Assembly (NCBI RefSeq): GCF_014850975.1 | Contig: NZ_JACXST010000002.1 | Location: 1,612,001-1,676,000, forward strand | Length of the DNA stretch: 64,000 bases | Reading direction: 5' to 3' | Source of the DNA: Methylomonas fluvii | GTDB lineage: Bacteria > Pseudomonadota > Gammaproteobacteria > Methylococcales > Methylomonadaceae | In this document: piece after piece, positions 1 to 64,000 of the stretch | Layout: every line of letters starts with the position of its first letter | Position numbering within the stretch: the stretch's first letter is position 1 | Made by a program: the position numbers and the translations under genes | Notes under the pieces: generated by a model | The model's input: only the letters and a program-made list of their open reading frames with translations | Databases searched by the model: none | What the model was told of the DNA's origin: nothing

Positions 1-590
1 GGTTGAGATAATTCTTCAAAATACGCCAACAATTCATGCAGGCGAGTGCTCGGATTCATTTCGCCGCTATCGAGTGCTTCGGTTAAGACTTTTGGCGCGA
101 AGTGTCTGGCTTCAGGAAACCGGCTTTCCAGGTTCCAGAAAATATTTCGATCACTGCGTTTGTCATAGTCCGCGAAGTCAGGATAAGCGCGCAAGTCCTT
201 AATCAGCGAGTCAGGCGAATGCGGTTTGCGGCTATATCCGAAATGCAGCAGCAACCAAAACTCAAAACAGGGATAGGAAACAATCGCGTCGATCTTTGCC
301 TGGCTTTTCGCTGCGTCCAACGCTTTTTCGAAGTTGGCGTGGTTGTCGCGGTCTATTACGCAGAACACCCGGTCGAACTTGCCTTTTCTGCCAATCGCTT
401 CATTGACAATGCTCAAGGGGTCGGTTTTACCGCAATGGCAAATTTCGACTTGGACTTTTACCCGAAAATACCCACTGGCGTCTTCCAAATAACGCTTACC
501 GGACTTGCTGTCTTCGCAAATCACCAAGACAGTCGGTTGCGGTTTGAAACGCGGCTTGCTCCGATTAAAAGACGCGGCGTTACGAGACAT
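1..590 (-). CDS. rloB: RloB-family protein, 3' end beyond window
   Basis: The reading frame is open from an ATG at 590 to the left edge (196 codons, no stop), so the end of the gene is missing. The translation begins MSRNAASFNRSKPRFKPQ and contains VLVICEDSKSGKRYLE (residues about 21-36), FDRVFCVIDRDNH (about 74-86) and SYPCFEFWLLLHF, the pattern of RloB-like proteins. The acidic residue followed by a D-x-D style strand resembles TOPRIM-type nucleases; that comparison is inference. It starts 1 bp after the stop of the ATPase gene, so the two are co-translated. RloB proteins accompany restriction loci and the AbiL-type abortive-infection pair. About 200 residues is near family length, so little should be missing. 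Confidence 0.8.
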   Translation of the reverse strand, partial: MSRNAASFNRSKPRFKPQPTVLVICEDSKSGKRYLEDASGYFRVKVQVEICHCGKTDPLSIVNEAIGRKGKFDRVFCVIDRDNHANFEKALDAAKSQAKIDAIVSYPCFEFWLLLHFGYSRKPHSPDSLIKDLRAYPDFADYDKRSDRNIFWNLESRFPEARHFAPKVLTEALDSGEMNPSTRLHELLAYFEELSQ

Positions 591-591
591 T

Positions 592-1836
592 TTAACTTCG
601 GCGAATTATCGGCAGAGCACGGTAGCGGCCTTCGTAATAGCGTTTTTCCAGATCTTCACCTTCCCTGCCCTCAAAATCGTGAATGGAACGCAGCTGGGTT
701 GCGCCGTTGGCATCGCGCTCGGTTAGCCAGAATTGGTCGCGGCGTAGTAGCTTCGTGTCCATTAAGTGAGTGTCATGGGTGGTGAATATAAGCTGGGCAG
801 ACATATCAGACTTCAGATGCTTGTCTACTAAGGACTTAACGATCTCCGGATGAAGACTGCTGTCGAGTTCATCAACAACCAATGTAAAATTTTCTTTCGC
901 ATGCCCGGACTGGCTATGAACGCGCCACGGCAACCAAAATCCAATCAAATTTTTAGTACCGTCCGACTCATCATTAAAATCAAACTCGCCTTCTCCAAGT
1001 GCAGTTTGATGAACCAAAACCATTTTGCTTTTTGGCTTAGATTCAATCAAAGCTCCCAACAAACCTAGATTGGCAGACTCCAATTTATCAAAACGTATTT
1101 TGGTAACTGGAACATCGACATCTTGAAGAAATGAGGATATCTGTTCAGCAAAAAAAGAGTGTTCTTCAGCGAGCTTTTGGCTGGCACTTGCCCATGATTC
1201 CATACTTCCAGTAACAACCATCAGCCCTTTTTGCAGCCACCGAAAAGGAAGCCTTAGTTGGGTTAACTCCTCGCTGCTGTTTGCTACTGCTTGCGTAATA
1301 AACAATACCTGCGGGCTAGTTGAATTTCTCCAAACCTCATGGAGTCCATCCCCGCCCTCTAAAGAGCTGCCAAATCTATAAGTTTCGCCAGACGTCCGAT
1401 ATAGCCGCTCGTACAACATAGTTTCTTTGCCTGCGGGAAACGAGATTAGTCGTTCCTCCACAATACGGTCCTGCGTCAAAGCTAACTCAAACTGATAACG
1501 TTGCTCAGCGTGCACAAAATGCAATTCTATGCGACTAGGCGAAAGCCTAAGCTGAGGATCGAAACGAAATGGAGTGACAGGGAGAGGTATTGGCTGTGCG
1601 CTGGGTTGTCGAGAGGCAACTTCTCGAACAACGTCCAACGCTCTTATCAAATTGCTCTTACCCGATGCATTCGGCCCATAAATCGCAGCCACTTTGAGTA
1701 AATCTGGCAGTTTTTCTCCCTTGACGGCAGGTTTGAACACATTTTCACGTTTCCGCAATCTGGGTGCCGCAACCATCGAAAAAGTCTGTTTCTCGCGGAA
1801 GGAGCGAAAGTTAGTAACGGAAAATTCGATTAACAT
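592..1836 (-). CDS. AAA/ABC-type ATPase (COG1106 family), RloB partner
   Basis: A 414-residue SMC/ABC-like ATPase. It opens with MLIEFSVTNFRSF, typical of the family, has Walker A YGPNASGKSN near residues 53-62, a Walker B segment LVVDELDSSLHPE in the C-terminal half and a switch histidine in FTTHDTHLM. The frame also opens at a TTG at 1851, but the ATG at 1836 fits the family N-terminus. It is followed after 1 bp by rloB. Paired ATPase and RloB genes form abortive-infection style defence modules (AbiLi/AbiLii), and a comparable ATPase with a TOPRIM partner forms PARIS. By analogy the ATPase would sense infection and release or activate the partner. That role here is inferred from the pairing, not shown. 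Confidence 0.8.
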   Translation of the reverse strand: MLIEFSVTNFRSFREKQTFSMVAAPRLRKRENVFKPAVKGEKLPDLLKVAAIYGPNASGKSNLIRALDVVREVASRQPSAQPIPLPVTPFRFDPQLRLSPSRIELHFVHAEQRYQFELALTQDRIVEERLISFPAGKETMLYERLYRTSGETYRFGSSLEGGDGLHEVWRNSTSPQVLFITQAVANSSEELTQLRLPFRWLQKGLMVVTGSMESWASASQKLAEEHSFFAEQISSFLQDVDVPVTKIRFDKLESANLGLLGALIESKPKSKMVLVHQTALGEGEFDFNDESDGTKNLIGFWLPWRVHSQSGHAKENFTLVVDELDSSLHPEIVKSLVDKHLKSDMSAQLIFTTHDTHLMDTKLLRRDQFWLTERDANGATQLRSIHDFEGREGEDLEKRYYEGRYRALPIIRRS

Positions 1837-1951
1837 GCAGAAAACTCGCAATTAGATGGCACTATTCCTCAATACTATAGCCAATCATCAGACCATCTGC
1901 AGATAAACTGCATTTTAGCTCTAATATTCCAGATCTATTGATCGATTAAAA

Positions 1952-2638
1952 TCACTGCGGCGAGCAATGCATCCGCCGAATAAAATCCTGCAGCGTTTGC
2001 CCCGGATCGTCGGTAAAAGCTTCCTCCAGCACCAACGCCCGCAGGATGCGATCCAGCCGGAAATTACGAAAATCGCCGCGCAGTTCGCACCAGCCCACCA
2101 AGGTCCAGACATTGCCCCAAAAATATAAGCCCAGCGGCCTGATCCGCCGTTGGCTGAAGGTACCGTCGGCTCGGCGGTAATCCATGCACAGCAAACGCTT
2201 GCCATCCAGCGCCTTGCGGCAAATATCCATGGTCACATCCAAATCTTCACGCTGCGAAAATCGTAGCGCGAACAATTTGCTGCGCTCCAATTGCTCGCGC
2301 AATTCCGCCGGCACCACCGCCGTCACCTTATCCAACACCGACTGCGCCGAATGCCCCAGCTCTTTACCGGCCCAGGTTTTCACCATCCGCGCGCCGATGA
2401 CCAAAGCTTCCAGTTCGGCAGCGCTGAACATGATGGGCGGAATATCCAGACTATGACGCAGCATGTAACCGACGCCGGCCTCGCCTTCGATAGGAATGCC
2501 GGACAAGCTTAAAACCTGGATGTCACGGTAGATAGTGCGCTCGGAAACCTCCAGACGCTCGGCGAGCGCCTTGGCGGTAACCATCCGCCGGTTACGCAGG
2601 ATTTGGACGATTTGAAACAGGCGATCAGCGCGGCGCAT
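1952..2638 (-). CDS. YafY-type HTH/WYL-domain transcriptional regulator
   Basis: A 228-residue regulator. The N-terminal DeoR-like helix-turn-helix covers about residues 1-60 (ALAERLEVSERTIYRDIQ is the recognition region). A WYL-type ligand domain occupies about 130-215 (RPLGLYFWGNVWTLVGWCE and RNFRLDRI). The ATG at 2638 is preferred to an upstream TTG. It lies 47 bp after the VOC gene in the same orientation, a pairing often seen for YafY regulators, and 115 bp upstream of the ATPase-rloB pair. WYL proteins such as BrxR and CapW control phage-defence operons, so control of the downstream pair is possible but unproven. Confidence 0.85.
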   Translation of the reverse strand: MRRADRLFQIVQILRNRRMVTAKALAERLEVSERTIYRDIQVLSLSGIPIEGEAGVGYMLRHSLDIPPIMFSAAELEALVIGARMVKTWAGKELGHSAQSVLDKVTAVVPAELREQLERSKLFALRFSQREDLDVTMDICRKALDGKRLLCMDYRRADGTFSQRRIRPLGLYFWGNVWTLVGWCELRGDFRNFRLDRILRALVLEEAFTDDPGQTLQDFIRRMHCSPQ

Positions 2639-2685
2639 GGGCAAGTAGGGCAGTCTAGTTCAGACTGCCCCGGATTTATTGGCCG

Positions 2686-3060
2686 TTAAGCTTGGGAATA
2701 CAGGCCAACACGATTACCTTCGCTGTCTAGCAACATCGCAAAGTAACCGCATTCGCCGTCGTGGATGGGGGTTTTCGGCATCAACACGCTGCCGCCGCTT
2801 GCCTCTACCTTGGCCAAGGGCTCGCTCAAATCGGCGCCGCCGTTGAAATACACCACCGCGCCGTTAGCGCTGGGTTGATAGTGTTCACCCAATATCAACA
2901 TACCGCTGACCGAGCCTTCTTCAGCGTCAAAAATCGCCATTTGATAGCCGCTCATTTCCTCTTCCTTGAACGATACATTCAAAATGCTGCGATAAAAACC
3001 CTGCGCGCGCGGCATATCGATGACGGGTAATTCAAACCAGGTTGCGACGTTGTTGATCAT
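2686..3060 (-). CDS. VOC (glyoxalase/bleomycin-resistance fold) family protein
   Basis: A 124-residue single-module VOC protein. It has the N-terminal strand TWFELPVIDMPRAQGFYR and the C-terminal strand GYFAMLLDSEGNRVGLYS with the metal-site-like pattern of this fold. The ATG at 3060 is preceded by GAGGAC at good spacing. Members are small cytoplasmic dioxygenase, lyase or binding proteins; the substrate cannot be read from sequence. It heads a short unit with the WYL regulator, which may sense or control a small molecule handled by this protein. Confidence 0.8.
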   Translation of the reverse strand: MINNVATWFELPVIDMPRAQGFYRSILNVSFKEEEMSGYQMAIFDAEEGSVSGMLILGEHYQPSANGAVVYFNGGADLSEPLAKVEASGGSVLMPKTPIHDGECGYFAMLLDSEGNRVGLYSQA

Positions 3061-3142
3061 GATGTTGTCCTCGTTGTGGTTAAAAGAGCCGTCATCCTAA
3101 AACAGCCCTCCTGACAGCGTTATGTCAGCAATGTTTTGGGCC

Positions 3143-4648
3143 TTAGCGCCGGCCGCCCAATAACGAGCCCAACACGCCGCGAATGATTTGCTTACCCACT
3201 TCCTGGCCTATGCTGCGCGCGGCACTTTTGGCGGCCGCTTCCAGCACGCTTTGCCCGCTGCTGCGGCCGCACCGAGATTTGGTGGCGTCACCGACACCGC
3301 CCAATAGCACTTCACCCCAATTGAAACCGGATCCGGAATCGCCGCTCTCACTGGCAGATTCTGGCGGCGCGACTTTTTCGGCGCGGCCTTTGAGAATTTC
3401 GTAGGCCGATTCGCGATCGACCTGCTTTTCGTAATGGCCGGCGATGACGGAAGTATTGATCGATTCCTGCCGCTCGGCCTCGCTGACCGCGCCGACATGG
3501 GAGCTTGGCGGCTTGATCATCGCCCGTTGTACCGGCATCGGCGTGCCTTTTGCGTCCAGGAATGACACCAGCGCTTCGCCCACACCCAGTTCGGTGATAG
3601 CCGTTTCGACATCCACATCCGGATTGGCTCTAAAGGTTTCCGCCGCCGCTTTCACGGCTTTTTGATCGCGCGGGGTAAACGCCCGCAAGGCATGCTGCAC
3701 GCGGTTGCCGAGCTGGCCCAAGATCACGTCGGGAATATCCAGGGGGTTTTGACTGACAAAATACACGCCCACGCCCTTGGAACGAATCAAACGCACGACT
3801 TGTTCAATTTTTTGCAGCAGCGCGGCCGGCGCGTCATTGAACAATAGATGCGCTTCGTCGAAGAAAAATACCAATTTAGGCTTATCCAGATCACCGGCTT
3901 CCGGCAGATTTTCGAATAACTCGGACAACAACCACAACAGCAAGGTGGCGTAGACGCGCGGCGAGTTGTAGAGCGTATCAGCTGCCAGAATATTGATCAC
4001 ACCCCGGCCGCCATCGGTTTGCAGAAAATCGTTGAAATCCAGCGCCGGTTCGCCGAACAGATTCTCGCCGCCTTCGTGTTCCAGTTGCAACAAGCCGCGC
4101 TGGATCGCGCCGACACTGGCCGCCGAAATGCTGCCGTATTCGCCGGACAACTCGGAGGCATTCTCGGACGCGTATTGCAGTAAGGCCCGCAAGTCTTTCA
4201 AATCCAACAACAGCCAGCCGTTGTCGTCGGCAATTTTAAAGGCTGCGGTGAGCACGCCGCTTTGCACCTCGTTCAAATCCAGCATCCGTGCCAGCAGTAA
4301 AGGCCCCATTTCCGACACAGTGGAACGCAAAGGGTGGCCCTTTTTCCCCATCACGTCCCAAAACAGCGTCGGCATCGCCGCATAGTCGGCGGCTAACCCC
4401 AACTCAGTCAGCCGCGCCTCGACTTTGGGATTGCCGCCCCCCGCCCTGCTGATGCCGGACAAATCGCCTTTCACATCGGCCATGAATACCGGCACGCCGA
4501 TTTGCGAAAACGCTTCGGCCAGGGTTTGCAGGGTGATCGTTTTGCCTGTGCCGGTCGCGCCGGCGATCAAGCCGTGGCGGTTGGCCATGCTCGGCAGCAG
4601 ACACAGTTCGGCAGTTTGGGATTTGGCGATCAACAAGGGTTCGGTCAT
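3143..4648 (-). CDS. HerA-like ATPase, DUF853 (YjgR) family
   Basis: A 501-residue cytoplasmic P-loop ATPase. Walker A is AGATGTGKT near residues 31-39, and a Walker B segment [12 protein letters not shown] lies mid-protein. It is followed by [19 protein letters not shown], typical of the DUF853 family. The C-terminus carries a Gly/Ser-rich linker and an alanine-rich helix. The frame extends upstream to an ATG at 4699, but the internal ATG at 4648 follows AGGAAA at normal spacing and begins [10 protein letters not shown] as relatives do. The biological role of the YjgR family is poorly defined. The gene is alone, with 82 bp before the VOC gene. Confidence 0.85.
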
Positions 4649-5136
4649 GGGCGTTTCCTGAAAAAGCGACAAGAATAAAAAGTCGCGCAACCATACCATG
4701 ACCTGAATTGTTAGGTATAGGTTGGCATTATCGTCCGCCGCGCGTGCTGCTTTGTCTCAAAGAATCGAAGCCTAGCCTTAGGCTCCCGTTACAGCCATCT
4801 CTGCCTTGGGAGAATACCTTTGTAATACATTTCTTCAAACCTTCACGGACCGGTAACTGTTTTGACTTAGACAATTCGTACGATTGCGCACCGACTGGAA
4901 CTCTGCTAGGTCGCTAAGACAAAATTTCTAGGAAGAATACCGATGACTTTGTTTTTATTCGAAGTTTTCTCAATTAAAGACTGAACGTAGGTAGCTGGTA
5001 ACGGAAGCGGCAACGCATTGAAAAATCTCCAAACACCATGCGGCCAGCACACTTTAACCGACTTTGATAGGTCCTTAGTGAAAGCTAATGGTGCGACTCG
5101 AAGTCAACTTGCCTTTTTAAGTTATTAGGGACTTTT
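4649..5136. other. intergenic region, no gene seen
   Basis: This 488-bp gap lies between two divergent genes and must hold both promoters. A 69-codon frame near 4708-4917 has no ribosome site and no protein-like composition. No riboswitch or strong hairpin was recognised. Confidence 0.5.
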
Positions 5137-5877
5137 ATGACCTTTAAATCTTCGCTCCTGGCCGCCGCCGGGGTGCTTTTAACATTAAGTGGGAACGCTT
5201 CGGCGGCGTTGGTCTCGCTGGATGGCAATGGTTTTACTGCCATCTATGACGATACGAATTTGGGCTTGTTTGGCGCGCCGACTTTATCGGGCGACGGCAA
5301 GAGCGTTTTATTCTCGCCGTTAAATTTTAAAGCCCAAGCAACCGGTACCCAGGGCACGGTCTTCGCCAACAGCAATGTTCAGTTCGACATTAGACCCGAT
5401 GCGGATCTCAGTTTAAGCAGTGTAAGTCTGGTGGAAAACGGTGATTACCGTCTGGTCAATCGCTCCGGTAGCGTCACCTTGGCACCTTCGGTCGATGCAT
5501 CAGGTCAATTGCGTTTAACCAATCTGTGGAATGGCGTGGATCATATCGCTACCAACTTTTCCGCCGGTCCGTTGACAGACTCATGCGCCACATCGTCCGG
5601 CTGCCCGCTAAGCACTTGGTCGGCTGCCGCAACACTGGATACGCCTATCGCATGGGGTAACGCGGATGTTCGCGTCAGGATTCAAAACGACTTGACCGCC
5701 GAATCTTTCAATGTCGGCGACTCCGCACTGATCGAGAAAAAACAATCGACCCAAAGCCTGGTATTTACACCGTTTATTGAAGGTGGAACCACCGCAGTGC
5801 CTGTTCCTGGTGCTGTTTGGTTATTTGGCTCTGCATTGGCTGGCCTGATTGGTTTGCGTCGCAAAACAATCGCTTAA
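5137..5877 (+). CDS. secreted PEP-CTERM-type sorting-domain protein
   Basis: A 246-residue exported protein. Residues 1-23 form a signal peptide ending ASA. The body is beta-rich and Ser/Thr/Asn-rich with one disulfide-capable pair (CATSSGC, about 150). The tail VPVPGAVWLFGSALAGL is followed by the basic RRK. This is the three-part sorting signal (VP-x-P motif, membrane helix, basic end) recognised by exosortase, in the form common in methanotrophs. The ATG follows AGGGAC. The protein is presumably cleaved and displayed with exopolysaccharide; its own function is unknown. It is a single-gene unit. Confidence 0.8.
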   Translation: MTFKSSLLAAAGVLLTLSGNASAALVSLDGNGFTAIYDDTNLGLFGAPTLSGDGKSVLFSPLNFKAQATGTQGTVFANSNVQFDIRPDADLSLSSVSLVENGDYRLVNRSGSVTLAPSVDASGQLRLTNLWNGVDHIATNFSAGPLTDSCATSSGCPLSTWSAAATLDTPIAWGNADVRVRIQNDLTAESFNVGDSALIEKKQSTQSLVFTPFIEGGTTAVPVPGAVWLFGSALAGLIGLRRKTIA

Positions 5878-6078
5878 TACAGTATTGCTACACCCCAGCT
5901 TAACGCTGCCTAAACAGCGCGTCAGGCTAGCTAAAAAACGTTAACAATAGACACGGATGTCGCCTTAAGATTTCGTCACAAGCAGTCGCCAGATTTGTAA
6001 CTGCTTCGTCTAAAGCCCCCTTGCGAAAACGGGTGAGACATTCACCGGCAGCATTGCCCTACGGAGCCCGAACGGGAG

Positions 6079-6735
6079 CTACAACAACTTGAGAATATCG
6101 GTTTCCAGGTCGGGATACGCGCCAAACCTGCATTGGACCAGCAAACCTGATCTATCAACCAAAATATAAGATGGGGTACCCTGTAACTGGAAAAACTCGA
6201 AGGTTTCGGCATGATAATCCAGAGTTTGTAAATATTGTTTTACCTGCGCTCGCACATGCGGTTGGCGCAAGCCGATGTCTTGTTCCAAATCGCTCAAGCG
6301 TTGGCTGATAAAAGCGTCAATTTCGCTTTCGATACTGCCGAACTCGCGCTTGGTCAATCTATCCATAGCGACCGGAAAATCAATACGATACGGCAACTTG
6401 CCATCCTGCAGCAGACCTCGCCCCGTTAATACCCGCAAGGTTTCGCCGATCACCTCGCCGGTTTCGACCAAACGTTTTAGATTTTGCAGATTATTTTTAT
6501 CGAAGTCCTCAAAGGCGGTAGCCAGCCCCAGCACGGTCAAACCGCGCTCGGCATAACGTTGTTTTAACGCCAACACCTGCGGCAAACACGACAAGAAACA
6601 GCCGGGACAGTTGACTTGAAACACCGCCACCAACACGACTTGTCCAAGCAATTGTTCGAAATTGACAGGCTGTCCCTGCACCCATTCGGAAACCGATAGG
6701 GGCGGAACTTTTTGACCAATCATTACCGTTTTCAT
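6079..6735 (-). CDS. thioredoxin-fold (TlpA/AhpC-TSA-like) redox protein
   Basis: A 218-residue thioredoxin-fold protein with an active-site segment FQVNCPGCFLSC near residue 40 (CPGC motif). A conserved cis-proline region QLQGTPSYILVDRSGLL lies near the C-terminus. Between them is a long helical insertion (about 80-165), unusual for a simple TlpA domain. No signal peptide follows the chosen ATG (6735, preceded by GGGGGAG), so it appears cytoplasmic, unlike most TlpA proteins. It may be a peroxiredoxin-like or disulfide reductase protein; the partner is unknown. It is transcribed alone, convergent with the PEP-CTERM gene. Confidence 0.7.
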   Translation of the reverse strand: MKTVMIGQKVPPLSVSEWVQGQPVNFEQLLGQVVLVAVFQVNCPGCFLSCLPQVLALKQRYAERGLTVLGLATAFEDFDKNNLQNLKRLVETGEVIGETLRVLTGRGLLQDGKLPYRIDFPVAMDRLTKREFGSIESEIDAFISQRLSDLEQDIGLRQPHVRAQVKQYLQTLDYHAETFEFFQLQGTPSYILVDRSGLLVQCRFGAYPDLETDILKLL

Positions 6736-6927
6736 ATCGCGCTCCCCCGATAGCTTTAACGAAGTCCCGACCAAATTTATGTCGCTCAGCGTCCGACAAC
6801 CAACCTCAATAGCTTACCGGACGCCTTGTGCCAACCGGAAGAATTTAACTGAAAATTCCCTGAGGAATCCACATCCGCGAGACCATAGCTGCAACGCCGG
6901 ACAACCTCGTCGGAGTGATGGCGAGGA

Positions 6928-7410
6928 CTAATCCCGAAAGTTATTGAATTGCAAAGGCTGCTCCAAATCTTCCGTGCGCAACATTTGAATGACTTCCTGC
7001 AAATCGTCGCGTTTTTTACCGGTCACGCGCACCTTATCGCCATTGATCGCGGCCTGCACTTTGAGCTTTTTATCCTTGATCAGCTTGACGATTTTTTTCG
7101 CCAGATCGCTACCCACACCCTGCTTCAAGGTGATGGATTGCTGAGCGGTTTTGCCGGTGTCCTGAATCTTGCCGCTTTCCAAACTGGAAATATCGATGCC
7201 GCGTTTACCCATTTTGGCATACAAAATCGGCAACATTTGTTGCAGCTGAAAGGTCGATTCGGCTTTCATCAGGATGCTGTCTTCCTGCTGCTCGAAACAG
7301 GCATTGGAGCCTTTGAAATCAAAACGGGTGGAGACTTCTTTATTGGCCTGGTCCACTGCGTTGGTTAGTTCGTGGCTGTCGAGTTCTGAAACGATGTCGA
7401 ATGATGGCAT
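6928..7410 (-). CDS. yajQ: YajQ family nucleotide-binding protein (UPF0234)
   Basis: A 160-residue protein that matches the whole YajQ family: start MPSFDIVSELD, the segment STRFDFKGS, the KLKVQAAINGDKVRVTGKKR block and the end LQFNNFRD. It has two ferredoxin-like repeats. YajQ proteins bind nucleotides, and in Xanthomonas a relative binds cyclic di-GMP and works with a transcription factor. A cyclic di-GMP output role here is possible, given the nearby GGDEF system, but is inference only. Confidence 0.95.
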   Translation of the reverse strand: MPSFDIVSELDSHELTNAVDQANKEVSTRFDFKGSNACFEQQEDSILMKAESTFQLQQMLPILYAKMGKRGIDISSLESGKIQDTGKTAQQSITLKQGVGSDLAKKIVKLIKDKKLKVQAAINGDKVRVTGKKRDDLQEVIQMLRTEDLEQPLQFNNFRD

Positions 7411-7569
7411 AGCATTGATTTACAAGTATAAAAGTGGGGCAACTATAACGGCCTTAGCGGCTTTATTCAACTGCTATATAAGCGCCCAATGCCAATTCAT
7501 GGCGTACAAACCCTACTTGTCGGTGGCCGGTTTAGCGGGTATCTTAAACTGACGTCAACGGAGATACCG

Positions 7570-8112
7570 ATGAAAAACCCGACCACATTCACACTTGCCC
7601 TGATCGCCAGCCTCAGCCTGCTGATAATGTCCGGTTGCGGCCAGGACCAAGCAAAATCAAGCACTCCAGGCAAAACCGCCGTCAAACAAACCCTGCGAAC
7701 CACATCGTTGCTCGGCACCGTCAGCGACAACACCGGACCGCTCAAAACCGGCACCGTCAGCTTACTGTCCGAAAACGGAAAAACGCTTGCCAGTACCGAG
7801 CTCAACAATAGCCAGCGCTATGAAATTCAAGTACCTGCCGGCACCGATCTCCCGGTCGTTCTCAGTTACACGCCTGGCCCCAACGCACCGAAAGACGCGC
7901 CGTTAATCAGCGTGGTAATCCACCCCGACGCCAGCAAATACGACATCAACCCCACGACCACAGCCATCGCCAAACAAGCCAAGGCCATGGGCGGTTATAC
8001 CCATAACAATATGGTGCAAGCAGCGGAAAGTACCGCCCATGTGCCGGATGCCAATAAGACCACAGCCGGTTTTCGCGGCGATCCTACCACTCAGTATGGC
8101 GGCTGGCATTAA
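7570..8112 (+). CDS. small lipoprotein
   Basis: A 180-residue lipoprotein. The N-terminal signal (residues 1-22) ends in the lipobox LIMSGC, so it should be lipidated on the cysteine near residue 23. The mature part begins with a polar linker, then a beta-sandwich-like region (TSLLGTVSDNTGPLKTGTVS) resembling a carboxypeptidase-regulatory or Ig-like fold. The C-terminus is rich in Asn, Thr and Gly. The frame is open from 7489, but the ATG at 7570 has GGAG upstream and a proper signal peptide. Function is unknown. Confidence 0.75.
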   Translation: MKNPTTFTLALIASLSLLIMSGCGQDQAKSSTPGKTAVKQTLRTTSLLGTVSDNTGPLKTGTVSLLSENGKTLASTELNNSQRYEIQVPAGTDLPVVLSYTPGPNAPKDAPLISVVIHPDASKYDINPTTTAIAKQAKAMGGYTHNNMVQAAESTAHVPDANKTTAGFRGDPTTQYGGWH

Positions 8113-8306
8113 CGCACTACCCCGGTAACAGCGGCAATTGTCGGGCTTACGACAAATCACCGCCAATTCGTACGGTTGTTACTGACATCTCCTACCGCCC
8201 GCTCAGGCCACATCTCAAGCACAACGGGGCCTGGAGGCCCATCCGGTTAAATTGGATTGAATTTTGCTTCAGCTAAGCATTACTTTTCATTTAGCTGGGG
8301 CCAACC

Positions 8307-9161
8307 ATGTCAAATACGGTATTTTCCGAAATTCTAAGCGGTTTGTACGATAACCAAGTCATTCCCTATCTCGGACCGGGAGCGGTATTCGACGCCAAAA
8401 GCAAATTGACGCAAGAGCCGATGCCCGCCGACAGCGACAGCCTGATTTTAGCCATGAACGGCGGCAAACCGATGGCGCCGAAACTGATGTACGAGTTTCC
8501 GCGCGCAGCGATGAACCAGGAACTTAAGCGTGGCCGCAACTATGTAACGCAGTTTCTCGACAAGACTTACGGACAAATTCAATACACCCGCGCATCCATG
8601 CACGATTGGTTAAAAGAATGGCGGCCCAAATATGTGGTCGACGCGAATCGCGACACTCAATTGCAAGATAGCTATGCCGACGAAGAACACACCTTGATAG
8701 TCGGCGTTGCCCGCATCGTCGCCACCGCCTTTCGTTTTAAAATCTATCATTACGACGGCAGTGCCTATTTCGAAATTCCACAGGAACAAGTAGATAAAAA
8801 CCTGCCGATTTTGTTTAAACCCATGGGCACACCAAAACCGGAATCCAATTACATCGCTTCCGATGCCGATTACGTCGATTACATTACCGAGCTGATGGGC
8901 GGCTTCGCAATTCCGGACTTTTTAAAGGATTACCGCAAGGGCAAAAAATACCTTTTGCTGGGCCTGCCGCTCAACCGCGATTCCGAGCGCATGGTGATGA
9001 GCGACATCACCTACGGTGCCGACGAACATAGAGGCTGGTTTTTAAGAAAAAACCCTACCGACAAGGAAAAACGCTTTAGCGCGAAAATGGGCTTTGAGCT
9101 GATTAACGCCGACTGCCAGGACTTCCTGCAATCGGTGCAAGCTTCGGCTGTCGCTGCTTAA
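8307..9161 (+). CDS. SIR2-like domain protein
   Basis: A 284-residue cytoplasmic protein with the layout of SIR2-like domains. It has a first glycine loop NQVIPYLGPGA (residues 16-26), a strand KYVVDANRDTQLQ in the place of the sirtuin TTNxD segment, and then LFKPMGTPKPESNYIASDADY where sirtuin-like proteins have the catalytic H-G. The histidine is replaced by methionine (PMG), so NAD hydrolysis by the usual mechanism looks doubtful; binding of NAD or a related ligand is still possible. It is a single gene preceded by a GGGG ribosome site, convergent with the GGDEF operon. SIR2-like domains occur in both defence NADases and housekeeping proteins. Confidence 0.65.
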   Translation: MSNTVFSEILSGLYDNQVIPYLGPGAVFDAKSKLTQEPMPADSDSLILAMNGGKPMAPKLMYEFPRAAMNQELKRGRNYVTQFLDKTYGQIQYTRASMHDWLKEWRPKYVVDANRDTQLQDSYADEEHTLIVGVARIVATAFRFKIYHYDGSAYFEIPQEQVDKNLPILFKPMGTPKPESNYIASDADYVDYITELMGGFAIPDFLKDYRKGKKYLLLGLPLNRDSERMVMSDITYGADEHRGWFLRKNPTDKEKRFSAKMGFELINADCQDFLQSVQASAVAA

Positions 9162-9171
9162 AAAATCCCGC

Positions 9172-9202
9172 AGCTCGGCCGGTGAGGACACGCGGCCGGG
9201 CT
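9172..9202. terminator. candidate bidirectional terminator hairpin
   Basis: Arms AGCTCGGCCG (9172-9181) and CGGCCGGGCT (9193-9202) pair over 10 bp with one wobble, around an 11-nt loop. It lies between two convergent genes. There is only a short A-run on one side, so it may be a weak terminator. Confidence 0.45.
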
Positions 9203-10124
9203 AAACGGTCGAATAGCTTCCACGAGCGCCATTTCGACCGCTTTCCTTAGCCAAATACAACTGCCGATCAGCCTCGTCCAGCAACTCGGACGGCAATTGT
9301 TGCAGCGCAGGCACCACCACCGCAAAACCGGCGCTAATCGTCACCCAAGGCGAAGCGCTGGAGCGGGTATGCGAAATTTGCTGCGCTTCAACACGCCGAC
9401 ACAGCAATTCAGATACGCGCTGCGCGCCTTCGCTGTCGGTTTCCGGCATCAGCATCACAAACTCCTCCCCACCGTAACGCGCCACCAAATCGCCGGAGCG
9501 GCTCACCGAGGCCGCCAATATCGTTGCCACCTGCCGCAAGCAAATATCGCCGGCGCCATGCCCGTGGCAATCGTTGTACGCTTTAAAATAATCGACATCC
9601 ACCATGACTAAAGCCAACGGCAACTGATTGCGCTGCGCGCGTTTCCATTCATTTTCCAAGACCTGATCGAAGCGCCGCCGATTGGGGATGCCGGTGAGAC
9701 CGTCCATCCAGGCCATCGCTTCCAACATGTCCGTCATTCGTTTCAGGCGAATATGATTGCGGATCCGCGCCTTAACCACCGGCAAATAAAACGGCTTGGT
9801 AATGTAGTCCATCGCCCCCAAATTCAGCCCGTATTCTTCGTTGGTCGCCGCGTTCATCGCCGTCACAAATATCACCGGGATTGCCGCAGTTTGCGGGTCG
9901 CTTTTCAGACGCCGGCAGACTTCATAACCGTCCATGCCCGGTATCATCACATCCAACAGGATCAGATCGGGCGGACCTTGCCTGTCAATGGCCTCCAGCG
10001 CCGCCTCGCCGCTGACCGCAACCTTGATGCGATACTCATCGATCAAATTTTCCGCCAATACCTGAATGTTGGTTGGCGTATCGTCTACGATCAAAATCAA
10101 GGGCTTGGAGATCTCGGTAGTCAT
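9201..10124 (-). CDS. response regulator with GGDEF domain (diguanylate cyclase)
   Basis: A 307-residue two-domain protein. An N-terminal receiver (about residues 8-125) has the phospho-acceptor region DLILLDVMIPGMDG and the conserved lysine in YITKPF. The C-terminal GGDEF domain (about 140-300) has the active motif ARYGGEEF and the substrate-site NRRRFD. It should make cyclic di-GMP when phosphorylated (PleD/WspR-like architecture with a single receiver). It follows the hybrid kinase by 2 bp, which makes that kinase the probable phosphate donor. AGAGGAT precedes the ATG. Confidence 0.92.
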   Translation of the reverse strand: MTTEISKPLILIVDDTPTNIQVLAENLIDEYRIKVAVSGEAALEAIDRQGPPDLILLDVMIPGMDGYEVCRRLKSDPQTAAIPVIFVTAMNAATNEEYGLNLGAMDYITKPFYLPVVKARIRNHIRLKRMTDMLEAMAWMDGLTGIPNRRRFDQVLENEWKRAQRNQLPLALVMVDVDYFKAYNDCHGHGAGDICLRQVATILAASVSRSGDLVARYGGEEFVMLMPETDSEGAQRVSELLCRRVEAQQISHTRSSASPWVTISAGFAVVVPALQQLPSELLDEADRQLYLAKESGRNGARGSYSTV

Positions 10125-10126
10125 GA

Positions 10127-13100
10127 CTATCCTCTGTTCTGTCGCTGTGACGCTATCAAGGCCAGCAACTCCGCCAAGCTCACTCTAGCCTGACCGTAGT
10201 CGATATTGCCGACCTGTTTTTCTATTTTTTTTATCAGTAGCCGGGTTTCCGGACAAGGCAGCGCGCTCTTCAATTGCTCGATCAAGTCATTGGGGACAAA
10301 ATCGCTACCTTCCAACAAGTCGCGTAACTGGCCGGCCAACTCGTTTGCCGCCAGCCAATCGGCGGCTTGGTTCTGTGCCTCGGCAACGGCACCCATAGCG
10401 GTGAAATCGGCAATCGTGTTCAGGGTGGCCGCCAGACTGGTCTCACAAGCGGCGAGGCAAGCGTCGAACGGCATACCGACATGCAAAGCTTCCTCCAGGT
10501 TCGCCGCGGCCCGGCTGAGTTCCACAGCGCCAAGCACGCCGGCAGCGCCCTTCAAATTGTGCAGCAAATCAACCGCCTGCTCGATTTTTCCGGCGCTATG
10601 CAACGCTCTCAGACGTTGCATGGTATCGGCAAACTTATCCCTAAAACACTCGAACAACAGTTGCAATTTATGGCTATCCTCACCAATCATAATCCGAATA
10701 TACGCCATATCAAATCCAGGCAGTTCACTGGATAAGCAGGAGGCTATAGACTCTGGCTTCGGCACTGCCGGCTCGACCGACACACTGCGTTCGGACGGTT
10801 TTATCCAGCGCAACAAAGCCGCCATCAAAGTCTGCGGCAACACCGGCTTGCCAATATGATCGTTCATGCCGGCAGCGTAACAATCGTTGCGCTCGCGCTC
10901 CTGCACCGCTGCCGTCATGGCAATGATGGGCAAATCGGCAAACCGCGCATCCTGGCGGATCAGCCGGGTCGCTTCGATACCGCTCATCTCCGGCATTTGT
11001 AAGTCCATCAGCACCGCGTCGTAACGGTTTTTCCTGACCGCCTCGACCCCTTCCCGGCCGTTGTTAACCACGGTGACGCGCAAGCCGGAGCTTTCCAGAT
11101 ATTCCCGGGCCACCATTTGGTTGACCTCGTTGTCTTCCACCAACAAAATGCGCGCCCCGCGTATCGAAGCCGCCATACCCGCCAGCAGCGGCCGGCTTTT
11201 TTCATTGCCCTGCTCGGGGTTGCCGCCCTGCAAACGTGTCAAGGCTTCCAGCAAGGTGGATGGCATCACCGGCTTGACCAAAATATCATCGGGTACCGCA
11301 TCGCCGGCCGCACTCAATAATTTCTCGCGACTGAAGGCTGTCACCATAATTACCACCGGGGCGCTCCGAATCTCGGTGCGGCGCACCATCTCCCGAATTT
11401 CCCGGGTAACCTGGACGCCATCCAGACCGGGCATTTTCCAATCCAGTAACACCAATTCGAAGTCCCGATTAGCGTCGTTGGCCGCGCGCAGCGCTTCCAA
11501 AGCTTGCGCCCCTGATGCCGCTTCCTCGACCTGAAACCCCCAGGCCAGCAAAATATCGCGCAACATCTGCCGGGAAATGTCCAAATCGTCGACGATCAAC
11601 ACCCGCATGCTTTGCAGATGGCCGGGAATTTGTCGAGCTTTCTGCTCGGACGGAAACGGCAGCAGCAGCGTAAACTCGAATAGGCTGCCTTCGCCAAGCT
11701 GGCTCTGCACGGCTAAATTACCGCCCATCATTTCCACCAGCCGCTTGCTGATGGTCAATCCCAGCCCGGTACCGCCGAAGCGGCGGGTAATCGAACCGTC
11801 GGCCTGGGTAAAGGCATGAAACAAATGCTCAAGCTGCTCCGCAGACATGCCAATACCGGTATCACGTACCGAAAAACTCAAGGTGGAGTAGCCGTGGGTT
11901 TTTGCCACCTGCGAAACTTTGATATGAATTTCTCCGGCCTCGGTAAATTTCACCGCATTACCCACCAGATTGTTCAATATTTGCCCCAAGCGCAGCGCAT
12001 CGCCAATCAAGCGCGGCGGCAAAGCGGAATCCAGTTCCAGCACCAGTTCCAGGCCTTTTTCCTCGGCGCGGACGATGAACAGATTCAGCACATTCTCCAG
12101 CACATCCTCCAAACTGAACGCTTCGGTCTGCAATTCCATGCGGCCGGCTTCGACCTTGGAATAATCGAGAATGTCGTTGGTAATCCCCAACAAGGCCAGC
12201 GATGAGGTGTGGATTTTCCTTAGATAATCGCGCAGCTTGGGCGACAGGTCGCTGTTCAAAGCCAAATCCGACAAACCGATGATCGCGTTCATCGGCGTGC
12301 GGATTTCATGACTCATATTTGCCAGAAACATGCCTTTGGAGCGCGAGGCGGCTTCCGCTTCGTCTTTGGCTTGCAATAATTCTTCGGTGCGCTGCGCTAC
12401 TTCGGCTTCCAGGCGGTCGCGATGCCCGGTCAGGGTTTCATCGCGTAATTGGATCTCGCCCAACATGGTATTAAAGGCCTGCACCAAATCGCCAATCTCG
12501 TCTCGGTCGCGCTGCGCCACCCGCAAGGTGTAATTTTTATCCTCGGCGATAAGCCGCGCGGCCGTAGCCAACTCCTCTATCGGCCTGGAAATGATGCGCT
12601 GCAAGCGGATTGCCAACAGATAAACCAATATCAGCGCCAGCCCCGCCGCCCCCAAACTCTTGCCCAAATCGACCAGTTGATCGTTCCATTGCGCCGTGAA
12701 ATCGGCTTGCAACAGCACATAACCGACCAACTCGGTATTTTTGATCACCGGCGTAAATAGCTCGGCGCGCCGGCTCCAGAAGTTGGTGCGCAGTTCGCGG
12801 AACGGTCGGCGAAAGTCGCTGGGTACATCAATATTCGCCGTTCCCCGGCTCCACGAAGCGAGTACGCTACCATCGACGGACACCATCCAGGCCGCATACA
12901 GCTCCGGCCGGTCTTTCAACGACTCCAGCAGACGAGTGGCTTCGGATTTATCGGCAAACACCAACGCCGCTTGGCCGTTTTCGGCTAACACGTCCGCCAA
13001 ACTGGACAATTCGTGCAACACGCTGCGATAGCGGCTCACCACTGAGCTGACCACCATCACGGACAGACTGACGAATAGGCATACCGCACAACTAAACATG

Positions 13101-13159
13101 ATGATGGACACCAGTTTGCGCCGTAGGGACCAGTTGGCAAAATTGGGCAACACGCGCAT
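10127..13159 (-). CDS. hybrid sensor histidine kinase (HAMP-HisKA-HATPase-REC-REC-HPt)
   Basis: A 1,010-residue membrane sensor. A first membrane helix (about 18-42) and a periplasmic region (about 43-165) are followed by a second helix (about 168-188) and a HAMP domain (190-245). The dimerisation domain has the phospho-histidine at about 284 ([14 protein letters not shown]), then the ATPase domain. REC1 has [13 protein letters not shown]2 has [11 protein letters not shown], and a C-terminal HPt has [11 protein letters not shown]. The ATG at 13159 follows GGGAGA. It begins 4 bp after the yfiR-like gene. The periplasmic YfiR-type partner may set its activity, and it should drive the downstream diguanylate cyclase. 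Confidence 0.93.
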
Positions 13160-13163
13160 CACA

Positions 13164-13760
13164 CTATCTCCCGTAAACAATGGCGGCAATATTCAACAGT
13201 TGGCCGGGTAAATGCAGCCGGGCGTTACGAATCGGTTCCAGATTCACTTCAAATACCACCTTGTTTTCGCGAAACAGCAAGCTGATACCGCCGCCTTTTT
13301 CGGCAAAGTCGTCGATGTCGGATAGAGTCAGCACCGGCGCATCGCGCAGCGCTTTTAAGGTCACCACAAAGTGGGATTTCTCGGAGCTGCCGAGAAACAA
13401 CAGATGGCACGTAGTCAAGTCGGGATCGGTATAGTTATGTTGGACAAACCGCAAGGTGCGTTCGCCGGCCTTGCGCCCGTCCAGGGCTTGCAACTCGCTG
13501 TCCAGCACGCTACTTCCGACCACACAGAGCAAAATGTCCGCACCGGGCGGCAATACCTCGGCGGGCCATTCCACGAATTTGGCAAAATTGTATAGATAGG
13601 CGGCTTTGATCTGCGCCTCCGACAGACTGGCGGCCGGCAATACCTGCCAGCCAGGCACCAGCAGGCAAACACAGGCGAAAACCCATTTGCGCGCCAGATA
13701 GCGTCCGGATTGCGGCGCGAAAAAACGCTTGCTCAGGTAGTTTTTGACAATACCCCGCAT
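13164..13760 (-). CDS. YfiR-family periplasmic protein (DUF4154)
   Basis: A periplasmic protein of about 198 residues. A hydrophobic signal region ([13 protein letters not shown]) precedes the mature start [23 protein letters not shown], the hallmark of the YfiR/DUF4154 family. The C-terminal [10 protein letters not shown] is also typical. In Pseudomonas, YfiR restrains a diguanylate cyclase (YfiN) from the periplasm; here the target is more probably the adjacent hybrid kinase. The start is uncertain. The frame opens at a TTG at 13892 with ATGs at 13829, 13799 and 13760. The last has GGGG upstream and places the signal peptide best. Confidence 0.8.
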
Positions 13761-13906
13761 CACGCCCCACGCGTAAGCTAAACGTTTCTGTCCGGCCATT
13801 TCGGAATGTATGCGAGATCCTTTTTGCATGGGGTTTTGGTTAAGAACCGTCCGGGTAGCTTTACGACGATGTGGTTTGGCGAGAGCCGGCAATCAAGTTT
13901 GTGAAA

Positions 13907-13957
13907 GTAGAAACGCAAACCCCAGCAGTCTTATCAGGGACCGGTTTGCGTTTCTAC
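13907..13957. repeat. 15-bp perfect inverted repeat within the operon
   Basis: Arms GTAGAAACGCAAACC (13907-13921) and its exact complement (13943-13957) enclose a 21-nt loop. It lies between the lipocalin-like gene and the yfiR-like gene. On the transcribed (minus) strand it is followed by only three U residues. It could be an intra-operon attenuator, an mRNA-stability element or a mobile palindrome. Confidence 0.7.
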
Positions 13958-13982
13958 GCTTGATGTCGAATGATTTAATAGT

Positions 13983-15071
13983 TTAACCGCCTCTGCCAGG
14001 GCAACGGCAAAAACCGTTCAACTCCACGTAGGCATTACCGGCAGTTGAACCGGCCACGCTGCATGCGCCTTCCCAATATGTAGGCCCCACCCAAAGAGTA
14101 TGCTGCGCGCGTAATTCCTGATCCTGCACCAAGGGCTGCACGGTAAATTTTTCGCTGCGCACCTCGACTTCCCAACCGGAAGGATAGGTACAGCCGGTAT
14201 TGGGGCTGGTCCATTCGCCCAGTACAGTAACCGTAAATTCGTGCGCCGCCAGCGTGACGGTTTGTCCTTGGGCATCGGTAATCGAGCCGGATTTTTCGAC
14301 CGACGTGTCACTGCCCTTGAAATCGAACAACATGATTTGCCGGTTGTCATCGAGTTCGATCGCAAACCATTGCCAACCTTGCAGAATGGCTTGGTAGAGT
14401 TCGCCGTATTGTCTGTCGAACCAACTATTACCGGTGACTTGAAAAGTCTGGCCGCCGATACTGATAGTGCCGGTGGTCGCCATTTTCGGCCGCGAGTAAT
14501 AGTAAGTGTAACCGCCGAAACGGTAAGGATGGGGATCCCCGCCGTAATGCAACGCCGGAGGCTGCGTGGATTTCAGTTCCAGATCCAACACATAATCGCC
14601 GACTTGAGCGTGCAAGCGGTCATGACCGTCGCCGCCAACCGCGGTGACTTTATTATCGGCGCCGGAAGTCAGGTTGAAGCCGTTGGGAATGCGCTTGGGC
14701 AGATGGAATTCGACGAACTCTTCGAATGAAAAACGCTGGCCATTCACGTCGGTCACCGCCGCCTGCACTAGCTGATCGCGAAAAATCACCAAACTGTCGA
14801 ATGAGAAAAACACGATTTCGAAGCCGAAGCGGCGGCCGTCGTCGGTAAATAAATGCCCGGTCCAATACCACCACTGCACTTGTTCGCTGGGTAAAAAGGC
14901 GTCGTCGGCCGGTAATTCGACCGGACCGATCAGCCCACGGCGCGGCAGGAACAAACACGCGAGCACGGTTAATACCAACAATAGCCAAGGCAATAACGGC
15001 GGCATCAGCAGGCCGACAATCAATACAATGCCGGCAATAATCCAGGGCAGTTTTTTCCAAAGCTTACGCAT
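13983..15071 (-). CDS. membrane-anchored lipocalin-like (AttH/CrtC-fold) protein
   Basis: A 362-residue protein with two adjacent N-terminal membrane helices (about 10-43), then a double-calycin fold. Signatures are QVQWWYWTGHLF, NSWFDRQYGELY followed by GWQWFAIELDDNRQIMLFD, and the end GNAYVELNGF. This is the family of AttH-type 'secreted hydrolases' and hydroxyneurosporene hydratase CrtC. The membrane anchor and the lack of carotenoid genes nearby argue against CrtC; a lipid or hydrophobic ligand is more plausible (inference). It starts 27 bp after the TonB receptor stop, so the two are co-transcribed. The C-terminus CRCPGRGG is unusually polar. Confidence 0.75.
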   Translation of the reverse strand: MRKLWKKLPWIIAGIVLIVGLLMPPLLPWLLLVLTVLACLFLPRRGLIGPVELPADDAFLPSEQVQWWYWTGHLFTDDGRRFGFEIVFFSFDSLVIFRDQLVQAAVTDVNGQRFSFEEFVEFHLPKRIPNGFNLTSGADNKVTAVGGDGHDRLHAQVGDYVLDLELKSTQPPALHYGGDPHPYRFGGYTYYYSRPKMATTGTISIGGQTFQVTGNSWFDRQYGELYQAILQGWQWFAIELDDNRQIMLFDFKGSDTSVEKSGSITDAQGQTVTLAAHEFTVTVLGEWTSPNTGCTYPSGWEVEVRSEKFTVQPLVQDQELRAQHTLWVGPTYWEGACSVAGSTAGNAYVELNGFCRCPGRGG

Positions 15072-15098
15072 GATCGATACTCTTAAGGGGTTGAAAAA

Positions 15099-17135
15099 TC
15101 AAAAGCGCCAGCTGAGTTTGCCGTAGATCGAACGCGGCACTTCCACCGCGCTACTCGGCAAGGACAGCGCGGATGAATCTTTATATTCCGGATGGCTGGG
15201 CGAGAATAGGTTTTGGGCGATGACGGCAAACTCCACACCATTGTAGGGCTCGTAAGCCAGTCTGGCATCAAAGGTGGTGTAGGCCGGCACGGCCTGACTG
15301 GTGGAATGCAAGCGGCCAACATGCCTTAGGGTAAAGTCGAGCTTGATTTTTTCCGGCAAATCCATCTGCCAGCGCAAAGAGCCGCGATGCCGCGGACTCA
15401 GACCGGCGATATCCGGATTGAGCGGATCCTGGGGGATTTCCATTTTCAGATGACTGTAATTGCCGCTGAAGCGCATCCAGTCCAACACATGCCATTCGCT
15501 GGCAATCTCGATGCCGCGTGTGGTGAAGTCTTGCTGGGCGTTACTCCAAATCAAGGACTGAGTCAGCCCTACCAACTCGCCGCGGCGGAACAACACCAAG
15601 TCGGAATAATGATTGCTGAAGGCGGTAATATCGGTGGAGAATTTTTCGGTCCACTGGGTGCGGTAACCAATTTCGGCGGCAAAGATTTTTTCGGCGCGCA
15701 GCTTGGGGTCGGGCTGTGCAATAACTTGAATCTGATCGAACGGCGCCGGCAAACCGGTCGGTACGCCACCCAGCCCCACATTGGCCTGCGCTTCGCCGCG
15801 CGCCGGCGTGCGCGATGCCCTGGAAACCGAGGCCCACAGCGAATGCACCTGATCCGGCGTCCACATCAAACGGGCGTTGGGCTGCACTTGCGTGTTACCG
15901 AAATGGCTTTCTTCCAACTTGGTACCCAGCGTCAAGCGCAAGGTGTTGTCGATCAAAGTGATGTCGTCCTGCACGAACACGCTGCCGTTGTGGTAACCCA
16001 AGCTGTTGGGCGTAAAGGCGATGGCCGAGGTATTGACCGTGGTACTGTGAATGAATCGGTAACTGGCACCCCACATCAAATCGTGGTCGGCATTGGGATG
16101 CAGGCGATGCTGAAAGTCGATGTCCACCATATCTTGACTGTCGGACAACGCTGCGGCGCTGAAAGCAACCCGGTCATAATAGCCTTGCAGCATGAATTCA
16201 GAACCGTCGCTGAAATTGCCTTCCCAACGCGCCAGCAGGTTGGCGCCGTCGGCATGGTCGTCGAAATTGAATTCGCGGTTGAACGGCGGCAAAACCGTTT
16301 GCGGCACCACGGTATTGCCTATGGTCTTGCGGTAAACATCCCCTTGTACCGTGTAGCGGCTGTCGTTGGAGATCCGATCATCGATACGAAAACCGCCCTG
16401 CACCGAGCGCCAGTCGTCGTGCAGCCTGTCTCCGGAAGCGTTAACAAAAGTATCGCGTTCAAAGGTTTTGGCATACACCCGGTAACTGCCGTCGTCGCCA
16501 ATACGGCCACCGTGCCGGTAACCGGCGAAGCCGCGCTCCTGGTTGCCGCCACCGGCCACGAACAAATTGCCTTGGGTGTCCTTGGCTTTCTTGGTGATGA
16601 TATTGATCACACCGTTTACCGCGTTGGCGCCCCACATCACCGCGCCCGGTCCGCGTATTACCTCGATACGCTCGATGTCTTCCATCAAGGTATCCTGTAA
16701 ATCCCAAAACACCCCGGAAAATAACGGCGTATAAACGCTGCGGCCGTCCATCAGTACCAGCAACTTATTGGCGTAACGGCCATTGAAACCGCGCGCGGTA
16801 ACCGCCCAGACACTGGCGTTGATTTGCGCTACCTCAAGGCCGGGCGCCAGGCGAAGTGCATCGGGAATACTGGTGGCGCCTGAGCGGCGAATGTCTTCCT
16901 GACTGATCACGAACGCCGCTGCGGCGGTATCGGATACGGTCTGCGACTTTCTGGAAGCCGACGACACTTCCATTTGCATGAGTTCGTTGATGGAAAAATC
17001 TTCGATATCCGGAGCGTTGTCGGCCACCGCGCTCCCGAGAATATTCACGTTAAGCGCCATACCGAACAGAAACAGGTTTAATCGATTCGTCGCTTGTATT
17101 TGATACCGGCCATTCAGCCATATCGTTGATTTCAT
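15099..17135 (-). CDS. TonB-dependent outer-membrane receptor (no STN domain)
   Basis: A receptor of about 678 residues. A signal peptide (to about residue 40) is followed by the mature start IEDFSINELMQMEVSSASRK, a form of N-terminus often seen in receptors linked to YfiR. The plug domain (about 60-170) contains DALRLAPGLEVAQI and ERIEVIRGPGAVMWGANAVN. A 22-stranded barrel ends YGKLSWRF with terminal phenylalanine. The ATG at 17135 is preferred to the frame start at 17192, though no strong ribosome site is visible. It leads the unit with the lipocalin-fold protein, YfiR, kinase and GGDEF protein, so it may deliver or sense the ligand that controls cyclic di-GMP. The ligand is unknown. Confidence 0.88.
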   Translation of the reverse strand: MKSTIWLNGRYQIQATNRLNLFLFGMALNVNILGSAVADNAPDIEDFSINELMQMEVSSASRKSQTVSDTAAAAFVISQEDIRRSGATSIPDALRLAPGLEVAQINASVWAVTARGFNGRYANKLLVLMDGRSVYTPLFSGVFWDLQDTLMEDIERIEVIRGPGAVMWGANAVNGVINIITKKAKDTQGNLFVAGGGNQERGFAGYRHGGRIGDDGSYRVYAKTFERDTFVNASGDRLHDDWRSVQGGFRIDDRISNDSRYTVQGDVYRKTIGNTVVPQTVLPPFNREFNFDDHADGANLLARWEGNFSDGSEFMLQGYYDRVAFSAAALSDSQDMVDIDFQHRLHPNADHDLMWGASYRFIHSTTVNTSAIAFTPNSLGYHNGSVFVQDDITLIDNTLRLTLGTKLEESHFGNTQVQPNARLMWTPDQVHSLWASVSRASRTPARGEAQANVGLGGVPTGLPAPFDQIQVIAQPDPKLRAEKIFAAEIGYRTQWTEKFSTDITAFSNHYSDLVLFRRGELVGLTQSLIWSNAQQDFTTRGIEIASEWHVLDWMRFSGNYSHLKMEIPQDPLNPDIAGLSPRHRGSLRWQMDLPEKIKLDFTLRHVGRLHSTSQAVPAYTTFDARLAYEPYNGVEFAVIAQNLFSPSHPEYKDSSALSLPSSAVEVPRSIYGKLSWRF

Positions 17136-17399
17136 TTTTTTATTATCTTGAGGTGACAACCATTTTGACGCGGGGGGCCGTCGGCTATCCATTCAGCGAT
17201 GCCCGCTCCGGCAAACCGTTTACAAGATAGTCGCTAAATGCCGATAAGGCATCCGTAATACGCCAACATCGACAAATTCATTGCGTTTTTTGAGGGCTAT
17301 CACATTTCATGCGGCAAAATTGCGCGCCAGCGACAAGTAATCGGCTCGGCGCTAAGGCAGCGCTGATGGCAGCCGATCCGTAAAAGTGAGTAGTAATCC

Positions 17400-18491
17400 T
17401 TACCGGACTATGGAAGTACCCTTGATTTGCACATAGACGGCCATGCCGGGCCGCACATTTAACAACATCGCCGATTTTTGGGTGATATGCGCCAGCAGCA
17501 CCTCCTCGCCTACCGCCAGTTGCACCACGGTTTGGCCCTGGCCCATTGCGCTGAGCGCCAGCACACTGGCTGGCAGAATATTCAGGATGCTGGACGCTTC
17601 CGGCGGTTGTAGGGTAATACTAACGTCGCGGGCGTAAATTCTGATCCGGACCGGGCTGCCGACCGGCATATCCAAATACGGCAAACTCAGACTGCCTCCG
17701 GCGAATTCGGCATGGCTGAGATGATACTCGGCTTCGTGGCTGACCAACTTGCCCTGCCAGACGCTGGCCGCTTGCCGATCCAGGGCCATGGGTCCATCCA
17801 GCCGAGTCAGGGTTTCCGCCAGCGGCCCGCACGCTACTACTTTGCCGGCTGCCAGCACCAGCAGGTGGTCTGCGAGTTGATTGACCTCCTGTAAGGAGTG
17901 GGTGACATACAGAATCGGGATTTGCAGATTCTGATGCAAGCCGGTCAGGTAAGGCAGGATGTCCTGCTTGCGTTGCTCATCCAGCGCGGCCAGCGGCTCG
18001 TCCATCAACAACACATCCGGACTGGCGGCCAAGGCCCTGGCTATCGCCACCCGTTGCCGTTCGCCGCCGGATAAACGGGCCGGCAAGCGCGCCAGCAACG
18101 GCCCTATCGCCAATAATTCAATCGCTTGCTCCAGGGAAAACAGCCTATCTTTGGTTCGCAAACGCCGCACCGCATAATCCAGATTGCCGCGCACCGAAAG
18201 ATGCGGAAACAGGTTGGCCTCTTGAAACACGTAAGCCAAATTGCGGCGATGCGTGGGCAGGAAAAAATCGTGTTCGCTGTCTTGCCAAAGCGTTGCACCG
18301 ATTTTCAAAAAGCCTTGCGTTGGCCGTTCCAAACCGGCGATACAACGCAGCAAGGTGGTCTTGCCGGAACCAGAATGTCCGAAAAGCACCGTCACGCCGC
18401 TGGCGGGTAGGTTTAAATCGACATCCAAAGCAAATTGGTCGTAAGCCAAGCGCAGGCGCGCCTGAATGCTGGGCACTGGGGACATAATCAT
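17400..18491 (-). CDS. modC: molybdate ABC transporter ATPase ModC
   Basis: A 363-residue ABC ATPase. Walker A is FGHSGSGKTT, the Q-loop is in YVFQEANLFPH, the signature is RLSGGERQRVAIARAL, Walker B is VLLMDEPLAALDE and the switch histidine is in YVTHSLQE. The C-terminal 70 residues form the Mop/TOBE molybdate-binding domain. The start chosen is the ATG overlapping the modB stop (ATGA); a second ATG lies 6 bp on. It energises molybdate uptake with ModB. No modA is adjacent. Confidence 0.92.
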   Translation of the reverse strand: MIMSPVPSIQARLRLAYDQFALDVDLNLPASGVTVLFGHSGSGKTTLLRCIAGLERPTQGFLKIGATLWQDSEHDFFLPTHRRNLAYVFQEANLFPHLSVRGNLDYAVRRLRTKDRLFSLEQAIELLAIGPLLARLPARLSGGERQRVAIARALAASPDVLLMDEPLAALDEQRKQDILPYLTGLHQNLQIPILYVTHSLQEVNQLADHLLVLAAGKVVACGPLAETLTRLDGPMALDRQAASVWQGKLVSHEAEYHLSHAEFAGGSLSLPYLDMPVGSPVRIRIYARDVSITLQPPEASSILNILPASVLALSAMGQGQTVVQLAVGEEVLLAHITQKSAMLLNVRPGMAVYVQIKGTSIVR

Positions 18492-19174
18492 TTCAAGGAT
18501 TGCGTCAGCGTTTGGGTTTGTTGGCTGCTGTAAAGCAGCAGTAACACCAAGAAAGAAAAGATCAGCAAGCCGCCGGCCAGCCAATGTGCCTGGCCGTATT
18601 CCAAGGCTTCGACATGATTGTAAATTTGCACGGATACCACGCGGGTCTTGTCGGGAATATTGCCGCCCACCATCAATACCACGCCGAATTCGCCGACGGT
18701 ATGGGTAAAACCCAGCACCCCGGCAGTTAAAAATCCTGGTTTCGCCAAAGGCAGCGCCACGCTAAAAAATCGATCCAGCGGCCCGGCGCCCAAAGTCGCG
18801 GCGGCTTCCAGCGGCGCATCGCCCATTGCCACGAAGGCGTTCTGCAATGGTTGCACCACAAACGGCAACGAATACAACACCGACGCCACCACCAAACCAC
18901 CAAAGCTGAACGGTAAAGTGCCGATACCCAGCCATTGGGTGAATTTTCCCACCAGCCCGGCCGGCCCCATCAACACCAATAAATAAAAACCCAATACCGT
19001 CGGCGGCAACACCAACGGCAATGCCACCACGCTATTAATGACGCCTTTCCAGCGCGAGCGGCTGCGCGCCAACTTCCAGGCCAGCGGCGTGCCCAATAAC
19101 AGCAAGAGTAAGGTAGCCAGACTGGCCACGCGAAAGGTCAAAAACAAGGTGTCGAGATCGGCGGCGTTTAGCAT
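18488..19174 (-). CDS. modB: molybdate ABC transporter permease ModB
   Basis: A 228-residue inner-membrane permease with five to six helices. The ABC-coupling EAA-type loop EAAATLGAGPLDRFFSVALPLAKPG is present (about 130-155), as are PLVLPPTVLGFYLL and the family segment GEFGVVLMVGGNIPDKTRV. It is translationally coupled to modC through an ATGA overlap. The periplasmic binding protein gene modA is not upstream: the next 274 bp are non-coding. Molybdate would feed molybdenum-cofactor enzymes, for which moeB is also in this window. Confidence 0.93.
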   Translation of the reverse strand: MLNAADLDTLFLTFRVASLATLLLLLLGTPLAWKLARSRSRWKGVINSVVALPLVLPPTVLGFYLLVLMGPAGLVGKFTQWLGIGTLPFSFGGLVVASVLYSLPFVVQPLQNAFVAMGDAPLEAAATLGAGPLDRFFSVALPLAKPGFLTAGVLGFTHTVGEFGVVLMVGGNIPDKTRVVSVQIYNHVEALEYGQAHWLAGGLLIFSFLVLLLLYSSQQTQTLTQSLK

Positions 19175-19363
19175 GCAAGGCTTGGTCTGAGTGACGGGGA
19201 GTCGCTACTAGGCGACGCATCTGCGGTCTATTTTCGCTAATCGGACTGGTAGAACGCCAGCAAAATACACATTGGCTTTTAGAAAAACTGCAGGTACGAC
19301 GGGTATCGGCAAAATAGGCCGGACTTTCAATCAAACCCTATTGATCACGGGTATGCTGTCGGA

Positions 19364-19409
19364 CTGAGCTTGTCGAATCCTTGGCTGTTGCGCCCGTCGA
19401 CAGGCTCAG
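19364..19409. repeat. REP-like palindrome
   Basis: CTGAGCTTGTCGA (19364-19376) and TCGACAGGCTCAG (19397-19409) pair over 13 bp with one wobble-compatible mismatch around a 20-nt loop. The TTCGACAGGCT core is shared with the palindrome at 28493-28526. This looks like an intergenic repeat family (REP type). Confidence 0.6.
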
Positions 19410-19448
19410 TACCCTCAGGAAGATAAAGGCGACGCTAACAACCAGGGC

Positions 19449-19763
19449 TTACTTTCCAATAATCTGTAAACGGTTTTCCAGCTTGGCCGCCACCAAGGCA
19501 TCGTAATGCCGTTGCAGCATCGAATCGGTTGGCCGCGGAAATAAGGTTGCCTCAATCTCGCTTTGCAATTGCGTCAAAAAATGCCGTTTGAGAACCGAAT
19601 CCTCGGGCAGTCCCGGCACTGAACCACTGACATCGCCTACTGCTTTACTAGAGCCGCTGGATTTACCCGACTTTGTATAAGCCGACAGCATGTAACCCAA
19701 GGGCGCGAATGCGCAGGCAGCCACAATCAACATAATCAAACCAACCCATATCACTTCACTCAT
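19449..19763 (-). CDS. small membrane protein with AFAPLGY motif
   Basis: A 104-residue protein. One N-terminal membrane helix (about 4-26) contains MLIVAACAFAPLGYMLSAYT. A Ser/Gly linker and a C-terminal helical, cytoplasm-like region follow, with two similar DS-x-L-x-RH patterns (DSVLKRHFLTQL and DSMLQRHYDALV). AAGGTGATGAG precedes the ATG. The helix motif is shared with the 68-residue protein at 44576-44782, so the two are probably paralogues. Function is unknown. Confidence 0.65.
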   Translation of the reverse strand: MSEVIWVGLIMLIVAACAFAPLGYMLSAYTKSGKSSGSSKAVGDVSGSVPGLPEDSVLKRHFLTQLQSEIEATLFPRPTDSMLQRHYDALVAAKLENRLQIIGK

Positions 19764-20163
19764 CTCATCACCTTAATGACATTGCCAAAAAATCGGCGAC
19801 AGACTTTGGCATGCACCTGCCGCCCTCTTGAAAATCCCAGTGGTTTTCAATTGACCCGCAGCAATATCAATGCCATGGAACGCTATGCCCGCAAGCCTGG
19901 AAACACAAGGACTTTCAGGGGTGTGTCACAGTTTGTGTGTATTGTTTTGAGACAGGAATGCAACAAGATTGCAACATTCAGAAAAAATTGTCAGCGATAC
20001 AATTGCGGAAGTTTTCGTGGGGGCGATACCTTTCCCAGTAGCCGGCCTTTCTGATAAGGCAAAACATCCCGCTAGTACGTTAATGTTTTTCCTTTCGTAC
20101 TTCACGCATTGCCAGTGCCTCGGCAAATCGGCATGCAAACCCAATACGCACGCCCATTCTGAC
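19764..20163. other. intergenic region, no gene recognised
   Basis: These 400 bp precede the AFAPLGY gene and follow the end of the LysR gene. Short frames on both strands lack ribosome sites and protein-like composition. It must contain the promoter of the small membrane protein. No RNA family was recognised. Confidence 0.45.
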
Positions 20164-21093
20164 TCAAGCCTTACCGCTTGTTGTTGAAACCTGATCAACG
20201 TCCGAAACCCTTGATTCAGACGAACCAGCCAGCAAATCCTTGACTAAAGCATTAGGGAAACGCCGGCTCGGTGTGATGGCATAAAAACGCTCGCGAATAT
20301 CCGCGATACGGTAGCGTTCCACCAACAGGCCTTGGCGCAATTCATCCAAAACAACAACCGGCGGCACCAGAGTCAAATGGCCGGATTCGCGGGCCAGCAA
20401 GCGCAACATCGCCATGTCATCCACTTCGGCCACCACAATGGGCCTCACACCGGCTTGTTCCAGCAAAAAATCGAACGCAGCCCTAATTTCGCTTTCAATG
20501 CTCGGTAACAGCAGTGGTCTGCCATGCAGATCCTGCGGAAATTGAAACGGCAGATTGTCGGCGCTGGGTTTACCGACCAGGCTGACCGGCTGTTCGTCCA
20601 ACAAATGGCAGTGCCAGTTGGTTTGCGCATCGCGTGGTACCGGCCGGTTGGATAACACTAAATCGATGGTGTGGGTGTGCATTTGTGCCAGCAATTCGCG
20701 CAGGCCACCAGAATGCAACACCAGTTCGACATCGCTGCGCTGGACTAAGGAGCGGACCAGCTCCAGCTGAAAATTACGCGACAGCGTAGACACCGCACCA
20801 ATCCGCAATAACTGCCGTTCGCCAGCCGAACGGCCATGCATCAAGCTGATCAATTCATCCCCGGCGCGAAAGATGGCGTTGGCGTAATCCAAGGCAATCC
20901 GCCCGGCTTCGGTTAATTGCAAGCGTTTGCCTTCGCGCTCGAACAACTTTTGCCCAAACGACTCTTCGAGCTGACGCAATTGAATACTCAGCGCCGACTG
21001 CGACACATGCAAGCGCTCAGCTGCCCGCGTCAGATTGTTTTCGTTGGCGATCATCCAGAAATAACGCAGATGGTGATAGTTCAGCGAGGCCAT
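20164..21093 (-). CDS. LysR-family transcriptional regulator (NhaR-like)
   Basis: A 309-residue regulator. The N-terminal winged helix-turn-helix (residues 5-62) has AAERLHVSQSALSIQLRQLEE. A periplasmic-binding-protein-like effector domain (about 90-295) follows. It is divergent from the dab operon with a 100-bp AT-rich spacer before the leader ORF. LysR genes adjoin dab genes in several autotrophs, so control of inorganic-carbon uptake in response to a metabolite or CO2 limitation is likely. The effector is not evident. Confidence 0.9.
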   Translation of the reverse strand: MASLNYHHLRYFWMIANENNLTRAAERLHVSQSALSIQLRQLEESFGQKLFEREGKRLQLTEAGRIALDYANAIFRAGDELISLMHGRSAGERQLLRIGAVSTLSRNFQLELVRSLVQRSDVELVLHSGGLRELLAQMHTHTIDLVLSNRPVPRDAQTNWHCHLLDEQPVSLVGKPSADNLPFQFPQDLHGRPLLLPSIESEIRAAFDFLLEQAGVRPIVVAEVDDMAMLRLLARESGHLTLVPPVVVLDELRQGLLVERYRIADIRERFYAITPSRRFPNALVKDLLAGSSESRVSDVDQVSTTSGKA

Positions 21094-21195
21094 TTATACA
21101 TTAATAAAAAAGAACATTTAGATTAAATACATATATTGGATGAATTAATAGCCGATTGCTAGCATGACCTTACTCTTAACACTTCGGAGATTCTC

Positions 21196-21282
21196 ATGAA
21201 CCGCACTATCCGCTGGGCAATCTTAGGTATCGAACAACGTAACAACACTACATTGTTAATTAGACAGGAGTTGCTGCCATGA
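21196..21282 (+). CDS. 28-codon leader ORF coupled to dabB
   Basis: The ORF starts MNRTIRWAILGIE and ends RQELLP; its TGA overlaps the dabB ATG (ATGA). GGAG lies 7 bases before its ATG. The overlap and good ribosome site suggest that its translation delivers ribosomes to dabB. The peptide is mildly hydrophobic and shows no run of one codon typical of attenuators. No family was recognised. Confidence 0.45.
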   Translation: MNRTIRWAILGIEQRNNTTLLIRQELLP

Positions 21283-22871
21283 CATCGTTGATCAGTTACT
21301 TGGCGGTTTCGACTCCGCTGCTGTTGTTTCTATCCGGCACCCCGTCCTCTGCCTGGGCGACGCGCCACCCGCAGCAAATGGGCAAACTGTGCGGGACTTT
21401 ATCCATCATGGCGGTGCTGACAGCCGGACTTTCCGGCGTCGGCATTTTTTCTCAGGCCTCATTGCCGGCTAGTGTCGCAGATAACGGCTTATACATCGAC
21501 AGACTCTCGGTCATGATGCTGATGCTGGTGGCGTTCATCGGGGCCGTGGTCATCCGCTATTCACGTCATTACCTGGATGGCGATCCTGGCCAGGGCCGGT
21601 TTTTCAAGTGGCTGGCCTGGACTATCGCGGCAGTGATGACCTTAGTCATCGCCGGCCATTTCATACTCTTTGTGCTGGCCTGGATTCTCACCAGCCTGTG
21701 TTTGCACAAATTGTTGTTGTTTTATCCGGAACGCCAGGGGGCTCGTATCGCCGCGCGCAAGAAGTTTATCTTCAGCCGCTTAGGCGATGGCGCGCTGATT
21801 TTGGCAGGGATTTGGCTGTATCAAGTCTTCGGTACGCTTGAATTCAAAGACTTGTTCGCACTTGCAGACCAACCGGTTGCGGACACCGGCTTATTGAACG
21901 CCGCCGCCTTTGCGCTGGTGATTGGCGCGATCATCAAATCGGCGCAGTTTCCATTTCACAGTTGGCTGCCGGAGGTAATGGAAACCCCAACGCCGGTATC
22001 GGCGCTGATGCACGCCGGCATCATCAACGCCGGCGGTTTTCTGGTAATCCGCATGAGCCACATCTTGGTCCAGGCGCCCGCCGCGCTGCACCTGCTGGCA
22101 GTCATCGGCACCATTACCGCGCTTTTTGGTTCATTGGTGATGCTGACCCAAACCAGTATCAAAAAATCGCTGGCCTTTTCCACCGTCGGCCAGATGGGTT
22201 TCATGATGCTGCAATGCGGACTCGGCGCATTTTCCTCGGCGATGCTGCACATCGTCGCCCACGCCTTGTACAAGGCCCACGCCTTTTTATCCAGCGGCAG
22301 CGTGGTGGACATTGCCAGGGCCGCCTGGGCGCCGGCACCTCGTGACCATCGCCATCCGGGCGAACTGTTACTAGCATTCATCGCGGCCTTGGCGTTGACG
22401 GTTGGCAGTGCCGGCTTGTTCGATCTGACCTTTAGGGAAGAACCCGGCATTGTGCTGTTGGGTGCCATCTTGCAAATGGCTTTGACCTATTTGCTTTGGA
22501 ATGCCTTGGCCCATCAAACCGGCCCCGCGCAAATCGGCAAAGCGCTGATGGTTGCCGCTGGTGTAAGCCTACTGTATTTCGCCCTGCAAACCGGTTTCTT
22601 GCACTTACTGCGCGCTGACATTGCCGGCCAGATGCCGATAGACAGCCTGTTCGATAGTGTATTGCTAACCATCGTCCTGGCAGGCTTTTTTACCATTTTG
22701 ATGTTACAGATTCAGTACCCCGGCCCGGCGGCGGCCAAGGTTTGGCAAGCAGCCTACGTGCATATCTACAACGGCTTTTACATCAGTACCCTGGCCAACC
22801 GCATGATTCAGCGGTATGGGTCAAAATCCGTCAGTCTTAGCCATCGTCACTCTGGAGGAATGCAGCCATGA
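21279..22871 (+). CDS. dabB: DAB inorganic-carbon transporter membrane subunit DabB
   Basis: A 530-residue, about 14-helix protein of the NuoL/Mrp antiporter family (Proton_antipo_M). Conserved features are the lysine in IKSAQFPFHSWLPEVMETPT (about 225-243), the following SALMHAGIINAGGFLVIRMS and the lysine pair in TQTSIKKSLAFSTVGQMGFM. With DabA it forms the DAB complex, in which an ion gradient is thought to drive hydration of CO2 to bicarbonate in the cytoplasm. It overlaps the leader ORF and dabA by ATGA junctions, so expression is tightly coupled. Confidence 0.9.
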   Translation: MTSLISYLAVSTPLLLFLSGTPSSAWATRHPQQMGKLCGTLSIMAVLTAGLSGVGIFSQASLPASVADNGLYIDRLSVMMLMLVAFIGAVVIRYSRHYLDGDPGQGRFFKWLAWTIAAVMTLVIAGHFILFVLAWILTSLCLHKLLLFYPERQGARIAARKKFIFSRLGDGALILAGIWLYQVFGTLEFKDLFALADQPVADTGLLNAAAFALVIGAIIKSAQFPFHSWLPEVMETPTPVSALMHAGIINAGGFLVIRMSHILVQAPAALHLLAVIGTITALFGSLVMLTQTSIKKSLAFSTVGQMGFMMLQCGLGAFSSAMLHIVAHALYKAHAFLSSGSVVDIARAAWAPAPRDHRHPGELLLAFIAALALTVGSAGLFDLTFREEPGIVLLGAILQMALTYLLWNALAHQTGPAQIGKALMVAAGVSLLYFALQTGFLHLLRADIAGQMPIDSLFDSVLLTIVLAGFFTILMLQIQYPGPAAAKVWQAAYVHIYNGFYISTLANRMIQRYGSKSVSLSHRHSGGMQP

Positions 22872-25449
22872 ACTCAGCCGTATTGTCACTTAAAACACCG
22901 CACGCATTCGATGATGCCGAGATAGCTGGCGTTGCCGATGGCACGAATCCCTACCAGAACCCGGATATACTTGCCGCCGTTGAAAGCGCCTGCGCCCGCA
23001 TCGCCCCGTTGTGGCCGTTGCAACAGTTCGTCGCGGTCAATCCGTTTCTGGGGCTAACTGAGCGCGGCTTTGCTGATGCTTGTAAATTCAGCGCACGGAT
23101 GGGCCAAGGCGAGATGCTGATGCCGGCGAGTTTCTACGCCGACCAATACCGGCTGGGCTACATTCAAGAGGCGGACATCAGCCAGGCATTGCAATTAACC
23201 GGCAGCAAATTGTCCCTTAAGCAATGCCTACTCGACTTGCAGGATTTGCCTAACCAGGATACCGCTTTGCCAGGCAATCCCTGCTACACGCTGGCGGAGC
23301 ATCTCGATGCCCTGCGCGGCACTCAATGGTCGCTATTGATTACCGACGAGATTTCCAAATGGTGCGCGGCTTACTTCGATCAAGGCCAGTCAGCATGGCG
23401 CATGCCCTGGCGGGGGCTGCCACTTTATACCGCGTGGCGCCGGGCGGCGGCCTTTGATCGCACGCCGGAATTGGCGGGCCTGTCATCGTTTCGGCAGACG
23501 ATCAGCGCCTTACCGGAACAAGCCAGCGTAGCCGTCTCACAAATCCTGACCGCGATGGGTTTGCCCGGTGACAGACTGGACGACGTCTGTCATCGGCAAT
23601 TGCTAACGGTCGCCGGCTGGAGCGCTTGGGTGCGTTACCAACACTGGCAAACCAGCCTGGAACAAAGCCAAGAGGCGTTGCTGCAACTCCTGGCCATACG
23701 CCTGAGCTATGACTATGCGCTGTTGTCTGCGCTGGCAAGCCCTCAGGAAATACAGACCTGGCGGAGCCAATGGCAAGACTCGCCGCAATCAAGTACCCAT
23801 GCCAACTTAGCGCTTGAAGTACGCCATGTTATGCAATGGGCTTACGAATTGGCCAAACAGCGGCCGCTGTTCGACAAACTCGCTTCCGGGATTGCAGCCA
23901 CAAGTGCCGGTCATGCCGACCGGAAAAACCTGCAGGCGGTATTTTGTATCGACGTGCGTTCGGAGATTTATCGGCGTTCCCTGGAGATGCAATCCAATAC
24001 CATCGAGACCTTGGGCTTTGCCGGCTTCTTCGGTTTCCCCATCGAATACATCGCGCTGGGGCATCATCACGGCCAGCCGCAATGTCCGGTACTACTGAAG
24101 CCTGCATTCCGGATTCGGGAAAGCGTCATCCATGCCGATGTCGGCGAACTACGCGACATCTTGGAAAAACGCTGGCTGCGCAAGCGTTTAAACAGGCTTT
24201 GGAAGGGCTTTAAAAATTCCGCAGTGTCTTGCTTCTCCTACGTGGAAATTTCCGGTCTGAGCTTCGCCGGCAAATTGCTCAGCGACAGCCTGGGTTTGAC
24301 CCGGCCGGTGGTGAAACCAGGTATCGCCGGACTGGACAAAGCCATCGTCCACCGCATCGGCCCGGTCATTACCCGTCAGCGCGGCCGTCTGATTGCCAAG
24401 GGACCGGTGGTCGAAACCGGCATTGCTTTGGGTGACCGCGTCGAACTGGCGCGCAAAGCCTTGCTGGGCATGAGTCTGACCGACGGTTTTGCCCGGCTGG
24501 TGTTGTTGTGCGGACACGGCAGTACCACCGTCAACAATCCGTATGCCGCCGGTCTCGATTGTGGCGCCTGCGGGGGCATAGCGGCGAAGCCAATGCCCGG
24601 GTCGCGGCAGCGGTGTTGAATGATCGCGAGGTCCGTGCCGGCCTGGCCGCGCAGGGATTAACTATCCCGAAAGACACCTGGTTTGTCCCCGGTTTACACG
24701 ACACAACCACGGATGAGGTGCGGCTGTTCGACCTTGACCAGATCCCGCATTGCTTCAGCGAAGACCTGTTGCTGTTACAGCGCTGGCTAAATCAAGCCTC
24801 ACAGCTGACGCGCCAGGAGCGCGCGCCGGGTTTGGGATTAGCCGGCCACGATGCCGCTACGCTGCTGAAAGCCATTACCCAGCGCAGCCGGGATTGGTCG
24901 CAGATTCGTCCGGAATGGGGCTTGGCGGGAAATACGGCCTTTATTGCCGCACCGAGACAACGCACGTATCACTTTGAGTTGAACGGCCGGGTATTTCTAC
25001 ACAATTACGATTACCGGCAAGACGCGGATACTGCGATTTTGAGTCTGATCATGAGCGCGCCGATGGTGGTGGCCAGTTGGATTAACCTGCAGTACTACGC
25101 ATCGACCGTGGATAACCGCCGCTTCGGCAGCGGTAACAAGGCCTTGCACAACGTGGTCGGCACGATCGGCATTCTGGAAGGCAACGGCGGCGACTTGCGC
25201 AGCGGTTTACCTTGGCAATCGTTACATGACGGTAAAACCCTGCGCCACGAGCCGGTGCGTTTGACCGTGGTTATCGAGGCACCGGCCGAGATGATTGAGC
25301 AAGTGTTGGCAAACCACGCCGAGGTTAGGCAATTGGTGGACAACCACTGGCTGCACCTGACACGCATCGACCCATTGGACAACCGCTGCTATCGCTATCT
25401 AAAACCGCAGCATTGGCAAGCCGTCACCGATTTTGGCAAGGAGATTTAA
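22868..25449 (+). pseudogene. dabA: DAB inorganic-carbon subunit DabA (DUF2309), apparent frameshift
   Basis: The cytoplasmic carbonic-anhydrase-like subunit of DAB. The 5' frame (22868-24619) has the putative zinc-site residues C360 and D362 in FCIDVRSE, H550 in LCGHGS and C565 in LDCGACGG. The frame breaks in the five-G run at 24572-24576. One extra G restores GGHSGEANARVAAAVLNDRE and an unbroken 860-residue protein ending at 25449, normal for DabA. All ligands lie before the break, but the last third would be lost. Either a recent one-base deletion or a base-calling error would explain this. GGAGGA precedes the ATG; cysD follows after 1 bp. Confidence 0.88.
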
Positions 25450-25450
25450 T

Positions 25451-26386
25451 ATGAACGGGCAAGCAAACAAACCCTTAAACCAGGCACACGCCGCGACGGA
25501 CCATCTGGACTTACTGGAAGCCGAGGCGCTATTCATCCTGCGCGAGGTAATTGCCGAATGTCGGAATCCGGTGCTGCTGTTTTCCGGCGGCAAGGATTCG
25601 GCAGTGCTATTACATCTGGCTTACAAGGCCTTTCATCCCGGGCGCATCGGCTGTGCGCTGCTGCACATCGATACCGGCCATAACTATAACGAGGTGATCG
25701 GCTACCGCGACCGCATGGCGGCGCGTTATGACTGCCAACTGTATGTGCGCGGCGTCGAGGATTCGATCCGCAAAGGCTCGGTACGGTTGCGGCATCCTTT
25801 GGAATCGCGCAATGCCTACCAATCGGTGACCTTGATGGAAGCGATCGCCGAGTTTGGCTTCGATGCCTGTCTGGGTGGCGCCCGACGTGACGAAGAGAAA
25901 GCGAGGGCCAAGGAGCGTATCGTCAGCGTGCGCGACGAATTCGGCCAATGGGAGCCCAAAAATCAGCGCCCGGAGCTTTGGTCTTTGTACAACACCCGCG
26001 TGGCGCTGGGCGACCATCTGCGGGTGTTCCCGATCTCGAATTGGACCGAACTGGACGTCTGGCAATACATCCAGCGCGAGGACATCGAACTGCCGGCGCT
26101 GTATTTCGCCCATGCCCGGCAAGTCGTGCGGCGTGGCGACATTCTGGTGCCGGTGACGCATCTGACACCCGCCCAAGCCGGCGATACCGTGGAAACCATC
26201 AGTTGCCGTTTTCGCACGGTCGGCGATATTTCCTGCACCGCGCCGGTGGCATCGTCAGCCAATAACGTCGCCGACATTATCGCCGAAACCGCGCAATGCC
26301 TGCTGACCGAACGCGGCGCCACCCGCCTGGACGACCGCGCTTCCGAAGCGGCCATGGAACAACGTAAAAAAGAGGGGTATTTCTGA
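25451..26386 (+). CDS. cysD: sulfate adenylyltransferase subunit 2 (CysD)
   Basis: A 311-residue PP-loop ATP-dependent enzyme. The motif LLFSGGKDSAVLLHLA lies near residues 37-52. LHIDTGHNY and the family block GGARRDEEKARAKERI follow, as does FPISNWTELDVWQYI. With CysN it forms adenosine 5'-phosphosulfate from ATP and sulfate, the first step of sulfate assimilation. The ATG at 25451 follows AAGGAG; it starts 1 bp after dabA and overlaps cysN (TGATG). Its position as the direct continuation of a dab operon is unusual. Confidence 0.95.
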   Translation: MNGQANKPLNQAHAATDHLDLLEAEALFILREVIAECRNPVLLFSGGKDSAVLLHLAYKAFHPGRIGCALLHIDTGHNYNEVIGYRDRMAARYDCQLYVRGVEDSIRKGSVRLRHPLESRNAYQSVTLMEAIAEFGFDACLGGARRDEEKARAKERIVSVRDEFGQWEPKNQRPELWSLYNTRVALGDHLRVFPISNWTELDVWQYIQREDIELPALYFAHARQVVRRGDILVPVTHLTPAQAGDTVETISCRFRTVGDISCTAPVASSANNVADIIAETAQCLLTERGATRLDDRASEAAMEQRKKEGYF

Positions 26387-27708
26387 TGAACGCACTGAGC
26401 TATGTGGCACTTGAAAGCCAATTTGACGAAGCGGAGCAAGCCGCTAATTCCGGGCTGCTGCGCTTTATCACCGCCGGCAGCGTGGATGATGGCAAGAGCA
26501 CGCTGATCGGTCGCTTGTTGTACGACACCGGCAACGTTGCCGCCGATCAATTGGCATCGATTCAAGCTACTTCCCAAAAACGTGGGCTGGCGGCCATCGA
26601 TTGGTCGCTGTTGACCGATGGCCTGATTGCTGAGCGGGAACAAGGCATTACGATTGATGTGGCCTACCGCTATTTCGCCACCGCGCGGCGGAAATTCATC
26701 ATTGGTGATGCGCCCGGCCACGAGCAATATACCCGCAACATGGTCACCGCCGCTTCCAGCGCCGATTCGGCCATTTTACTGGTCGACGCCAGGAAATGCG
26801 TCACCACCCAGACCCGCCGCCATGCCTATCTGGCGCATTTACTGGGTATCCGCGAGTTAGTGCTGGCAGTGAACAAGATGGATTTGGTGGATTGGCAGCC
26901 TGATGTTTACCAAGGCATCGTGGATACCTTCAACGCCTTCGTCAGTGCCTTGGGTCGTCATCATGTGCAAGCCATTCCGCTATCGGCATTAAACGGCACC
27001 AACGTGGCGACACGCGCGGAGGCGATTCCTTGGTATAACGGCCCCAGTTTACTGGAATACCTGGAAGCCGTGCCGGCCCGGCGCGATGCCGAGCAGGCCC
27101 CGCTAAGGCTGCCGGTGCAACGGGTGGTGCGGGTAATGCTGGGCAATGCCGCCAACGGTGCGAGCAACACGGAGTTTCGCGGTTATCAAGGCACACTGGC
27201 TTCGGGACAACTGGAAATTGGCGATGAAGTGGCGGTGTGGCCGAGCGGCCAGCGGGCACGCGTCACACGCTTGAATGTGGCCGAACAGGCATTGGCCGTG
27301 GCCAGCGCAGACCGTGCGGTGGTGGTGTCGCTGGATAGTGAAATCGATATTTCGCGCGGCGATATGCTGTCTAGCCCCGTGCAGCCGCCGCAGGTTGTGA
27401 AGACACTTACTGCCGATATTTGCTGGCTGTCCGAGCAGCCACTGCAAGCGCGGAGCAACTACCTGATTAAACATACCACCCGCACCGTGAATGTGTTTTT
27501 CGAGGAGCTGAGTTACCGGGTTGACGTCAACACGCTGGAACACCAAGCCACCCCAGAAACGGCGGTCATGAACGACATCCTGCGAGTTAAACTGAAATTG
27601 CAGCAGCCGCTGTTGGTCGATGCGTATGTCGATAATCGCACCACCGGCAGTTTCATCGTCATCGATCCGCTGTCTTTGCACACGGTAGCGGCTGGCGTGA
27701 TTATTTAA
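26386..27708 (+). CDS. cysN: sulfate adenylyltransferase subunit 1 (CysN)
   Basis: A 440-residue translational GTPase. G1 is AGSVDDGKSTLIGRLLYD (about 29-46), G2 is in EREQGITIDVAYRYF, G3 is DAPGHEQYTRNM and G4 is AVNKMDLV. Two beta-barrel domains follow. GTP hydrolysis drives APS formation by CysD. Its length excludes a fused CysC APS kinase, so that step must be encoded elsewhere. It overlaps cysD by TGATG. Confidence 0.95.
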   Translation: MNALSYVALESQFDEAEQAANSGLLRFITAGSVDDGKSTLIGRLLYDTGNVAADQLASIQATSQKRGLAAIDWSLLTDGLIAEREQGITIDVAYRYFATARRKFIIGDAPGHEQYTRNMVTAASSADSAILLVDARKCVTTQTRRHAYLAHLLGIRELVLAVNKMDLVDWQPDVYQGIVDTFNAFVSALGRHHVQAIPLSALNGTNVATRAEAIPWYNGPSLLEYLEAVPARRDAEQAPLRLPVQRVVRVMLGNAANGASNTEFRGYQGTLASGQLEIGDEVAVWPSGQRARVTRLNVAEQALAVASADRAVVVSLDSEIDISRGDMLSSPVQPPQVVKTLTADICWLSEQPLQARSNYLIKHTTRTVNVFFEELSYRVDVNTLEHQATPETAVMNDILRVKLKLQQPLLVDAYVDNRTTGSFIVIDPLSLHTVAAGVII

Positions 27709-27740
27709 TGCGATAGGGTCTAAAAACAGGAATCCCCCGA

Positions 27741-28376
27741 ATGAATTGGAACGAATATATGCAATTGCTGGCCGGCTTGATTTCGGTAGTCAATCCGATC
27801 AGTGCCATGCCGATTTTTCTGTCGTTGACGGCGACCAAATCAGCGGAGCAACGCCGGCAGACAGCAATAAGCACCGCATTTGCCGTGGCGATGGTGTTGT
27901 TCACTTCGCTGTTGGCTGGCGAACCTATCCTGAATTTCTTTGGTATCGGCTTGCCGGCCTTTCGGGTCGCGGGGGGACTGTTGCTGCTGTTGATGGGCAT
28001 ATCGATGCTGCGGGTCAGCGATGATCGTTCTCGGCACACGCCGGAAGAAGATGCCGAATCGCACGAAAAATCCTCGGTCGCGGTGGTGCCCTTGGCGATT
28101 CCGTTGTTGGCGGGGCCTGGCGCCATCAGCACCACTATCGTCTACGCCCATCGCGATTTGTCCTTGGCGCATTATTTGTTGTTCAGCGGTGTGATCGTAT
28201 CGGTCAGTGTCATCGTGCTGCTCATCCTGCTGCTGGCACCGCGCATTATCGCCGTGATGGGACAAACCGGCATGAACGTGGTGACGCGAGTGATGGGCTT
28301 GTTATTGACCTCCACTGCCGTCGAATTTATCGCCGGCGGCATCACGGAGCTATTTCCCGTTTTGGCGGGAGGCTAA
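27741..28376 (+). CDS. MarC/YhgN family integral membrane protein
   Basis: A 211-residue inner-membrane protein with six predicted helices. The family pattern is two inverted halves, each with an amphipathic N-P turn: VVNPISAMPIFLSLT near residue 17 and PLAIPLLAGPGAISTTIVYA near 117. The acidic loop DRSRHTPEEDAESHEKS lies between them. MarC proteins were once linked to multidrug resistance but have no secure substrate. It starts 32 bp after cysN with AGGA upstream, so it may be the last gene of that operon. Confidence 0.85.
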   Translation: MNWNEYMQLLAGLISVVNPISAMPIFLSLTATKSAEQRRQTAISTAFAVAMVLFTSLLAGEPILNFFGIGLPAFRVAGGLLLLLMGISMLRVSDDRSRHTPEEDAESHEKSSVAVVPLAIPLLAGPGAISTTIVYAHRDLSLAHYLLFSGVIVSVSVIVLLILLLAPRIIAVMGQTGMNVVTRVMGLLLTSTAVEFIAGGITELFPVLAGG

Positions 28377-28492
28377 GGATGCCGCTAAAAATAAGGTCCC
28401 GAAGCGTCTTGCCCGCCACACTGTTCCTGCTCGACTTGCATGGATGCAGGCACAATTGCCGAAAGCTCAGGCTAAGCGTGAACGGTTTGGAC

Positions 28493-28526
28493 CGAAGGAT
28501 GGCCGGATTTCCCCGCACATCCTTCG
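28493..28526. repeat. REP-like palindrome
   Basis: CGAAGGATG (28493-28501) and CATCCTTCG (28518-28526) form a 9-bp perfect stem, followed by ACAGGCT as in the repeat at 19397. GAACGG flanks it on both sides. It lies between the convergent marC and TonB-receptor genes and could also end transcription. Confidence 0.55.
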
Positions 28527-28602
28527 ACAGGCTATCTCACGGCGAACGGTTTTTAAGGGCCGGGTTAATAGATTTATCCGGAGCCTGAAAACCACCTCGA
28601 GA

Positions 28603-30966
28603 TTAAAACCGGTATTCCACCCCACCGAATACCGAGCGGGTCGCGCCGGGATTGAACTGGTCCAAATCGGCACCATTCGCATTGCCTAGAACCCACACCG
28701 ACGATGCATAATGTTCGTCGGTTAAATTTCGGCCATCGACGAACAATTTCCAATGTTTGCCGTCGTCCCACCCCATGCGCGCACCCAACAGTGCGTAAGG
28801 CTTGGCGGCCAGGGTGTTGGCGAAGTCCGCATAATTGGAACTGACGATGCGGGCATTGGGACCAATATAAAAGCCGCTGGGATGCTGGTACAGCGCTTCG
28901 ACGAAAGCATTGTGTTCGGGAATGCCGGGCAAGCGGTTATTGCGCAGCGCAGGGTCGCTGTCGAACGTAAAGTCATTCCAGGTGTAGTTGCCGCTGAGCC
29001 GCAAATTATCGCCGGATGCCGCCAGATTTAGCGGCAAAGTGGTTTCCAAGCCGAGTTCGACACCACGATGTAGCGTCGTGCTATCGGCGTTGGTGGAGGA
29101 AAAGGCCGTTGGATTTCTGGGATTGGAAACAATCAAGTACTCGTTGTTAACCCAGGACTGATAAAAAGCCAAATCCCATTTCAAGCGCTGGGCTTGCCCG
29201 CGCGTACCGATTTCCACGGTGCTGGCGGTTTGCAAATTTCGTTTGGGTTGGAGATAAATGTTGGCAAGATCGGCCATTTTTGGCGGTTCGGCGCTGCGGC
29301 TGACATTGCCGTAAATCTGCGCTTCGTTGGTGGCTTGCCAGGTAAAGCCCAGCTTGGGGTTAGCCGTGAAGAAATCTTGATTGGCTTGGTTGCTGGGTCT
29401 GGCGGCACTAGCCACATATCCTTCGTACCGTTCGTAATTCACATCGCGATAATTCAATTGAATGCCGGCAATCAAGGTAAACCTGTCTGTCAAACTCAAT
29501 TGATCTTCCATAAACGCTTCGACATTCAGCCAGCGGTCGCGCTCCGCCGTCAACAACGGCCCAAGCTGCCTGCCGACGATGCCGTAGTTTTTATCGTTGA
29601 TAAATTGCCATTGGGTCAGACCGCCCCAAACTACCCGGTTATTTAAACCCAATAACTGGCCGTTGATCTCATGCCGCCAGTTAAAGCCGACATCCTGCCA
29701 CTGGTCGTGATTGCCGCTATCGGTATAGTCGTAACGATAGTTATTGATTGAGTAATAACTGCCCACCTCAAAGCGGTCGCCGCCATGCAATTTTACCGAA
29801 TGCTTTAGATCGAAGCGGTAAGATGAAAAGCCATTCGGCAAGGACCAATCGTTGGGGTTTTGTTGCGGATTTTGGTCGATTTGTCGCTTGCTCAGCGTTG
29901 CCGGCCACAAGAAATTATGGTTTTGCGCATCGAAATACAAACGGGTTTCGTGATTTTCATTCCAGCGGTAGCCGACATTGCCATGGCCTAAAAACTGTTC
30001 TTGATGATTGTTTTCCCGAGTAGTATCGGTATTCACATAGGAAAATGTGCCGAAAACATCCAATCCGTTTTCAAACGCTTTACCGCCGCTGAAATACGGG
30101 CGGTAATAATCGTTGGTGCCGCCGACGATGCCGATTTTCAACCCATTGGCGGTGTACCCGGTCGGCGTGATGTAATTGATAGCGCCGCCTAGATTGCTGC
30201 CGCCGTATTCCAAGGCATTCGCGCCTCGATAGACTTCGATATGCTCGATAGCATAAAGATTGAGCGCCTCGACATCGAAAGTCCCGTTGGCGTGAGTAAA
30301 CGGCATGCCGTTGCGCAGAAATTTTATACCTCGAATCGGCGAAATATCCGAATTGCCGTCCGAACCGCGGATGGAGATGCGCGATCCACCGGTCGCGCCG
30401 GCGCTAATATCGCCCACATAAACGCCCGGCGCGGTCGCCAAGGCATCGCTGACCGACAAGGGTGCGCCTTCTTCGATCCGCCTGCCGTCGATCACCGACG
30501 TACCGCCCGCCACGCGATTCAGTTTGATTTGCGATTCTTGCATCGATGGTGTCGTCAGGCTAAGGCTTTCGCTTGCTAAGGCTTTACCCGTCACCGTCAT
30601 AGTCGGCAAGGTGGTCGTACCGGCGGCGGACTGCGGTTCCACCGCCGCCTTTTCCAAGGTGACGGTCTTGCCGTTGCTGAACCGGTACTGCAGCCCGGAA
30701 CCGCGCAGCAAGTTCCGCAAAGCCTGTTCCGGCGTATAACGGCCGATTAATTCCGGCGCGGTGATGCGCTCGGCAATGTCGCCTTCATACAGCACTTGCA
30801 AGCCGGTGAGCGCGGAAAAGCGCGTCAACGCGGAGGACAGCGCTTGGGAGCGAATATCAAAGGTTTGCGCGGTTTGCTCAGCGGCTATGGTCACAGCAGA
30901 AGTCAACAGGCCGGCAGTAAGCGCTGCGTAGAATGAGCGCCGGCAATCGGGTGCGGGATATTTCAT
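28603..30966 (-). CDS. FecA-like TonB-dependent receptor with STN signalling domain
   Basis: A 787-residue outer-membrane receptor. It has a signal peptide, then an STN domain (about 35-105: FDIRSQALSSALTRFSALTG). A TonB box region VTGKALASES, the plug (about 140-260, EHIEVYRGANALEYGGSNLG) and a barrel ending RSVFGGVEYRF follow. The ATG at 30966 follows GGAGATAG. It lies after a sigma factor and FecR genes in the same direction, so ligand binding should signal through FecR to the sigma factor. A ferric-chelate ligand is likely from the FecA similarity; its identity is not visible. Confidence 0.9.
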   Translation of the reverse strand: MKYPAPDCRRSFYAALTAGLLTSAVTIAAEQTAQTFDIRSQALSSALTRFSALTGLQVLYEGDIAERITAPELIGRYTPEQALRNLLRGSGLQYRFSNGKTVTLEKAAVEPQSAAGTTTLPTMTVTGKALASESLSLTTPSMQESQIKLNRVAGGTSVIDGRRIEEGAPLSVSDALATAPGVYVGDISAGATGGSRISIRGSDGNSDISPIRGIKFLRNGMPFTHANGTFDVEALNLYAIEHIEVYRGANALEYGGSNLGGAINYITPTGYTANGLKIGIVGGTNDYYRPYFSGGKAFENGLDVFGTFSYVNTDTTRENNHQEQFLGHGNVGYRWNENHETRLYFDAQNHNFLWPATLSKRQIDQNPQQNPNDWSLPNGFSSYRFDLKHSVKLHGGDRFEVGSYYSINNYRYDYTDSGNHDQWQDVGFNWRHEINGQLLGLNNRVVWGGLTQWQFINDKNYGIVGRQLGPLLTAERDRWLNVEAFMEDQLSLTDRFTLIAGIQLNYRDVNYERYEGYVASAARPSNQANQDFFTANPKLGFTWQATNEAQIYGNVSRSAEPPKMADLANIYLQPKRNLQTASTVEIGTRGQAQRLKWDLAFYQSWVNNEYLIVSNPRNPTAFSSTNADSTTLHRGVELGLETTLPLNLAASGDNLRLSGNYTWNDFTFDSDPALRNNRLPGIPEHNAFVEALYQHPSGFYIGPNARIVSSNYADFANTLAAKPYALLGARMGWDDGKHWKLFVDGRNLTDEHYASSVWVLGNANGADLDQFNPGATRSVFGGVEYRF

Positions 30967-31095
30967 GCGTCTATCTCCTTCGTCGATGAATGGTGTTACC
31001 GACAAAGACGACGCGGGTTCGGGCTTACCCTTAGTGGCGAGAAAAATATTTTTATACGCGTTGGCTCATGGCGCAAGGCGCGCCCATCTATTACG

Positions 31096-32106
31096 TCAAT
31101 ACAACAACACCCAATCGCCCGGCATCCGCAAGGCCCTGGCTTGAAGCGTGGTGGTCAACGCGGCCAGCACGGCATCGGGGTCGGCGTTGTTGAAGACACC
31201 GTTCACCACCCGTTCGGCCAACTGTGGATTGACTGCGACAATCCGACCTCGCCGATAGCGGTTAACTTCCTCCAGAACTTGCGTCAAAGGCTGGCGGTGA
31301 AACACGGTTTGGCGTCGCCGCCAGGCCAGTGCATCGTCGTTATCGAGCCGGGCAACGGCTTGCAGCCGGCCTTGACGATACTCGGTTTGCTCGGCCGCGT
31401 GCACCAAAGCCTTGGCACTATCGGCGCCGACCTCCACAATGCCCTCGCTGACGAGGACGCGCAGCTCGTCGGCTTGTTTGCGAACGCTGTAGGCGGTACC
31501 CACCGCACGCGCGGTTGCATGGCCGCCGTCGACGACGAATGGCCGTTGCTTATTGGGCGCGACTTCGAAATAGGCTTCGCCGCGCAGCAATTCGATCTCC
31601 CGCAAGTTGTCGCTGTAACGGACCGCTAATGCCGTATCGGTATTCAAGGTCAGCCGCGAGCCGTCGGCCAATTCAACGCTGAGTTGCTGGCCGGCTGCGG
31701 TATGGTAATCGCTATGCCAGTTTTGCCAGTGCTCCGGTATGCGCCAGCCGACCACCAGCAACAACAGCCCCAGACAGACCGACGCAAACCGGAGCAGGTT
31801 TCGGCCGCGAGCCGACGGTTGCAAACGACCCTCACCCAGCGCCCTTCCGGTGGCAAAGGTTTCGGTTTTAAATTGGGCGGCATCCGCTTGCAAGCGCTGC
31901 TGTACCCGCTCCGCCGGTTGTTTCAGTAAGGCCCATAGCTTGAGCGATTGGTCGTAGGCTGCGGCGTGCCGGGGATCAGCGTGATACCAAATTTCAAATT
32001 GGCGACGCGCTTCGTCGCTGACGTCATCCGCGTGCAAGCGGGCAAACCAGGCGAGTGCCTGGTCAGAAAGCGAATCGGAAGACGCGGATTGGAGCTTATC
32101 GGACAT
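31096..32106 (-). CDS. FecR-family anti-sigma/sigma regulator
   Basis: A 336-residue single-pass protein. The N-terminal cytoplasmic domain (about 10-60, SDQALAWFARLHADDVSDEA) contacts the sigma factor. A membrane helix (about 108-128, FASVCLGLLLLVVGW) leads to a periplasmic FecR domain (YHTAAGQQLSVELADGSRLT) and a C-terminal STN-like segment (about 265-336). The ATG at 32106 is the family-like start; one at 32142 in frame also exists. It transmits receptor occupancy to the sigma factor encoded just upstream. Confidence 0.9.
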   Translation of the reverse strand: MSDKLQSASSDSLSDQALAWFARLHADDVSDEARRQFEIWYHADPRHAAAYDQSLKLWALLKQPAERVQQRLQADAAQFKTETFATGRALGEGRLQPSARGRNLLRFASVCLGLLLLVVGWRIPEHWQNWHSDYHTAAGQQLSVELADGSRLTLNTDTALAVRYSDNLREIELLRGEAYFEVAPNKQRPFVVDGGHATARAVGTAYSVRKQADELRVLVSEGIVEVGADSAKALVHAAEQTEYRQGRLQAVARLDNDDALAWRRRQTVFHRQPLTQVLEEVNRYRRGRIVAVNPQLAERVVNGVFNNADPDAVLAALTTTLQARALRMPGDWVLLY

Positions 32107-32196
32107 GGTTAGCTGAGCGAAGCGGTGAGCCGAGACGGGCATGATGCCACGATTTCAGAACAGAGTTAATTTGCATGATACGAGCCAAGGGAAGCA

Positions 32197-32703
32197 TCAA
32201 AGGAAATCGATGCGGTCTTTGAAATGCTTCAAGGCTTTATGCATGTGACTTTCCACGGTGCGCGCCGATATACCCAGCTCGACGGCGATTTCTGAATAAC
32301 GCTTGCCTTCCACTCGGCACAACAAAAACACCTTGCGGCATTGCGGCGGCAATTCGTAGATGAGTGTTTCGAACAATTCCATTTGTTGTTGCCCCTCCAG
32401 CGTACTGTCCGGTTGCGGTTGGCCGCAAGCAATGTCCTCGCCCACCAAACCGCCGTCGCGTCGTTCGTGCCGAGCCCGACTGCGCAAATGATCCAAAGCA
32501 AGATTGTCGGCGACGCGAAACACAAACGCCCGCTGATTGGCGATCTCGTCGGCAGCGGAATAGTGGGCGATTCGTAAATAGGTTTCTTGAATCAAATCCG
32601 CCGCGGTTTCGGCACAATTGACCTTATGCGTCAAAAATTGCTGGAGTTCCTTCTGGTAGCGCAGAAAACTGGCAAGTAAATCGGAATCGGTGATTGCACG
32701 CAT
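32197..32703 (-). CDS. ECF sigma factor, FecI type
   Basis: A 168-residue sigma-70 family factor. Region 2 (about 12-80) has ADLIQETYLRIAHY and AFVFRVADNLALDHLR. Region 4 (about 110-160) has LPPQCRKVFLLCRVEGKRYSEIAVELGISARTVESHMHKALK. FecI-type factors transcribe the neighbouring receptor gene when released by FecR. The region upstream, 32704-32974, has no recognisable gene and should contain its (Fur-type) promoter, though no Fur box was confidently identified. Confidence 0.93.
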   Translation of the reverse strand: MRAITDSDLLASFLRYQKELQQFLTHKVNCAETAADLIQETYLRIAHYSAADEIANQRAFVFRVADNLALDHLRSRARHERRDGGLVGEDIACGQPQPDSTLEGQQQMELFETLIYELPPQCRKVFLLCRVEGKRYSEIAVELGISARTVESHMHKALKHFKDRIDFL

Positions 32704-32974
32704 GAAAACAAAGCCGGAAATGAAACGTCTTCTGCCGATGCAATTTTTAAGCCTCTAACCTCGTAAACCAGTGGCATCAAGGGATTGCGCCATCAGTTGA
32801 GGGCATTGAAGGCAAAAATCCTGGACGCTCAGCGCAAAAACTGCGGCATATGACACACTTTCAACCTCGTGCTTCCAGCTTCAACTCGCGACTGGCCCAA
32901 CGGCAAATTCATACGCCAAGCATCGACCCACCGTTAAGCCCTAGTGGTTATCAGCAGCTAAAAACCAGTCGGTT

Positions 32975-34198
32975 TCAGCACTTGCGCCTTTGCTGGGCAG
33001 TGGCTTTTTGCCGCCAACGAATCACCCCCGTCACAAACAACACCGGGCAAGCCAAGCCGGTGATGAACACCAAAATCCGCCCGGTCATGCCGAAGGCCTG
33101 GCCGGAATGCAAAGGCCATTGCCAGTGCGTGAAGACTTCGCCGGCCGTGGCTGCCGGCAGACTGGGATCGTCCAAGTCCAGAATCTTGCCGCTGTAGCGG
33201 TCTATCACCGTGCAACGGCGTTGCAGGATACTGCCGGGCGCATCGACGCCATCCTGGCAAACCGTATAGGTTTTAGTGGGTTCGTTGGCGCCGTAAATCC
33301 AGTGCGGACGGCCTTGCGGGTATTGTTTGAAGGCAATCGCCACCGCGTCATCCATGCCGATGGCCGGGGCATTTGGATAAGGCGGTTTGGATTGAAACCA
33401 GTAGCGGTAAGTCACCGGCGAGAACAGTTCCAGCACCGGCACCACGTTGTGCGGTAGCACCATGTAAATCCCGGAAAACAGTACCGGCACCATCACCAGC
33501 AAGGTGTAAAAACCGCTGGTTTTATGCAGGTCGTAATTGAAGCGGACTTTGCCTGCCTTGGCCTTAAAAGTCAGGGCATTGCGCCAATGCCCGGTCAGCG
33601 GCCACCAGACGATCAGGCCGGTCAAGGTCGAAATAATCAATAAGGCGGCGGACCCGCCGACTATCGGCTCGCTGATGTCTCCCGGAATCAACAAGGCGAA
33701 ATGCAATTCAAACATCAAGCCGATAAAAGTACTGGGCAGCCAGTCGCTGGAGCGCCTCTTGAGTTGCTTACCCGTGACATTCGTCGTATACGGATCAACG
33801 GCAACTTCCCAATTTTCCAGCGAACCGTTAGCGTCGGCAACTGCATACCGCAGTTTGAAGGCCGCGAATTCGTTGCGCGGATAGGTGGCGAAGTTATGTT
33901 TAGCGTTTGGCGGCATCGCCTGCTTGCCGGCCGCGAAAATTTCCGTCAAGGGCCTATATTGGGCATGCTCCGGTGGTTGCACCGTCAGCATCTCGGGGTG
34001 CAGCCATTCGTCGATTTCCGCATGAAACACCAAAATACTGCCGGTGATTCCGTAGATAGACAGCAGCAGACCCAGCGTCAACCCCAACCAGAGATGGGCG
34101 GTTAGCCAGCGTTGGCGGCGGGCTTTCAAACGGGTCAGGCTCTGGCTTGACGCATGGTGTAGAGGTGTCGCCTTTAGGTAATTGGCATTGCTGTTCAT
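32975..34198 (-). CDS. PepSY-associated membrane protein (siderophore-system reductase-like)
   Basis: A 407-residue inner-membrane protein with four helices and PepSY-like periplasmic segments. The first helix region is LTAHLWLGLTLGLLLSIYGI with a conserved histidine. HKTSGFYTLLVMVPVLFSG carries another histidine pair typical of the family, and the last helix is GRILVFITGLACPVLFVTGV. Relatives (PiuB/DUF337) adjoin siderophore receptors and are thought to reduce or release iron in the periplasm, probably with heme. It follows the receptor at 34644-37094, separated by 445 bp that contains a receptor remnant. Confidence 0.82.
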   Translation of the reverse strand: MNSNANYLKATPLHHASSQSLTRLKARRQRWLTAHLWLGLTLGLLLSIYGITGSILVFHAEIDEWLHPEMLTVQPPEHAQYRPLTEIFAAGKQAMPPNAKHNFATYPRNEFAAFKLRYAVADANGSLENWEVAVDPYTTNVTGKQLKRRSSDWLPSTFIGLMFELHFALLIPGDISEPIVGGSAALLIISTLTGLIVWWPLTGHWRNALTFKAKAGKVRFNYDLHKTSGFYTLLVMVPVLFSGIYMVLPHNVVPVLELFSPVTYRYWFQSKPPYPNAPAIGMDDAVAIAFKQYPQGRPHWIYGANEPTKTYTVCQDGVDAPGSILQRRCTVIDRYSGKILDLDDPSLPAATAGEVFTHWQWPLHSGQAFGMTGRILVFITGLACPVLFVTGVIRWRQKATAQQRRKC

Positions 34199-34395
34199 GG
34201 CATTAGTCGAAAAAAGTTTGGTCGTGTATGGCAGAGGGAGTTTGTTATATAAGACGTCTGAGCAAAGAGAATCCGCATGCAGACTGTCGTTTGATCGATA
34301 CTTGGCGGGGCGCAGGCCAAGTGGATTTGAAACGTTTAGGTCCAGGTTGCCAGCCCAGACCTGCTTAATTGTGGCATCTGCCTAACCCGAGCCCG

Positions 34396-34518
34396 CTAGA
34401 ACTCCAAGCGTGCCGTTCCCATAGCTGTCGGCGGCGCACCAGGGTAAATGCCGAAGCGCGGCGGCGCATTTTGGAAAGGATCGGTGGATTCGTAGACCAT
34501 AGATTGGGGTTCGTTACC
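34396..34518 (-). pseudogene. possible remnant of a TonB-receptor C-terminus
   Basis: A frame of 40 codons with no start, closed upstream by a stop, ends PGAPPTAMGTARLEF followed by TAG. The intact receptor downstream-adjacent at 34644 ends GTPRSLLGSIKVEF. The two tails align position by position with conservative changes and the same EF stop. This suggests the last part of a second receptor gene, left between the intact receptor and the PepSY gene. The first codons overlap a palindrome (34497-34534), which may mark the deletion joint. The fragment is short, so chance cannot be excluded. Confidence 0.4.
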
Positions 34519-34534
34519 TCACCCCGACCTATGG
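34497..34534. repeat. imperfect palindrome, REP-like
   Basis: CCATAG (34497-34502) pairs with CTATGG (34529-34534), and the inner GGGGT (34506-34510) pairs with ACCCC (34521-34525). It is located in the gap between receptor and PepSY genes. The rest of the 34199-34643 gap shows no gene apart from the receptor-like fragment. Confidence 0.5.
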
Positions 34535-34643
34535 TTTTATGCGCGCTGTACCTCAGCCCCCAACATTAACAAGTCAGGCTTTGACGTGGTCCATTCTCCG
34601 AGCGGTATTGGTTATTGAACCCGACAATAAAAGGGATTCAAGC

Positions 34644-37094
34644 TTAAAACTCCACCTTGATCGACCCTAGCAAAGAGCGCGGCGTGCCGATGGTACGCGT
34701 ACTGCTGGCACTACTCCAGTAGGCGTCCGGAAAGTAGGTTTTGTCGAGCAGATTGTTGACGTTTAACTGGACGGTGATTTTGGATTTTTCCACTTTCCAG
34801 GCATACGCGGCCAGCAGATCGACTGTCGCATAGCCGGCGGTTTGATAGCCATTGCGGGAGCCGTCGGTGGCGCCGTCGCGCATGCTGATACCACCGCCGA
34901 CTTTTAATCCGCGTAAATCGCCTTGCCGGAAATCGTAGGTCGACCATAAACTGCCGACGTTTCTAGGTACTGCGAAAAGCCGATTGCCTTCCAGGCCATT
35001 ATTATCCTTGCTGACGCGGGTATCGAAATTGGCGTAGGTGGCGATCAGATTCCAACCCGGCAACAGTTCGCCGCGAATATCGACTTCAGGTCCCTTGCTG
35101 CGCACTTCGCCGGCGGCTATCGAAAAATTGCCGGTAACGTCAGAGGGGTCACGGGTGACGACATTTTGTTTAGTGATGTCGTAGTAGGCCAGTGTCGCGC
35201 TGAGTTTGCCGTCGAAGAACTCGAATTTGCTGCCCACTTCCCATTGTTGCCCGCTTTCCGGCGGTAGCGGCTTGCCGGTGAGGGTCGTAGCCCACTGGTT
35301 GGAAACACCGAAGTTTTCGATGTAGTTACCATAGAGGCTCAGCCAATCTTGGGCTTGCCACAGTACGCCCACTCGCGGCGTGACCTCATCGTCGGCCGGC
35401 TGTTCGGTGTGGTTCAGGTTATCCCATTGCTTGACGTACTGGTAACGAAAACCGCCCATCACATTTAAACCATAAGGCAGCTTGATTTGATCCTGGGCAT
35501 ACAGGCCGACAAAATCCGCACTGTTGCTGCTGGCCCAGCCGGCCGGGCTAAAAGGTGTGATTGGCGAGGAATTGTGCACCGGATTGTAAATATTGATCGG
35601 CGCCAGCTCGGCGGTGTAAGGATCGCTGATGTTGTCGGTGCGGTAATAATCGCCGCCCATCAATAGCGTGTGCTCCAAAGGGCCGGTGCCAAAATGGCCG
35701 GTAACATCCAGCGTCGTGTAATAGGTATTGTTTTGAGTGGGGACGAAAGTGACACTGCGCGAAACCATATTGTCCGGGTCTGGGGTATCCACTGATATGC
35801 CCGGCCAGTTTTGGGCCGTATCCAACAAGTCGGCCACAAAGCGCTGCTTAATAGCCCAATTATCGTTGAACTGATGCGACCAGTTCAAACCGATCAGTTT
35901 TTCCTCGACGTTTACTTTCCCGGCAGCTCCCGAAAAGTTACGGGAACGCGGCATATCAATGAATCGTCCGTCAACAAACGGCCAGTTGTTGGGATCGTCC
36001 ATCAAATTGTCGTGCCGGTATTCCATTTCCAGGCTGACTTGAGTACGGGGGCTTATATTCCAAGTAACGATCGGCGCTAAAAATGTGCGTTCGCTGTTGA
36101 CGAATTCGCGAAACGAGCCGCTGCTCTCGAACGAGCCGTTAAAGCGGTACAACAAGGTGTCATCCTGGGTCAGCGGGCCGGTGGCATCCAGCGTGGTTCG
36201 GTAAAGATCGTAAGAACCGAACTGCTGTTGCAGTGCGTAATAGGGTGTGGCCAGCGGAGTTTTGGTAACGACGTTGACCATGCCGCCCGGCTCCATGCGG
36301 CCGTACATAATGGCAGCCGGCCCCTTGATCACTTCCAGGCGTTCGACATTGGCCATTTGCCGGTTACCGATCGATGCATATTGGCTGTCGATACGAAAAC
36401 CGTTGCGAAAATATGTTGAGCTGCGAAAACCACGCAGGAAAATATCGTCGGACAGGCCGCCGGATCCGTGGCTGACCGTTGCGCCGGCGACATTTTTTAA
36501 CGCTTCGGTCATCTGGATGGTTTGCTGATCGTCGAGCACCGCCTTCGGTATGACCTGAATATTGACCGGCGTTTCCATCAGCGGGGTATCGGTTTTGGTG
36601 GCCGTCTCGGTCACCCTTCGGGTGTAGCTGGGATTGTAAGGGTCGGTATCCGCGTAAATCTCCAAGCCGGTCACGGTGATACTGGGCAAGGTGGCGGCAT
36701 TCGACTGCGGCTCTAGCGCCGCCGATTTATGCAGTGTCACGGTATTACCGTTATTGAATTGATAGGAAACTTGCGAGCCTTGTAACAAGCGTTTCAAAGC
36801 ACCTTCCAATGAATAATTGCCAATAACGCCCGGCGAATCGATGCCCTTGACCAACTCCGAGTTGTAAACAAACTGCACGCCGGACTGTTCGGCCAGGGCG
36901 CTCAGTGCGGAATACAAGGGCTGCGCGGCGATGTTGTAGTTGCGACTTTCGCCATTGGCGCTAGGGCTTTCGGCCTGAACCGTCGGCAGCGTTGCAGCGG
37001 TTATCAAGCCCAGACAAAGCGGCAATGCGCCGATTGCGGATGAGCCTTTAGTGCGGTTTTTTCGCGTCCCGCGTGGGTTTCCGGTTATTCTCAT
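34644..37094 (-). CDS. TonB-dependent siderophore receptor with STN domain
   Basis: An 816-residue receptor. A signal peptide ends VQA near residue 41. The STN domain follows (about 45-115: YNIAAQPLYSALSALAEQSG). The plug has DTPLMETPVNIQVIPKAVL, NVERLEVIKGPAAIMYGRMEPGG (family-typical) and MVNVVTK. The barrel ends in phenylalanine. GAGGAC precedes the ATG. It belongs to the FhuA/FpvA-like siderophore group. With the upstream FecR and sigma genes it forms a complete surface-signalling module, followed by the PepSY protein. Confidence 0.92.
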   Translation of the reverse strand: MRITGNPRGTRKNRTKGSSAIGALPLCLGLITAATLPTVQAESPSANGESRNYNIAAQPLYSALSALAEQSGVQFVYNSELVKGIDSPGVIGNYSLEGALKRLLQGSQVSYQFNNGNTVTLHKSAALEPQSNAATLPSITVTGLEIYADTDPYNPSYTRRVTETATKTDTPLMETPVNIQVIPKAVLDDQQTIQMTEALKNVAGATVSHGSGGLSDDIFLRGFRSSTYFRNGFRIDSQYASIGNRQMANVERLEVIKGPAAIMYGRMEPGGMVNVVTKTPLATPYYALQQQFGSYDLYRTTLDATGPLTQDDTLLYRFNGSFESSGSFREFVNSERTFLAPIVTWNISPRTQVSLEMEYRHDNLMDDPNNWPFVDGRFIDMPRSRNFSGAAGKVNVEEKLIGLNWSHQFNDNWAIKQRFVADLLDTAQNWPGISVDTPDPDNMVSRSVTFVPTQNNTYYTTLDVTGHFGTGPLEHTLLMGGDYYRTDNISDPYTAELAPINIYNPVHNSSPITPFSPAGWASSNSADFVGLYAQDQIKLPYGLNVMGGFRYQYVKQWDNLNHTEQPADDEVTPRVGVLWQAQDWLSLYGNYIENFGVSNQWATTLTGKPLPPESGQQWEVGSKFEFFDGKLSATLAYYDITKQNVVTRDPSDVTGNFSIAAGEVRSKGPEVDIRGELLPGWNLIATYANFDTRVSKDNNGLEGNRLFAVPRNVGSLWSTYDFRQGDLRGLKVGGGISMRDGATDGSRNGYQTAGYATVDLLAAYAWKVEKSKITVQLNVNNLLDKTYFPDAYWSSASSTRTIGTPRSLLGSIKVEF

Positions 37095-37198
37095 GATGTG
37101 TCCTCAGCAAAGATATGTTCTAGCTGAGAACGATTGGCGGCTGGCTGAGCCGTACTAAAAGATGTGTGGCAAATTGTCGCAGGCAGCAAAGCCGGCCA

Positions 37199-38173
37199 TC
37201 AGGACTGCAAAAACACCAGCGGCCCGGCATGGATGACTTTAACCGGCAAGGTCTGTTGCAGCGCTTCCAGCCAGGCATCGATTTGCTTGATGTCCACGGC
37301 GATGTTGACTTCCCGCTCCGCCAATTCGTCATCGAGCAGCCGGATTTGGCCACGCCGATAGCGGTTGATTTCGGCGATAACCTGTTTTAACGGTACGAAA
37401 TTCATCAACAAGCGGCCGCGGCGCCAGGCGTCGGCGTTGCTTAATTCGACTGCTTGCGGCACGCCCAGCATCTCGGCATTGAAGGTGAGTTGTTGGCCGG
37501 GTTGCAACGTGGCGCTATCGGCTTGCGCGCCGTGCGCGGACGGCCGACTGCTGCGAATTTTGCCTTGCAATAGCGTAACCGCGCCGGCTTGGCCGTCGTA
37601 ACGGACGATGAAGCGGGTACCCAACGCTTCTGTGGACATAGAACCGGATACAACCCGAAACGGCTTGTGCTCATCATGCGCCACGTCAAATTCGGCCTCG
37701 CCGCGCAGCAATTCTATGCGCCGCTCATTGGCATTGATTGATACATCGATGGCGGTATCGGTATTCAGATGCGCGATGCTGCCGTCGGCCAGCGTAATTG
37801 AGGTCTGCTCGCCGATGCGGGTACGGTAGTCTGCCAGCGGATGCTGCAGGTAATCCGGATAAAAACCACCCATCACGCTCAGCAGCAGCGCAGCGGCCGC
37901 AGCCACGCCCAATCCGCGCTTTAGCCTACGCACTCGGCACTGCCTTGCCGCCAGCGCGCGGCGGCGTTGCCGATCAGCGAGCAGCGGCTGCGGCAGCTGT
38001 TGCCAAAGGGTCTCCACATCACGATAGGCTTGCTCGTGTTCGAGGGTTTGCGACCGCCAGTTTTCGAACTCAGCCAATACCGTCTCATCGGCAGCGCCGG
38101 ACTTTAGGCGCACGAGCCAGGCAACGGCTTGTTGCTGCAAAGCTGCTCGGCGAGTTGAAGAAGTTTCGTTCAT
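37199..38173 (-). CDS. FecR-family anti-sigma/sigma regulator
   Basis: A 324-residue FecR homologue. The N-terminal sigma-interacting domain has LQQQAVAWLVRLKSGAADE (about 11-29). A membrane helix (about 95-112, GVAAAAALLLSVMGGFY) precedes the FecR domain (YRTRIGEQTSITLADGSIAH) and the STN-like C-terminus (IRLLDDELAEREVNIAVD). The ATG at 38173 gives the family-like N-terminus; the frame runs on to a TTG at 38251 overlapping the sigma gene. It lies 104 bp before the receptor start. Confidence 0.9.
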   Translation of the reverse strand: MNETSSTRRAALQQQAVAWLVRLKSGAADETVLAEFENWRSQTLEHEQAYRDVETLWQQLPQPLLADRQRRRALAARQCRVRRLKRGLGVAAAAALLLSVMGGFYPDYLQHPLADYRTRIGEQTSITLADGSIAHLNTDTAIDVSINANERRIELLRGEAEFDVAHDEHKPFRVVSGSMSTEALGTRFIVRYDGQAGAVTLLQGKIRSSRPSAHGAQADSATLQPGQQLTFNAEMLGVPQAVELSNADAWRRGRLLMNFVPLKQVIAEINRYRRGQIRLLDDELAEREVNIAVDIKQIDAWLEALQQTLPVKVIHAGPLVFLQS

Positions 38174-38237
38174 TTCTGCATCGTCTGGAGCGGGAACTTT
38201 ACTATAACGAGCCACGGAGCTTAAAGCCACACTAAGC

Positions 38238-38747
38238 TCATTGGCTATCAACAGCCTGCCGGCAGTGCAGCAAGGCTTTTGCCAGCTGTTTTTCCACCCA
38301 ACTGGTGGAGATCTTCAGTTGCTTGGCAATTTGGACATGGCTTAAACCTTCGATACGGCTTAAATATAAAATCTCGGCGCATTGATCAGGCAAATCGGCC
38401 AGAGCTGTCTGAATGTGCTGCAATTGTTCTTGCGCTTCTGCAGTCCGTTCCGGCGCTGCCGAAGCATCGATATCGGTTTCGTCGCCCAGATATTGATCAA
38501 GCAATTCATAGCGGCGTTTTTGCGTGCGCAGATGATCGAGAGATAGATTGGATGCCACTTTAAATAGCCAGGCCTGGACTTCGATCTCACTGGCGGGAGG
38601 CGGCTTCAACAACGTCAATCTCAAAAAAATGTCTTGAATCAGATCGGCCGCAGTGTCGTCGCAACGGATGCGGTGTCGCAAAAAACGCTGGATTTGCGGG
38701 CGGGTACTTAAAAAAATTCGGTAAATATCGTGGTCAGAAAATGCCAT
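38238..38747 (-). CDS. ECF sigma factor, FecI type
   Basis: A 169-residue ECF sigma factor. Region 2 has TAADLIQDIFLRLTLL and LFKVASNLSLDHLRTQ. Region 4 has LPDQCAEILYLSRIEGLSHVQIAKQLKISTSWVEKQLAKAL. It resembles the factor at 32197-32703 in layout but not closely in sequence (C-terminal QAVDSQ versus KDRIDFL). It should drive the receptor gene of its own module. The ATG at 38747 is used. Confidence 0.92.
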   Translation of the reverse strand: MAFSDHDIYRIFLSTRPQIQRFLRHRIRCDDTAADLIQDIFLRLTLLKPPPASEIEVQAWLFKVASNLSLDHLRTQKRRYELLDQYLGDETDIDASAAPERTAEAQEQLQHIQTALADLPDQCAEILYLSRIEGLSHVQIAKQLKISTSWVEKQLAKALLHCRQAVDSQ

Positions 38748-38896
38748 GCGCGAAGCCAGGCCATGCTGGAGTTAATCGTGGCATTTGGCGCTGCAAAGTT
38801 TACGCCATGACTGGATTCACAGACTTAAACGCCTGGGATTAAGGACTTTGTGTTGGCTCGAAAAAAATCTGAGGCTTGGCAGTATTCATAAAACTG

Positions 38897-38931
38897 CGTG
38901 AAATGCCACACCGCCCTCGGCATTTCACGCG
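38897..38931. terminator. candidate terminator downstream of zwf
   Basis: GCGTGAAATGCC and its exact complement form a 12-bp stem around an 11-nt loop. On the plus strand a TATTTTTT run follows, and on the minus strand AGTTTT. It lies downstream of the zwf stop, in the 289-bp gap before the sigma factor gene; that gap shows no other feature. Confidence 0.55.
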
Positions 38932-39036
38932 GTCGTATTTTTTGGTTGCCTCGAAGTGCTTAATCCGCAAAACGGAATAAACAGGGGACTACTAAATCCT
39001 GGTCATTATTTTGAACAGAAACCATAGGAGCCTTTG

Positions 39037-40527
39037 TTACGGCTGACACTCCGGCATCAAGGAACTGCGCCAATACTGGTCTTCCTTTTCGAACAAACGG
39101 CGGCTTTCTTCCGGTCCCCAGGAACCGGCCGGATAGGTGGCAATATAGTCCCGCTCGGTCACCCAATTTTGCAGAATGGGATCGACGATGCGCCAGGCGT
39201 ATTCCACTTCGTCGAAACGCAAAAATAGCGAACGGTCGCCCTTCATCACATCCAATAACAAATCTTCGTAAGCATCCACGCGGCGTTCGTCGGGATTGCG
39301 GAAGCTGGCGTCCAGGCTGGTAGTGCGGGTACGCATTTCCAGACCCGGCTCTTTAACGGTCATTTCGATACGGATGCATTCTTCGGGCTGAATCCCCAGC
39401 AATATCCAGTTTGGCGTCATGCACTGCACATGTGTATCACGGAAAAACTGAAACGGCGGGTGGCGAAAGCAGATCGAAATCGAGGATTGGCCCTTGGCCA
39501 TGCGCTTGCCGGTGCGCAGATAAAACGGCACGCCACGCCAGCGCCAGTTGTCGATCAATAATTTCATGGCTGCATAGGTTTCGGTACTGCTGTCGGCGGG
39601 AATATTGGCTTCTTCTAGGTAGCCGCCCACTTTTTGACCTTCGATATTGCCGCGGGCATATTGGCCGCGAAAGGCATGCGCGTGTACGGCCGATTTCGGG
39701 ATCGGCCGGATCGACTTCAGCACTTTGACTTTTTCGTCGCGCAGAGACTCGGCATCCATCGATACCGGCGGTTCCATCGCCACCAAAGTCAAAAGCTGTA
39801 ACAGGTGGCTTTGCAACATGTCGCGCATCGCCCCGGCGCTATCATAGTAATCGCCACGGCTACCTATGCCCAGCTCTTCGGAGTGGGTGATCTGCACGTG
39901 GTCGATGTAATTGCGATTCCACAGGGGTTCCAGCATGACGTTGGCGAAACGAAACACCAAGACGTTCTGCACCATGCCCTTGCCCAGATAATGATCGATG
40001 CGATAAATCTGGTCTTCGCTCAAATAACGGCTCAGACGCTTTTGCAAGGCCTGCGCACTTTCCAGATCGTAACCGAACGGCTTTTCGATCACTACTCGTC
40101 GCCAGCCGTATTCTTCGTTTAGCAATTCTACTTGGCTCAAGGACTCGATGACGTTGCCGAAATCGCTGGGACCGATGGCCAGATAGAAGGCCATATTGCG
40201 GGAAAATCGCGGCTGAGCGTTTAGCGTTTCCGCCAGGGATTTATAGCATTCCGGCTGATCAAGATCGCCGCGATGGTAATCCAGCCGTTCGCTGAACCGG
40301 TTGAATACGGCCTCGTCCAGCGGCGTATTGGCCTGCTCAAGTAGCAAGGCCTTCACTTCCGCCAACCAGGTCGCTCTATCCCAGGGACGGCGGCCCACCG
40401 CCAGGATACGGGTACCTTCCGGCAATTTTTTTTCCAGTTCCAGATGATAGAAGCCGGGCATGAGCTTCAAGCGCGCCAAATTGCCGGTAGCACCGAAAAT
40501 GACGTAAGTGCAGGGGTCTGTATTCAT
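39037..40527 (-). CDS. zwf: glucose-6-phosphate 1-dehydrogenase
   Basis: A 496-residue enzyme that oxidises glucose 6-phosphate to 6-phosphogluconolactone with NAD(P). The coenzyme loop is [15 protein letters not shown] (about 8-22). The signature [21 protein letters not shown] contains the catalytic histidine region. Substrate contacts are in [10 protein letters not shown]. The loop has N where most enzymes have D, and GM where most have ET, a variant subfamily. The ATG at 40527 follows AAGGTGG. In RuMP-pathway methylotrophs this enzyme starts the oxidative formaldehyde cycle. It is a single gene; no gnd or pgl is adjacent. Confidence 0.94.
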
Positions 40528-40654
40528 AAAAGCCACCTTGTCTTTACTTTGCAATATAGGGTGCAGTTTGCATCATTTGCGCGGGCGCGTCGAACTGGAA
40601 AACCTGGCGGCCGATAAAAGTGGCCAAGTCAGAACAAGGCGATATTCACCTTGG

Positions 40655-41401
40655 TCATAGTATGACGTCATCGTCACTCAGACATTTCAGAACTTGATCC
40701 TGGTTATCCAATAGCCTAATCAGCTTAATTTTCATTGTATTAAAGCGCTGTCGCGCCAACTCTGCGTCGGCTTGTGCCAATGCTTTTTGCAAGTTCTCGA
40801 CGACCGCCAGGCAATCGGCAAAATCGTAAAAACAAAAAGTGCCATGCAATTTATGGTTCAGCTCCCACGCCTGTTGCAGCAACCCATTGTCCAAGGCCCG
40901 CTCGATGTCGAGTATTAATCCCGGCAACTGCTCAAATAATTTGCCCATCAAGACTTGGCTCAACTGCCGGTTATGCTGGGCTTTGCGCAAAAGCTGACCG
41001 GCATAATACTCGGCGTTCACTGCCTCATGCTGCCGCCAACGCACCAGCAATTGCTCCAACTGGTAAAGGCGGACCGGCTTGACCAGACATTCGTTGAACC
41101 CGGCGGCAATTGCCCGTTCCTGCTGCTGATTTTGCGCGTGAGCCGTGACGGCGACTGCCGGTGTTTGTCGATTGTAATTTTCGGTGCCGCGCAAATTTGC
41201 GGCGACATCGAAACCACTTAAAAACGGCATGTTCACATCCAGGAAGATGAAGTCGTAGCGGCGTTCTTGCAACAATTGCCAAGCCTCCCGCCCGTCTTTT
41301 GCCGAGGTGATATTCGTCGTCCAGTATTCCAACTGTTCGCGCAACAACCATAGATTGATTTCATTGTCGTCGGCAATCAGAATCGAAAAATCGTTGGTCA
41401 T
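40655..41401 (-). CDS. receiver plus HPt phosphorelay protein
   Basis: A 248-residue protein. The receiver domain (about 4-122) has the acidic pair in IADDNEINLWLL, the acceptor region FIFLDVNMPFLSG and the lysine in ECLVKPVRL. A C-terminal HPt-like helical domain (about 150-245) has the phospho-histidine in ELNHKLHGTFCFYDFADC. There is no kinase or output domain, so it should act as an intermediate in a phosphorelay with a kinase encoded elsewhere, possibly the hybrid kinase at 10127-13159. The ATG at 41401 is used; an upstream TTG is in frame. Confidence 0.82.
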   Translation of the reverse strand: MTNDFSILIADDNEINLWLLREQLEYWTTNITSAKDGREAWQLLQERRYDFIFLDVNMPFLSGFDVAANLRGTENYNRQTPAVAVTAHAQNQQQERAIAAGFNECLVKPVRLYQLEQLLVRWRQHEAVNAEYYAGQLLRKAQHNRQLSQVLMGKLFEQLPGLILDIERALDNGLLQQAWELNHKLHGTFCFYDFADCLAVVENLQKALAQADAELARQRFNTMKIKLIRLLDNQDQVLKCLSDDDVIL

Positions 41402-41524
41402 GGTCAATAGCTTCTAGCTGTGAATAATTTGCTGATGCCGTTATCGAATGTTTCGCGGCAAAAATCAATCTATGACGCGGCAATCCATCGTAAACCGTTC
41501 CACACCAAAAGCGCCCGGCAATAA

Positions 41525-41557
41525 AAAACCCCGGCACCTTGCGGCAACCGGGGTTTT
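41525..41557 (-). terminator. Rho-independent terminator of groESL
   Basis: AAAACCCCGG (41525-41534) and CCGGGGTTTT (41548-41557) form a 10-bp stem with a 13-nt loop. On the minus strand it is followed by a T-run, 22 bp after the groEL stop. Confidence 0.85.
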
Positions 41558-41578
41558 CAGGCCGAGGCCAAACGGCGA

Positions 41579-43222
<1,644 letters not shown>

Positions 43223-43274
43223 TTATTCCTGAGATATTGGTTAATTGAAAAAGAGTGTGTCGAACGAATTGGGA

Positions 43275-43562
43275 TTAACCCAAAACACCCATGATGTCTT
43301 CTTCGCGCATGACGATGTATTGCTCGCCATCGACTTTAACTTCGGTGCCGGAATATTTGCCGAACAACACGCGGTCGCCAACTTTAACTTCCAGGGCACG
43401 TACTTGGCCGTTGTCTAACGGTTTACCTGAACCCACTGCCAAAACTTCGCCTTCGCTAGGTTTTTCAGCAGCGGAACCCGGCAGCACGATGCCGCCCGCG
43501 GTTTTGGTTTCTTCTTCAACGCGTTTTACGACGATACGGTCATGTAACGGACGAATTTTCAT
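43275..43562 (-). CDS. groES: co-chaperonin GroES (Hsp10)
   Basis: A 95-residue co-chaperonin: [18 protein letters not shown], the mobile loop [16 protein letters not shown] and the end [14 protein letters not shown]. The frame opens one codon earlier at a TTG, but the ATG at 43562 has AAGGAG at ideal spacing and matches the family start. It caps GroEL. First gene of the groESL operon. Confidence 0.97.
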
Positions 43563-43671
43563 CAATGTCTCCTTAATGTAGATAAAGTTAAAGGTTAAAA
43601 ACTTAATAAAGCTATTTAAAAAACAGCTACCCCTTACGGAAGAAGCGAGCTTTTAAGCGGCCTCAAGTTTA

Positions 43672-43698
43672 TTAGCACTCTCTAGCAACGAGTGCTAA
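43672..43698. promoter_or_regulatory. CIRCE operator (HrcA site)
   Basis: TTAGCACTC (43672-43680), a 9-bp spacer, then GAGTGCTAA (43690-43698). Both arms match the CIRCE consensus exactly. It lies 110 bp upstream of the groES start and 70 bp upstream of the divergent moeB start. Confidence 0.95.
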
Positions 43699-43767
43699 TA
43701 ATATCCGGCTTTTGCACTCTGTCAAGCTCTTTGGCATCATCTGCGCCTCACCCAAGCCATACACACT

Positions 43768-44514
43768 ATGAACGACGAACAATTACTCCGTTACAGCCGG
43801 CAAATCATGCTGCCGCAAATCGATATTGCCGGTCAGCAAAAACTACTCGATGCCAAAGTATTAATCGTCGGTGCCGGCGGTTTGGGCTCGCCCGCCTCCA
43901 TGTATCTGGCGGCAGCTGGCGTCGGCCAGATCACCGTTTACGACGACGATCAGGTCGATTTGACCAATTTGCAACGCCAGATTGCGCACAACACAGCCGA
44001 TATAGGGTTGGATAAAGTTATTTCAACCCAACAGACCTTGGAAAAAATTAATCCTGGCGTAAAAGTGTTGGCCCGCAAGCGACACTTGGCCGGCGAACAA
44101 TTGCTTGCAGAAGTGGCTGACGCCGATGTGGTGCTGGATTGCAGCGATAATTTCGCCACTCGGTTTGCGATAAATAAGGCTTGCGTGGACAAGCAAACCC
44201 CACTGGTATCCGGCGCAGCGATCCGCTTCGAGGGCCAGGTCAGTGTGTTTACGCCGGGATTGAACGATAGTCCGTGCTATAACTGCCTTTATCAAAGCGA
44301 CGGCGAGGAATTGCAAAATTGCGCCCGCAACGGCGTAATTGCGCCGATCACCGGCATTGTCGGCAGCATTCAGGCCTTGGAAACGATCAAACTGCTTGTC
44401 GGCACCGGCACCACATTAACGGGCCGCTTGCTGCTGCTGGACGGCCTCAGTATGGAATGGCATAGCATGCGCTTGAAGAAAAATCCAAATTGCCCAAGCT
44501 GCGGTGAGAAATAA
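43768..44514 (+). CDS. moeB: MoeB/ThiF/HesA-family adenylyltransferase, probably MoeB
   Basis: A 248-residue E1-like enzyme. The nucleotide loop is LIVGAGGLGSPASMYL (about 33-48). The arginine finger region is DLTNLQRQI. Adenylation residues lie in DVVLDCSDNFATRF. The structural zinc pairs are CYNCLY and CPSCG. It adenylates the C-terminal glycine of a ThiS/MoaD-like protein. Length and gene context (no thi genes) favour MoeB, which activates MoaD for molybdopterin synthesis; ThiF cannot be excluded. It is divergent from groES across the CIRCE region. Confidence 0.85.
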   Translation: MNDEQLLRYSRQIMLPQIDIAGQQKLLDAKVLIVGAGGLGSPASMYLAAAGVGQITVYDDDQVDLTNLQRQIAHNTADIGLDKVISTQQTLEKINPGVKVLARKRHLAGEQLLAEVADADVVLDCSDNFATRFAINKACVDKQTPLVSGAAIRFEGQVSVFTPGLNDSPCYNCLYQSDGEELQNCARNGVIAPITGIVGSIQALETIKLLVGTGTTLTGRLLLLDGLSMEWHSMRLKKNPNCPSCGEK

Positions 44515-44529
44515 GCCAATCCGCATAAA

Positions 44530-44552
44530 AAAGCCGGGCTAATCCCGGCTTT
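44530..44552. terminator. bidirectional terminator
   Basis: AAAGCCGGG (44530-44538), loop CTAAT, CCCGGCTTT (44544-44552). A-run on the left and T-rich on the right make it usable from both sides, between convergent moeB and the AFAPLGY gene. Confidence 0.85.
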
Positions 44553-44575
44553 CTATCGCTGGCAAATAAGGCGTT

Positions 44576-44782
44576 TTAATTTTTTCCCAGTTTGCCTTTA
44601 ACCATCAGAATGGCTTTGCTGACATTTCTCAATAGCGCTGAATCGCTATCGCCGTGCGGCTCGATGTCGCCGAACGGCTCGCCGTTCTTCATGGTGTACA
44701 TGTAAATGAAATACCCCAACGGTGCGAAAGCGAAGATGGCAATAATCAACATCAACACCACTAATTCGATAACTCCGCCCAT
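44576..44782 (-). CDS. small membrane protein with AFAPLGY motif
   Basis: A 68-residue protein. One membrane helix (about 5-26) contains VLMLIIAIFAFAPLGYFIYMY. A short acidic loop (FGDIEPHGDSDSALLRN) and a basic amphipathic end follow. A perfect GGAGG-type ribosome site precedes the ATG at 44782; an ATG 4 codons upstream is less well placed. The helix motif matches the 104-residue protein at 19449-19763. Unknown function. Confidence 0.7.
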   Translation of the reverse strand: MGGVIELVVLMLIIAIFAFAPLGYFIYMYTMKNGEPFGDIEPHGDSDSALLRNVSKAILMVKGKLGKN

Positions 44783-44971
44783 AAATACCTCCAACTATTT
44801 GTTTTTATTTTAATTTAGAATGAGGTCATAGACCTCGGGAATGGACTATAACCCCATACCTTTTAGGGAACAAGTACAAAATACTGTTTGTCAATTCATG
44901 GGTTTAGCCCCGGACTTGTTTGGCCTTGGGGCAACTACGCCAACGCCGTTTTCAACTATCAATCTGAGCAT

Positions 44972-47663
44972 ATGGACCATTACCCTAAAGCCGACTGGCA
45001 CAGTCAAACGCCGGAAACCGTATTAACGCATTTTGGCGTAGAACTGGGGCAAGGCCTGCGTGGTGAAGACGCAGAAAAGCGCCTGGCGACACACGGCGCA
45101 AACCGTTTGACCTCCCGCCGCGGCAAAGGCCCACTGCTTTTGCTTCTGGCGCAATTTCATCAGCCTCTGATCTACATCCTACTGTTTTCGGCTGCCACCA
45201 CCGCGTTCCTGGAGGAATGGACTGACAGTAGCGTCATCTTCGGTGTCGTCATTATCAATGCCGTGATCGGCTTCATCCAGGAGGCCAACGCCCTGAAAGC
45301 TATCAACGCGCTGGCCCAGACGTTGAACATCAGCAGCAACGTCCTCCGCGACGGCCAACGCCGCAGCATCGCCGCAGCCGAGCTAGTACCCGGCGATTTG
45401 GTATTCCTGCAATCCGGCGACAAGGTGCCGGCGGATTTGCGCCTGTTGCAAAGCCGCGAATTGAAAATCGATGAATCCGCACTCACCGGCGAATCGGTGC
45501 CGGTGGAAAAACAGGCACAGACTCTATCCTCGGCCACCTTATTGGCTGATCGCGCCAATATGGCGTATTCCTCAACGCTGGTCAGTTACGGCAGCGCGCT
45601 GGCCGTAGTGGTCAGCACCGGTGACCACACCGAAATCGGCCGCATCAACAAGTTGATCGGCAGCGCCGAACCGCTGGAAACGCCGCTAACCCTAAAAATG
45701 AGCCAGTTCAGCCAGTTGTTGCTCTGGGTCATCATCGGCTGTGCGGCGGTCACTTTTGCAGTTGGGGTCTGGCGCGGCGAAACCATGTTGGACATGTTCA
45801 TGGCCTCCGTGGCGCTGGCAGTTGGCGCCATCCCGGAAGGCCTGCCTGCCGCGCTAACGATTACATTGGCGATTGGCGTCTCGCGCATGGCCAAACGCAA
45901 CGCCATCATCCGCAAACTGCCGGCCGTGGAAACCCTGGGCAGCACCACGGTGATTTGCTCCGACAAGACCGGCACGTTGACGCAAAACCAAATGACCGTG
46001 CAATTCGTGCAGGCAGGCGGTGAAGTATTCGAAGTAAGCGGCAGCGGCTACACGCCGGACGGCGAATTTACCAGCCATAAACAAGCGGTCGACCCGACCA
46101 GCAAACCGGCACTATTGGAATGCTTAAAAGCCGGCCTACTGTGCAATGACGCCAGATTACTCGCCGACGCCGACAGCTGGCGTATCGAAGGGGATCCTAC
46201 CGAAGCCGCCTTGTTGGTAGCCGCCCACAAAGCCGGTCTGCATCAAGCCAGCGTCAGTGGCCGCCATCCGCGCCTGGACGCCATTCCGTTCGAATCGGCA
46301 TACCAATTCATGGCTACCCTGCATCACAACCTGGCCGAAGATGCCCGGCATATTTATTTAAAAGGTTCCCTGGAAAGCCTGTTACAGCGCTGCGACAAGG
46401 CCTTCTCCGCCGATATGCAATTGGTTCCGCTGGATAAAAACGGTCTTAACCAACAAGCCGAAGCCTTTGCCGCACAAGGCTTGAGAGTCCTGGCCTTTGC
46501 ACGCGCAGAGCATGATGACGATGCCGTTGAACACCGCGAAGTAGGCGGCGGTCTGACCTTTCTGGGCTTGCAAGCCATGATCGATCCGCCCCGCCCGAGG
46601 CTGCCCGAGCCATTGCCGCCTGCTATAAGGCCGGCATCTCGGTGAAAATGATCACCGGCGACCACCCCGTCACCGCGCTGGCCATCGCCAAACAGCTGAA
46701 TATGCGCCATACCGAACGAGTGATCAGCGGCGCCGACTTGCAACACTACAGCGAGTCCGACTATCGCAAACACGTCAAGGACTGCGATGTATTCGCCCGC
46801 ATCGCGCCGGAGCAAAAGTTGCAATTGGTGCAAGCCTTGCAGGCCAACGGTCACGTGGTAGCCATGACCGGCGACGGTGTCAACGATGCGCCTGCGCTAC
46901 GACAAGCCAACATCGGCGTGGCGATGGGCATGGGCGGCACTGAAGTCGCCAAGGAAGCGGCGGCTATGGTGCTGACCGACGACCACTTCGCCACCATCGA
47001 AGCCGCCGTCGAAGAAGGCCGCGGCGTGTTCGACAATCTGGTGAAATTCATCGCCTGGACCTTACCGACCAATCTCGGCGAGGGTTTGGTGATTACCGCC
47101 GCCGTATTCGCCAATGTAGCGTTGCCGATCCCCCCCTGCAAATCCTCTGGATCAATATGACTACCGCTGTGTTGCTGGGTTTAATGCTGGCTTTCGAACC
47201 TAAGGAACCGGGTTTGATGCTCCACAAACCACGGAATCCGAAGCAAGCAATCCTCACCAAACGCTTGATGTTTCGCATCTGTCTGGTCGGCCTGTTACTG
47301 CTGGCCGGCGCGTTTGGCTTGTTTGAGTGGGAATTATCGCAAAACGCCAGCTTAGCCAAGGCCCGCACCGTCGCTGTCAATGTGTTTGTATTTGGCGAAT
47401 TGTTCTACCTATTCAACTGCCGCTCGCTAAATTACTCGATGTTCAAGGTAGGCGTATTTTCCAATTTATGGCTAATTTTTGGCGTCATCAGCATGATTTT
47501 GCTGCAACTACTGTTTACCTATTGGCCAACGATGCAGGCATTATTCGGCAGCGAGGCCATTGGTCAAGAAGAATGGCTGTTGATTTTGGGGGTTAGCTCA
47601 GTCATTTATGTAGCAATAGGCCTGGAAAAACTAATAGTCCGCCGCTTTGGCCGCCGGGGTTAA
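44972..47663 (+). pseudogene. P-type cation-transporting ATPase (Ca2+/PMR1-like), two apparent frameshifts
   Basis: A P2-type ATPase. In order it has the N-terminal cation-ATPase domain (about 1-75), actuator motif TGES, M4 motif PEGLPAALT, phosphorylation motif DKTGTLTQNQM, MITGDHPVTALAIAK and hinge MTGDGVNDAPAL, then the C-terminal helices. The frame breaks twice: near the CCC at 46594-46596 (restored reading DPPRPEAARAIAACYKAG) and in the C7 run at 47130-47136 (restored LQILWINMTTAVLLG). One C at each place gives an unbroken 897-residue protein, normal length. Both look like single-base losses in C runs, by mutation or base-calling. The end overlaps the convergent tetR gene by 33 bp. Confidence 0.88.
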
Positions 47664-48254
47664 TTCGGCGAAAGCATCCAGCGCCTTTAATAGCGTTTCC
47701 AAGCTTTTCAGGGACTGCTTCTCCGCGGCCTCTTGCGCTTCCAACTGCGCCTTGACAATGGCGCCATCTATCGCCACCGCAGCCGCATTCGCCAACTGCT
47801 GCCGGTTTGGGCCATCCGGCAACAATTCGGCAATCACCTGCACCATATCCTGTTTGTGCTGATGACAGATTTCCACCACATCGGGCAGCACGCCGCCCAA
47901 TTCCGCGACGGTGTTGATAAACGCGCAGCCGCGATAAATCGGCTTGCGAAACCATTCCTCCATTGTGGCTACTAGCGGGATTAAGCCTCCGCCTGGCCGG
48001 CCACCGTGACGCTGTAAAGCGTCGCTAAACCAAGCCATCCAGCCTTCGTGCCGATAGGCCAAAAACGCCCGGATCAAGTCATTCTTACTGGGGAAATACC
48101 GGTAAAAGGTCACCTTCGTCACGCCTGACTCGGCAATTACTTTGTCGATGCCGGTGGCGCGGATGCCGTCGCGATAAAACAAATCGTGCGCGGCCAGTAA
48201 TATCCGCTCTCGAGGCGGGCGGTCCGACAGCAGTGTGGTGGAATCAGAGATCAT
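47631..48254 (-). CDS. TetR-family repressor
   Basis: A 207-residue regulator. The helix-turn-helix (about 12-58) has GIRATGIDKVIAESGVTKVTFYRYFPSKNDLIRAFL. A C-terminal ligand and dimer domain follows, with CAFINTVAELGG typical of the TetR_C group. The ATG at 48254 is used; a longer frame runs through its own operators. It is divergent from the DUF1348 gene, with two matching palindromes between, so it probably represses itself and that gene. Confidence 0.9.
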   Translation of the reverse strand: MISDSTTLLSDRPPRERILLAAHDLFYRDGIRATGIDKVIAESGVTKVTFYRYFPSKNDLIRAFLAYRHEGWMAWFSDALQRHGGRPGGGLIPLVATMEEWFRKPIYRGCAFINTVAELGGVLPDVVEICHQHKQDMVQVIAELLPDGPNRQQLANAAAVAIDGAIVKAQLEAQEAAEKQSLKSLETLLKALDAFAELTPAAKAADY

Positions 48255-48263
48255 GTTTCGATT

Positions 48264-48281
48264 GTAGACAAGTCTGTCTAC
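48264..48281. promoter_or_regulatory. TetR-type operator 1
   Basis: GTAGACAAGTCTGTCTAC: 6-bp inverted arms GTAGAC/GTCTAC around a 6-bp centre. It sits 10 bp upstream of the tetR start and is nearly identical to operator 2. Confidence 0.75.
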
Positions 48282-48301
48282 AATTGCTACCATCGCTACA
48301 A

Positions 48302-48319
48302 GTAGACAAATCTGTCTAC
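48302..48319. promoter_or_regulatory. TetR-type operator 2
   Basis: GTAGACAAATCTGTCTAC differs from operator 1 at one central base. The centres are 38 bp apart, and this copy lies 32 bp before the DUF1348 start. Two sites suggest cooperative repression of both divergent promoters. Confidence 0.75.
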
Positions 48320-48350
48320 TCAATTTTCCACCCTACTCAGGAGCACAAAG

Positions 48351-48818
48351 ATGGACAGCAAACCGCCTCTACCGCCCTTTACCGCTGAAACCGCCGCACA
48401 AAAAGTCCGCATGGCAGAAGACGCCTGGAATAGTCGCGATCCGGATCGCGTCGTGCAGGTGTACACCGAAGACAGCCGCTGGCGCAATCGCGCTGAATTT
48501 CCGGTCGGCCGCGCCCAAATTCGTGAATTTTTAGAGCGCAAGTGGGCCAAGGAATTGGACTATCGCCTGATCAAGGAGTTGTGGGCTTATACCGACAACC
48601 GCATCGCGGTGCGCTTTGCCTATGAGTGGCATGACGATGTCGGCAACTGGTTTCGCAGTTACGGCAATGAGAATTGGGAATTTAACGAGTATGGGTTTAT
48701 GCAGCGCCGCTTTGCCAGCATCAACGATATGCCGATTACCGCCGACGAACGCTTATTTCATTGGCCCTTGGGCCGGCGGCCGGACGATCACGCCGGTCTG
48801 ACTGAATTGGGCTTGTAA
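48351..48818 (+). CDS. DUF1348 / NTF2-like family protein
   Basis: A 155-residue cytoplasmic protein of the SnoaL/NTF2-like fold. [21 protein letters not shown] and [19 protein letters not shown] are typical of DUF1348, as is the end [15 protein letters not shown]. The conical fold usually binds a small hydrophobic ligand, but no enzyme activity is assigned. AGGAG precedes the ATG. It is likely repressed by the adjacent TetR protein, so it may respond to a xenobiotic or aldehyde (inference). Confidence 0.85.
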
Positions 48819-48830
48819 AATTTGCCGGTA

Positions 48831-48850
48831 GGGGCGAATTTACTCGCCCC
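48831..48850 (+). terminator. weak hairpin after the DUF1348 gene
   Basis: GGGGCGA and TCGCCCC pair over 7 bp around a 6-nt loop, 13 bp after the stop. No T-run follows directly, so termination may rely on the next hairpin. Confidence 0.45.
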
Positions 48851-48860
48851 CTAAATAAAA

Positions 48861-48882
48861 AAGGGCGGATAAATCCGCCCTT
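48861..48882 (-). terminator. Rho-independent terminator of the PPi-PFK gene
   Basis: AAGGGCGGAT (48861-48870) and ATCCGCCCTT (48873-48882) form a 10-bp stem. On the minus strand it is followed by a T6 run, 20 bp after the stop codon. Confidence 0.85.
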
Positions 48883-48902
48883 ATGATCAAGCCAAAAACT
48901 TA

Positions 48903-50132
48903 TTAATGGCTGACGTCGACTTTGCCGCCTTTTTTCTGGCCGATGGCCGCCAGCATTGTGGTGAACCAGTCGGTTTCGATATCGAACGGTTTACCACCTT
49001 TGATGCGTGGAAACTCGATAGCGCGCAATACATTGCCGTTATCTTCGTCGTGGCCCATTACCCCGGATTCGCGGCGGAACGCACATTCCACTGCCAAGTC
49101 AGCGCATGATTTGATCAGACGCATGTCGTCGACGTTGGCGGCTGCGGCGCGGGCGAAATAACCGGATTTTTGCACCAAGGTTTTTTCCGCACCAATCATT
49201 TGCGCAAACTGCTCGCCAAACCATTTACCCGGGTTAACCGCATCCAATTTGATGTGACCGAACGCGTCGCGCGGCACTTCTTGGCCTTTGGCTTGCAGTT
49301 CGGCAACGATAGCTTCCACGCCAGCGCCTTCGGACACGAAGATATTCACGCAATCGACTTTGTCCATTACCGCACGTAACCGAGTCGCTTCAGCTTCTAA
49401 ATCAATCGCCATTTCCGGTACGAAAACTGCGTGTACTTCATAAGACTCGCGGCTCAAGCCCAACTCAGGCAACCAGTCGGCTCGATCCAGCAATTTGCGA
49501 TATTCCTGCGCTGTCGCGGCAGTCAACCAACCGCAGTTACGGCCCATCACTTCATGGACGATCAGCATGCGTGGGTTGGAATTGTTCTCGGCCACCACGT
49601 TCATGAAGTAACGCGCGCCTTGTTCGGCAGCAGTCCAGGCACCCAGCGATTGTTTGATCGGGAATACGTCGTTATCGACGGTTTTCGGCAGACCAATCAC
49701 GGTCAAGCCGTAGTTGTTTTTGGCCAGAAATGCCGCCAGGTCCGCTGCGGCAGTATTGGTATCGTCACCGCCGATAGTGTGCAGAATGTCGACGCCGTCT
49801 TTAATTAACTGGTCGGCCGCGACTTTTTGCGGATCTTCGCCTTCTTTCACCAAACCGCGTTTCACGCAGTCTTTGATATTGGTCAGTTTGACGCGGCTGT
49901 TGCCGATCACTGAACCGCCGAAACGTTGCAGCAAACCGGCTTTTTTTCGGACTTCATCGGTCACGACATAGGAGTCACCCAGCAGCAGGCCTTTGTAGCC
50001 GCCGCGGTAGCAAATAATTTCGATGCTGGGATCAATTTCTGTGTAGCGTTCAATCAGGCTGCCGATAGCGGAGTTCAGGCAAGGCGCCAAACCGCCGGCC
50101 GTGAGGATTGCAACTTTTTTGGGTTTGTTCAT
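48903..50132 (-). CDS. pfp: pyrophosphate-type 6-phosphofructokinase
   Basis: A 409-residue phosphofructokinase. It begins KKVAILTAGGLAPCLNSAIGS. The phosphate-binding motif is HTIGGDDTNTAAADLAAF; the second D of GGDD, where ATP enzymes have G, marks PPi dependence. PKTVDND and MGRNCGWLTAATA follow. It interconverts fructose 6-phosphate and the 1,6-bisphosphate using pyrophosphate, and is reversible. RuMP-pathway methanotrophs use this enzyme in the Embden-Meyerhof branch. The ATG at 50132 matches the family; the frame extends to 50186. Confidence 0.92.
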   Translation of the reverse strand: MNKPKKVAILTAGGLAPCLNSAIGSLIERYTEIDPSIEIICYRGGYKGLLLGDSYVVTDEVRKKAGLLQRFGGSVIGNSRVKLTNIKDCVKRGLVKEGEDPQKVAADQLIKDGVDILHTIGGDDTNTAAADLAAFLAKNNYGLTVIGLPKTVDNDVFPIKQSLGAWTAAEQGARYFMNVVAENNSNPRMLIVHEVMGRNCGWLTAATAQEYRKLLDRADWLPELGLSRESYEVHAVFVPEMAIDLEAEATRLRAVMDKVDCVNIFVSEGAGVEAIVAELQAKGQEVPRDAFGHIKLDAVNPGKWFGEQFAQMIGAEKTLVQKSGYFARAAAANVDDMRLIKSCADLAVECAFRRESGVMGHDEDNGNVLRAIEFPRIKGGKPFDIETDWFTTMLAAIGQKKGGKVDVSH

Positions 50133-50202
50133 GGGCGTTTCAAATAAAAAGTTAAGAAAAAAGTGATGGCTCGGCGTACCAACCATCAGCTATCGCCGCG
50201 TC

Positions 50203-50577
50203 TCAGCGCCGGCGTTGCGATCCCTTTTGCCGCAACACTCGCCAAAACGGTGCAAGCCGCGCGATTCTAACACAAGCTTTTCTTTTATCAGGCAATGTTC
50301 GATGATCGCTCAGCTCACCCAACTTAACCGGCTGCGCCACAAACACTACCGCAGCAAAATCCAGCGGCGCGGAGGCACGAATAAAAGCGGAATAGGTTAG
50401 CGGCTCGACATCGGTCGTAGTGATACTAACTTTGGTTAATTCGCCGCAGTCGCTTAGCGATAGCGACAAATAATCGCTGAGCCCGTGGTCGGCCTGTGTG
50501 AGCAACAAATCCTCAAGCGGCACCGCAAGTTTGCCTTGTTTGATACCTTGAGTGTGTTGATATGAGTTATCTGTCAT
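50203..50577 (-). CDS. hypothetical protein
   Basis: A 124-residue frame from an ATG at 50577, in the same direction as the PFK gene 70 bp downstream. It contains a beta-rich middle (LSLSLSDCGELTKVSITTTD, ASAPLDFAAVVFVAQPVKLGEL). A strongly basic C-terminus (RLAPFWRVLRQKGSQRRR) follows. It has no membrane helix or recognised domain, so it could be a small nucleic-acid- or membrane-surface-binding protein. No strong ribosome site. It may not be a real gene. Confidence 0.45.
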   Translation of the reverse strand: MTDNSYQHTQGIKQGKLAVPLEDLLLTQADHGLSDYLSLSLSDCGELTKVSITTTDVEPLTYSAFIRASAPLDFAAVVFVAQPVKLGELSDHRTLPDKRKACVRIARLAPFWRVLRQKGSQRRR

Positions 50578-50689
50578 CTGTTACCGCTCCGCACTGAACT
50601 AGCTAAATTGCGGTAGTAAGCTTATCGTCCTTGCAATTTACCGCCAGTGTACCAAGGTTCTAAACCAGCCTAGATCAAACACTTATGCG

Positions 50690-51463
50690 CTAAGCGGCCA
50701 GTAACCAATCATGCACTAGGCGACAAAACGCGTCCGGTTCCTCAACATATAACCAATGGCCGGTATCTGGAATTTTCGCGATATTGGCTTGCGGAAACAC
50801 TGCATAAATCGCTTCTTCATCCAAGTATTTTGAATTGCCGCCGCCAATAAACAAAACCGGCCTGACGAACCGGCTGTCGCCGACATCCGGAAAACCGACG
50901 ATGTGATGGGCATTTTTTTGAATAATATCCAGATTGATCCGCCAGTAGTAATTTCCGTCTTTCAGCAGCAGGTTTTGCAACAAAAACTGTCGGTAAGCTA
51001 AATCCGGAACCGCCTCGGCTAGCGCCTCTTCCGCTTGCTTTCGGTTGCCGATGCTATCCACCGGCAAACGGCTGAGAGCGTCTACAAGATCGTCAAAGCT
51101 ATGCTGATAACTTACCGGGGCGATGTCCGCAACGATTAAACCAGCGACCCGCTGCGGATAATGCAAGGCAAACCACATCACTGCCTTGCCCCCCATGCTG
51201 TGCCCGAGTAAATGAGCACAGGGAATCTCGTGGCTATCCATAAAAGCCAACAAATCGGCGGCCATACTGGGATAATCCAGCACATCGGCATGCGGCGAGC
51301 TGCCGTGATTGCGCATATCCAACACATAAACATGCCGCTGCTCGGCCAGGCGTTTGGCCACCGAACGCCAGTTACGCGACGCAGCCAGAAAACCATGCAC
51401 AATCAGTAATGGAGTGTCGCCGGGTTCGCCGAAACTATCGTAAGCCAGCTCGATGGTCGTCAT
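50690..51463 (-). CDS. alpha/beta hydrolase (YbfF-like esterase), duplicate copy 1
   Basis: A 257-residue alpha/beta hydrolase. The oxyanion segment is IVHGFLAASRNW, the nucleophile Ser89 is in LLGHSMGGKAV, and the C-terminal histidine is in IPDTGHWLYVEEP. The family member YbfF cleaves short acyl esters, including acyl-CoA in vitro. The ATG at 51463 is preferred over a frame start at 51538 that reads back into the DUF445 gene. This copy has lost its normal upstream region: a cut DUF445 fragment and an IS lie before it, so its expression may be altered. Confidence 0.9.
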   Translation of the reverse strand: MTTIELAYDSFGEPGDTPLLIVHGFLAASRNWRSVAKRLAEQRHVYVLDMRNHGSSPHADVLDYPSMAADLLAFMDSHEIPCAHLLGHSMGGKAVMWFALHYPQRVAGLIVADIAPVSYQHSFDDLVDALSRLPVDSIGNRKQAEEALAEAVPDLAYRQFLLQNLLLKDGNYYWRINLDIIQKNAHHIVGFPDVGDSRFVRPVLFIGGGNSKYLDEEAIYAVFPQANIAKIPDTGHWLYVEEPDAFCRLVHDWLLAA

Positions 51464-51474
51464 CGTCACTGCTC

Positions 51475-51721
51475 TCAAGCTAAGCCGAAGATTGCGCCCA
51501 ACACCCCGCCGAACACGCCACCCCATACCACCAGCCAACCCAAATGTTGCTTGATGATGGATTGCACCATTTCCTTGACCAATTGCGGCGTTAATTCGCT
51601 CAAACGTCTGTCGATCACCATTTCGATTTTGCCGGTCAAATCCTCACCAATCTTGTGCGCATTCAATCCTTGCTGCAAAGCGTGCTTAAACCGTTCGGAC
51701 TCCACCATTTCCGATAAGGTG
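51475..51721 (-). pseudogene. DUF445 gene fragment (C-terminus) cut at the IS
   Basis: The last 82 codons of the DUF445 membrane-protein gene, identical to the C-terminus of the intact copy at 53980-54702. It includes RLSELTPQLVKEMVQSII and the final membrane segment. The coding sequence stops matching at 51721, where the IS begins. No start of its own. Confidence 0.92.
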
Positions 51722-51728
51722 ATGACAT

Positions 51729-51740
51729 GGACTCCTCCTC
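51729..51740 (+). repeat. IS subterminal inverted repeat, left
   Basis: GGACTCCTCCTC, 7 bp inside the left end. The same GAGGAGTCC word also occurs in the ribosome-site region of the transposase gene (51787-51795). Confidence 0.85.
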
Positions 51741-51798
51741 ACCCCTAGCGGTGTCACAATGCACCCGAAAATTTAAACGGGACAAAGAGGAGTCCGAA

Positions 51799-52812
51799 AT
51801 GAATCGTAACGTAGTGGGTTTGGATATAGCAAAACAAGTGTTTCATCTGTTCATGATGCTCGAGGGCAAAGCGATCAAGCGGAAACTAAAGCGCTCGGAA
51901 CTCCTGGAATTCATAGCTCAACTACCACCAAGCCTGATCGCGCTGGAAGCCTGCGGTGGTTCGCACCACTGGGCACGGTCGTTCCAAGCACTGGGTCATG
52001 AGGTCGTGCTATTGAACGCCCGTTACGTGAAAGCCTTCGTGGTGGGCAACAAAAACGATTTCAACGATGCCGAGGCGATCTTTACGGCGGCGCGGCAACC
52101 GAACAAACGTACGGTGGCCATTAAAAACATGGAACAACAAGACCTGGCCATGGTGCATGGCATTCGCCAAGGCAAAGTCGAGGAGCGTACGGCCTTGATC
52201 AATCAGATTCGCGGGCATTTGGCCGAGCGCGGGCTGGTGTTGCCGAAAAGTGCCCATCAGGTCAGAAAACAGTTGCCGTTGATGTTGGAAGATGCCGAGA
52301 AGCAACTGTCGACGCTCAGCCGCGCGCTGTTTGCCGAACAGTATCAAGCCCTGGTGGCGATTGATGAGGCCATCAAAACTATGGATCGGCAGATCGAAGC
52401 GCTGTGCCGGCAAAATGCCTTGAGCAAACGTCTGATTGCCATTCCGGGCATAGGCCCGCTCACCGCCACTTTGGCCGCCGCCGATGTGGGGGATGGCAAA
52501 GGTTATACGTCCAGTCGTGATTACGCCGCCAGTTTGGGCGTGGTGCCCAGACAGCATAGTAGCGGCGACCGCCAAGTCTTGCTCGGCATCAGCAAACGGG
52601 GTAATCGGCGCTTGCGCACCTTGTTGATCCACGGCGCCCGGGCGGTATTGAAATACTGCGGCGACAAGAGCGACCCGTTGAGCCGCTGGCTACAAGCCTT
52701 AATCGAACGGCGAGGCTTCAACAAGGCCGCCGTGGCCTTAGCTAACAAGAATGCCCGGATTATCTGGGCACTGGCCACTGGCTCTGGCGAATATGCGGCC
52801 CAAGTGGCTTGA
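51799..52812 (+). CDS. IS110-family transposase/recombinase (IS1111 group)
   Basis: A 337-residue DEDD recombinase. The N-terminal RuvC-like domain (about 1-155) has acidic residues in VVGLDIAKQVF, ALEACGGSHHW and KNDFNDAEAI. The C-terminal Transposase_20 domain (about 205-300) has IPGIGPLTATLAA and the serine-bearing QHSSGDRQVLLGISKRGNRR. The ATG at 51799 follows GAGGAG. The family moves through a circular intermediate and is guided by an element-encoded RNA, which in the IS1111 group lies downstream of this gene. The gene is unbroken. Confidence 0.95.
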   Translation: MNRNVVGLDIAKQVFHLFMMLEGKAIKRKLKRSELLEFIAQLPPSLIALEACGGSHHWARSFQALGHEVVLLNARYVKAFVVGNKNDFNDAEAIFTAARQPNKRTVAIKNMEQQDLAMVHGIRQGKVEERTALINQIRGHLAERGLVLPKSAHQVRKQLPLMLEDAEKQLSTLSRALFAEQYQALVAIDEAIKTMDRQIEALCRQNALSKRLIAIPGIGPLTATLAAADVGDGKGYTSSRDYAASLGVVPRQHSSGDRQVLLGISKRGNRRLRTLLIHGARAVLKYCGDKSDPLSRWLQALIERRGFNKAAVALANKNARIIWALATGSGEYAAQVA

Positions 52813-52825
52813 TTGAGTGATGTCC

Positions 52826-52898
52826 GAGTTGCCCACCCTTTGCCCAACGCCTCCACACGAGAGAAGGGTTCCGGCGTCGGGCAAAGCGTGGACAACTC
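52826..52898. repeat. 26-bp imperfect inverted repeat after the transposase gene
   Basis: Arms 52826-52851 and 52873-52898 pair over 26 bp with three mismatches around a 21-nt loop (GAGTTG...ACGCC against GGCGT...CAACTC). It starts 14 bp after the transposase stop. It may separate transposase transcription from the guide-RNA region, or be part of that RNA. Confidence 0.8.
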
Positions 52899-52949
52899 TC
52901 AATCCGGTGATGCAAACGCTATAAACGAGTTCAACAGATTGCGGAGGCA

Positions 52950-53120
52950 AGTCACTCAAAAGTGATGACATTCAACAGGTCAGACCGGTGCTTTTAAATC
53001 CCGTTTAGCGCATAGGTTCTTTAGAAACCGTTAAGGTGTTAGTGGAAAAAGCGCGCGGATAGATTCATCAGGGTCCGAAGGTCAATCAAGCACCTTCATC
53101 AAGAGACCGAATATATGGCT
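52950..53120 (+). ncRNA. candidate IS guide RNA (bridge RNA/seekRNA)
   Basis: This lies in the 376-bp right non-coding end, where IS1111-group guide RNAs are found. CCGTTTAGCGCATA (53001-53014) is the reverse complement of the right flank 53189-53202 except one base, and that change allows a G-U pair. CCGTTAAGGTG (53028-53038) equals the left flank 51711-51721 at 10 of 11 bases. Between them GGTT...AACC can form a small hairpin, so the two words would face each other in a target-binding loop. TCACT/AGTGA forms another hairpin at 52952-52965. The ends given here are guesses; the strand is assumed from the transposase. Confidence 0.65.
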
Positions 53121-53173
53121 GCAATCTCGATCTCTGTTGGAAACATTATTTTTGGGAATCTTGGCTGGCAATT

Positions 53174-53185
53174 GGGGAGGAGTCC
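53174..53185 (-). repeat. IS subterminal inverted repeat, right
   Basis: GGGGAGGAGTCC matches the complement of the left repeat at 11 of 12 positions, 3 bp from the right end. Confidence 0.85.
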
Positions 53186-53188
53186 ATA

Positions 53189-54226
53189 TATGCGCTAAGC
53201 GGCCAGTAACCAATCATGCACTAGGCGACAAAACGCGTCCGGTTCCTCAACATATAACCAATGGCCGGTATCTGGAATTTTCGCGATATTGGCTTGCGGA
53301 AACACTGCATAAATCGCTTCTTCATCCAAGTATTTTGAATTGCCGCCGCCAATAAACAAAACCGGCCTGACGAACCGGCTGTCGCCGACATCCGGAAAAC
53401 CGACGATGTGATGGGCATTTTTTTGAATAATATCCAGATTGATCCGCCAGTAGTAATTTCCGTCTTTCAGCAGCAGGTTTTGCAACAAAAACTGTCGGTA
53501 AGCTAAATCCGGAACCGCCTCGGCTAGCGCCTCTTCCGCTTGCTTTCGGTTGCCGATGCTATCCACCGGCAAACGGCTGAGAGCGTCTACAAGATCGTCA
53601 AAGCTATGCTGATAACTTACCGGGGCGATGTCCGCAACGATTAAACCAGCGACCCGCTGCGGATAATGCAAGGCAAACCACATCACTGCCTTGCCCCCCA
53701 TGCTGTGCCCGAGTAAATGAGCACAGGGAATCTCGTGGCTATCCATAAAAGCCAACAAATCGGCGGCCATACTGGGATAATCCAGCACATCGGCATGCGG
53801 CGAGCTGCCGTGATTGCGCATATCCAACACATAAACATGCCGCTGCTCGGCCAGGCGTTTGGCCACCGAACGCCAGTTACGCGACGCAGCCAGAAAACCA
53901 TGCACAATCAGTAATGGAGTGTCGCCGGGTTCGCCGAAACTATCGTAAGCCAGCTCGATGGTCGTCATCGTCACTGCTCTCAAGCTAAGCCGAAGATTGC
54001 GCCCAACACCCCGCCGAACACGCCACCCCATACCACCAGCCAACCCAAATGTTGCTTGATGATGGATTGCACCATTTCCTTGACCAATTGCGGCGTTAAT
54101 TCGCTCAAACGTCTGTCGATCACCATTTCGATTTTGCCGGTCAAATCCTCACCAATCTTGTGCGCATTCAATCCTTGCTGCAAAGCGTGCTTAAACCGTT
54201 CGGACTCCACCATTTCCGATAAGGTG
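53189..54226. repeat. 1,038-bp direct repeat, copy 2
   Basis: Second copy of the block at 50684-51721. It begins immediately after the IS and continues without a break into the rest of the DUF445 gene, so this side is the intact locus on the right. Confidence 0.95.
53195..53968 (-). CDS. alpha/beta hydrolase (YbfF-like esterase), duplicate copy 2
   Basis: Identical to the protein at 50690-51463 (257 residues, Ser89 in GHSMGG). This copy keeps its native upstream neighbour: it starts 11 bp after the stop of the intact DUF445 gene, so it is co-transcribed with it. Its downstream side now runs into the IS instead of the original sequence. Confidence 0.92.
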   Translation of the reverse strand: MTTIELAYDSFGEPGDTPLLIVHGFLAASRNWRSVAKRLAEQRHVYVLDMRNHGSSPHADVLDYPSMAADLLAFMDSHEIPCAHLLGHSMGGKAVMWFALHYPQRVAGLIVADIAPVSYQHSFDDLVDALSRLPVDSIGNRKQAEEALAEAVPDLAYRQFLLQNLLLKDGNYYWRINLDIIQKNAHHIVGFPDVGDSRFVRPVLFIGGGNSKYLDEEAIYAVFPQANIAKIPDTGHWLYVEEPDAFCRLVHDWLLAA

Positions 54227-54702
54227 TGCTGCATTTTTTCGGTAAAGGGTTGTTTTAGCGGCAATAACGCCTCTTCGCCGCCCATCATCAACAACATGCC
54301 ACCGAACGAAGAAGCCATAATGGAAGATACCAAGCCTTCGTAAACCTTGTCGTAATCGACAGCGCTTAACAAAGACTGCAAATTCAACACCTTTCCGCCC
54401 TGCTGTTCCTCTGTTTCGATGAACTGTTCGATATTTTCCACCGTGAAAAATTGCTGCATCATCAAGGCCTTGATCGATGCCTTAAACTCTTCGAAACGCG
54501 CAGGGATAATCCCCGAACCATATAAAAACGGCACCTTTTCGAACAGCATATGGATAGCCAACCAGTTAGTAATTGCTCCGGAAAATGCAAAAAAACCGAT
54601 CGCTTTCAGTGTTTCCGGATAAAACGGGCTGACATAGCCCGCAGCGATAATCAGCAGGGAGATAAAGTTGGTTAAAAAGCTTTGATTTAGTAATTTTTTC
54701 AT
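53980..54702 (-). CDS. DUF445 family membrane protein, intact
   Basis: A 240-residue inner-membrane protein. It has two N-terminal helices (about 8-50, FISLLIIAAGYVSPFYPETLKA and the family motif GAITNWLAIHMLFEKVP). A long cytoplasmic helical region follows, with a final membrane segment (about 215-240, GWLVVWGGVFGGVLGAIFGLA). Family role unknown. The ATG at 54702 is chosen; in-frame starts at 54720 and 54741 have no better ribosome site. It is divergent from ogt and operonic with the esterase. Confidence 0.85.
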   Translation of the reverse strand: MKKLLNQSFLTNFISLLIIAAGYVSPFYPETLKAIGFFAFSGAITNWLAIHMLFEKVPFLYGSGIIPARFEEFKASIKALMMQQFFTVENIEQFIETEEQQGGKVLNLQSLLSAVDYDKVYEGLVSSIMASSFGGMLLMMGGEEALLPLKQPFTEKMQHTLSEMVESERFKHALQQGLNAHKIGEDLTGKIEMVIDRRLSELTPQLVKEMVQSIIKQHLGWLVVWGGVFGGVLGAIFGLA

Positions 54703-54779
54703 TATTTTGTTAAGTAACATACGAACAGCAAATTTTGCCAAACACTGTTGCCGTAGGCCAGCATAAATTGGGACTAAAT

Positions 54780-55343
54780 ATGAACATTACTATTTCTCCG
54801 AATCATAACGGTGAACCCGATAGCCAAATTCGATTTGCAACCGGAATGTGTCCGTTGGGCTGGCTGCTAGTGGCTGTTAAACCAACCGGCGTTTGCGCAA
54901 TCGCCTTGGGCGATGCTCCGGACAATTTAACCACAGCCTTCCAGGATAAATATCCTGAAGCGGAATTTATAGACGGCTCCCCCGAATTCGAACGCATTTT
55001 CGCCGCATTGCGAAAATTTATCGACATACCGGAGCAAGGACTGGAGCTGACATTGGATACAGGCGGAACGCCGTTCCAACAGCGCGTTTGGCAGGCATTA
55101 GGGGAAATCCCTGTCGGCGCCACCGCTAGTTACAGCGAGATTGCCCGGCGTATAGGTTCGCCGAATTCGGCGCGTGCGGTGGCAAGCGCTTGCGCCGCCA
55201 ATCCTGTGGCCATAGCAATACCATGCCACCGGGTATTAAGGATTGACGGGAAATTATCCGGCTATCGCTGGGGCTTGGAACGCAAAGCAGCGTTATTGCG
55301 CAGGGAGTTGCTTTACAAAAAGCAAATAATCGAAATCGGATGA
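54780..55343 (+). CDS. ogt: methylated-DNA--[protein]-cysteine S-methyltransferase
   Basis: A 187-residue suicide repair protein that removes methyl groups from O6-methylguanine. The acceptor cysteine is in IAIPCHRVLR; the helix-turn-helix is GATASYSEIARRIGSPNSARAVASA with the arginine finger; the C-terminal GYRWGLERKAALL is typical. The N-terminal part (GWLLVAVKPTGVCAIALGD) resembles the C-terminal half of Ada, but the Ada sensor domain is absent. ATG at 54780 is preferred to the frame start at 54735, which would overlap the divergent DUF445 gene. Confidence 0.93.
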   Translation: MNITISPNHNGEPDSQIRFATGMCPLGWLLVAVKPTGVCAIALGDAPDNLTTAFQDKYPEAEFIDGSPEFERIFAALRKFIDIPEQGLELTLDTGGTPFQQRVWQALGEIPVGATASYSEIARRIGSPNSARAVASACAANPVAIAIPCHRVLRIDGKLSGYRWGLERKAALLRRELLYKKQIIEIG

Positions 55344-55404
55344 TAAAACCATAATCCGGAAATTCGCGGCCCACGCCGATGAAAACCCATTTATTCAAGG
55401 CCCA

Positions 55405-56601
55405 CTAAATGGCTTGGCAACGTTCCGCAATCATTCTGCCGATGGGAAGTGCTGAAGTCGCGGCCGGTGAAGGCGCATTGCAGACGTGCAGCATGCGCTC
55501 GGTCTGCTTAAACAGAAAATCGTGGACGGCCTGGCCTTCATCGGTAACAACCTGAGCACGGATACCCGCCCGGAACGGCAATAAATCTTCAACGCTTAAC
55601 GACGGGCAATATTTGCGGCATTTCCGAAGGTAAGCCCGTTTGCTCAACGATGTCACCAACTCTTGCAGCGCGTGGTGGCGGTAGCGATAAATCAATTTCC
55701 AGAACCCGGGAAATCTTAAAAAATCTGCGCAATCTCGCCGGGAAAACGATAACTTGGGATAGCCTTCTCGGGCGAAACCAATCACCGCGTTCGGCCCCAC
55801 AGTCACGCTCCCATCTATCATACGGGTCAAGTGGATGCCCAGGAACGGCAGCGCCGGGTCGGGCGCCGGATAAATGAGGTGGTTGACGACCGCGTTTTTG
55901 GCTTGCGGCAATTGAAAATATTCGCCGCGGAAGGGCACGATACGAAAATCAACATCCAAGCCTGCCAAACGGGCCAAGCGGTCGGCTTGCAAACCGCCGC
56001 AGACGATCAATTGGCCTGCGCGAAAGAGCTCACCGCCGCCCCCGACTTCAACGTAATGAGCACTCTCCTCAATGTGATCCACCTGTAAACCGTAACGCAC
56101 CAGAGCACCGCCTTGCACCACTTGCTCGGCCATTTTACGGCACACCAAGCCGTAATCGACAATCGCTGTTTCCCGGCTATACAAGGCAGCAACCCCACGA
56201 ATATTTGGCTCACTGCGTGCAAGCTGAGCTCCGTCGAGGCGTTCCAATTGCAACCCGTTAGCAACCGCGCGGTCGTAAAGTGTATTGATCCGTTCGTGTT
56301 CCACGTCATCAGTCGCTACGATCAGCTTGCCGCATTCGTCGTAGGGAATCCCATTCGAGCGGCAAAAAACCTTGGTCGCCACCAAACCCTCCCTACACAG
56401 ACGCGCCTTCAGGCTCCCCGGCTCATAGTAAATACCTGCGTGTATGACGCCGCTGTTGTGCCCGGTCTGATGTCGGCCGGGCATCCCCTCTTTTTCCAAC
56501 AACGCAATGCGAGCGTCTGGATGGCGTTCTTGCAGCGTCAGTGCAGTTGCGAAACCGACGATACCGCCGCCTACAATACAAAAATCAAAAAACGTCGTCA
56601 T
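55405..56601 (-). CDS. lhgO: L-2-hydroxyglutarate oxidase
   Basis: A 398-residue FAD-dependent oxidase of the DAO family. The dinucleotide loop is [16 protein letters not shown] (about 5-20). [26 protein letters not shown] is the family signature, PFRGEYFQL and [21 protein letters not shown] follow, and the end [13 protein letters not shown] is typical. It oxidises L-2-hydroxyglutarate to 2-oxoglutarate, passing electrons to the membrane or oxygen. The start overlaps gmhB by 17 bp, so the pair is co-translated, though no metabolic link is obvious. Confidence 0.9.
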
Positions 56602-57166
56602 GTAGCTCCAGCAAAAAATGCCGCTCGAGAACGGCGCAAGCATCGGCAAGCGAACATATCACCACAGTCGGCCGCGCACTATCGGCATCCTCACCGAGCA
56701 ATAGCGTCACGCCCACCCCCGCGGCTTTTGCGGCGGCGATATCGGATTCCTTATCGCCCAAAAGCAGGGATCGCGCCAGATCCAAGCCGAGTTCGTCGCG
56801 AGCCCGCAACATCATCCCTGGATTGGGTTTGCGCTCGAAAGATTCGCACTTGTATTCGCCCACGCCGTGCTCTGGATGAAACGGACAAAAATACACCGCT
56901 GCCAGAGGTGCACCTTCGGCCGCGAAGCGCTCGCTCATCCACGCCGTAAGCTCATGAAATTGCGCTTCCGTATAAAAGCCCCGTCCGATACCGGCCTGAT
57001 TGGTCACCACCACCAGCACCAAGCCCAACCTGGTTGCCAGGCGGCATAGGTCGAAAATGCCGTCAACGAATTCGAAATCTTCGATACGGTGGACATAATT
57101 TTTTTCGACATTGATGACCCCGTCGCGATCTAGGAATAATGCGGGTTTAGCGTAAGTTTTCGTCAT
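56585..57166 (-). CDS. gmhB: D-glycero-D-manno-heptose 1,7-bisphosphate 7-phosphatase
   Basis: A 193-residue HAD phosphatase. Motif I is [12 protein letters not shown] (nucleophile Asp about 13, acid Asp 15). [14 protein letters not shown] is motif II. The zinc loop [25 protein letters not shown] has the Cys/His pattern, one cysteine short of the usual set. [16 protein letters not shown] is motif IV. It makes the heptose precursor for lipopolysaccharide core. It follows the glycosyltransferase gene by 15 bp, in keeping with surface-glycan synthesis. Confidence 0.9.
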
Positions 57167-57181
57167 AGAACGGCTAACCCA

Positions 57182-58063
57182 TCAAACAAACGGTTTCAGC
57201 AAACCGTGAGCGGCCAGTTGCCGGCCCAAAAACCATATCCATAAAGATAAGCGCCAACGCAACGGCAAACCTTTATCTAAAAAAATAAAACGTGTGATAT
57301 AGCGAGCGACACCCACCATTCCATGAGGCACTGAACTCGGAACACAATCATCCAAAGTGGCCGGCACTGTTTCCTTCTGATTCACTTCAGATAATGCTCT
57401 AGCACTATTTGCCCGCATGGTGATTAACGACAAGAAATCACCATCATCTGCAAATCTTCCTCGCTGCCGGTAGGTATCATCCATAGGCGCCTTTCCTGCC
57501 CGATAATGCATATGCTCGAATATAAGTTCAGGTAAATAGCGAATACGTTTAAGGCCCAGTTTCTCCAAACGCTTAAAAATATCCATAAGGTGATAATCGA
57601 TGAAGGCGCCTTTATATACCATTGGAAAAGGCTCTTGTAAAATCTCGCAAGTTTTTCGGGAAAGAATAGGGAATGTGCAAAGATTTCCTTTCTTAAATAA
57701 ATCGTTTCCATAGGCCAGATAGATACGATCCGGAATACTGTCATGTAATTGGCGTATTATGCTATCCCAACCACAGGTACGAATAATCATATCGTCGTTG
57801 GCAAGAACGATAATATCTCCACGAGCCATTTCATAACACGCGGTATTGTATGCGCCCATGGTTGCCCTAGGTCCTATAATACGTTTAATCGTTAACCCGG
57901 GGCATTCCATCGAGTGGCTAGCAAAATCATCCTCGTCCAGGTAAACAATAACTTCCACATATTCCGGATACTCGCTATTCTCGAGAACGCTTTGTAAAAA
58001 GTCGTTCGCGCGTTGCAAGCGGCCGCGGCTAGGTAATAGTAGGGAAATCAACGCATTTTTCAT
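57182..58063 (-). CDS. GT-A fold (family 2-like) glycosyltransferase
   Basis: A 293-residue protein. The N-terminal Rossmann-like half has ISLLLPSRGRLQRANDFLQS and VIVYLDEDD. The metal and nucleotide site is RGDIIVLANDDMII, an NDD variant of DxD. An aromatic basic C-terminus (LPLRWRLSLWIWFLGRQLA) may touch the membrane. Donor and acceptor are unknown; its neighbours suggest lipopolysaccharide or capsule work. First gene of the unit with gmhB and lhgO. Confidence 0.8.
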   Translation of the reverse strand: MKNALISLLLPSRGRLQRANDFLQSVLENSEYPEYVEVIVYLDEDDFASHSMECPGLTIKRIIGPRATMGAYNTACYEMARGDIIVLANDDMIIRTCGWDSIIRQLHDSIPDRIYLAYGNDLFKKGNLCTFPILSRKTCEILQEPFPMVYKGAFIDYHLMDIFKRLEKLGLKRIRYLPELIFEHMHYRAGKAPMDDTYRQRGRFADDGDFLSLITMRANSARALSEVNQKETVPATLDDCVPSSVPHGMVGVARYITRFIFLDKGLPLRWRLSLWIWFLGRQLAAHGLLKPFV

Positions 58064-58514
58064 AACGCCTCGATACCATCTAATTTTTCAAGAAATCCAG
58101 CCGAGCTTGAATATGCCATTAAACAAAATTTAAAGTTGACGATCAGATATTCCTCACTTTCCAATTAGAGATTGGATATTCCGTTTTTCCATAAACTAAG
58201 GTAGCTTTAGCGCGCAACAATATTTGCACCAAAAGACTTTGCCTTTCGGCAAAATAAACTGAATCATAACAGCCTTAGTTTGACAACACGAGTTGGAATT
58301 TGGAATTGTAACTGAATCCTGTATACGGCCAGACTTGAAAACAGATCGCACTTTCTATAGCCAATACCCAATAAAAGCAACCAGATTGATCCCCAACATC
58401 AAATATGGACAAATCAAAAACCGAGAGATTGTAAAAAAATCCACCTGCCTTTGCGAAGCCGTTGTTGGAACGCAACCTGTTGGATTGTAATCAGTTTAGA
58501 CAATTTCGATACTC
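58064..58514. other. intergenic region, AT-rich, no gene recognised
   Basis: These 451 bp separate the YfhO-like gene from the glycosyltransferase gene. Base composition is visibly richer in A+T than in the flanking genes. Frames of 65-66 codons on each strand have no ribosome sites. It probably carries the promoter of the glycosyltransferase unit. Confidence 0.45.
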
Positions 58515-60878
58515 TTATTGCGAAGGCACTTTCGAAGTACCCTCGGGATTTTGGCTACAGCCTGAATTGGGCAGCAAGAAAAGCGAGGATATCCTTGACA
58601 ACATATACCTCCCGTAGACGCCTACAGTCGTCAAGAGTAGGACAATAGTCAAAATGTAATTGATCCAGATCGTCGTGGCGGTCCATCGGGAGCCTCCGGT
58701 AAAACGGAATGTCACCTCATGGTACCCAGGAGTCAATTCTAAGGCCTTAAAGGCAATATTGGCCGGAAGAATTGGCGCGGCATGACCATCGATCTGAGCT
58801 TGCCAGCCTGGATGCAGGCTGTCCAAATAAATCAGGAATCTGTTTGAACCTGCGGGTATCTCAATACTGGCTATCAGTTGGTTGCTACTGAAACGGCGAA
58901 TTGCAATTACGTCCGCAGAAATGGCAGATGGTGAAGTTGGCATCGCGTCGTACCGCCTTGGATCACTAATCTGGACGACTGGCGTTTCGTACAGAGTCGC
59001 CGCAGTATTCACGATATGTCTCGCCTGGGCGTCGTTATCTGTGAGAACCGGTTTACGGGCTAAATAAAGTTTTGGCGTTTCACAGCCAATTGCGGCCATT
59101 AGCGCAGTATCGTTTACTACGCTTCCAAGTGTGAAATATTCCTGCGGAGACTGCCCGTCCGTTACGGCAAGACGTGTCCGGATAAGAGAATCAAATGGCG
59201 TACTTATCATGTCCACGCGGTGAACAGGAAAACACAGGTCGAGCGACAAGCTTCCATATCCCAAGCTGTTGCGAGCCCCCCATACCTCCATCAGGGATAA
59301 CCGGTGAATGATGTCCTGCTCAATTTCTCTTCGGCGTATCGGGCTATAAAGCAAGGGACGCACATCGTAGGCGTGACGAAGAGACTGCCAGTGCCTAAAC
59401 CAATTTGGCGTCATGGCCGGAGCGCGCCACTCCAGCATGAACTTATAACTCATCATTTCCAGCAAAACGCAAACCAGAAGACAGGGGCCCAGTATATCGC
59501 GTGCAATGAGCTCAGTCCCAAGCCCAAATGCCACCAGGACAAACAGAAGAAGGATAGCCCACTGCAAGTAGTGAAAGGCGAAAGGTATATCCAGATTGGA
59601 ATCGGTCGCATAAGCATACCGCCATCCGTGCGTAGCATCGATCATTACAAAAGCGGTACCCAATACAACAGTGAGCGCTGTAAGGGTTAACGTGTTGCGG
59701 TTGCGTATGGAGATGCTTTCCAGATAATGATCAATACCAAATCCCGAAGCAACGATAAGCAGAATCTTCGCGACCGGCGTGACAAATCCGATGTGGCGGA
59801 ACTTATCCATCGCCGGAAAAAACCTATAGGCAATTTCCGCCACTTCCCCCGAGGAGCCTAGAGAAAATAGCAGTACCAACCCTGCTAAAAGCATGAACAC
59901 CCCAAAGACCTTTGTTCTTGCGTGTACCAGTGCAAATATCAAGAACAGTACGGTGAACAGACCGCAGTAGGCAATAAAAGCAAATCGAACCGGCGCAGCA
60001 TAGATGAACTCCATAAATTTCACGGGTGATACATATCCCCCATAAGTCAAGAAGATATCTAGCCCGACAGACCCGTTGGCCTGCCGCAGGGAAGTGAAGC
60101 TTTGCATGCCGTCGATTACATGCCGGGCAAATTGAACGTTCGTAAAAGCGATGACCAGCGCTACGCAGACGATTACCTGCCCTCCTGGACTGGGAAGCGC
60201 GAAGCGTAGAAGTGACGGTATTTGAGGCCGGAATAGAAGCAGCCAGATACAGACGAATGCGCCCAGCGTGGCCGCAATGAATATCTGCGTATAAAAAAGA
60301 CCGCCCAGGGTCATCACAATCAGCGCAAATGCTAAGTGTTCCAAGCCTTCACCACGCAGATACCGCGCGGTGTGATACAACATCAATGGATACAGATAAA
60401 TCAGGTGGAAGTTCCAATGAATCTGCGTCCCCCAAGAAACCGACAGCACGCCAGTGATGCCAATGATGATAGGGGTGATGCGGCGCCTATGGAAAAGTGA
60501 GGACAGTTGGTACAGGCCATAGATCAGCAGAGTTTCTTCGAGATAAAGTCCGAACCGAAACAGTAATAGAGTGTCAGTGACGGTAAAGAGTTTTCCCAAA
60601 AAAGCTGCCGCATAAAAGGCCGGCGTGAACGTGAATGCATAGGCAAAATCCGCTGTGACGCCCTGACTGGTATATGGTAACCAAAGAGGAAACTCATCCG
60701 AGAGTAAAAATTCGCGATAGACTGTACCAAACATCTGGAAGTTAATCATCGTGTCATGAGCCAATGGCAGATTGGCTGCTGCAACAGCCCAAAATAGGCA
60801 GGCATGCAGACTCAGAATGATGACTAGGTCAGAAGGCAAGTAGTTGCCTACAAGATTTTTCGGAGTGCTTTCAGTCAC
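58515..60878 (-). CDS. YfhO-like multi-pass membrane protein (GT-C type)
   Basis: A 787-residue protein with about 13 membrane helices in residues 15-500. An early acidic pair lies in LPLAHDTMINFQ and in the loop FPLWLPYTSQG. A soluble C-terminal domain (about 520-745) has the YfhO-typical segments LDSLHPGWQAQIDG and PANIAFKALELTPGYHEVTFRF, and a last helix follows. YfhO proteins are predicted lipid-linked glycosyltransferases; the Bacillus member glycosylates teichoic acid. Here it probably adds sugar to a surface glycan. It starts 6 bp after the SGNH gene. The unpaired C-terminal tail is polar. Confidence 0.75.
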   Translation of the reverse strand: MTESTPKNLVGNYLPSDLVIILSLHACLFWAVAAANLPLAHDTMINFQMFGTVYREFLLSDEFPLWLPYTSQGVTADFAYAFTFTPAFYAAAFLGKLFTVTDTLLLFRFGLYLEETLLIYGLYQLSSLFHRRRITPIIIGITGVLSVSWGTQIHWNFHLIYLYPLMLYHTARYLRGEGLEHLAFALIVMTLGGLFYTQIFIAATLGAFVCIWLLLFRPQIPSLLRFALPSPGGQVIVCVALVIAFTNVQFARHVIDGMQSFTSLRQANGSVGLDIFLTYGGYVSPVKFMEFIYAAPVRFAFIAYCGLFTVLFLIFALVHARTKVFGVFMLLAGLVLLFSLGSSGEVAEIAYRFFPAMDKFRHIGFVTPVAKILLIVASGFGIDHYLESISIRNRNTLTLTALTVVLGTAFVMIDATHGWRYAYATDSNLDIPFAFHYLQWAILLLFVLVAFGLGTELIARDILGPCLLVCVLLEMMSYKFMLEWRAPAMTPNWFRHWQSLRHAYDVRPLLYSPIRRREIEQDIIHRLSLMEVWGARNSLGYGSLSLDLCFPVHRVDMISTPFDSLIRTRLAVTDGQSPQEYFTLGSVVNDTALMAAIGCETPKLYLARKPVLTDNDAQARHIVNTAATLYETPVVQISDPRRYDAMPTSPSAISADVIAIRRFSSNQLIASIEIPAGSNRFLIYLDSLHPGWQAQIDGHAAPILPANIAFKALELTPGYHEVTFRFTGGSRWTATTIWINYILTIVLLLTTVGVYGRYMLSRISSLFLLPNSGCSQNPEGTSKVPSQ

Positions 60879-60884
60879 GAATTA

Positions 60885-62009
60885 CTACCGCTTCCACCTG
60901 ACCGTTGAAAAAATAGCGGCCGCAATAATTTCATTTGCGCGTTCAGTCGTATGGGCGAAATCCAGAAACACCTCACTTTGTCTACTATCAAGAATACTTC
61001 TCAAATCTACCGATATAATTCCATTGGCATTCAATGCATCACTCTGGTTAGCAAACTTGTCGATGCTGTGCGTATATACAAACTCCATTCCTGGTGGGGT
61101 CAACAAGAAGTTATCAATAAGAAATTGCTCGTGTTTAGTGCGAGATTTAAGAGAAAAGATGGACGGTTGAAGAAAATGATAAAAATCAGCTCCCGACGTT
61201 TTGCTGTATTGATGCGCTAACCAAATATTATTGGCAAAATTCTCGCTTGCCTTAATCGCCCTTGCGTTTACCTCTTCGGCATTACGCGTATTTAGAGGAG
61301 GCGACTTCTGTTTGATATATTTGAGCAGTTCGGCAAAGTGTATTAATTTTAATTTCTCTAAAACCGGCAATATTCGTGACTCAAGGACACCCGGTTTTTC
61401 TGAATTCCGTAGAGTATTTATATTGAGACCATATTCATAATCGTTGTATACGTTATATATAATATCGCAGCCACCATCGAAAAATATTACGATATCACCT
61501 TCTTTTAGCGTTGTTTCGTGCAAGAAAAGAAGTTGCTGCTTGGTGTTCATTGATGAAGCACCGTAATTGACGACCTTATATTTAGTAGTAAGTTCGTTGA
61601 TCTTGCGCTGCACAATACTTGGGATAGTGTATTCGTCCGGCACTTCCTGCGAATATATTGTGGACGCGCCATAAATGTACACAGTATTTGTCGCGTCGTC
61701 CGGGATAAACGCAGTCCGGCGGTGCCCGTCAATCACATTGATATACTTACCTTCAAAATTTACTAATCTACGGACTTTATCATCAAATTTTGCTTTTTCT
61801 CCGTTAGAGGATTCATGAATGAATTCCGCGCTAAAGTAAGGCGAATCAGAATATGCCGGTGGTTTTTTTGCCCGGAAAACCCACCTGGACTCATATACCG
61901 GCAGTTTTTTTATAATCAGCTGGCTACATATTTCTATTAAATAGGTCGTAACTATAAGAGTCACAAGGACAATTATCAAATTAGATATTTTGTCGAATTT
62001 CACAGCCAC
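60885..62009 (-). CDS. membrane-anchored SGNH-hydrolase-like protein
   Basis: A protein of about 374 residues with one N-terminal membrane helix (about 10-30). The rest faces the periplasm: VYIYGASTIYSQEVPDEY carries the nucleophile-like serine, VVNYGASSM and VIFFDGGCDI follow, and the end FLDFAHTTERANEIIA supplies the D-x-x-H pair of SGNH enzymes. It may de-acetylate or transfer acyl groups on polysaccharide. The start is GTG: AGAGGA at 62017-62022 best serves the GTG at 62009, though GTG and TTG codons at 62015 and 62012 are in frame. Confidence 0.7.
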   Translation of the reverse strand: MAVKFDKISNLIIVLVTLIVTTYLIEICSQLIIKKLPVYESRWVFRAKKPPAYSDSPYFSAEFIHESSNGEKAKFDDKVRRLVNFEGKYINVIDGHRRTAFIPDDATNTVYIYGASTIYSQEVPDEYTIPSIVQRKINELTTKYKVVNYGASSMNTKQQLLFLHETTLKEGDIVIFFDGGCDIIYNVYNDYEYGLNINTLRNSEKPGVLESRILPVLEKLKLIHFAELLKYIKQKSPPLNTRNAEEVNARAIKASENFANNIWLAHQYSKTSGADFYHFLQPSIFSLKSRTKHEQFLIDNFLLTPPGMEFVYTHSIDKFANQSDALNANGIISVDLRSILDSRQSEVFLDFAHTTERANEIIAAAIFSTVRWKR

Positions 62010-62176
62010 CAACACTTCCTCTAGTAAGGTTTGTTATTGTTCTTAAAGGGTTTGAGTCCAATCATGCCTATAAGCAACGTCCTCAACCTTATCGGTTAAT
62101 CCGGTGTTTCCAGTCTCTGTGCTTAATACCCGTTTTGGGTCGTAGGCGGCGGTGAAGCCTTGTTTCGTGCAATTCG

Positions 62177-63574
62177 TCAGAAATCGAAATAGATAAAAGC
62201 AGCCGTGCTTCCTTGGCTTACTGTAATCGCCATAAGCCAACAGAAAGCCAGCGCAGTCCATAGGAGTTCCGGTCGCAAATAATGGGCCGTAAATTTGACC
62301 TTCCGGATGTCGTCAAACCGATGTAACGCAAAGAATACTAAGATCAACAACAACGGAAAAATATTATTGTGGGCGAATGAAGCAATCCCGCCCCAACCGC
62401 CGATAAAGGGCGCAGCCCATATGTCTAGCGCTTTTGCAATAGTCGGGCTACGAAAAAAGACCGCTGCAAAAGCGAAAAAATGAAATGTCAGCAACACTCC
62501 AATCCAATCGGGCATTTTGCCGGATGGCAAACCGCGTAAGACGGGCCGCAGCAAATAATTAACCGATATACCGATACCGTGCAACAAGCCCCAAATCAAA
62601 AAGGTCCAATTCGCACCATGCCATAAACCGCTTAACAGCATAGTGATCAATATATTACGGATGGCCGTGAACCGTCCGTGCCGGTAGCCGCCGAGCGGTT
62701 GGAAAAGATAGTCACGAAACCAAAATGACAGGGTAATATGCCATCGGCCCCATAAGTCGCTGAGTGAACGCGCGGCGTAAGGCCGACGGAAGTTATTAGG
62801 TAAACGGATTCCGATTGCGAGCGCAAGTCCAATCGCCATGTCGGTATATCCGCTGAAGTCGCAATAAATTTGAACCGAGAATCCGTAAATCGCCAACAGC
62901 GCGTCCAGAGCCCCAAGCGTTCCATTTTGGTTATAAACATCATTAACCGCAAAACCGACCTGATCCGCAAAAACCAGCTTTTTGACCAAACCGAGCGAAA
63001 AAATCGCAAGCGGCACGGAAAACCGGCGTAGTGTCGCAATGCGTTTCCGTTCGAGTTGCGGCAGCAGTTCGTCGGGACGAAGAATCGGCCCGGCAATCAG
63101 ATGCGGAAAGAACAAGACATAAGCGAGCACGGTCGATGCGGAGGATGTCGCCGGAAACTTACCTTTGTAGATATCGATGACATAGGCCGTGAGGGTAAAC
63201 GTGACGAAAGACAAACCAAGCGGCAATGGCAGATTGAGCAAATTGTCGTGCATACCAACGAGCGGTCCGATCAGTTCCCTAAAGAAAAAATCCGTGTACT
63301 TGTAGAAAACGAGCGGCAAAAATAAACCGATGACGGTCGCAACCGCCCGGCGTTTGCGTGCGACCGGATTGACCGATCCATTCATCCATATCACGCCGAG
63401 GTAGGCGATCGCCGACAATAAGTAAGGCAGCCATACGTATTCGATTCGCCACCATCCATAAAAAATCGTGCTGCCAAGAATGATCAGGTAAATTCTAAAT
63501 TGCTTGGGAGTGACGAAGTGGAGCAGGAAGTAAACGGAAAAAAATACAAAAAATATCGGCGAACTAAATAACAT
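62177..63574 (-). CDS. MBOAT-family O-acyltransferase (AlgI/DltB-like)
   Basis: A 465-residue membrane protein with about 11 helices. Family features are LGLSFVTFTLTAYVIDIYKG, YCDFSGYTDMAIGLALAIG, the loop DLWGRWHITLSFWFRDYLF and the catalytic histidine in LLSGLWHGANWTFLIWG. It moves acyl groups (usually acetyl) across the inner membrane to a periplasmic partner, as AlgI does in alginate acetylation. AGGG precedes the ATG. It starts 12 bp after the stop of the cut-off SGNH gene, the usual partner arrangement. Confidence 0.92.
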   Translation of the reverse strand: MLFSSPIFFVFFSVYFLLHFVTPKQFRIYLIILGSTIFYGWWRIEYVWLPYLLSAIAYLGVIWMNGSVNPVARKRRAVATVIGLFLPLVFYKYTDFFFRELIGPLVGMHDNLLNLPLPLGLSFVTFTLTAYVIDIYKGKFPATSSASTVLAYVLFFPHLIAGPILRPDELLPQLERKRIATLRRFSVPLAIFSLGLVKKLVFADQVGFAVNDVYNQNGTLGALDALLAIYGFSVQIYCDFSGYTDMAIGLALAIGIRLPNNFRRPYAARSLSDLWGRWHITLSFWFRDYLFQPLGGYRHGRFTAIRNILITMLLSGLWHGANWTFLIWGLLHGIGISVNYLLRPVLRGLPSGKMPDWIGVLLTFHFFAFAAVFFRSPTIAKALDIWAAPFIGGWGGIASFAHNNIFPLLLILVFFALHRFDDIRKVKFTAHYLRPELLWTALAFCWLMAITVSQGSTAAFIYFDF

Positions 63575-63586
63575 TCCCTGCCCTGT

Positions 63587-64000
63587 TTACTTATTGACGG
63601 CGGCGTTGCCTGATTGGGAAAGCATTGGCAGGATCGCCTCGGCCATTAATCGGTGGCCGAGTGCGTTGGGGTGCGGATCGGTCGGCATCGCCCAGATGTC
63701 TTTCGGAGGCACACTCTTCATTTTGGACAGTTGATCGCAATAAGTATATCCATACTCAGCCGATACTTGCTTCATGATGTCATGGACAAACCCGAATTTG
63801 TAGTCAACTAAGTTATATGTGATAGGCGTCATGGCCAGATATATACGGATATTGTTCGCTTTGGCATACTCCGAAAGTTGTTTGAGCTTTTCTTTCATTT
63901 TGAGCATGCCAGACGCCTCTGGCTGATAGACGTCACGGTAGTACTGCACCATTGATTGTTCTCCGTTCTTATCGAAGAACCGGTGATAAACGCCCCATAA
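63587..64000 (-). CDS. SGNH/AlgJ-like acyltransferase partner, 5' end beyond window
   Basis: The frame is open through the right edge (138 codons; an internal ATG at 63952 is not the true start, because LWGVYHRFFDKNGEQS precedes it in frame). The visible C-terminal part has a long helix, then IRIYLAMTPITYN and the terminal D-x-x-H in MPTDPHPNALGHRLMAEAI. That motif gives the Asp/His of SGNH transferases. It precedes the MBOAT gene by 12 bp and should take its acyl group to the polysaccharide. Confidence 0.8.
   Translation of the reverse strand, partial: LWGVYHRFFDKNGEQSMVQYYRDVYQPEASGMLKMKEKLKQLSEYAKANNIRIYLAMTPITYNLVDYKFGFVHDIMKQVSAEYGYTYCDQLSKMKSVPPKDIWAMPTDPHPNALGHRLMAEAILPMLSQSGNAAVNK

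What the first reader, a model, noticed from the sequence alone, without database searches (positions are those of the whole stretch)
52999..53040. IS1111-group element carries guide-like matches to both of its own flanks
Seen in sequence: 53001-53014 is the reverse complement of right flank 53189-53202 at 13/14 bases, the one difference being G-U compatible. 53028-53038 equals left flank 51711-51721 at 10/11 bases. A GGTT...AACC hairpin sits between. Known: IS110/IS1111 elements use an RNA (bridge RNA/seekRNA) whose target loop has left and right guides for opposite strands, and in IS1111-type elements it lies downstream of the transposase. The opposite orientations of the two matches fit that design. 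The right match is longer than guides usually described, which makes this copy worth studying.
Basis: partly seen in the sequence, partly recalled or inferred. Interest (0 to 1): 0.85.

Follow-up and report, generated by a model that had tools for sequence, protein, structure and literature searches.

The report
RNA-guided insertion flanked by duplicated DNA
A jumping gene that finds its landing place with a small guide RNA sits here between two identical copies of a 1-kb piece of chromosome, and each half of the guide matches a different one of the two original sites, which suggests that such elements can duplicate host DNA by choosing their two ends separately.

Summary
The matches are real and lie in the target loop of a conserved IS1111-group bridge/seekRNA (10 of 40 consensus pairs with two-sided changes); guide words track their own flanks in 17 copies. 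The element (51722-53190, core TG) separates two identical copies of a 1036-bp chromosomal segment (50686-51721, 53191-54226) that is single and contiguous in nine close relatives. So the left flank is site X and the right flank site Y, 1 kb apart before the event. X is a good whole target (15 of 19 pairs). Y has no exact left-guide match (0 of 9) but pairs 10 of 10 with the right guide, the only such site among 16,974 TG sites examined. Of 74 related copies only this one has a 10-of-10 right match. Best reading: the RNA-guided recombinase joined its left end at X and its right end at Y on a sister chromosome, making a tandem duplication. Two other elements show right-end duplications with exact RE|TG junctions but weak guide matches. 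Homologous crossover between two ordinary insertions remains a serious rival.

The parts
51722..53190 (+). IS1111-group insertion sequence (1469 bp); TG core at 51720-51721 and 53191-53192
   Evidence: ends set by the empty site of copy C3a in two relatives and by conserved ends of relatives; five copies in the genome, identical over the 1466 bases searched
51799..52812 (+). transposase/recombinase, 337 aa (longer ORF from 51727, 361 aa)
   Evidence: PF01548 and PF02371; NF033542 IS110 family RNA-guided transposase, 327 bits
51727..51738 (+). left subterminal inverted repeat ATGGACTCCTCC
   Evidence: sequence; exact inverse of 53176-53187
53176..53187 (+). right subterminal inverted repeat GGAGGAGTCCAT
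   Evidence: sequence
52938..53172 (+). predicted bridge/seekRNA body, closing stem 52938-52952 with 53160-53172
   Evidence: alignment of 20 sequences, consensus fold, pair counts; helix coordinates converted by hand from alignment columns
52986..53057 (+). target-binding loop: stem 52986-52995 with 53047-53057, inner pairs 53000-53002 with 53042-53045
   Evidence: the 10-pair stem has 4 pairs with two-sided changes
53001..53012 (+). right target guide (53001-53010) plus complement of core TG (53011-53012); pairs with top strand of Y
   Evidence: 10 of 10 with one G-U; covaries with flanks in 17 copies
53015..53029 (+). hairpin between the two guides
53028..53038 (+). left target guide (53028-53036) plus core TG; pairs with bottom strand of X
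   Evidence: 8 of 9; covaries with flanks in 14 copies
50686..51721 (.). left copy of the duplicated segment, from core of Y to core of X (exact identity runs 50684-51721)
53191..54226 (.). right copy of the duplicated segment (exact identity runs 53189-54226)
50677..50697 (+). uninterrupted site Y: left half has 0 of 9 exact left-guide matches, right half pairs 10 of 10 with the right guide
54216..54236 (+). uninterrupted site X: left half 8 of 9, right half 7 of 10 with G-U
53980..54741 (-). intact DUF445 gene that spans X in the right copy; the left copy keeps only a 77-aa piece (51475-51708)
53195..54043 (-). alpha/beta hydrolase gene, present twice (also 50690-51538); Y lies just past its stop codon

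Best explanation
An IS1111-group element, active judging by its identical copies, made a tandem duplication by using its two target guides at two different sites. Shown: the flanks come from X and Y, which lie 1034 bp apart core to core in relatives; X matches the left guide well and the right guide moderately; Y matches only the right guide, completely. Inferred: during or just after insertion at X, the right end (RE-TG) was joined to the right half of Y on a sister chromosome that had no element at X, which places a second copy of the Y-to-X segment after the element. This could be one event on two sister DNAs, a capture by the right end of a freshly inserted copy, or a head-to-tail element dimer whose inner RE-LE junction attacked Y; the data do not separate these. 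The product keeps one intact DUF445 gene, which a plain insertion at X would have cut.
For: Exact 1038-bp direct repeat abutting both element ends. Segment single in nine relatives, same X-Y distance. Of 16,974 TG sites in 136 kb of this genome none reaches the 18 of 19 pairs of the joined flanks, and Y is the only one with 10 of 10 right-guide pairs. Genome-wide, TGCGCTAARCGG occurs exactly nine times: five in the element guides, Y twice, two elsewhere. Among 74 copies the window copy alone has a right match of 10, and no copy has a left total under 4 while Y has 3, so Y would be an odd ordinary target. Two further elements have tandem duplications whose junction is exactly RE|TG: 3 of 81 right ends tested against 1 of 74 left ends, that one being the window copy itself.
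Against: One copy only; the survey found no second element with both flanks duplicated (75 flank pairs). In the two other right-end duplications right-guide pairing is poor (6 and 2 of 10), so right-end joining need not be guide-led. Allowing one mismatch, the right half-site is no commoner or rarer in the genome than its reversed control (91 against 93 matches). Both half-sites were examined because they lie at the junction. The element missing from the right-hand X demands an element-free sister or a later loss. The core at Y is AG or AA in eight of nine relatives, so TG at Y is recent and its history is unknown. For IS621, target-target recombination was not seen (PMC11208158, passage).
Confidence: 0.55

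Rival explanations
1. Two ordinary insertions, one at X on one sister chromosome and one at Y on the other, followed by homologous crossover inside the two 1.47-kb element copies. This gives the same product, with both outer sites empty.
For: Needs only known processes. Some related copies sit at sites with weak left and longer right matches (for example L133, left 4 of 9, right 8 of 10), so insertion at Y is thinkable.
Against: Needs two independent insertions 1 kb apart in the same orientation in one cell, neither yet fixed. Y has 0 of 9 exact left matches, total 3 with G-U, below all 74 copies examined.
Confidence: 0.2
2. The tandem duplication came first by microhomology (TG at both sites); its junction happened to be a near-perfect target and the element then inserted there in the ordinary way.
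For: The junction X-left/TG/Y-right scores 18 of 19, the best of the 74 copies on left plus right pairs; the two sites share TG.
Against: A chance duplication junction would rarely be a near-perfect target: 0 of 16,974 TG sites score as high. Needs two rare events in order.
Confidence: 0.08
3. Assembly artefact or mixed population: the false join of two contig ends.
For: Reads were not available to me; five identical copies of the element exist.
Against: Contigs of 1.7 to 2.0 Mb, no N in the window; an artefact would not be expected to place the join exactly at RE-TG and at one of very few complete right-guide sites.
Confidence: 0.07

Closest known systems
IS1111-group insertion sequences with seekRNA (ISEc11, ISPa11, ISKpn4; PMC11187229, passages and section 7 read)
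   Same: Downstream guide RNA, top-strand complement before bottom-strand match, subterminal inverted repeats, 7-bp left extension (TGATGAC here), target-specific insertion without extra bases
   Different: Ordinary products have both flanks from one site; here they come from two sites and 1036 bp are duplicated
IS621 bridge-RNA recombinase (IS110 group; PMC11208160 passages and sections 9 and 12; PMC11208158 passages)
   Same: Left and right target guides for opposite strands, dinucleotide core, related recombinase; rare deletions and inversions between insertion sites reported in E. coli
   Different: RNA on the other side of the gene and guide order reversed; I saw no duplication described in the passages read
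IS-mediated tandem duplication by homologous recombination (general knowledge, recalled)
   Same: An IS at the junction between direct repeats
   Different: Here the breakpoints sit at sites that match the element's guide halves and the outer sites are empty

Membership tests
IS1111 group of the IS110 family | DEDD/Transposase_20 recombinase | tested here: met
   PF01548, PF02371 above cut-off; NF033542 327 bits, cut-off 140; weak sequence match to solved ISCro4 and IS621 transposases over the C-terminal part, SG motif aligned. Catalytic residues not tested one by one
IS1111 group of the IS110 family | subterminal inverted repeats | tested here: met
   12-bp exact pair at 51727-51738 and 53176-53187 (sequence)
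IS1111 group of the IS110 family | structured guide RNA downstream of the transposase gene | tested here: met
   conserved fold with covariation. Four of five whole-structure measures exceed all 500 shuffles; the count of further pair types does not (24 against 23.8, 296 of 500). No Rfam family matched at gathering threshold
IS1111 group of the IS110 family | guides complementary to both strands of the target, top-strand guide first | tested here: met
IS1111 group of the IS110 family | both flanks derive from one uninterrupted target | tested here: not met
   not met for the window copy. Of the four other copies, C3a and C1a are contiguous in relatives, C3b only roughly (25 to 126 unaligned bases between the flanks), C1b unresolved. 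This describes this product, not the element's membership
IS1111 group of the IS110 family | RNA expressed and bound by the recombinase; circular intermediate | not testable with these tools
   no RNA or biochemical data

The most novel reading that the evidence does not exclude
The two halves of a bridge/seekRNA target loop can act on two different DNA sites in one transposition event, so that IS1111 elements naturally make guide-addressed tandem duplications (and, with the sites in the other order, deletions). Right-end capture at an internal TG also doubles the guide-RNA gene, as in L218 and L242, offering a route to new guide sequences.
Probability: 0.4. Interest if true: 0.78.

Novelty: new variant of a known kind. 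Interest (0 to 1): 0.6.

Why it matters
Bridge recombinases are being developed as genome editors, and the structural paper suggests that poor target-target recombination helps to prevent unintended rearrangements (PMC11208158, passage). A natural copy whose ends sit at two half-matched sites with a duplication between them would point to another route: one guide half may be enough at a site if its match is long. It makes a clear question testable: are the left and right guides separable? It also gives a rule for finding such events: a right flank with a long right-guide match whose uninterrupted site has no left-guide match.

Tried and rejected
Tried and led nowhere: Rfam at gathering threshold (no hit). 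The genomic copy C1b lies in a variable region beside a YD-repeat (Rhs-like) gene and a fragment resembling an IS110-family transposase (both recognised by eye from ORFs, no family search), so its empty site could not be established. Two 35-bp left-end fragments 276 bp apart in G001 lie in a local tandem repeat and were taken as old fragments. L126 has an altered right end and only 32 bp of repeat, so I did not count it. One search looked for 30-base direct repeats in 42 of the 47 loci; 11 had some (10 of them Bathymodiolus symbiont loci), only the four strongest diagonals were printed, and it was not a boundary test; searches are.

Rejected: a target-site duplication in the usual sense (1036 bp is far too long, general knowledge). 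The idea that the outer Y is the footprint of an excised copy: in copies C1a and C3b the right junction reads AG with TG on the left, so TG at both Y copies fits a TG core already present before the event; this is inference, and relatives show AG or AC at C1a while the core of C3b is not resolved. Single-sequence RNA folding was only weakly better than shuffles (z -1.46, 19 of 200 as good); the conserved fold rests on the alignment.

Rows dropped: L119 (altered right end) and L123, L131, L144 (right end not aligned) were not in the 17-copy guide test; three of its rows have no left flank. In one search, 75 flank pairs were measured (L218 and L242 twice each); 8 rows were set aside as short or without a recognisable left end and 5 as repeats of earlier rows. 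The 60 stretches are a chosen part of the hits, which itself searched 14 chosen genomes of the 64 with a match among 311 (where only two candidates per genome were scored). Of the 36 of 37 same-genus genomes that matched the segment, I aligned nine at X and Y.

Full report
Observation. The right match reduces to core TG plus 10 target bases, since TA at 53189-53190 is the element's end. Alone, the right match is rare (11 of 3000 random TG-flanks do as well) and the left is not (220 of 3000).

The element. A 1469-bp IS1111-group element (51722-53190) with an uninterrupted 337-aa recombinase frame, 12-bp subterminal inverted repeats and TG at both edges. The genome (5.59 Mb, 4 contigs) has five copies, identical over the 1466 bases searched.

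The RNA. A 20-sequence alignment of the non-coding region gives a consensus of 40 pairs, 10 with two-sided changes. Of cells, 96.4% pair against 93.4% in shuffles, and sliding the partners by 1 to 3 columns gives 30 to 43%; one of five measures, further pair types, does not exceed shuffles. The two guide words lie in the loop region of one stem, either side of a hairpin. Across 17 copies they pair with their own flanks better than with shuffled ones. Words related to the element's own ends lie outside this loop: TGATGACAT at 52963-52971 equals the left edge (core plus left end), ATATATGG at 53111-53118 is complementary to the right end (sequence). Donor-binding bases in a multi-loop were already predicted for many IS1111 RNAs (PMC11208160, section 12).

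The duplication. The element separates two identical 1038-bp direct copies (50684-51721, 53189-54226), of which 1036 bp run from core TG to core TG. In nine aligned relatives the segment is single and X and Y lie 1034 bp apart (1033 in one). The left flank is X, inside the DUF445 gene; the right flank is Y, just past the stop codon of the hydrolase gene. Both outer sites are empty. The right copy keeps DUF445 whole.

Guides against X and Y. With G-U allowed, X pairs 8 of 9 left and 7 of 10 right; Y pairs 3 of 9 left (0 exact) and 10 of 10 right; the joined pair scores 18 of 19, which none of 16,974 TG sites in 136 kb of this genome reaches, while 9 (X among them) reach X's 15. The other four copies score 11 to 14. 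Exact right half-sites of the form TGCGCTAARCGG outside the elements and the two Y copies number two in the whole genome; with one mismatch allowed the form is as frequent as its reversed control (91 against 93). In relatives the core at Y is AG or AA in eight of nine and CG in one; at X none of the nine reads CCGATAAGG (closest CCGATAGGG, three of nine), and the core is TG in seven and TA in two. So some of the matching bases of both half-sites are recent in this lineage.

Other copies in this genome. C3a and C1a are simple insertions into sites contiguous in relatives; C3b is so only roughly, with 25 to 126 unaligned bases between its flanks; C1b is unresolved. C1a and C3b have TG on the left and AG on the right.

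Survey. The 60 fetched stretches plus earlier loci gave 75 flank pairs; only the window copy has both flank ends recurring on the other side, and L126 has one. Two elements have doubled right ends: in L218 (G221, one contig) RE-TG is followed by an exact 304-bp repeat of the element's last part, in L242 (G030, three contigs) by 646 bp, of which the first copy lacks 71 bp; both joins lie exactly at RE-TG and at an internal TG. Their right-guide pairing is weak (6 and 2 of 10). They show that the right end can be joined to an upstream TG, not that the right guide is always in charge. Each carries the guide region twice.

How it works. Shown: the structure, the ancestry of the segment, the match pattern. 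Inferred: joining of the right end to Y on a sister chromosome by the recombinase, held by the right guide. In IS621 the cut leaves the right-target strand as a covalent phosphoserine (PMC11208158, passage); from this I infer that a right join to a different DNA is chemically thinkable. An element dimer with an inner RE-LE junction, or capture by a newly inserted copy, would give the same result. The strongest rival is homologous crossover between an insertion at X and one at Y on two sisters; the lack of a left-guide match at Y weakens it without excluding it.

Literature. Searches of the held library for 'IS110 family' with 'tandem duplication' and for 'IS1111' with 'tandem duplication' and 'insertion sequence' returned no papers; 'IS110' with 'one-ended transposition' returned two, seen as a listing only; 'bridge recombinase' returned seven, of which I read passages of two (in the first only its reference list named the term). 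Rare deletions and inversions between IS621 insertion sites in E. coli are reported (PMC11208160, section 9). I met no report of a natural guide-addressed duplication in these searches (others); most subscription papers are not held, and I did not see Supplementary Note 1 of that paper.

Verdict. An ordinary member of a known group, but this copy records an unusual product: a new variant of a known kind.

Noticed in passing
L218, reverse strand, 8423-10192: IS1111 element in G221 whose right end is followed at TG by an exact 304-bp repeat of its own last part, so the guide-RNA region is present twice in tandem.
   Followed up: partly
L242, reverse strand, 8238-10303: IS1111 element in G030 with a 646-bp doubled right part joined exactly at RE|TG; the first copy lacks 71 bp.
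   Followed up: partly
L007 and L008, element edges: TG on the left and AG on the right edge: perhaps the donor core stays left and the target core right when cores differ. Five of 74 copies have a right core other than TG.
   Followed up: partly
window 52963-52971 and 53111-53118: Conserved words in the RNA that match the element's own two ends lie either side of the target loop, candidates for donor guides in a nested layout.
   Followed up: partly
L226, right flank: Right flank AGGCTATT departs from the TGRGTATA shared by other copies in the same genome, a possible right-end rearrangement.
   Followed up: no
L009 12101-12716 and 14223-14838: 616-bp direct repeat at 97% within a YD-repeat (Rhs-like) gene region beside genomic copy C1b.
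   Followed up: no
G189 copies, L199-L209: Ten of the twelve flank pairs measured in this genome read CCAAAGTG on the left and TGGGAATTGCTG on the right, so this element probably targets a repeat family.
   Followed up: no
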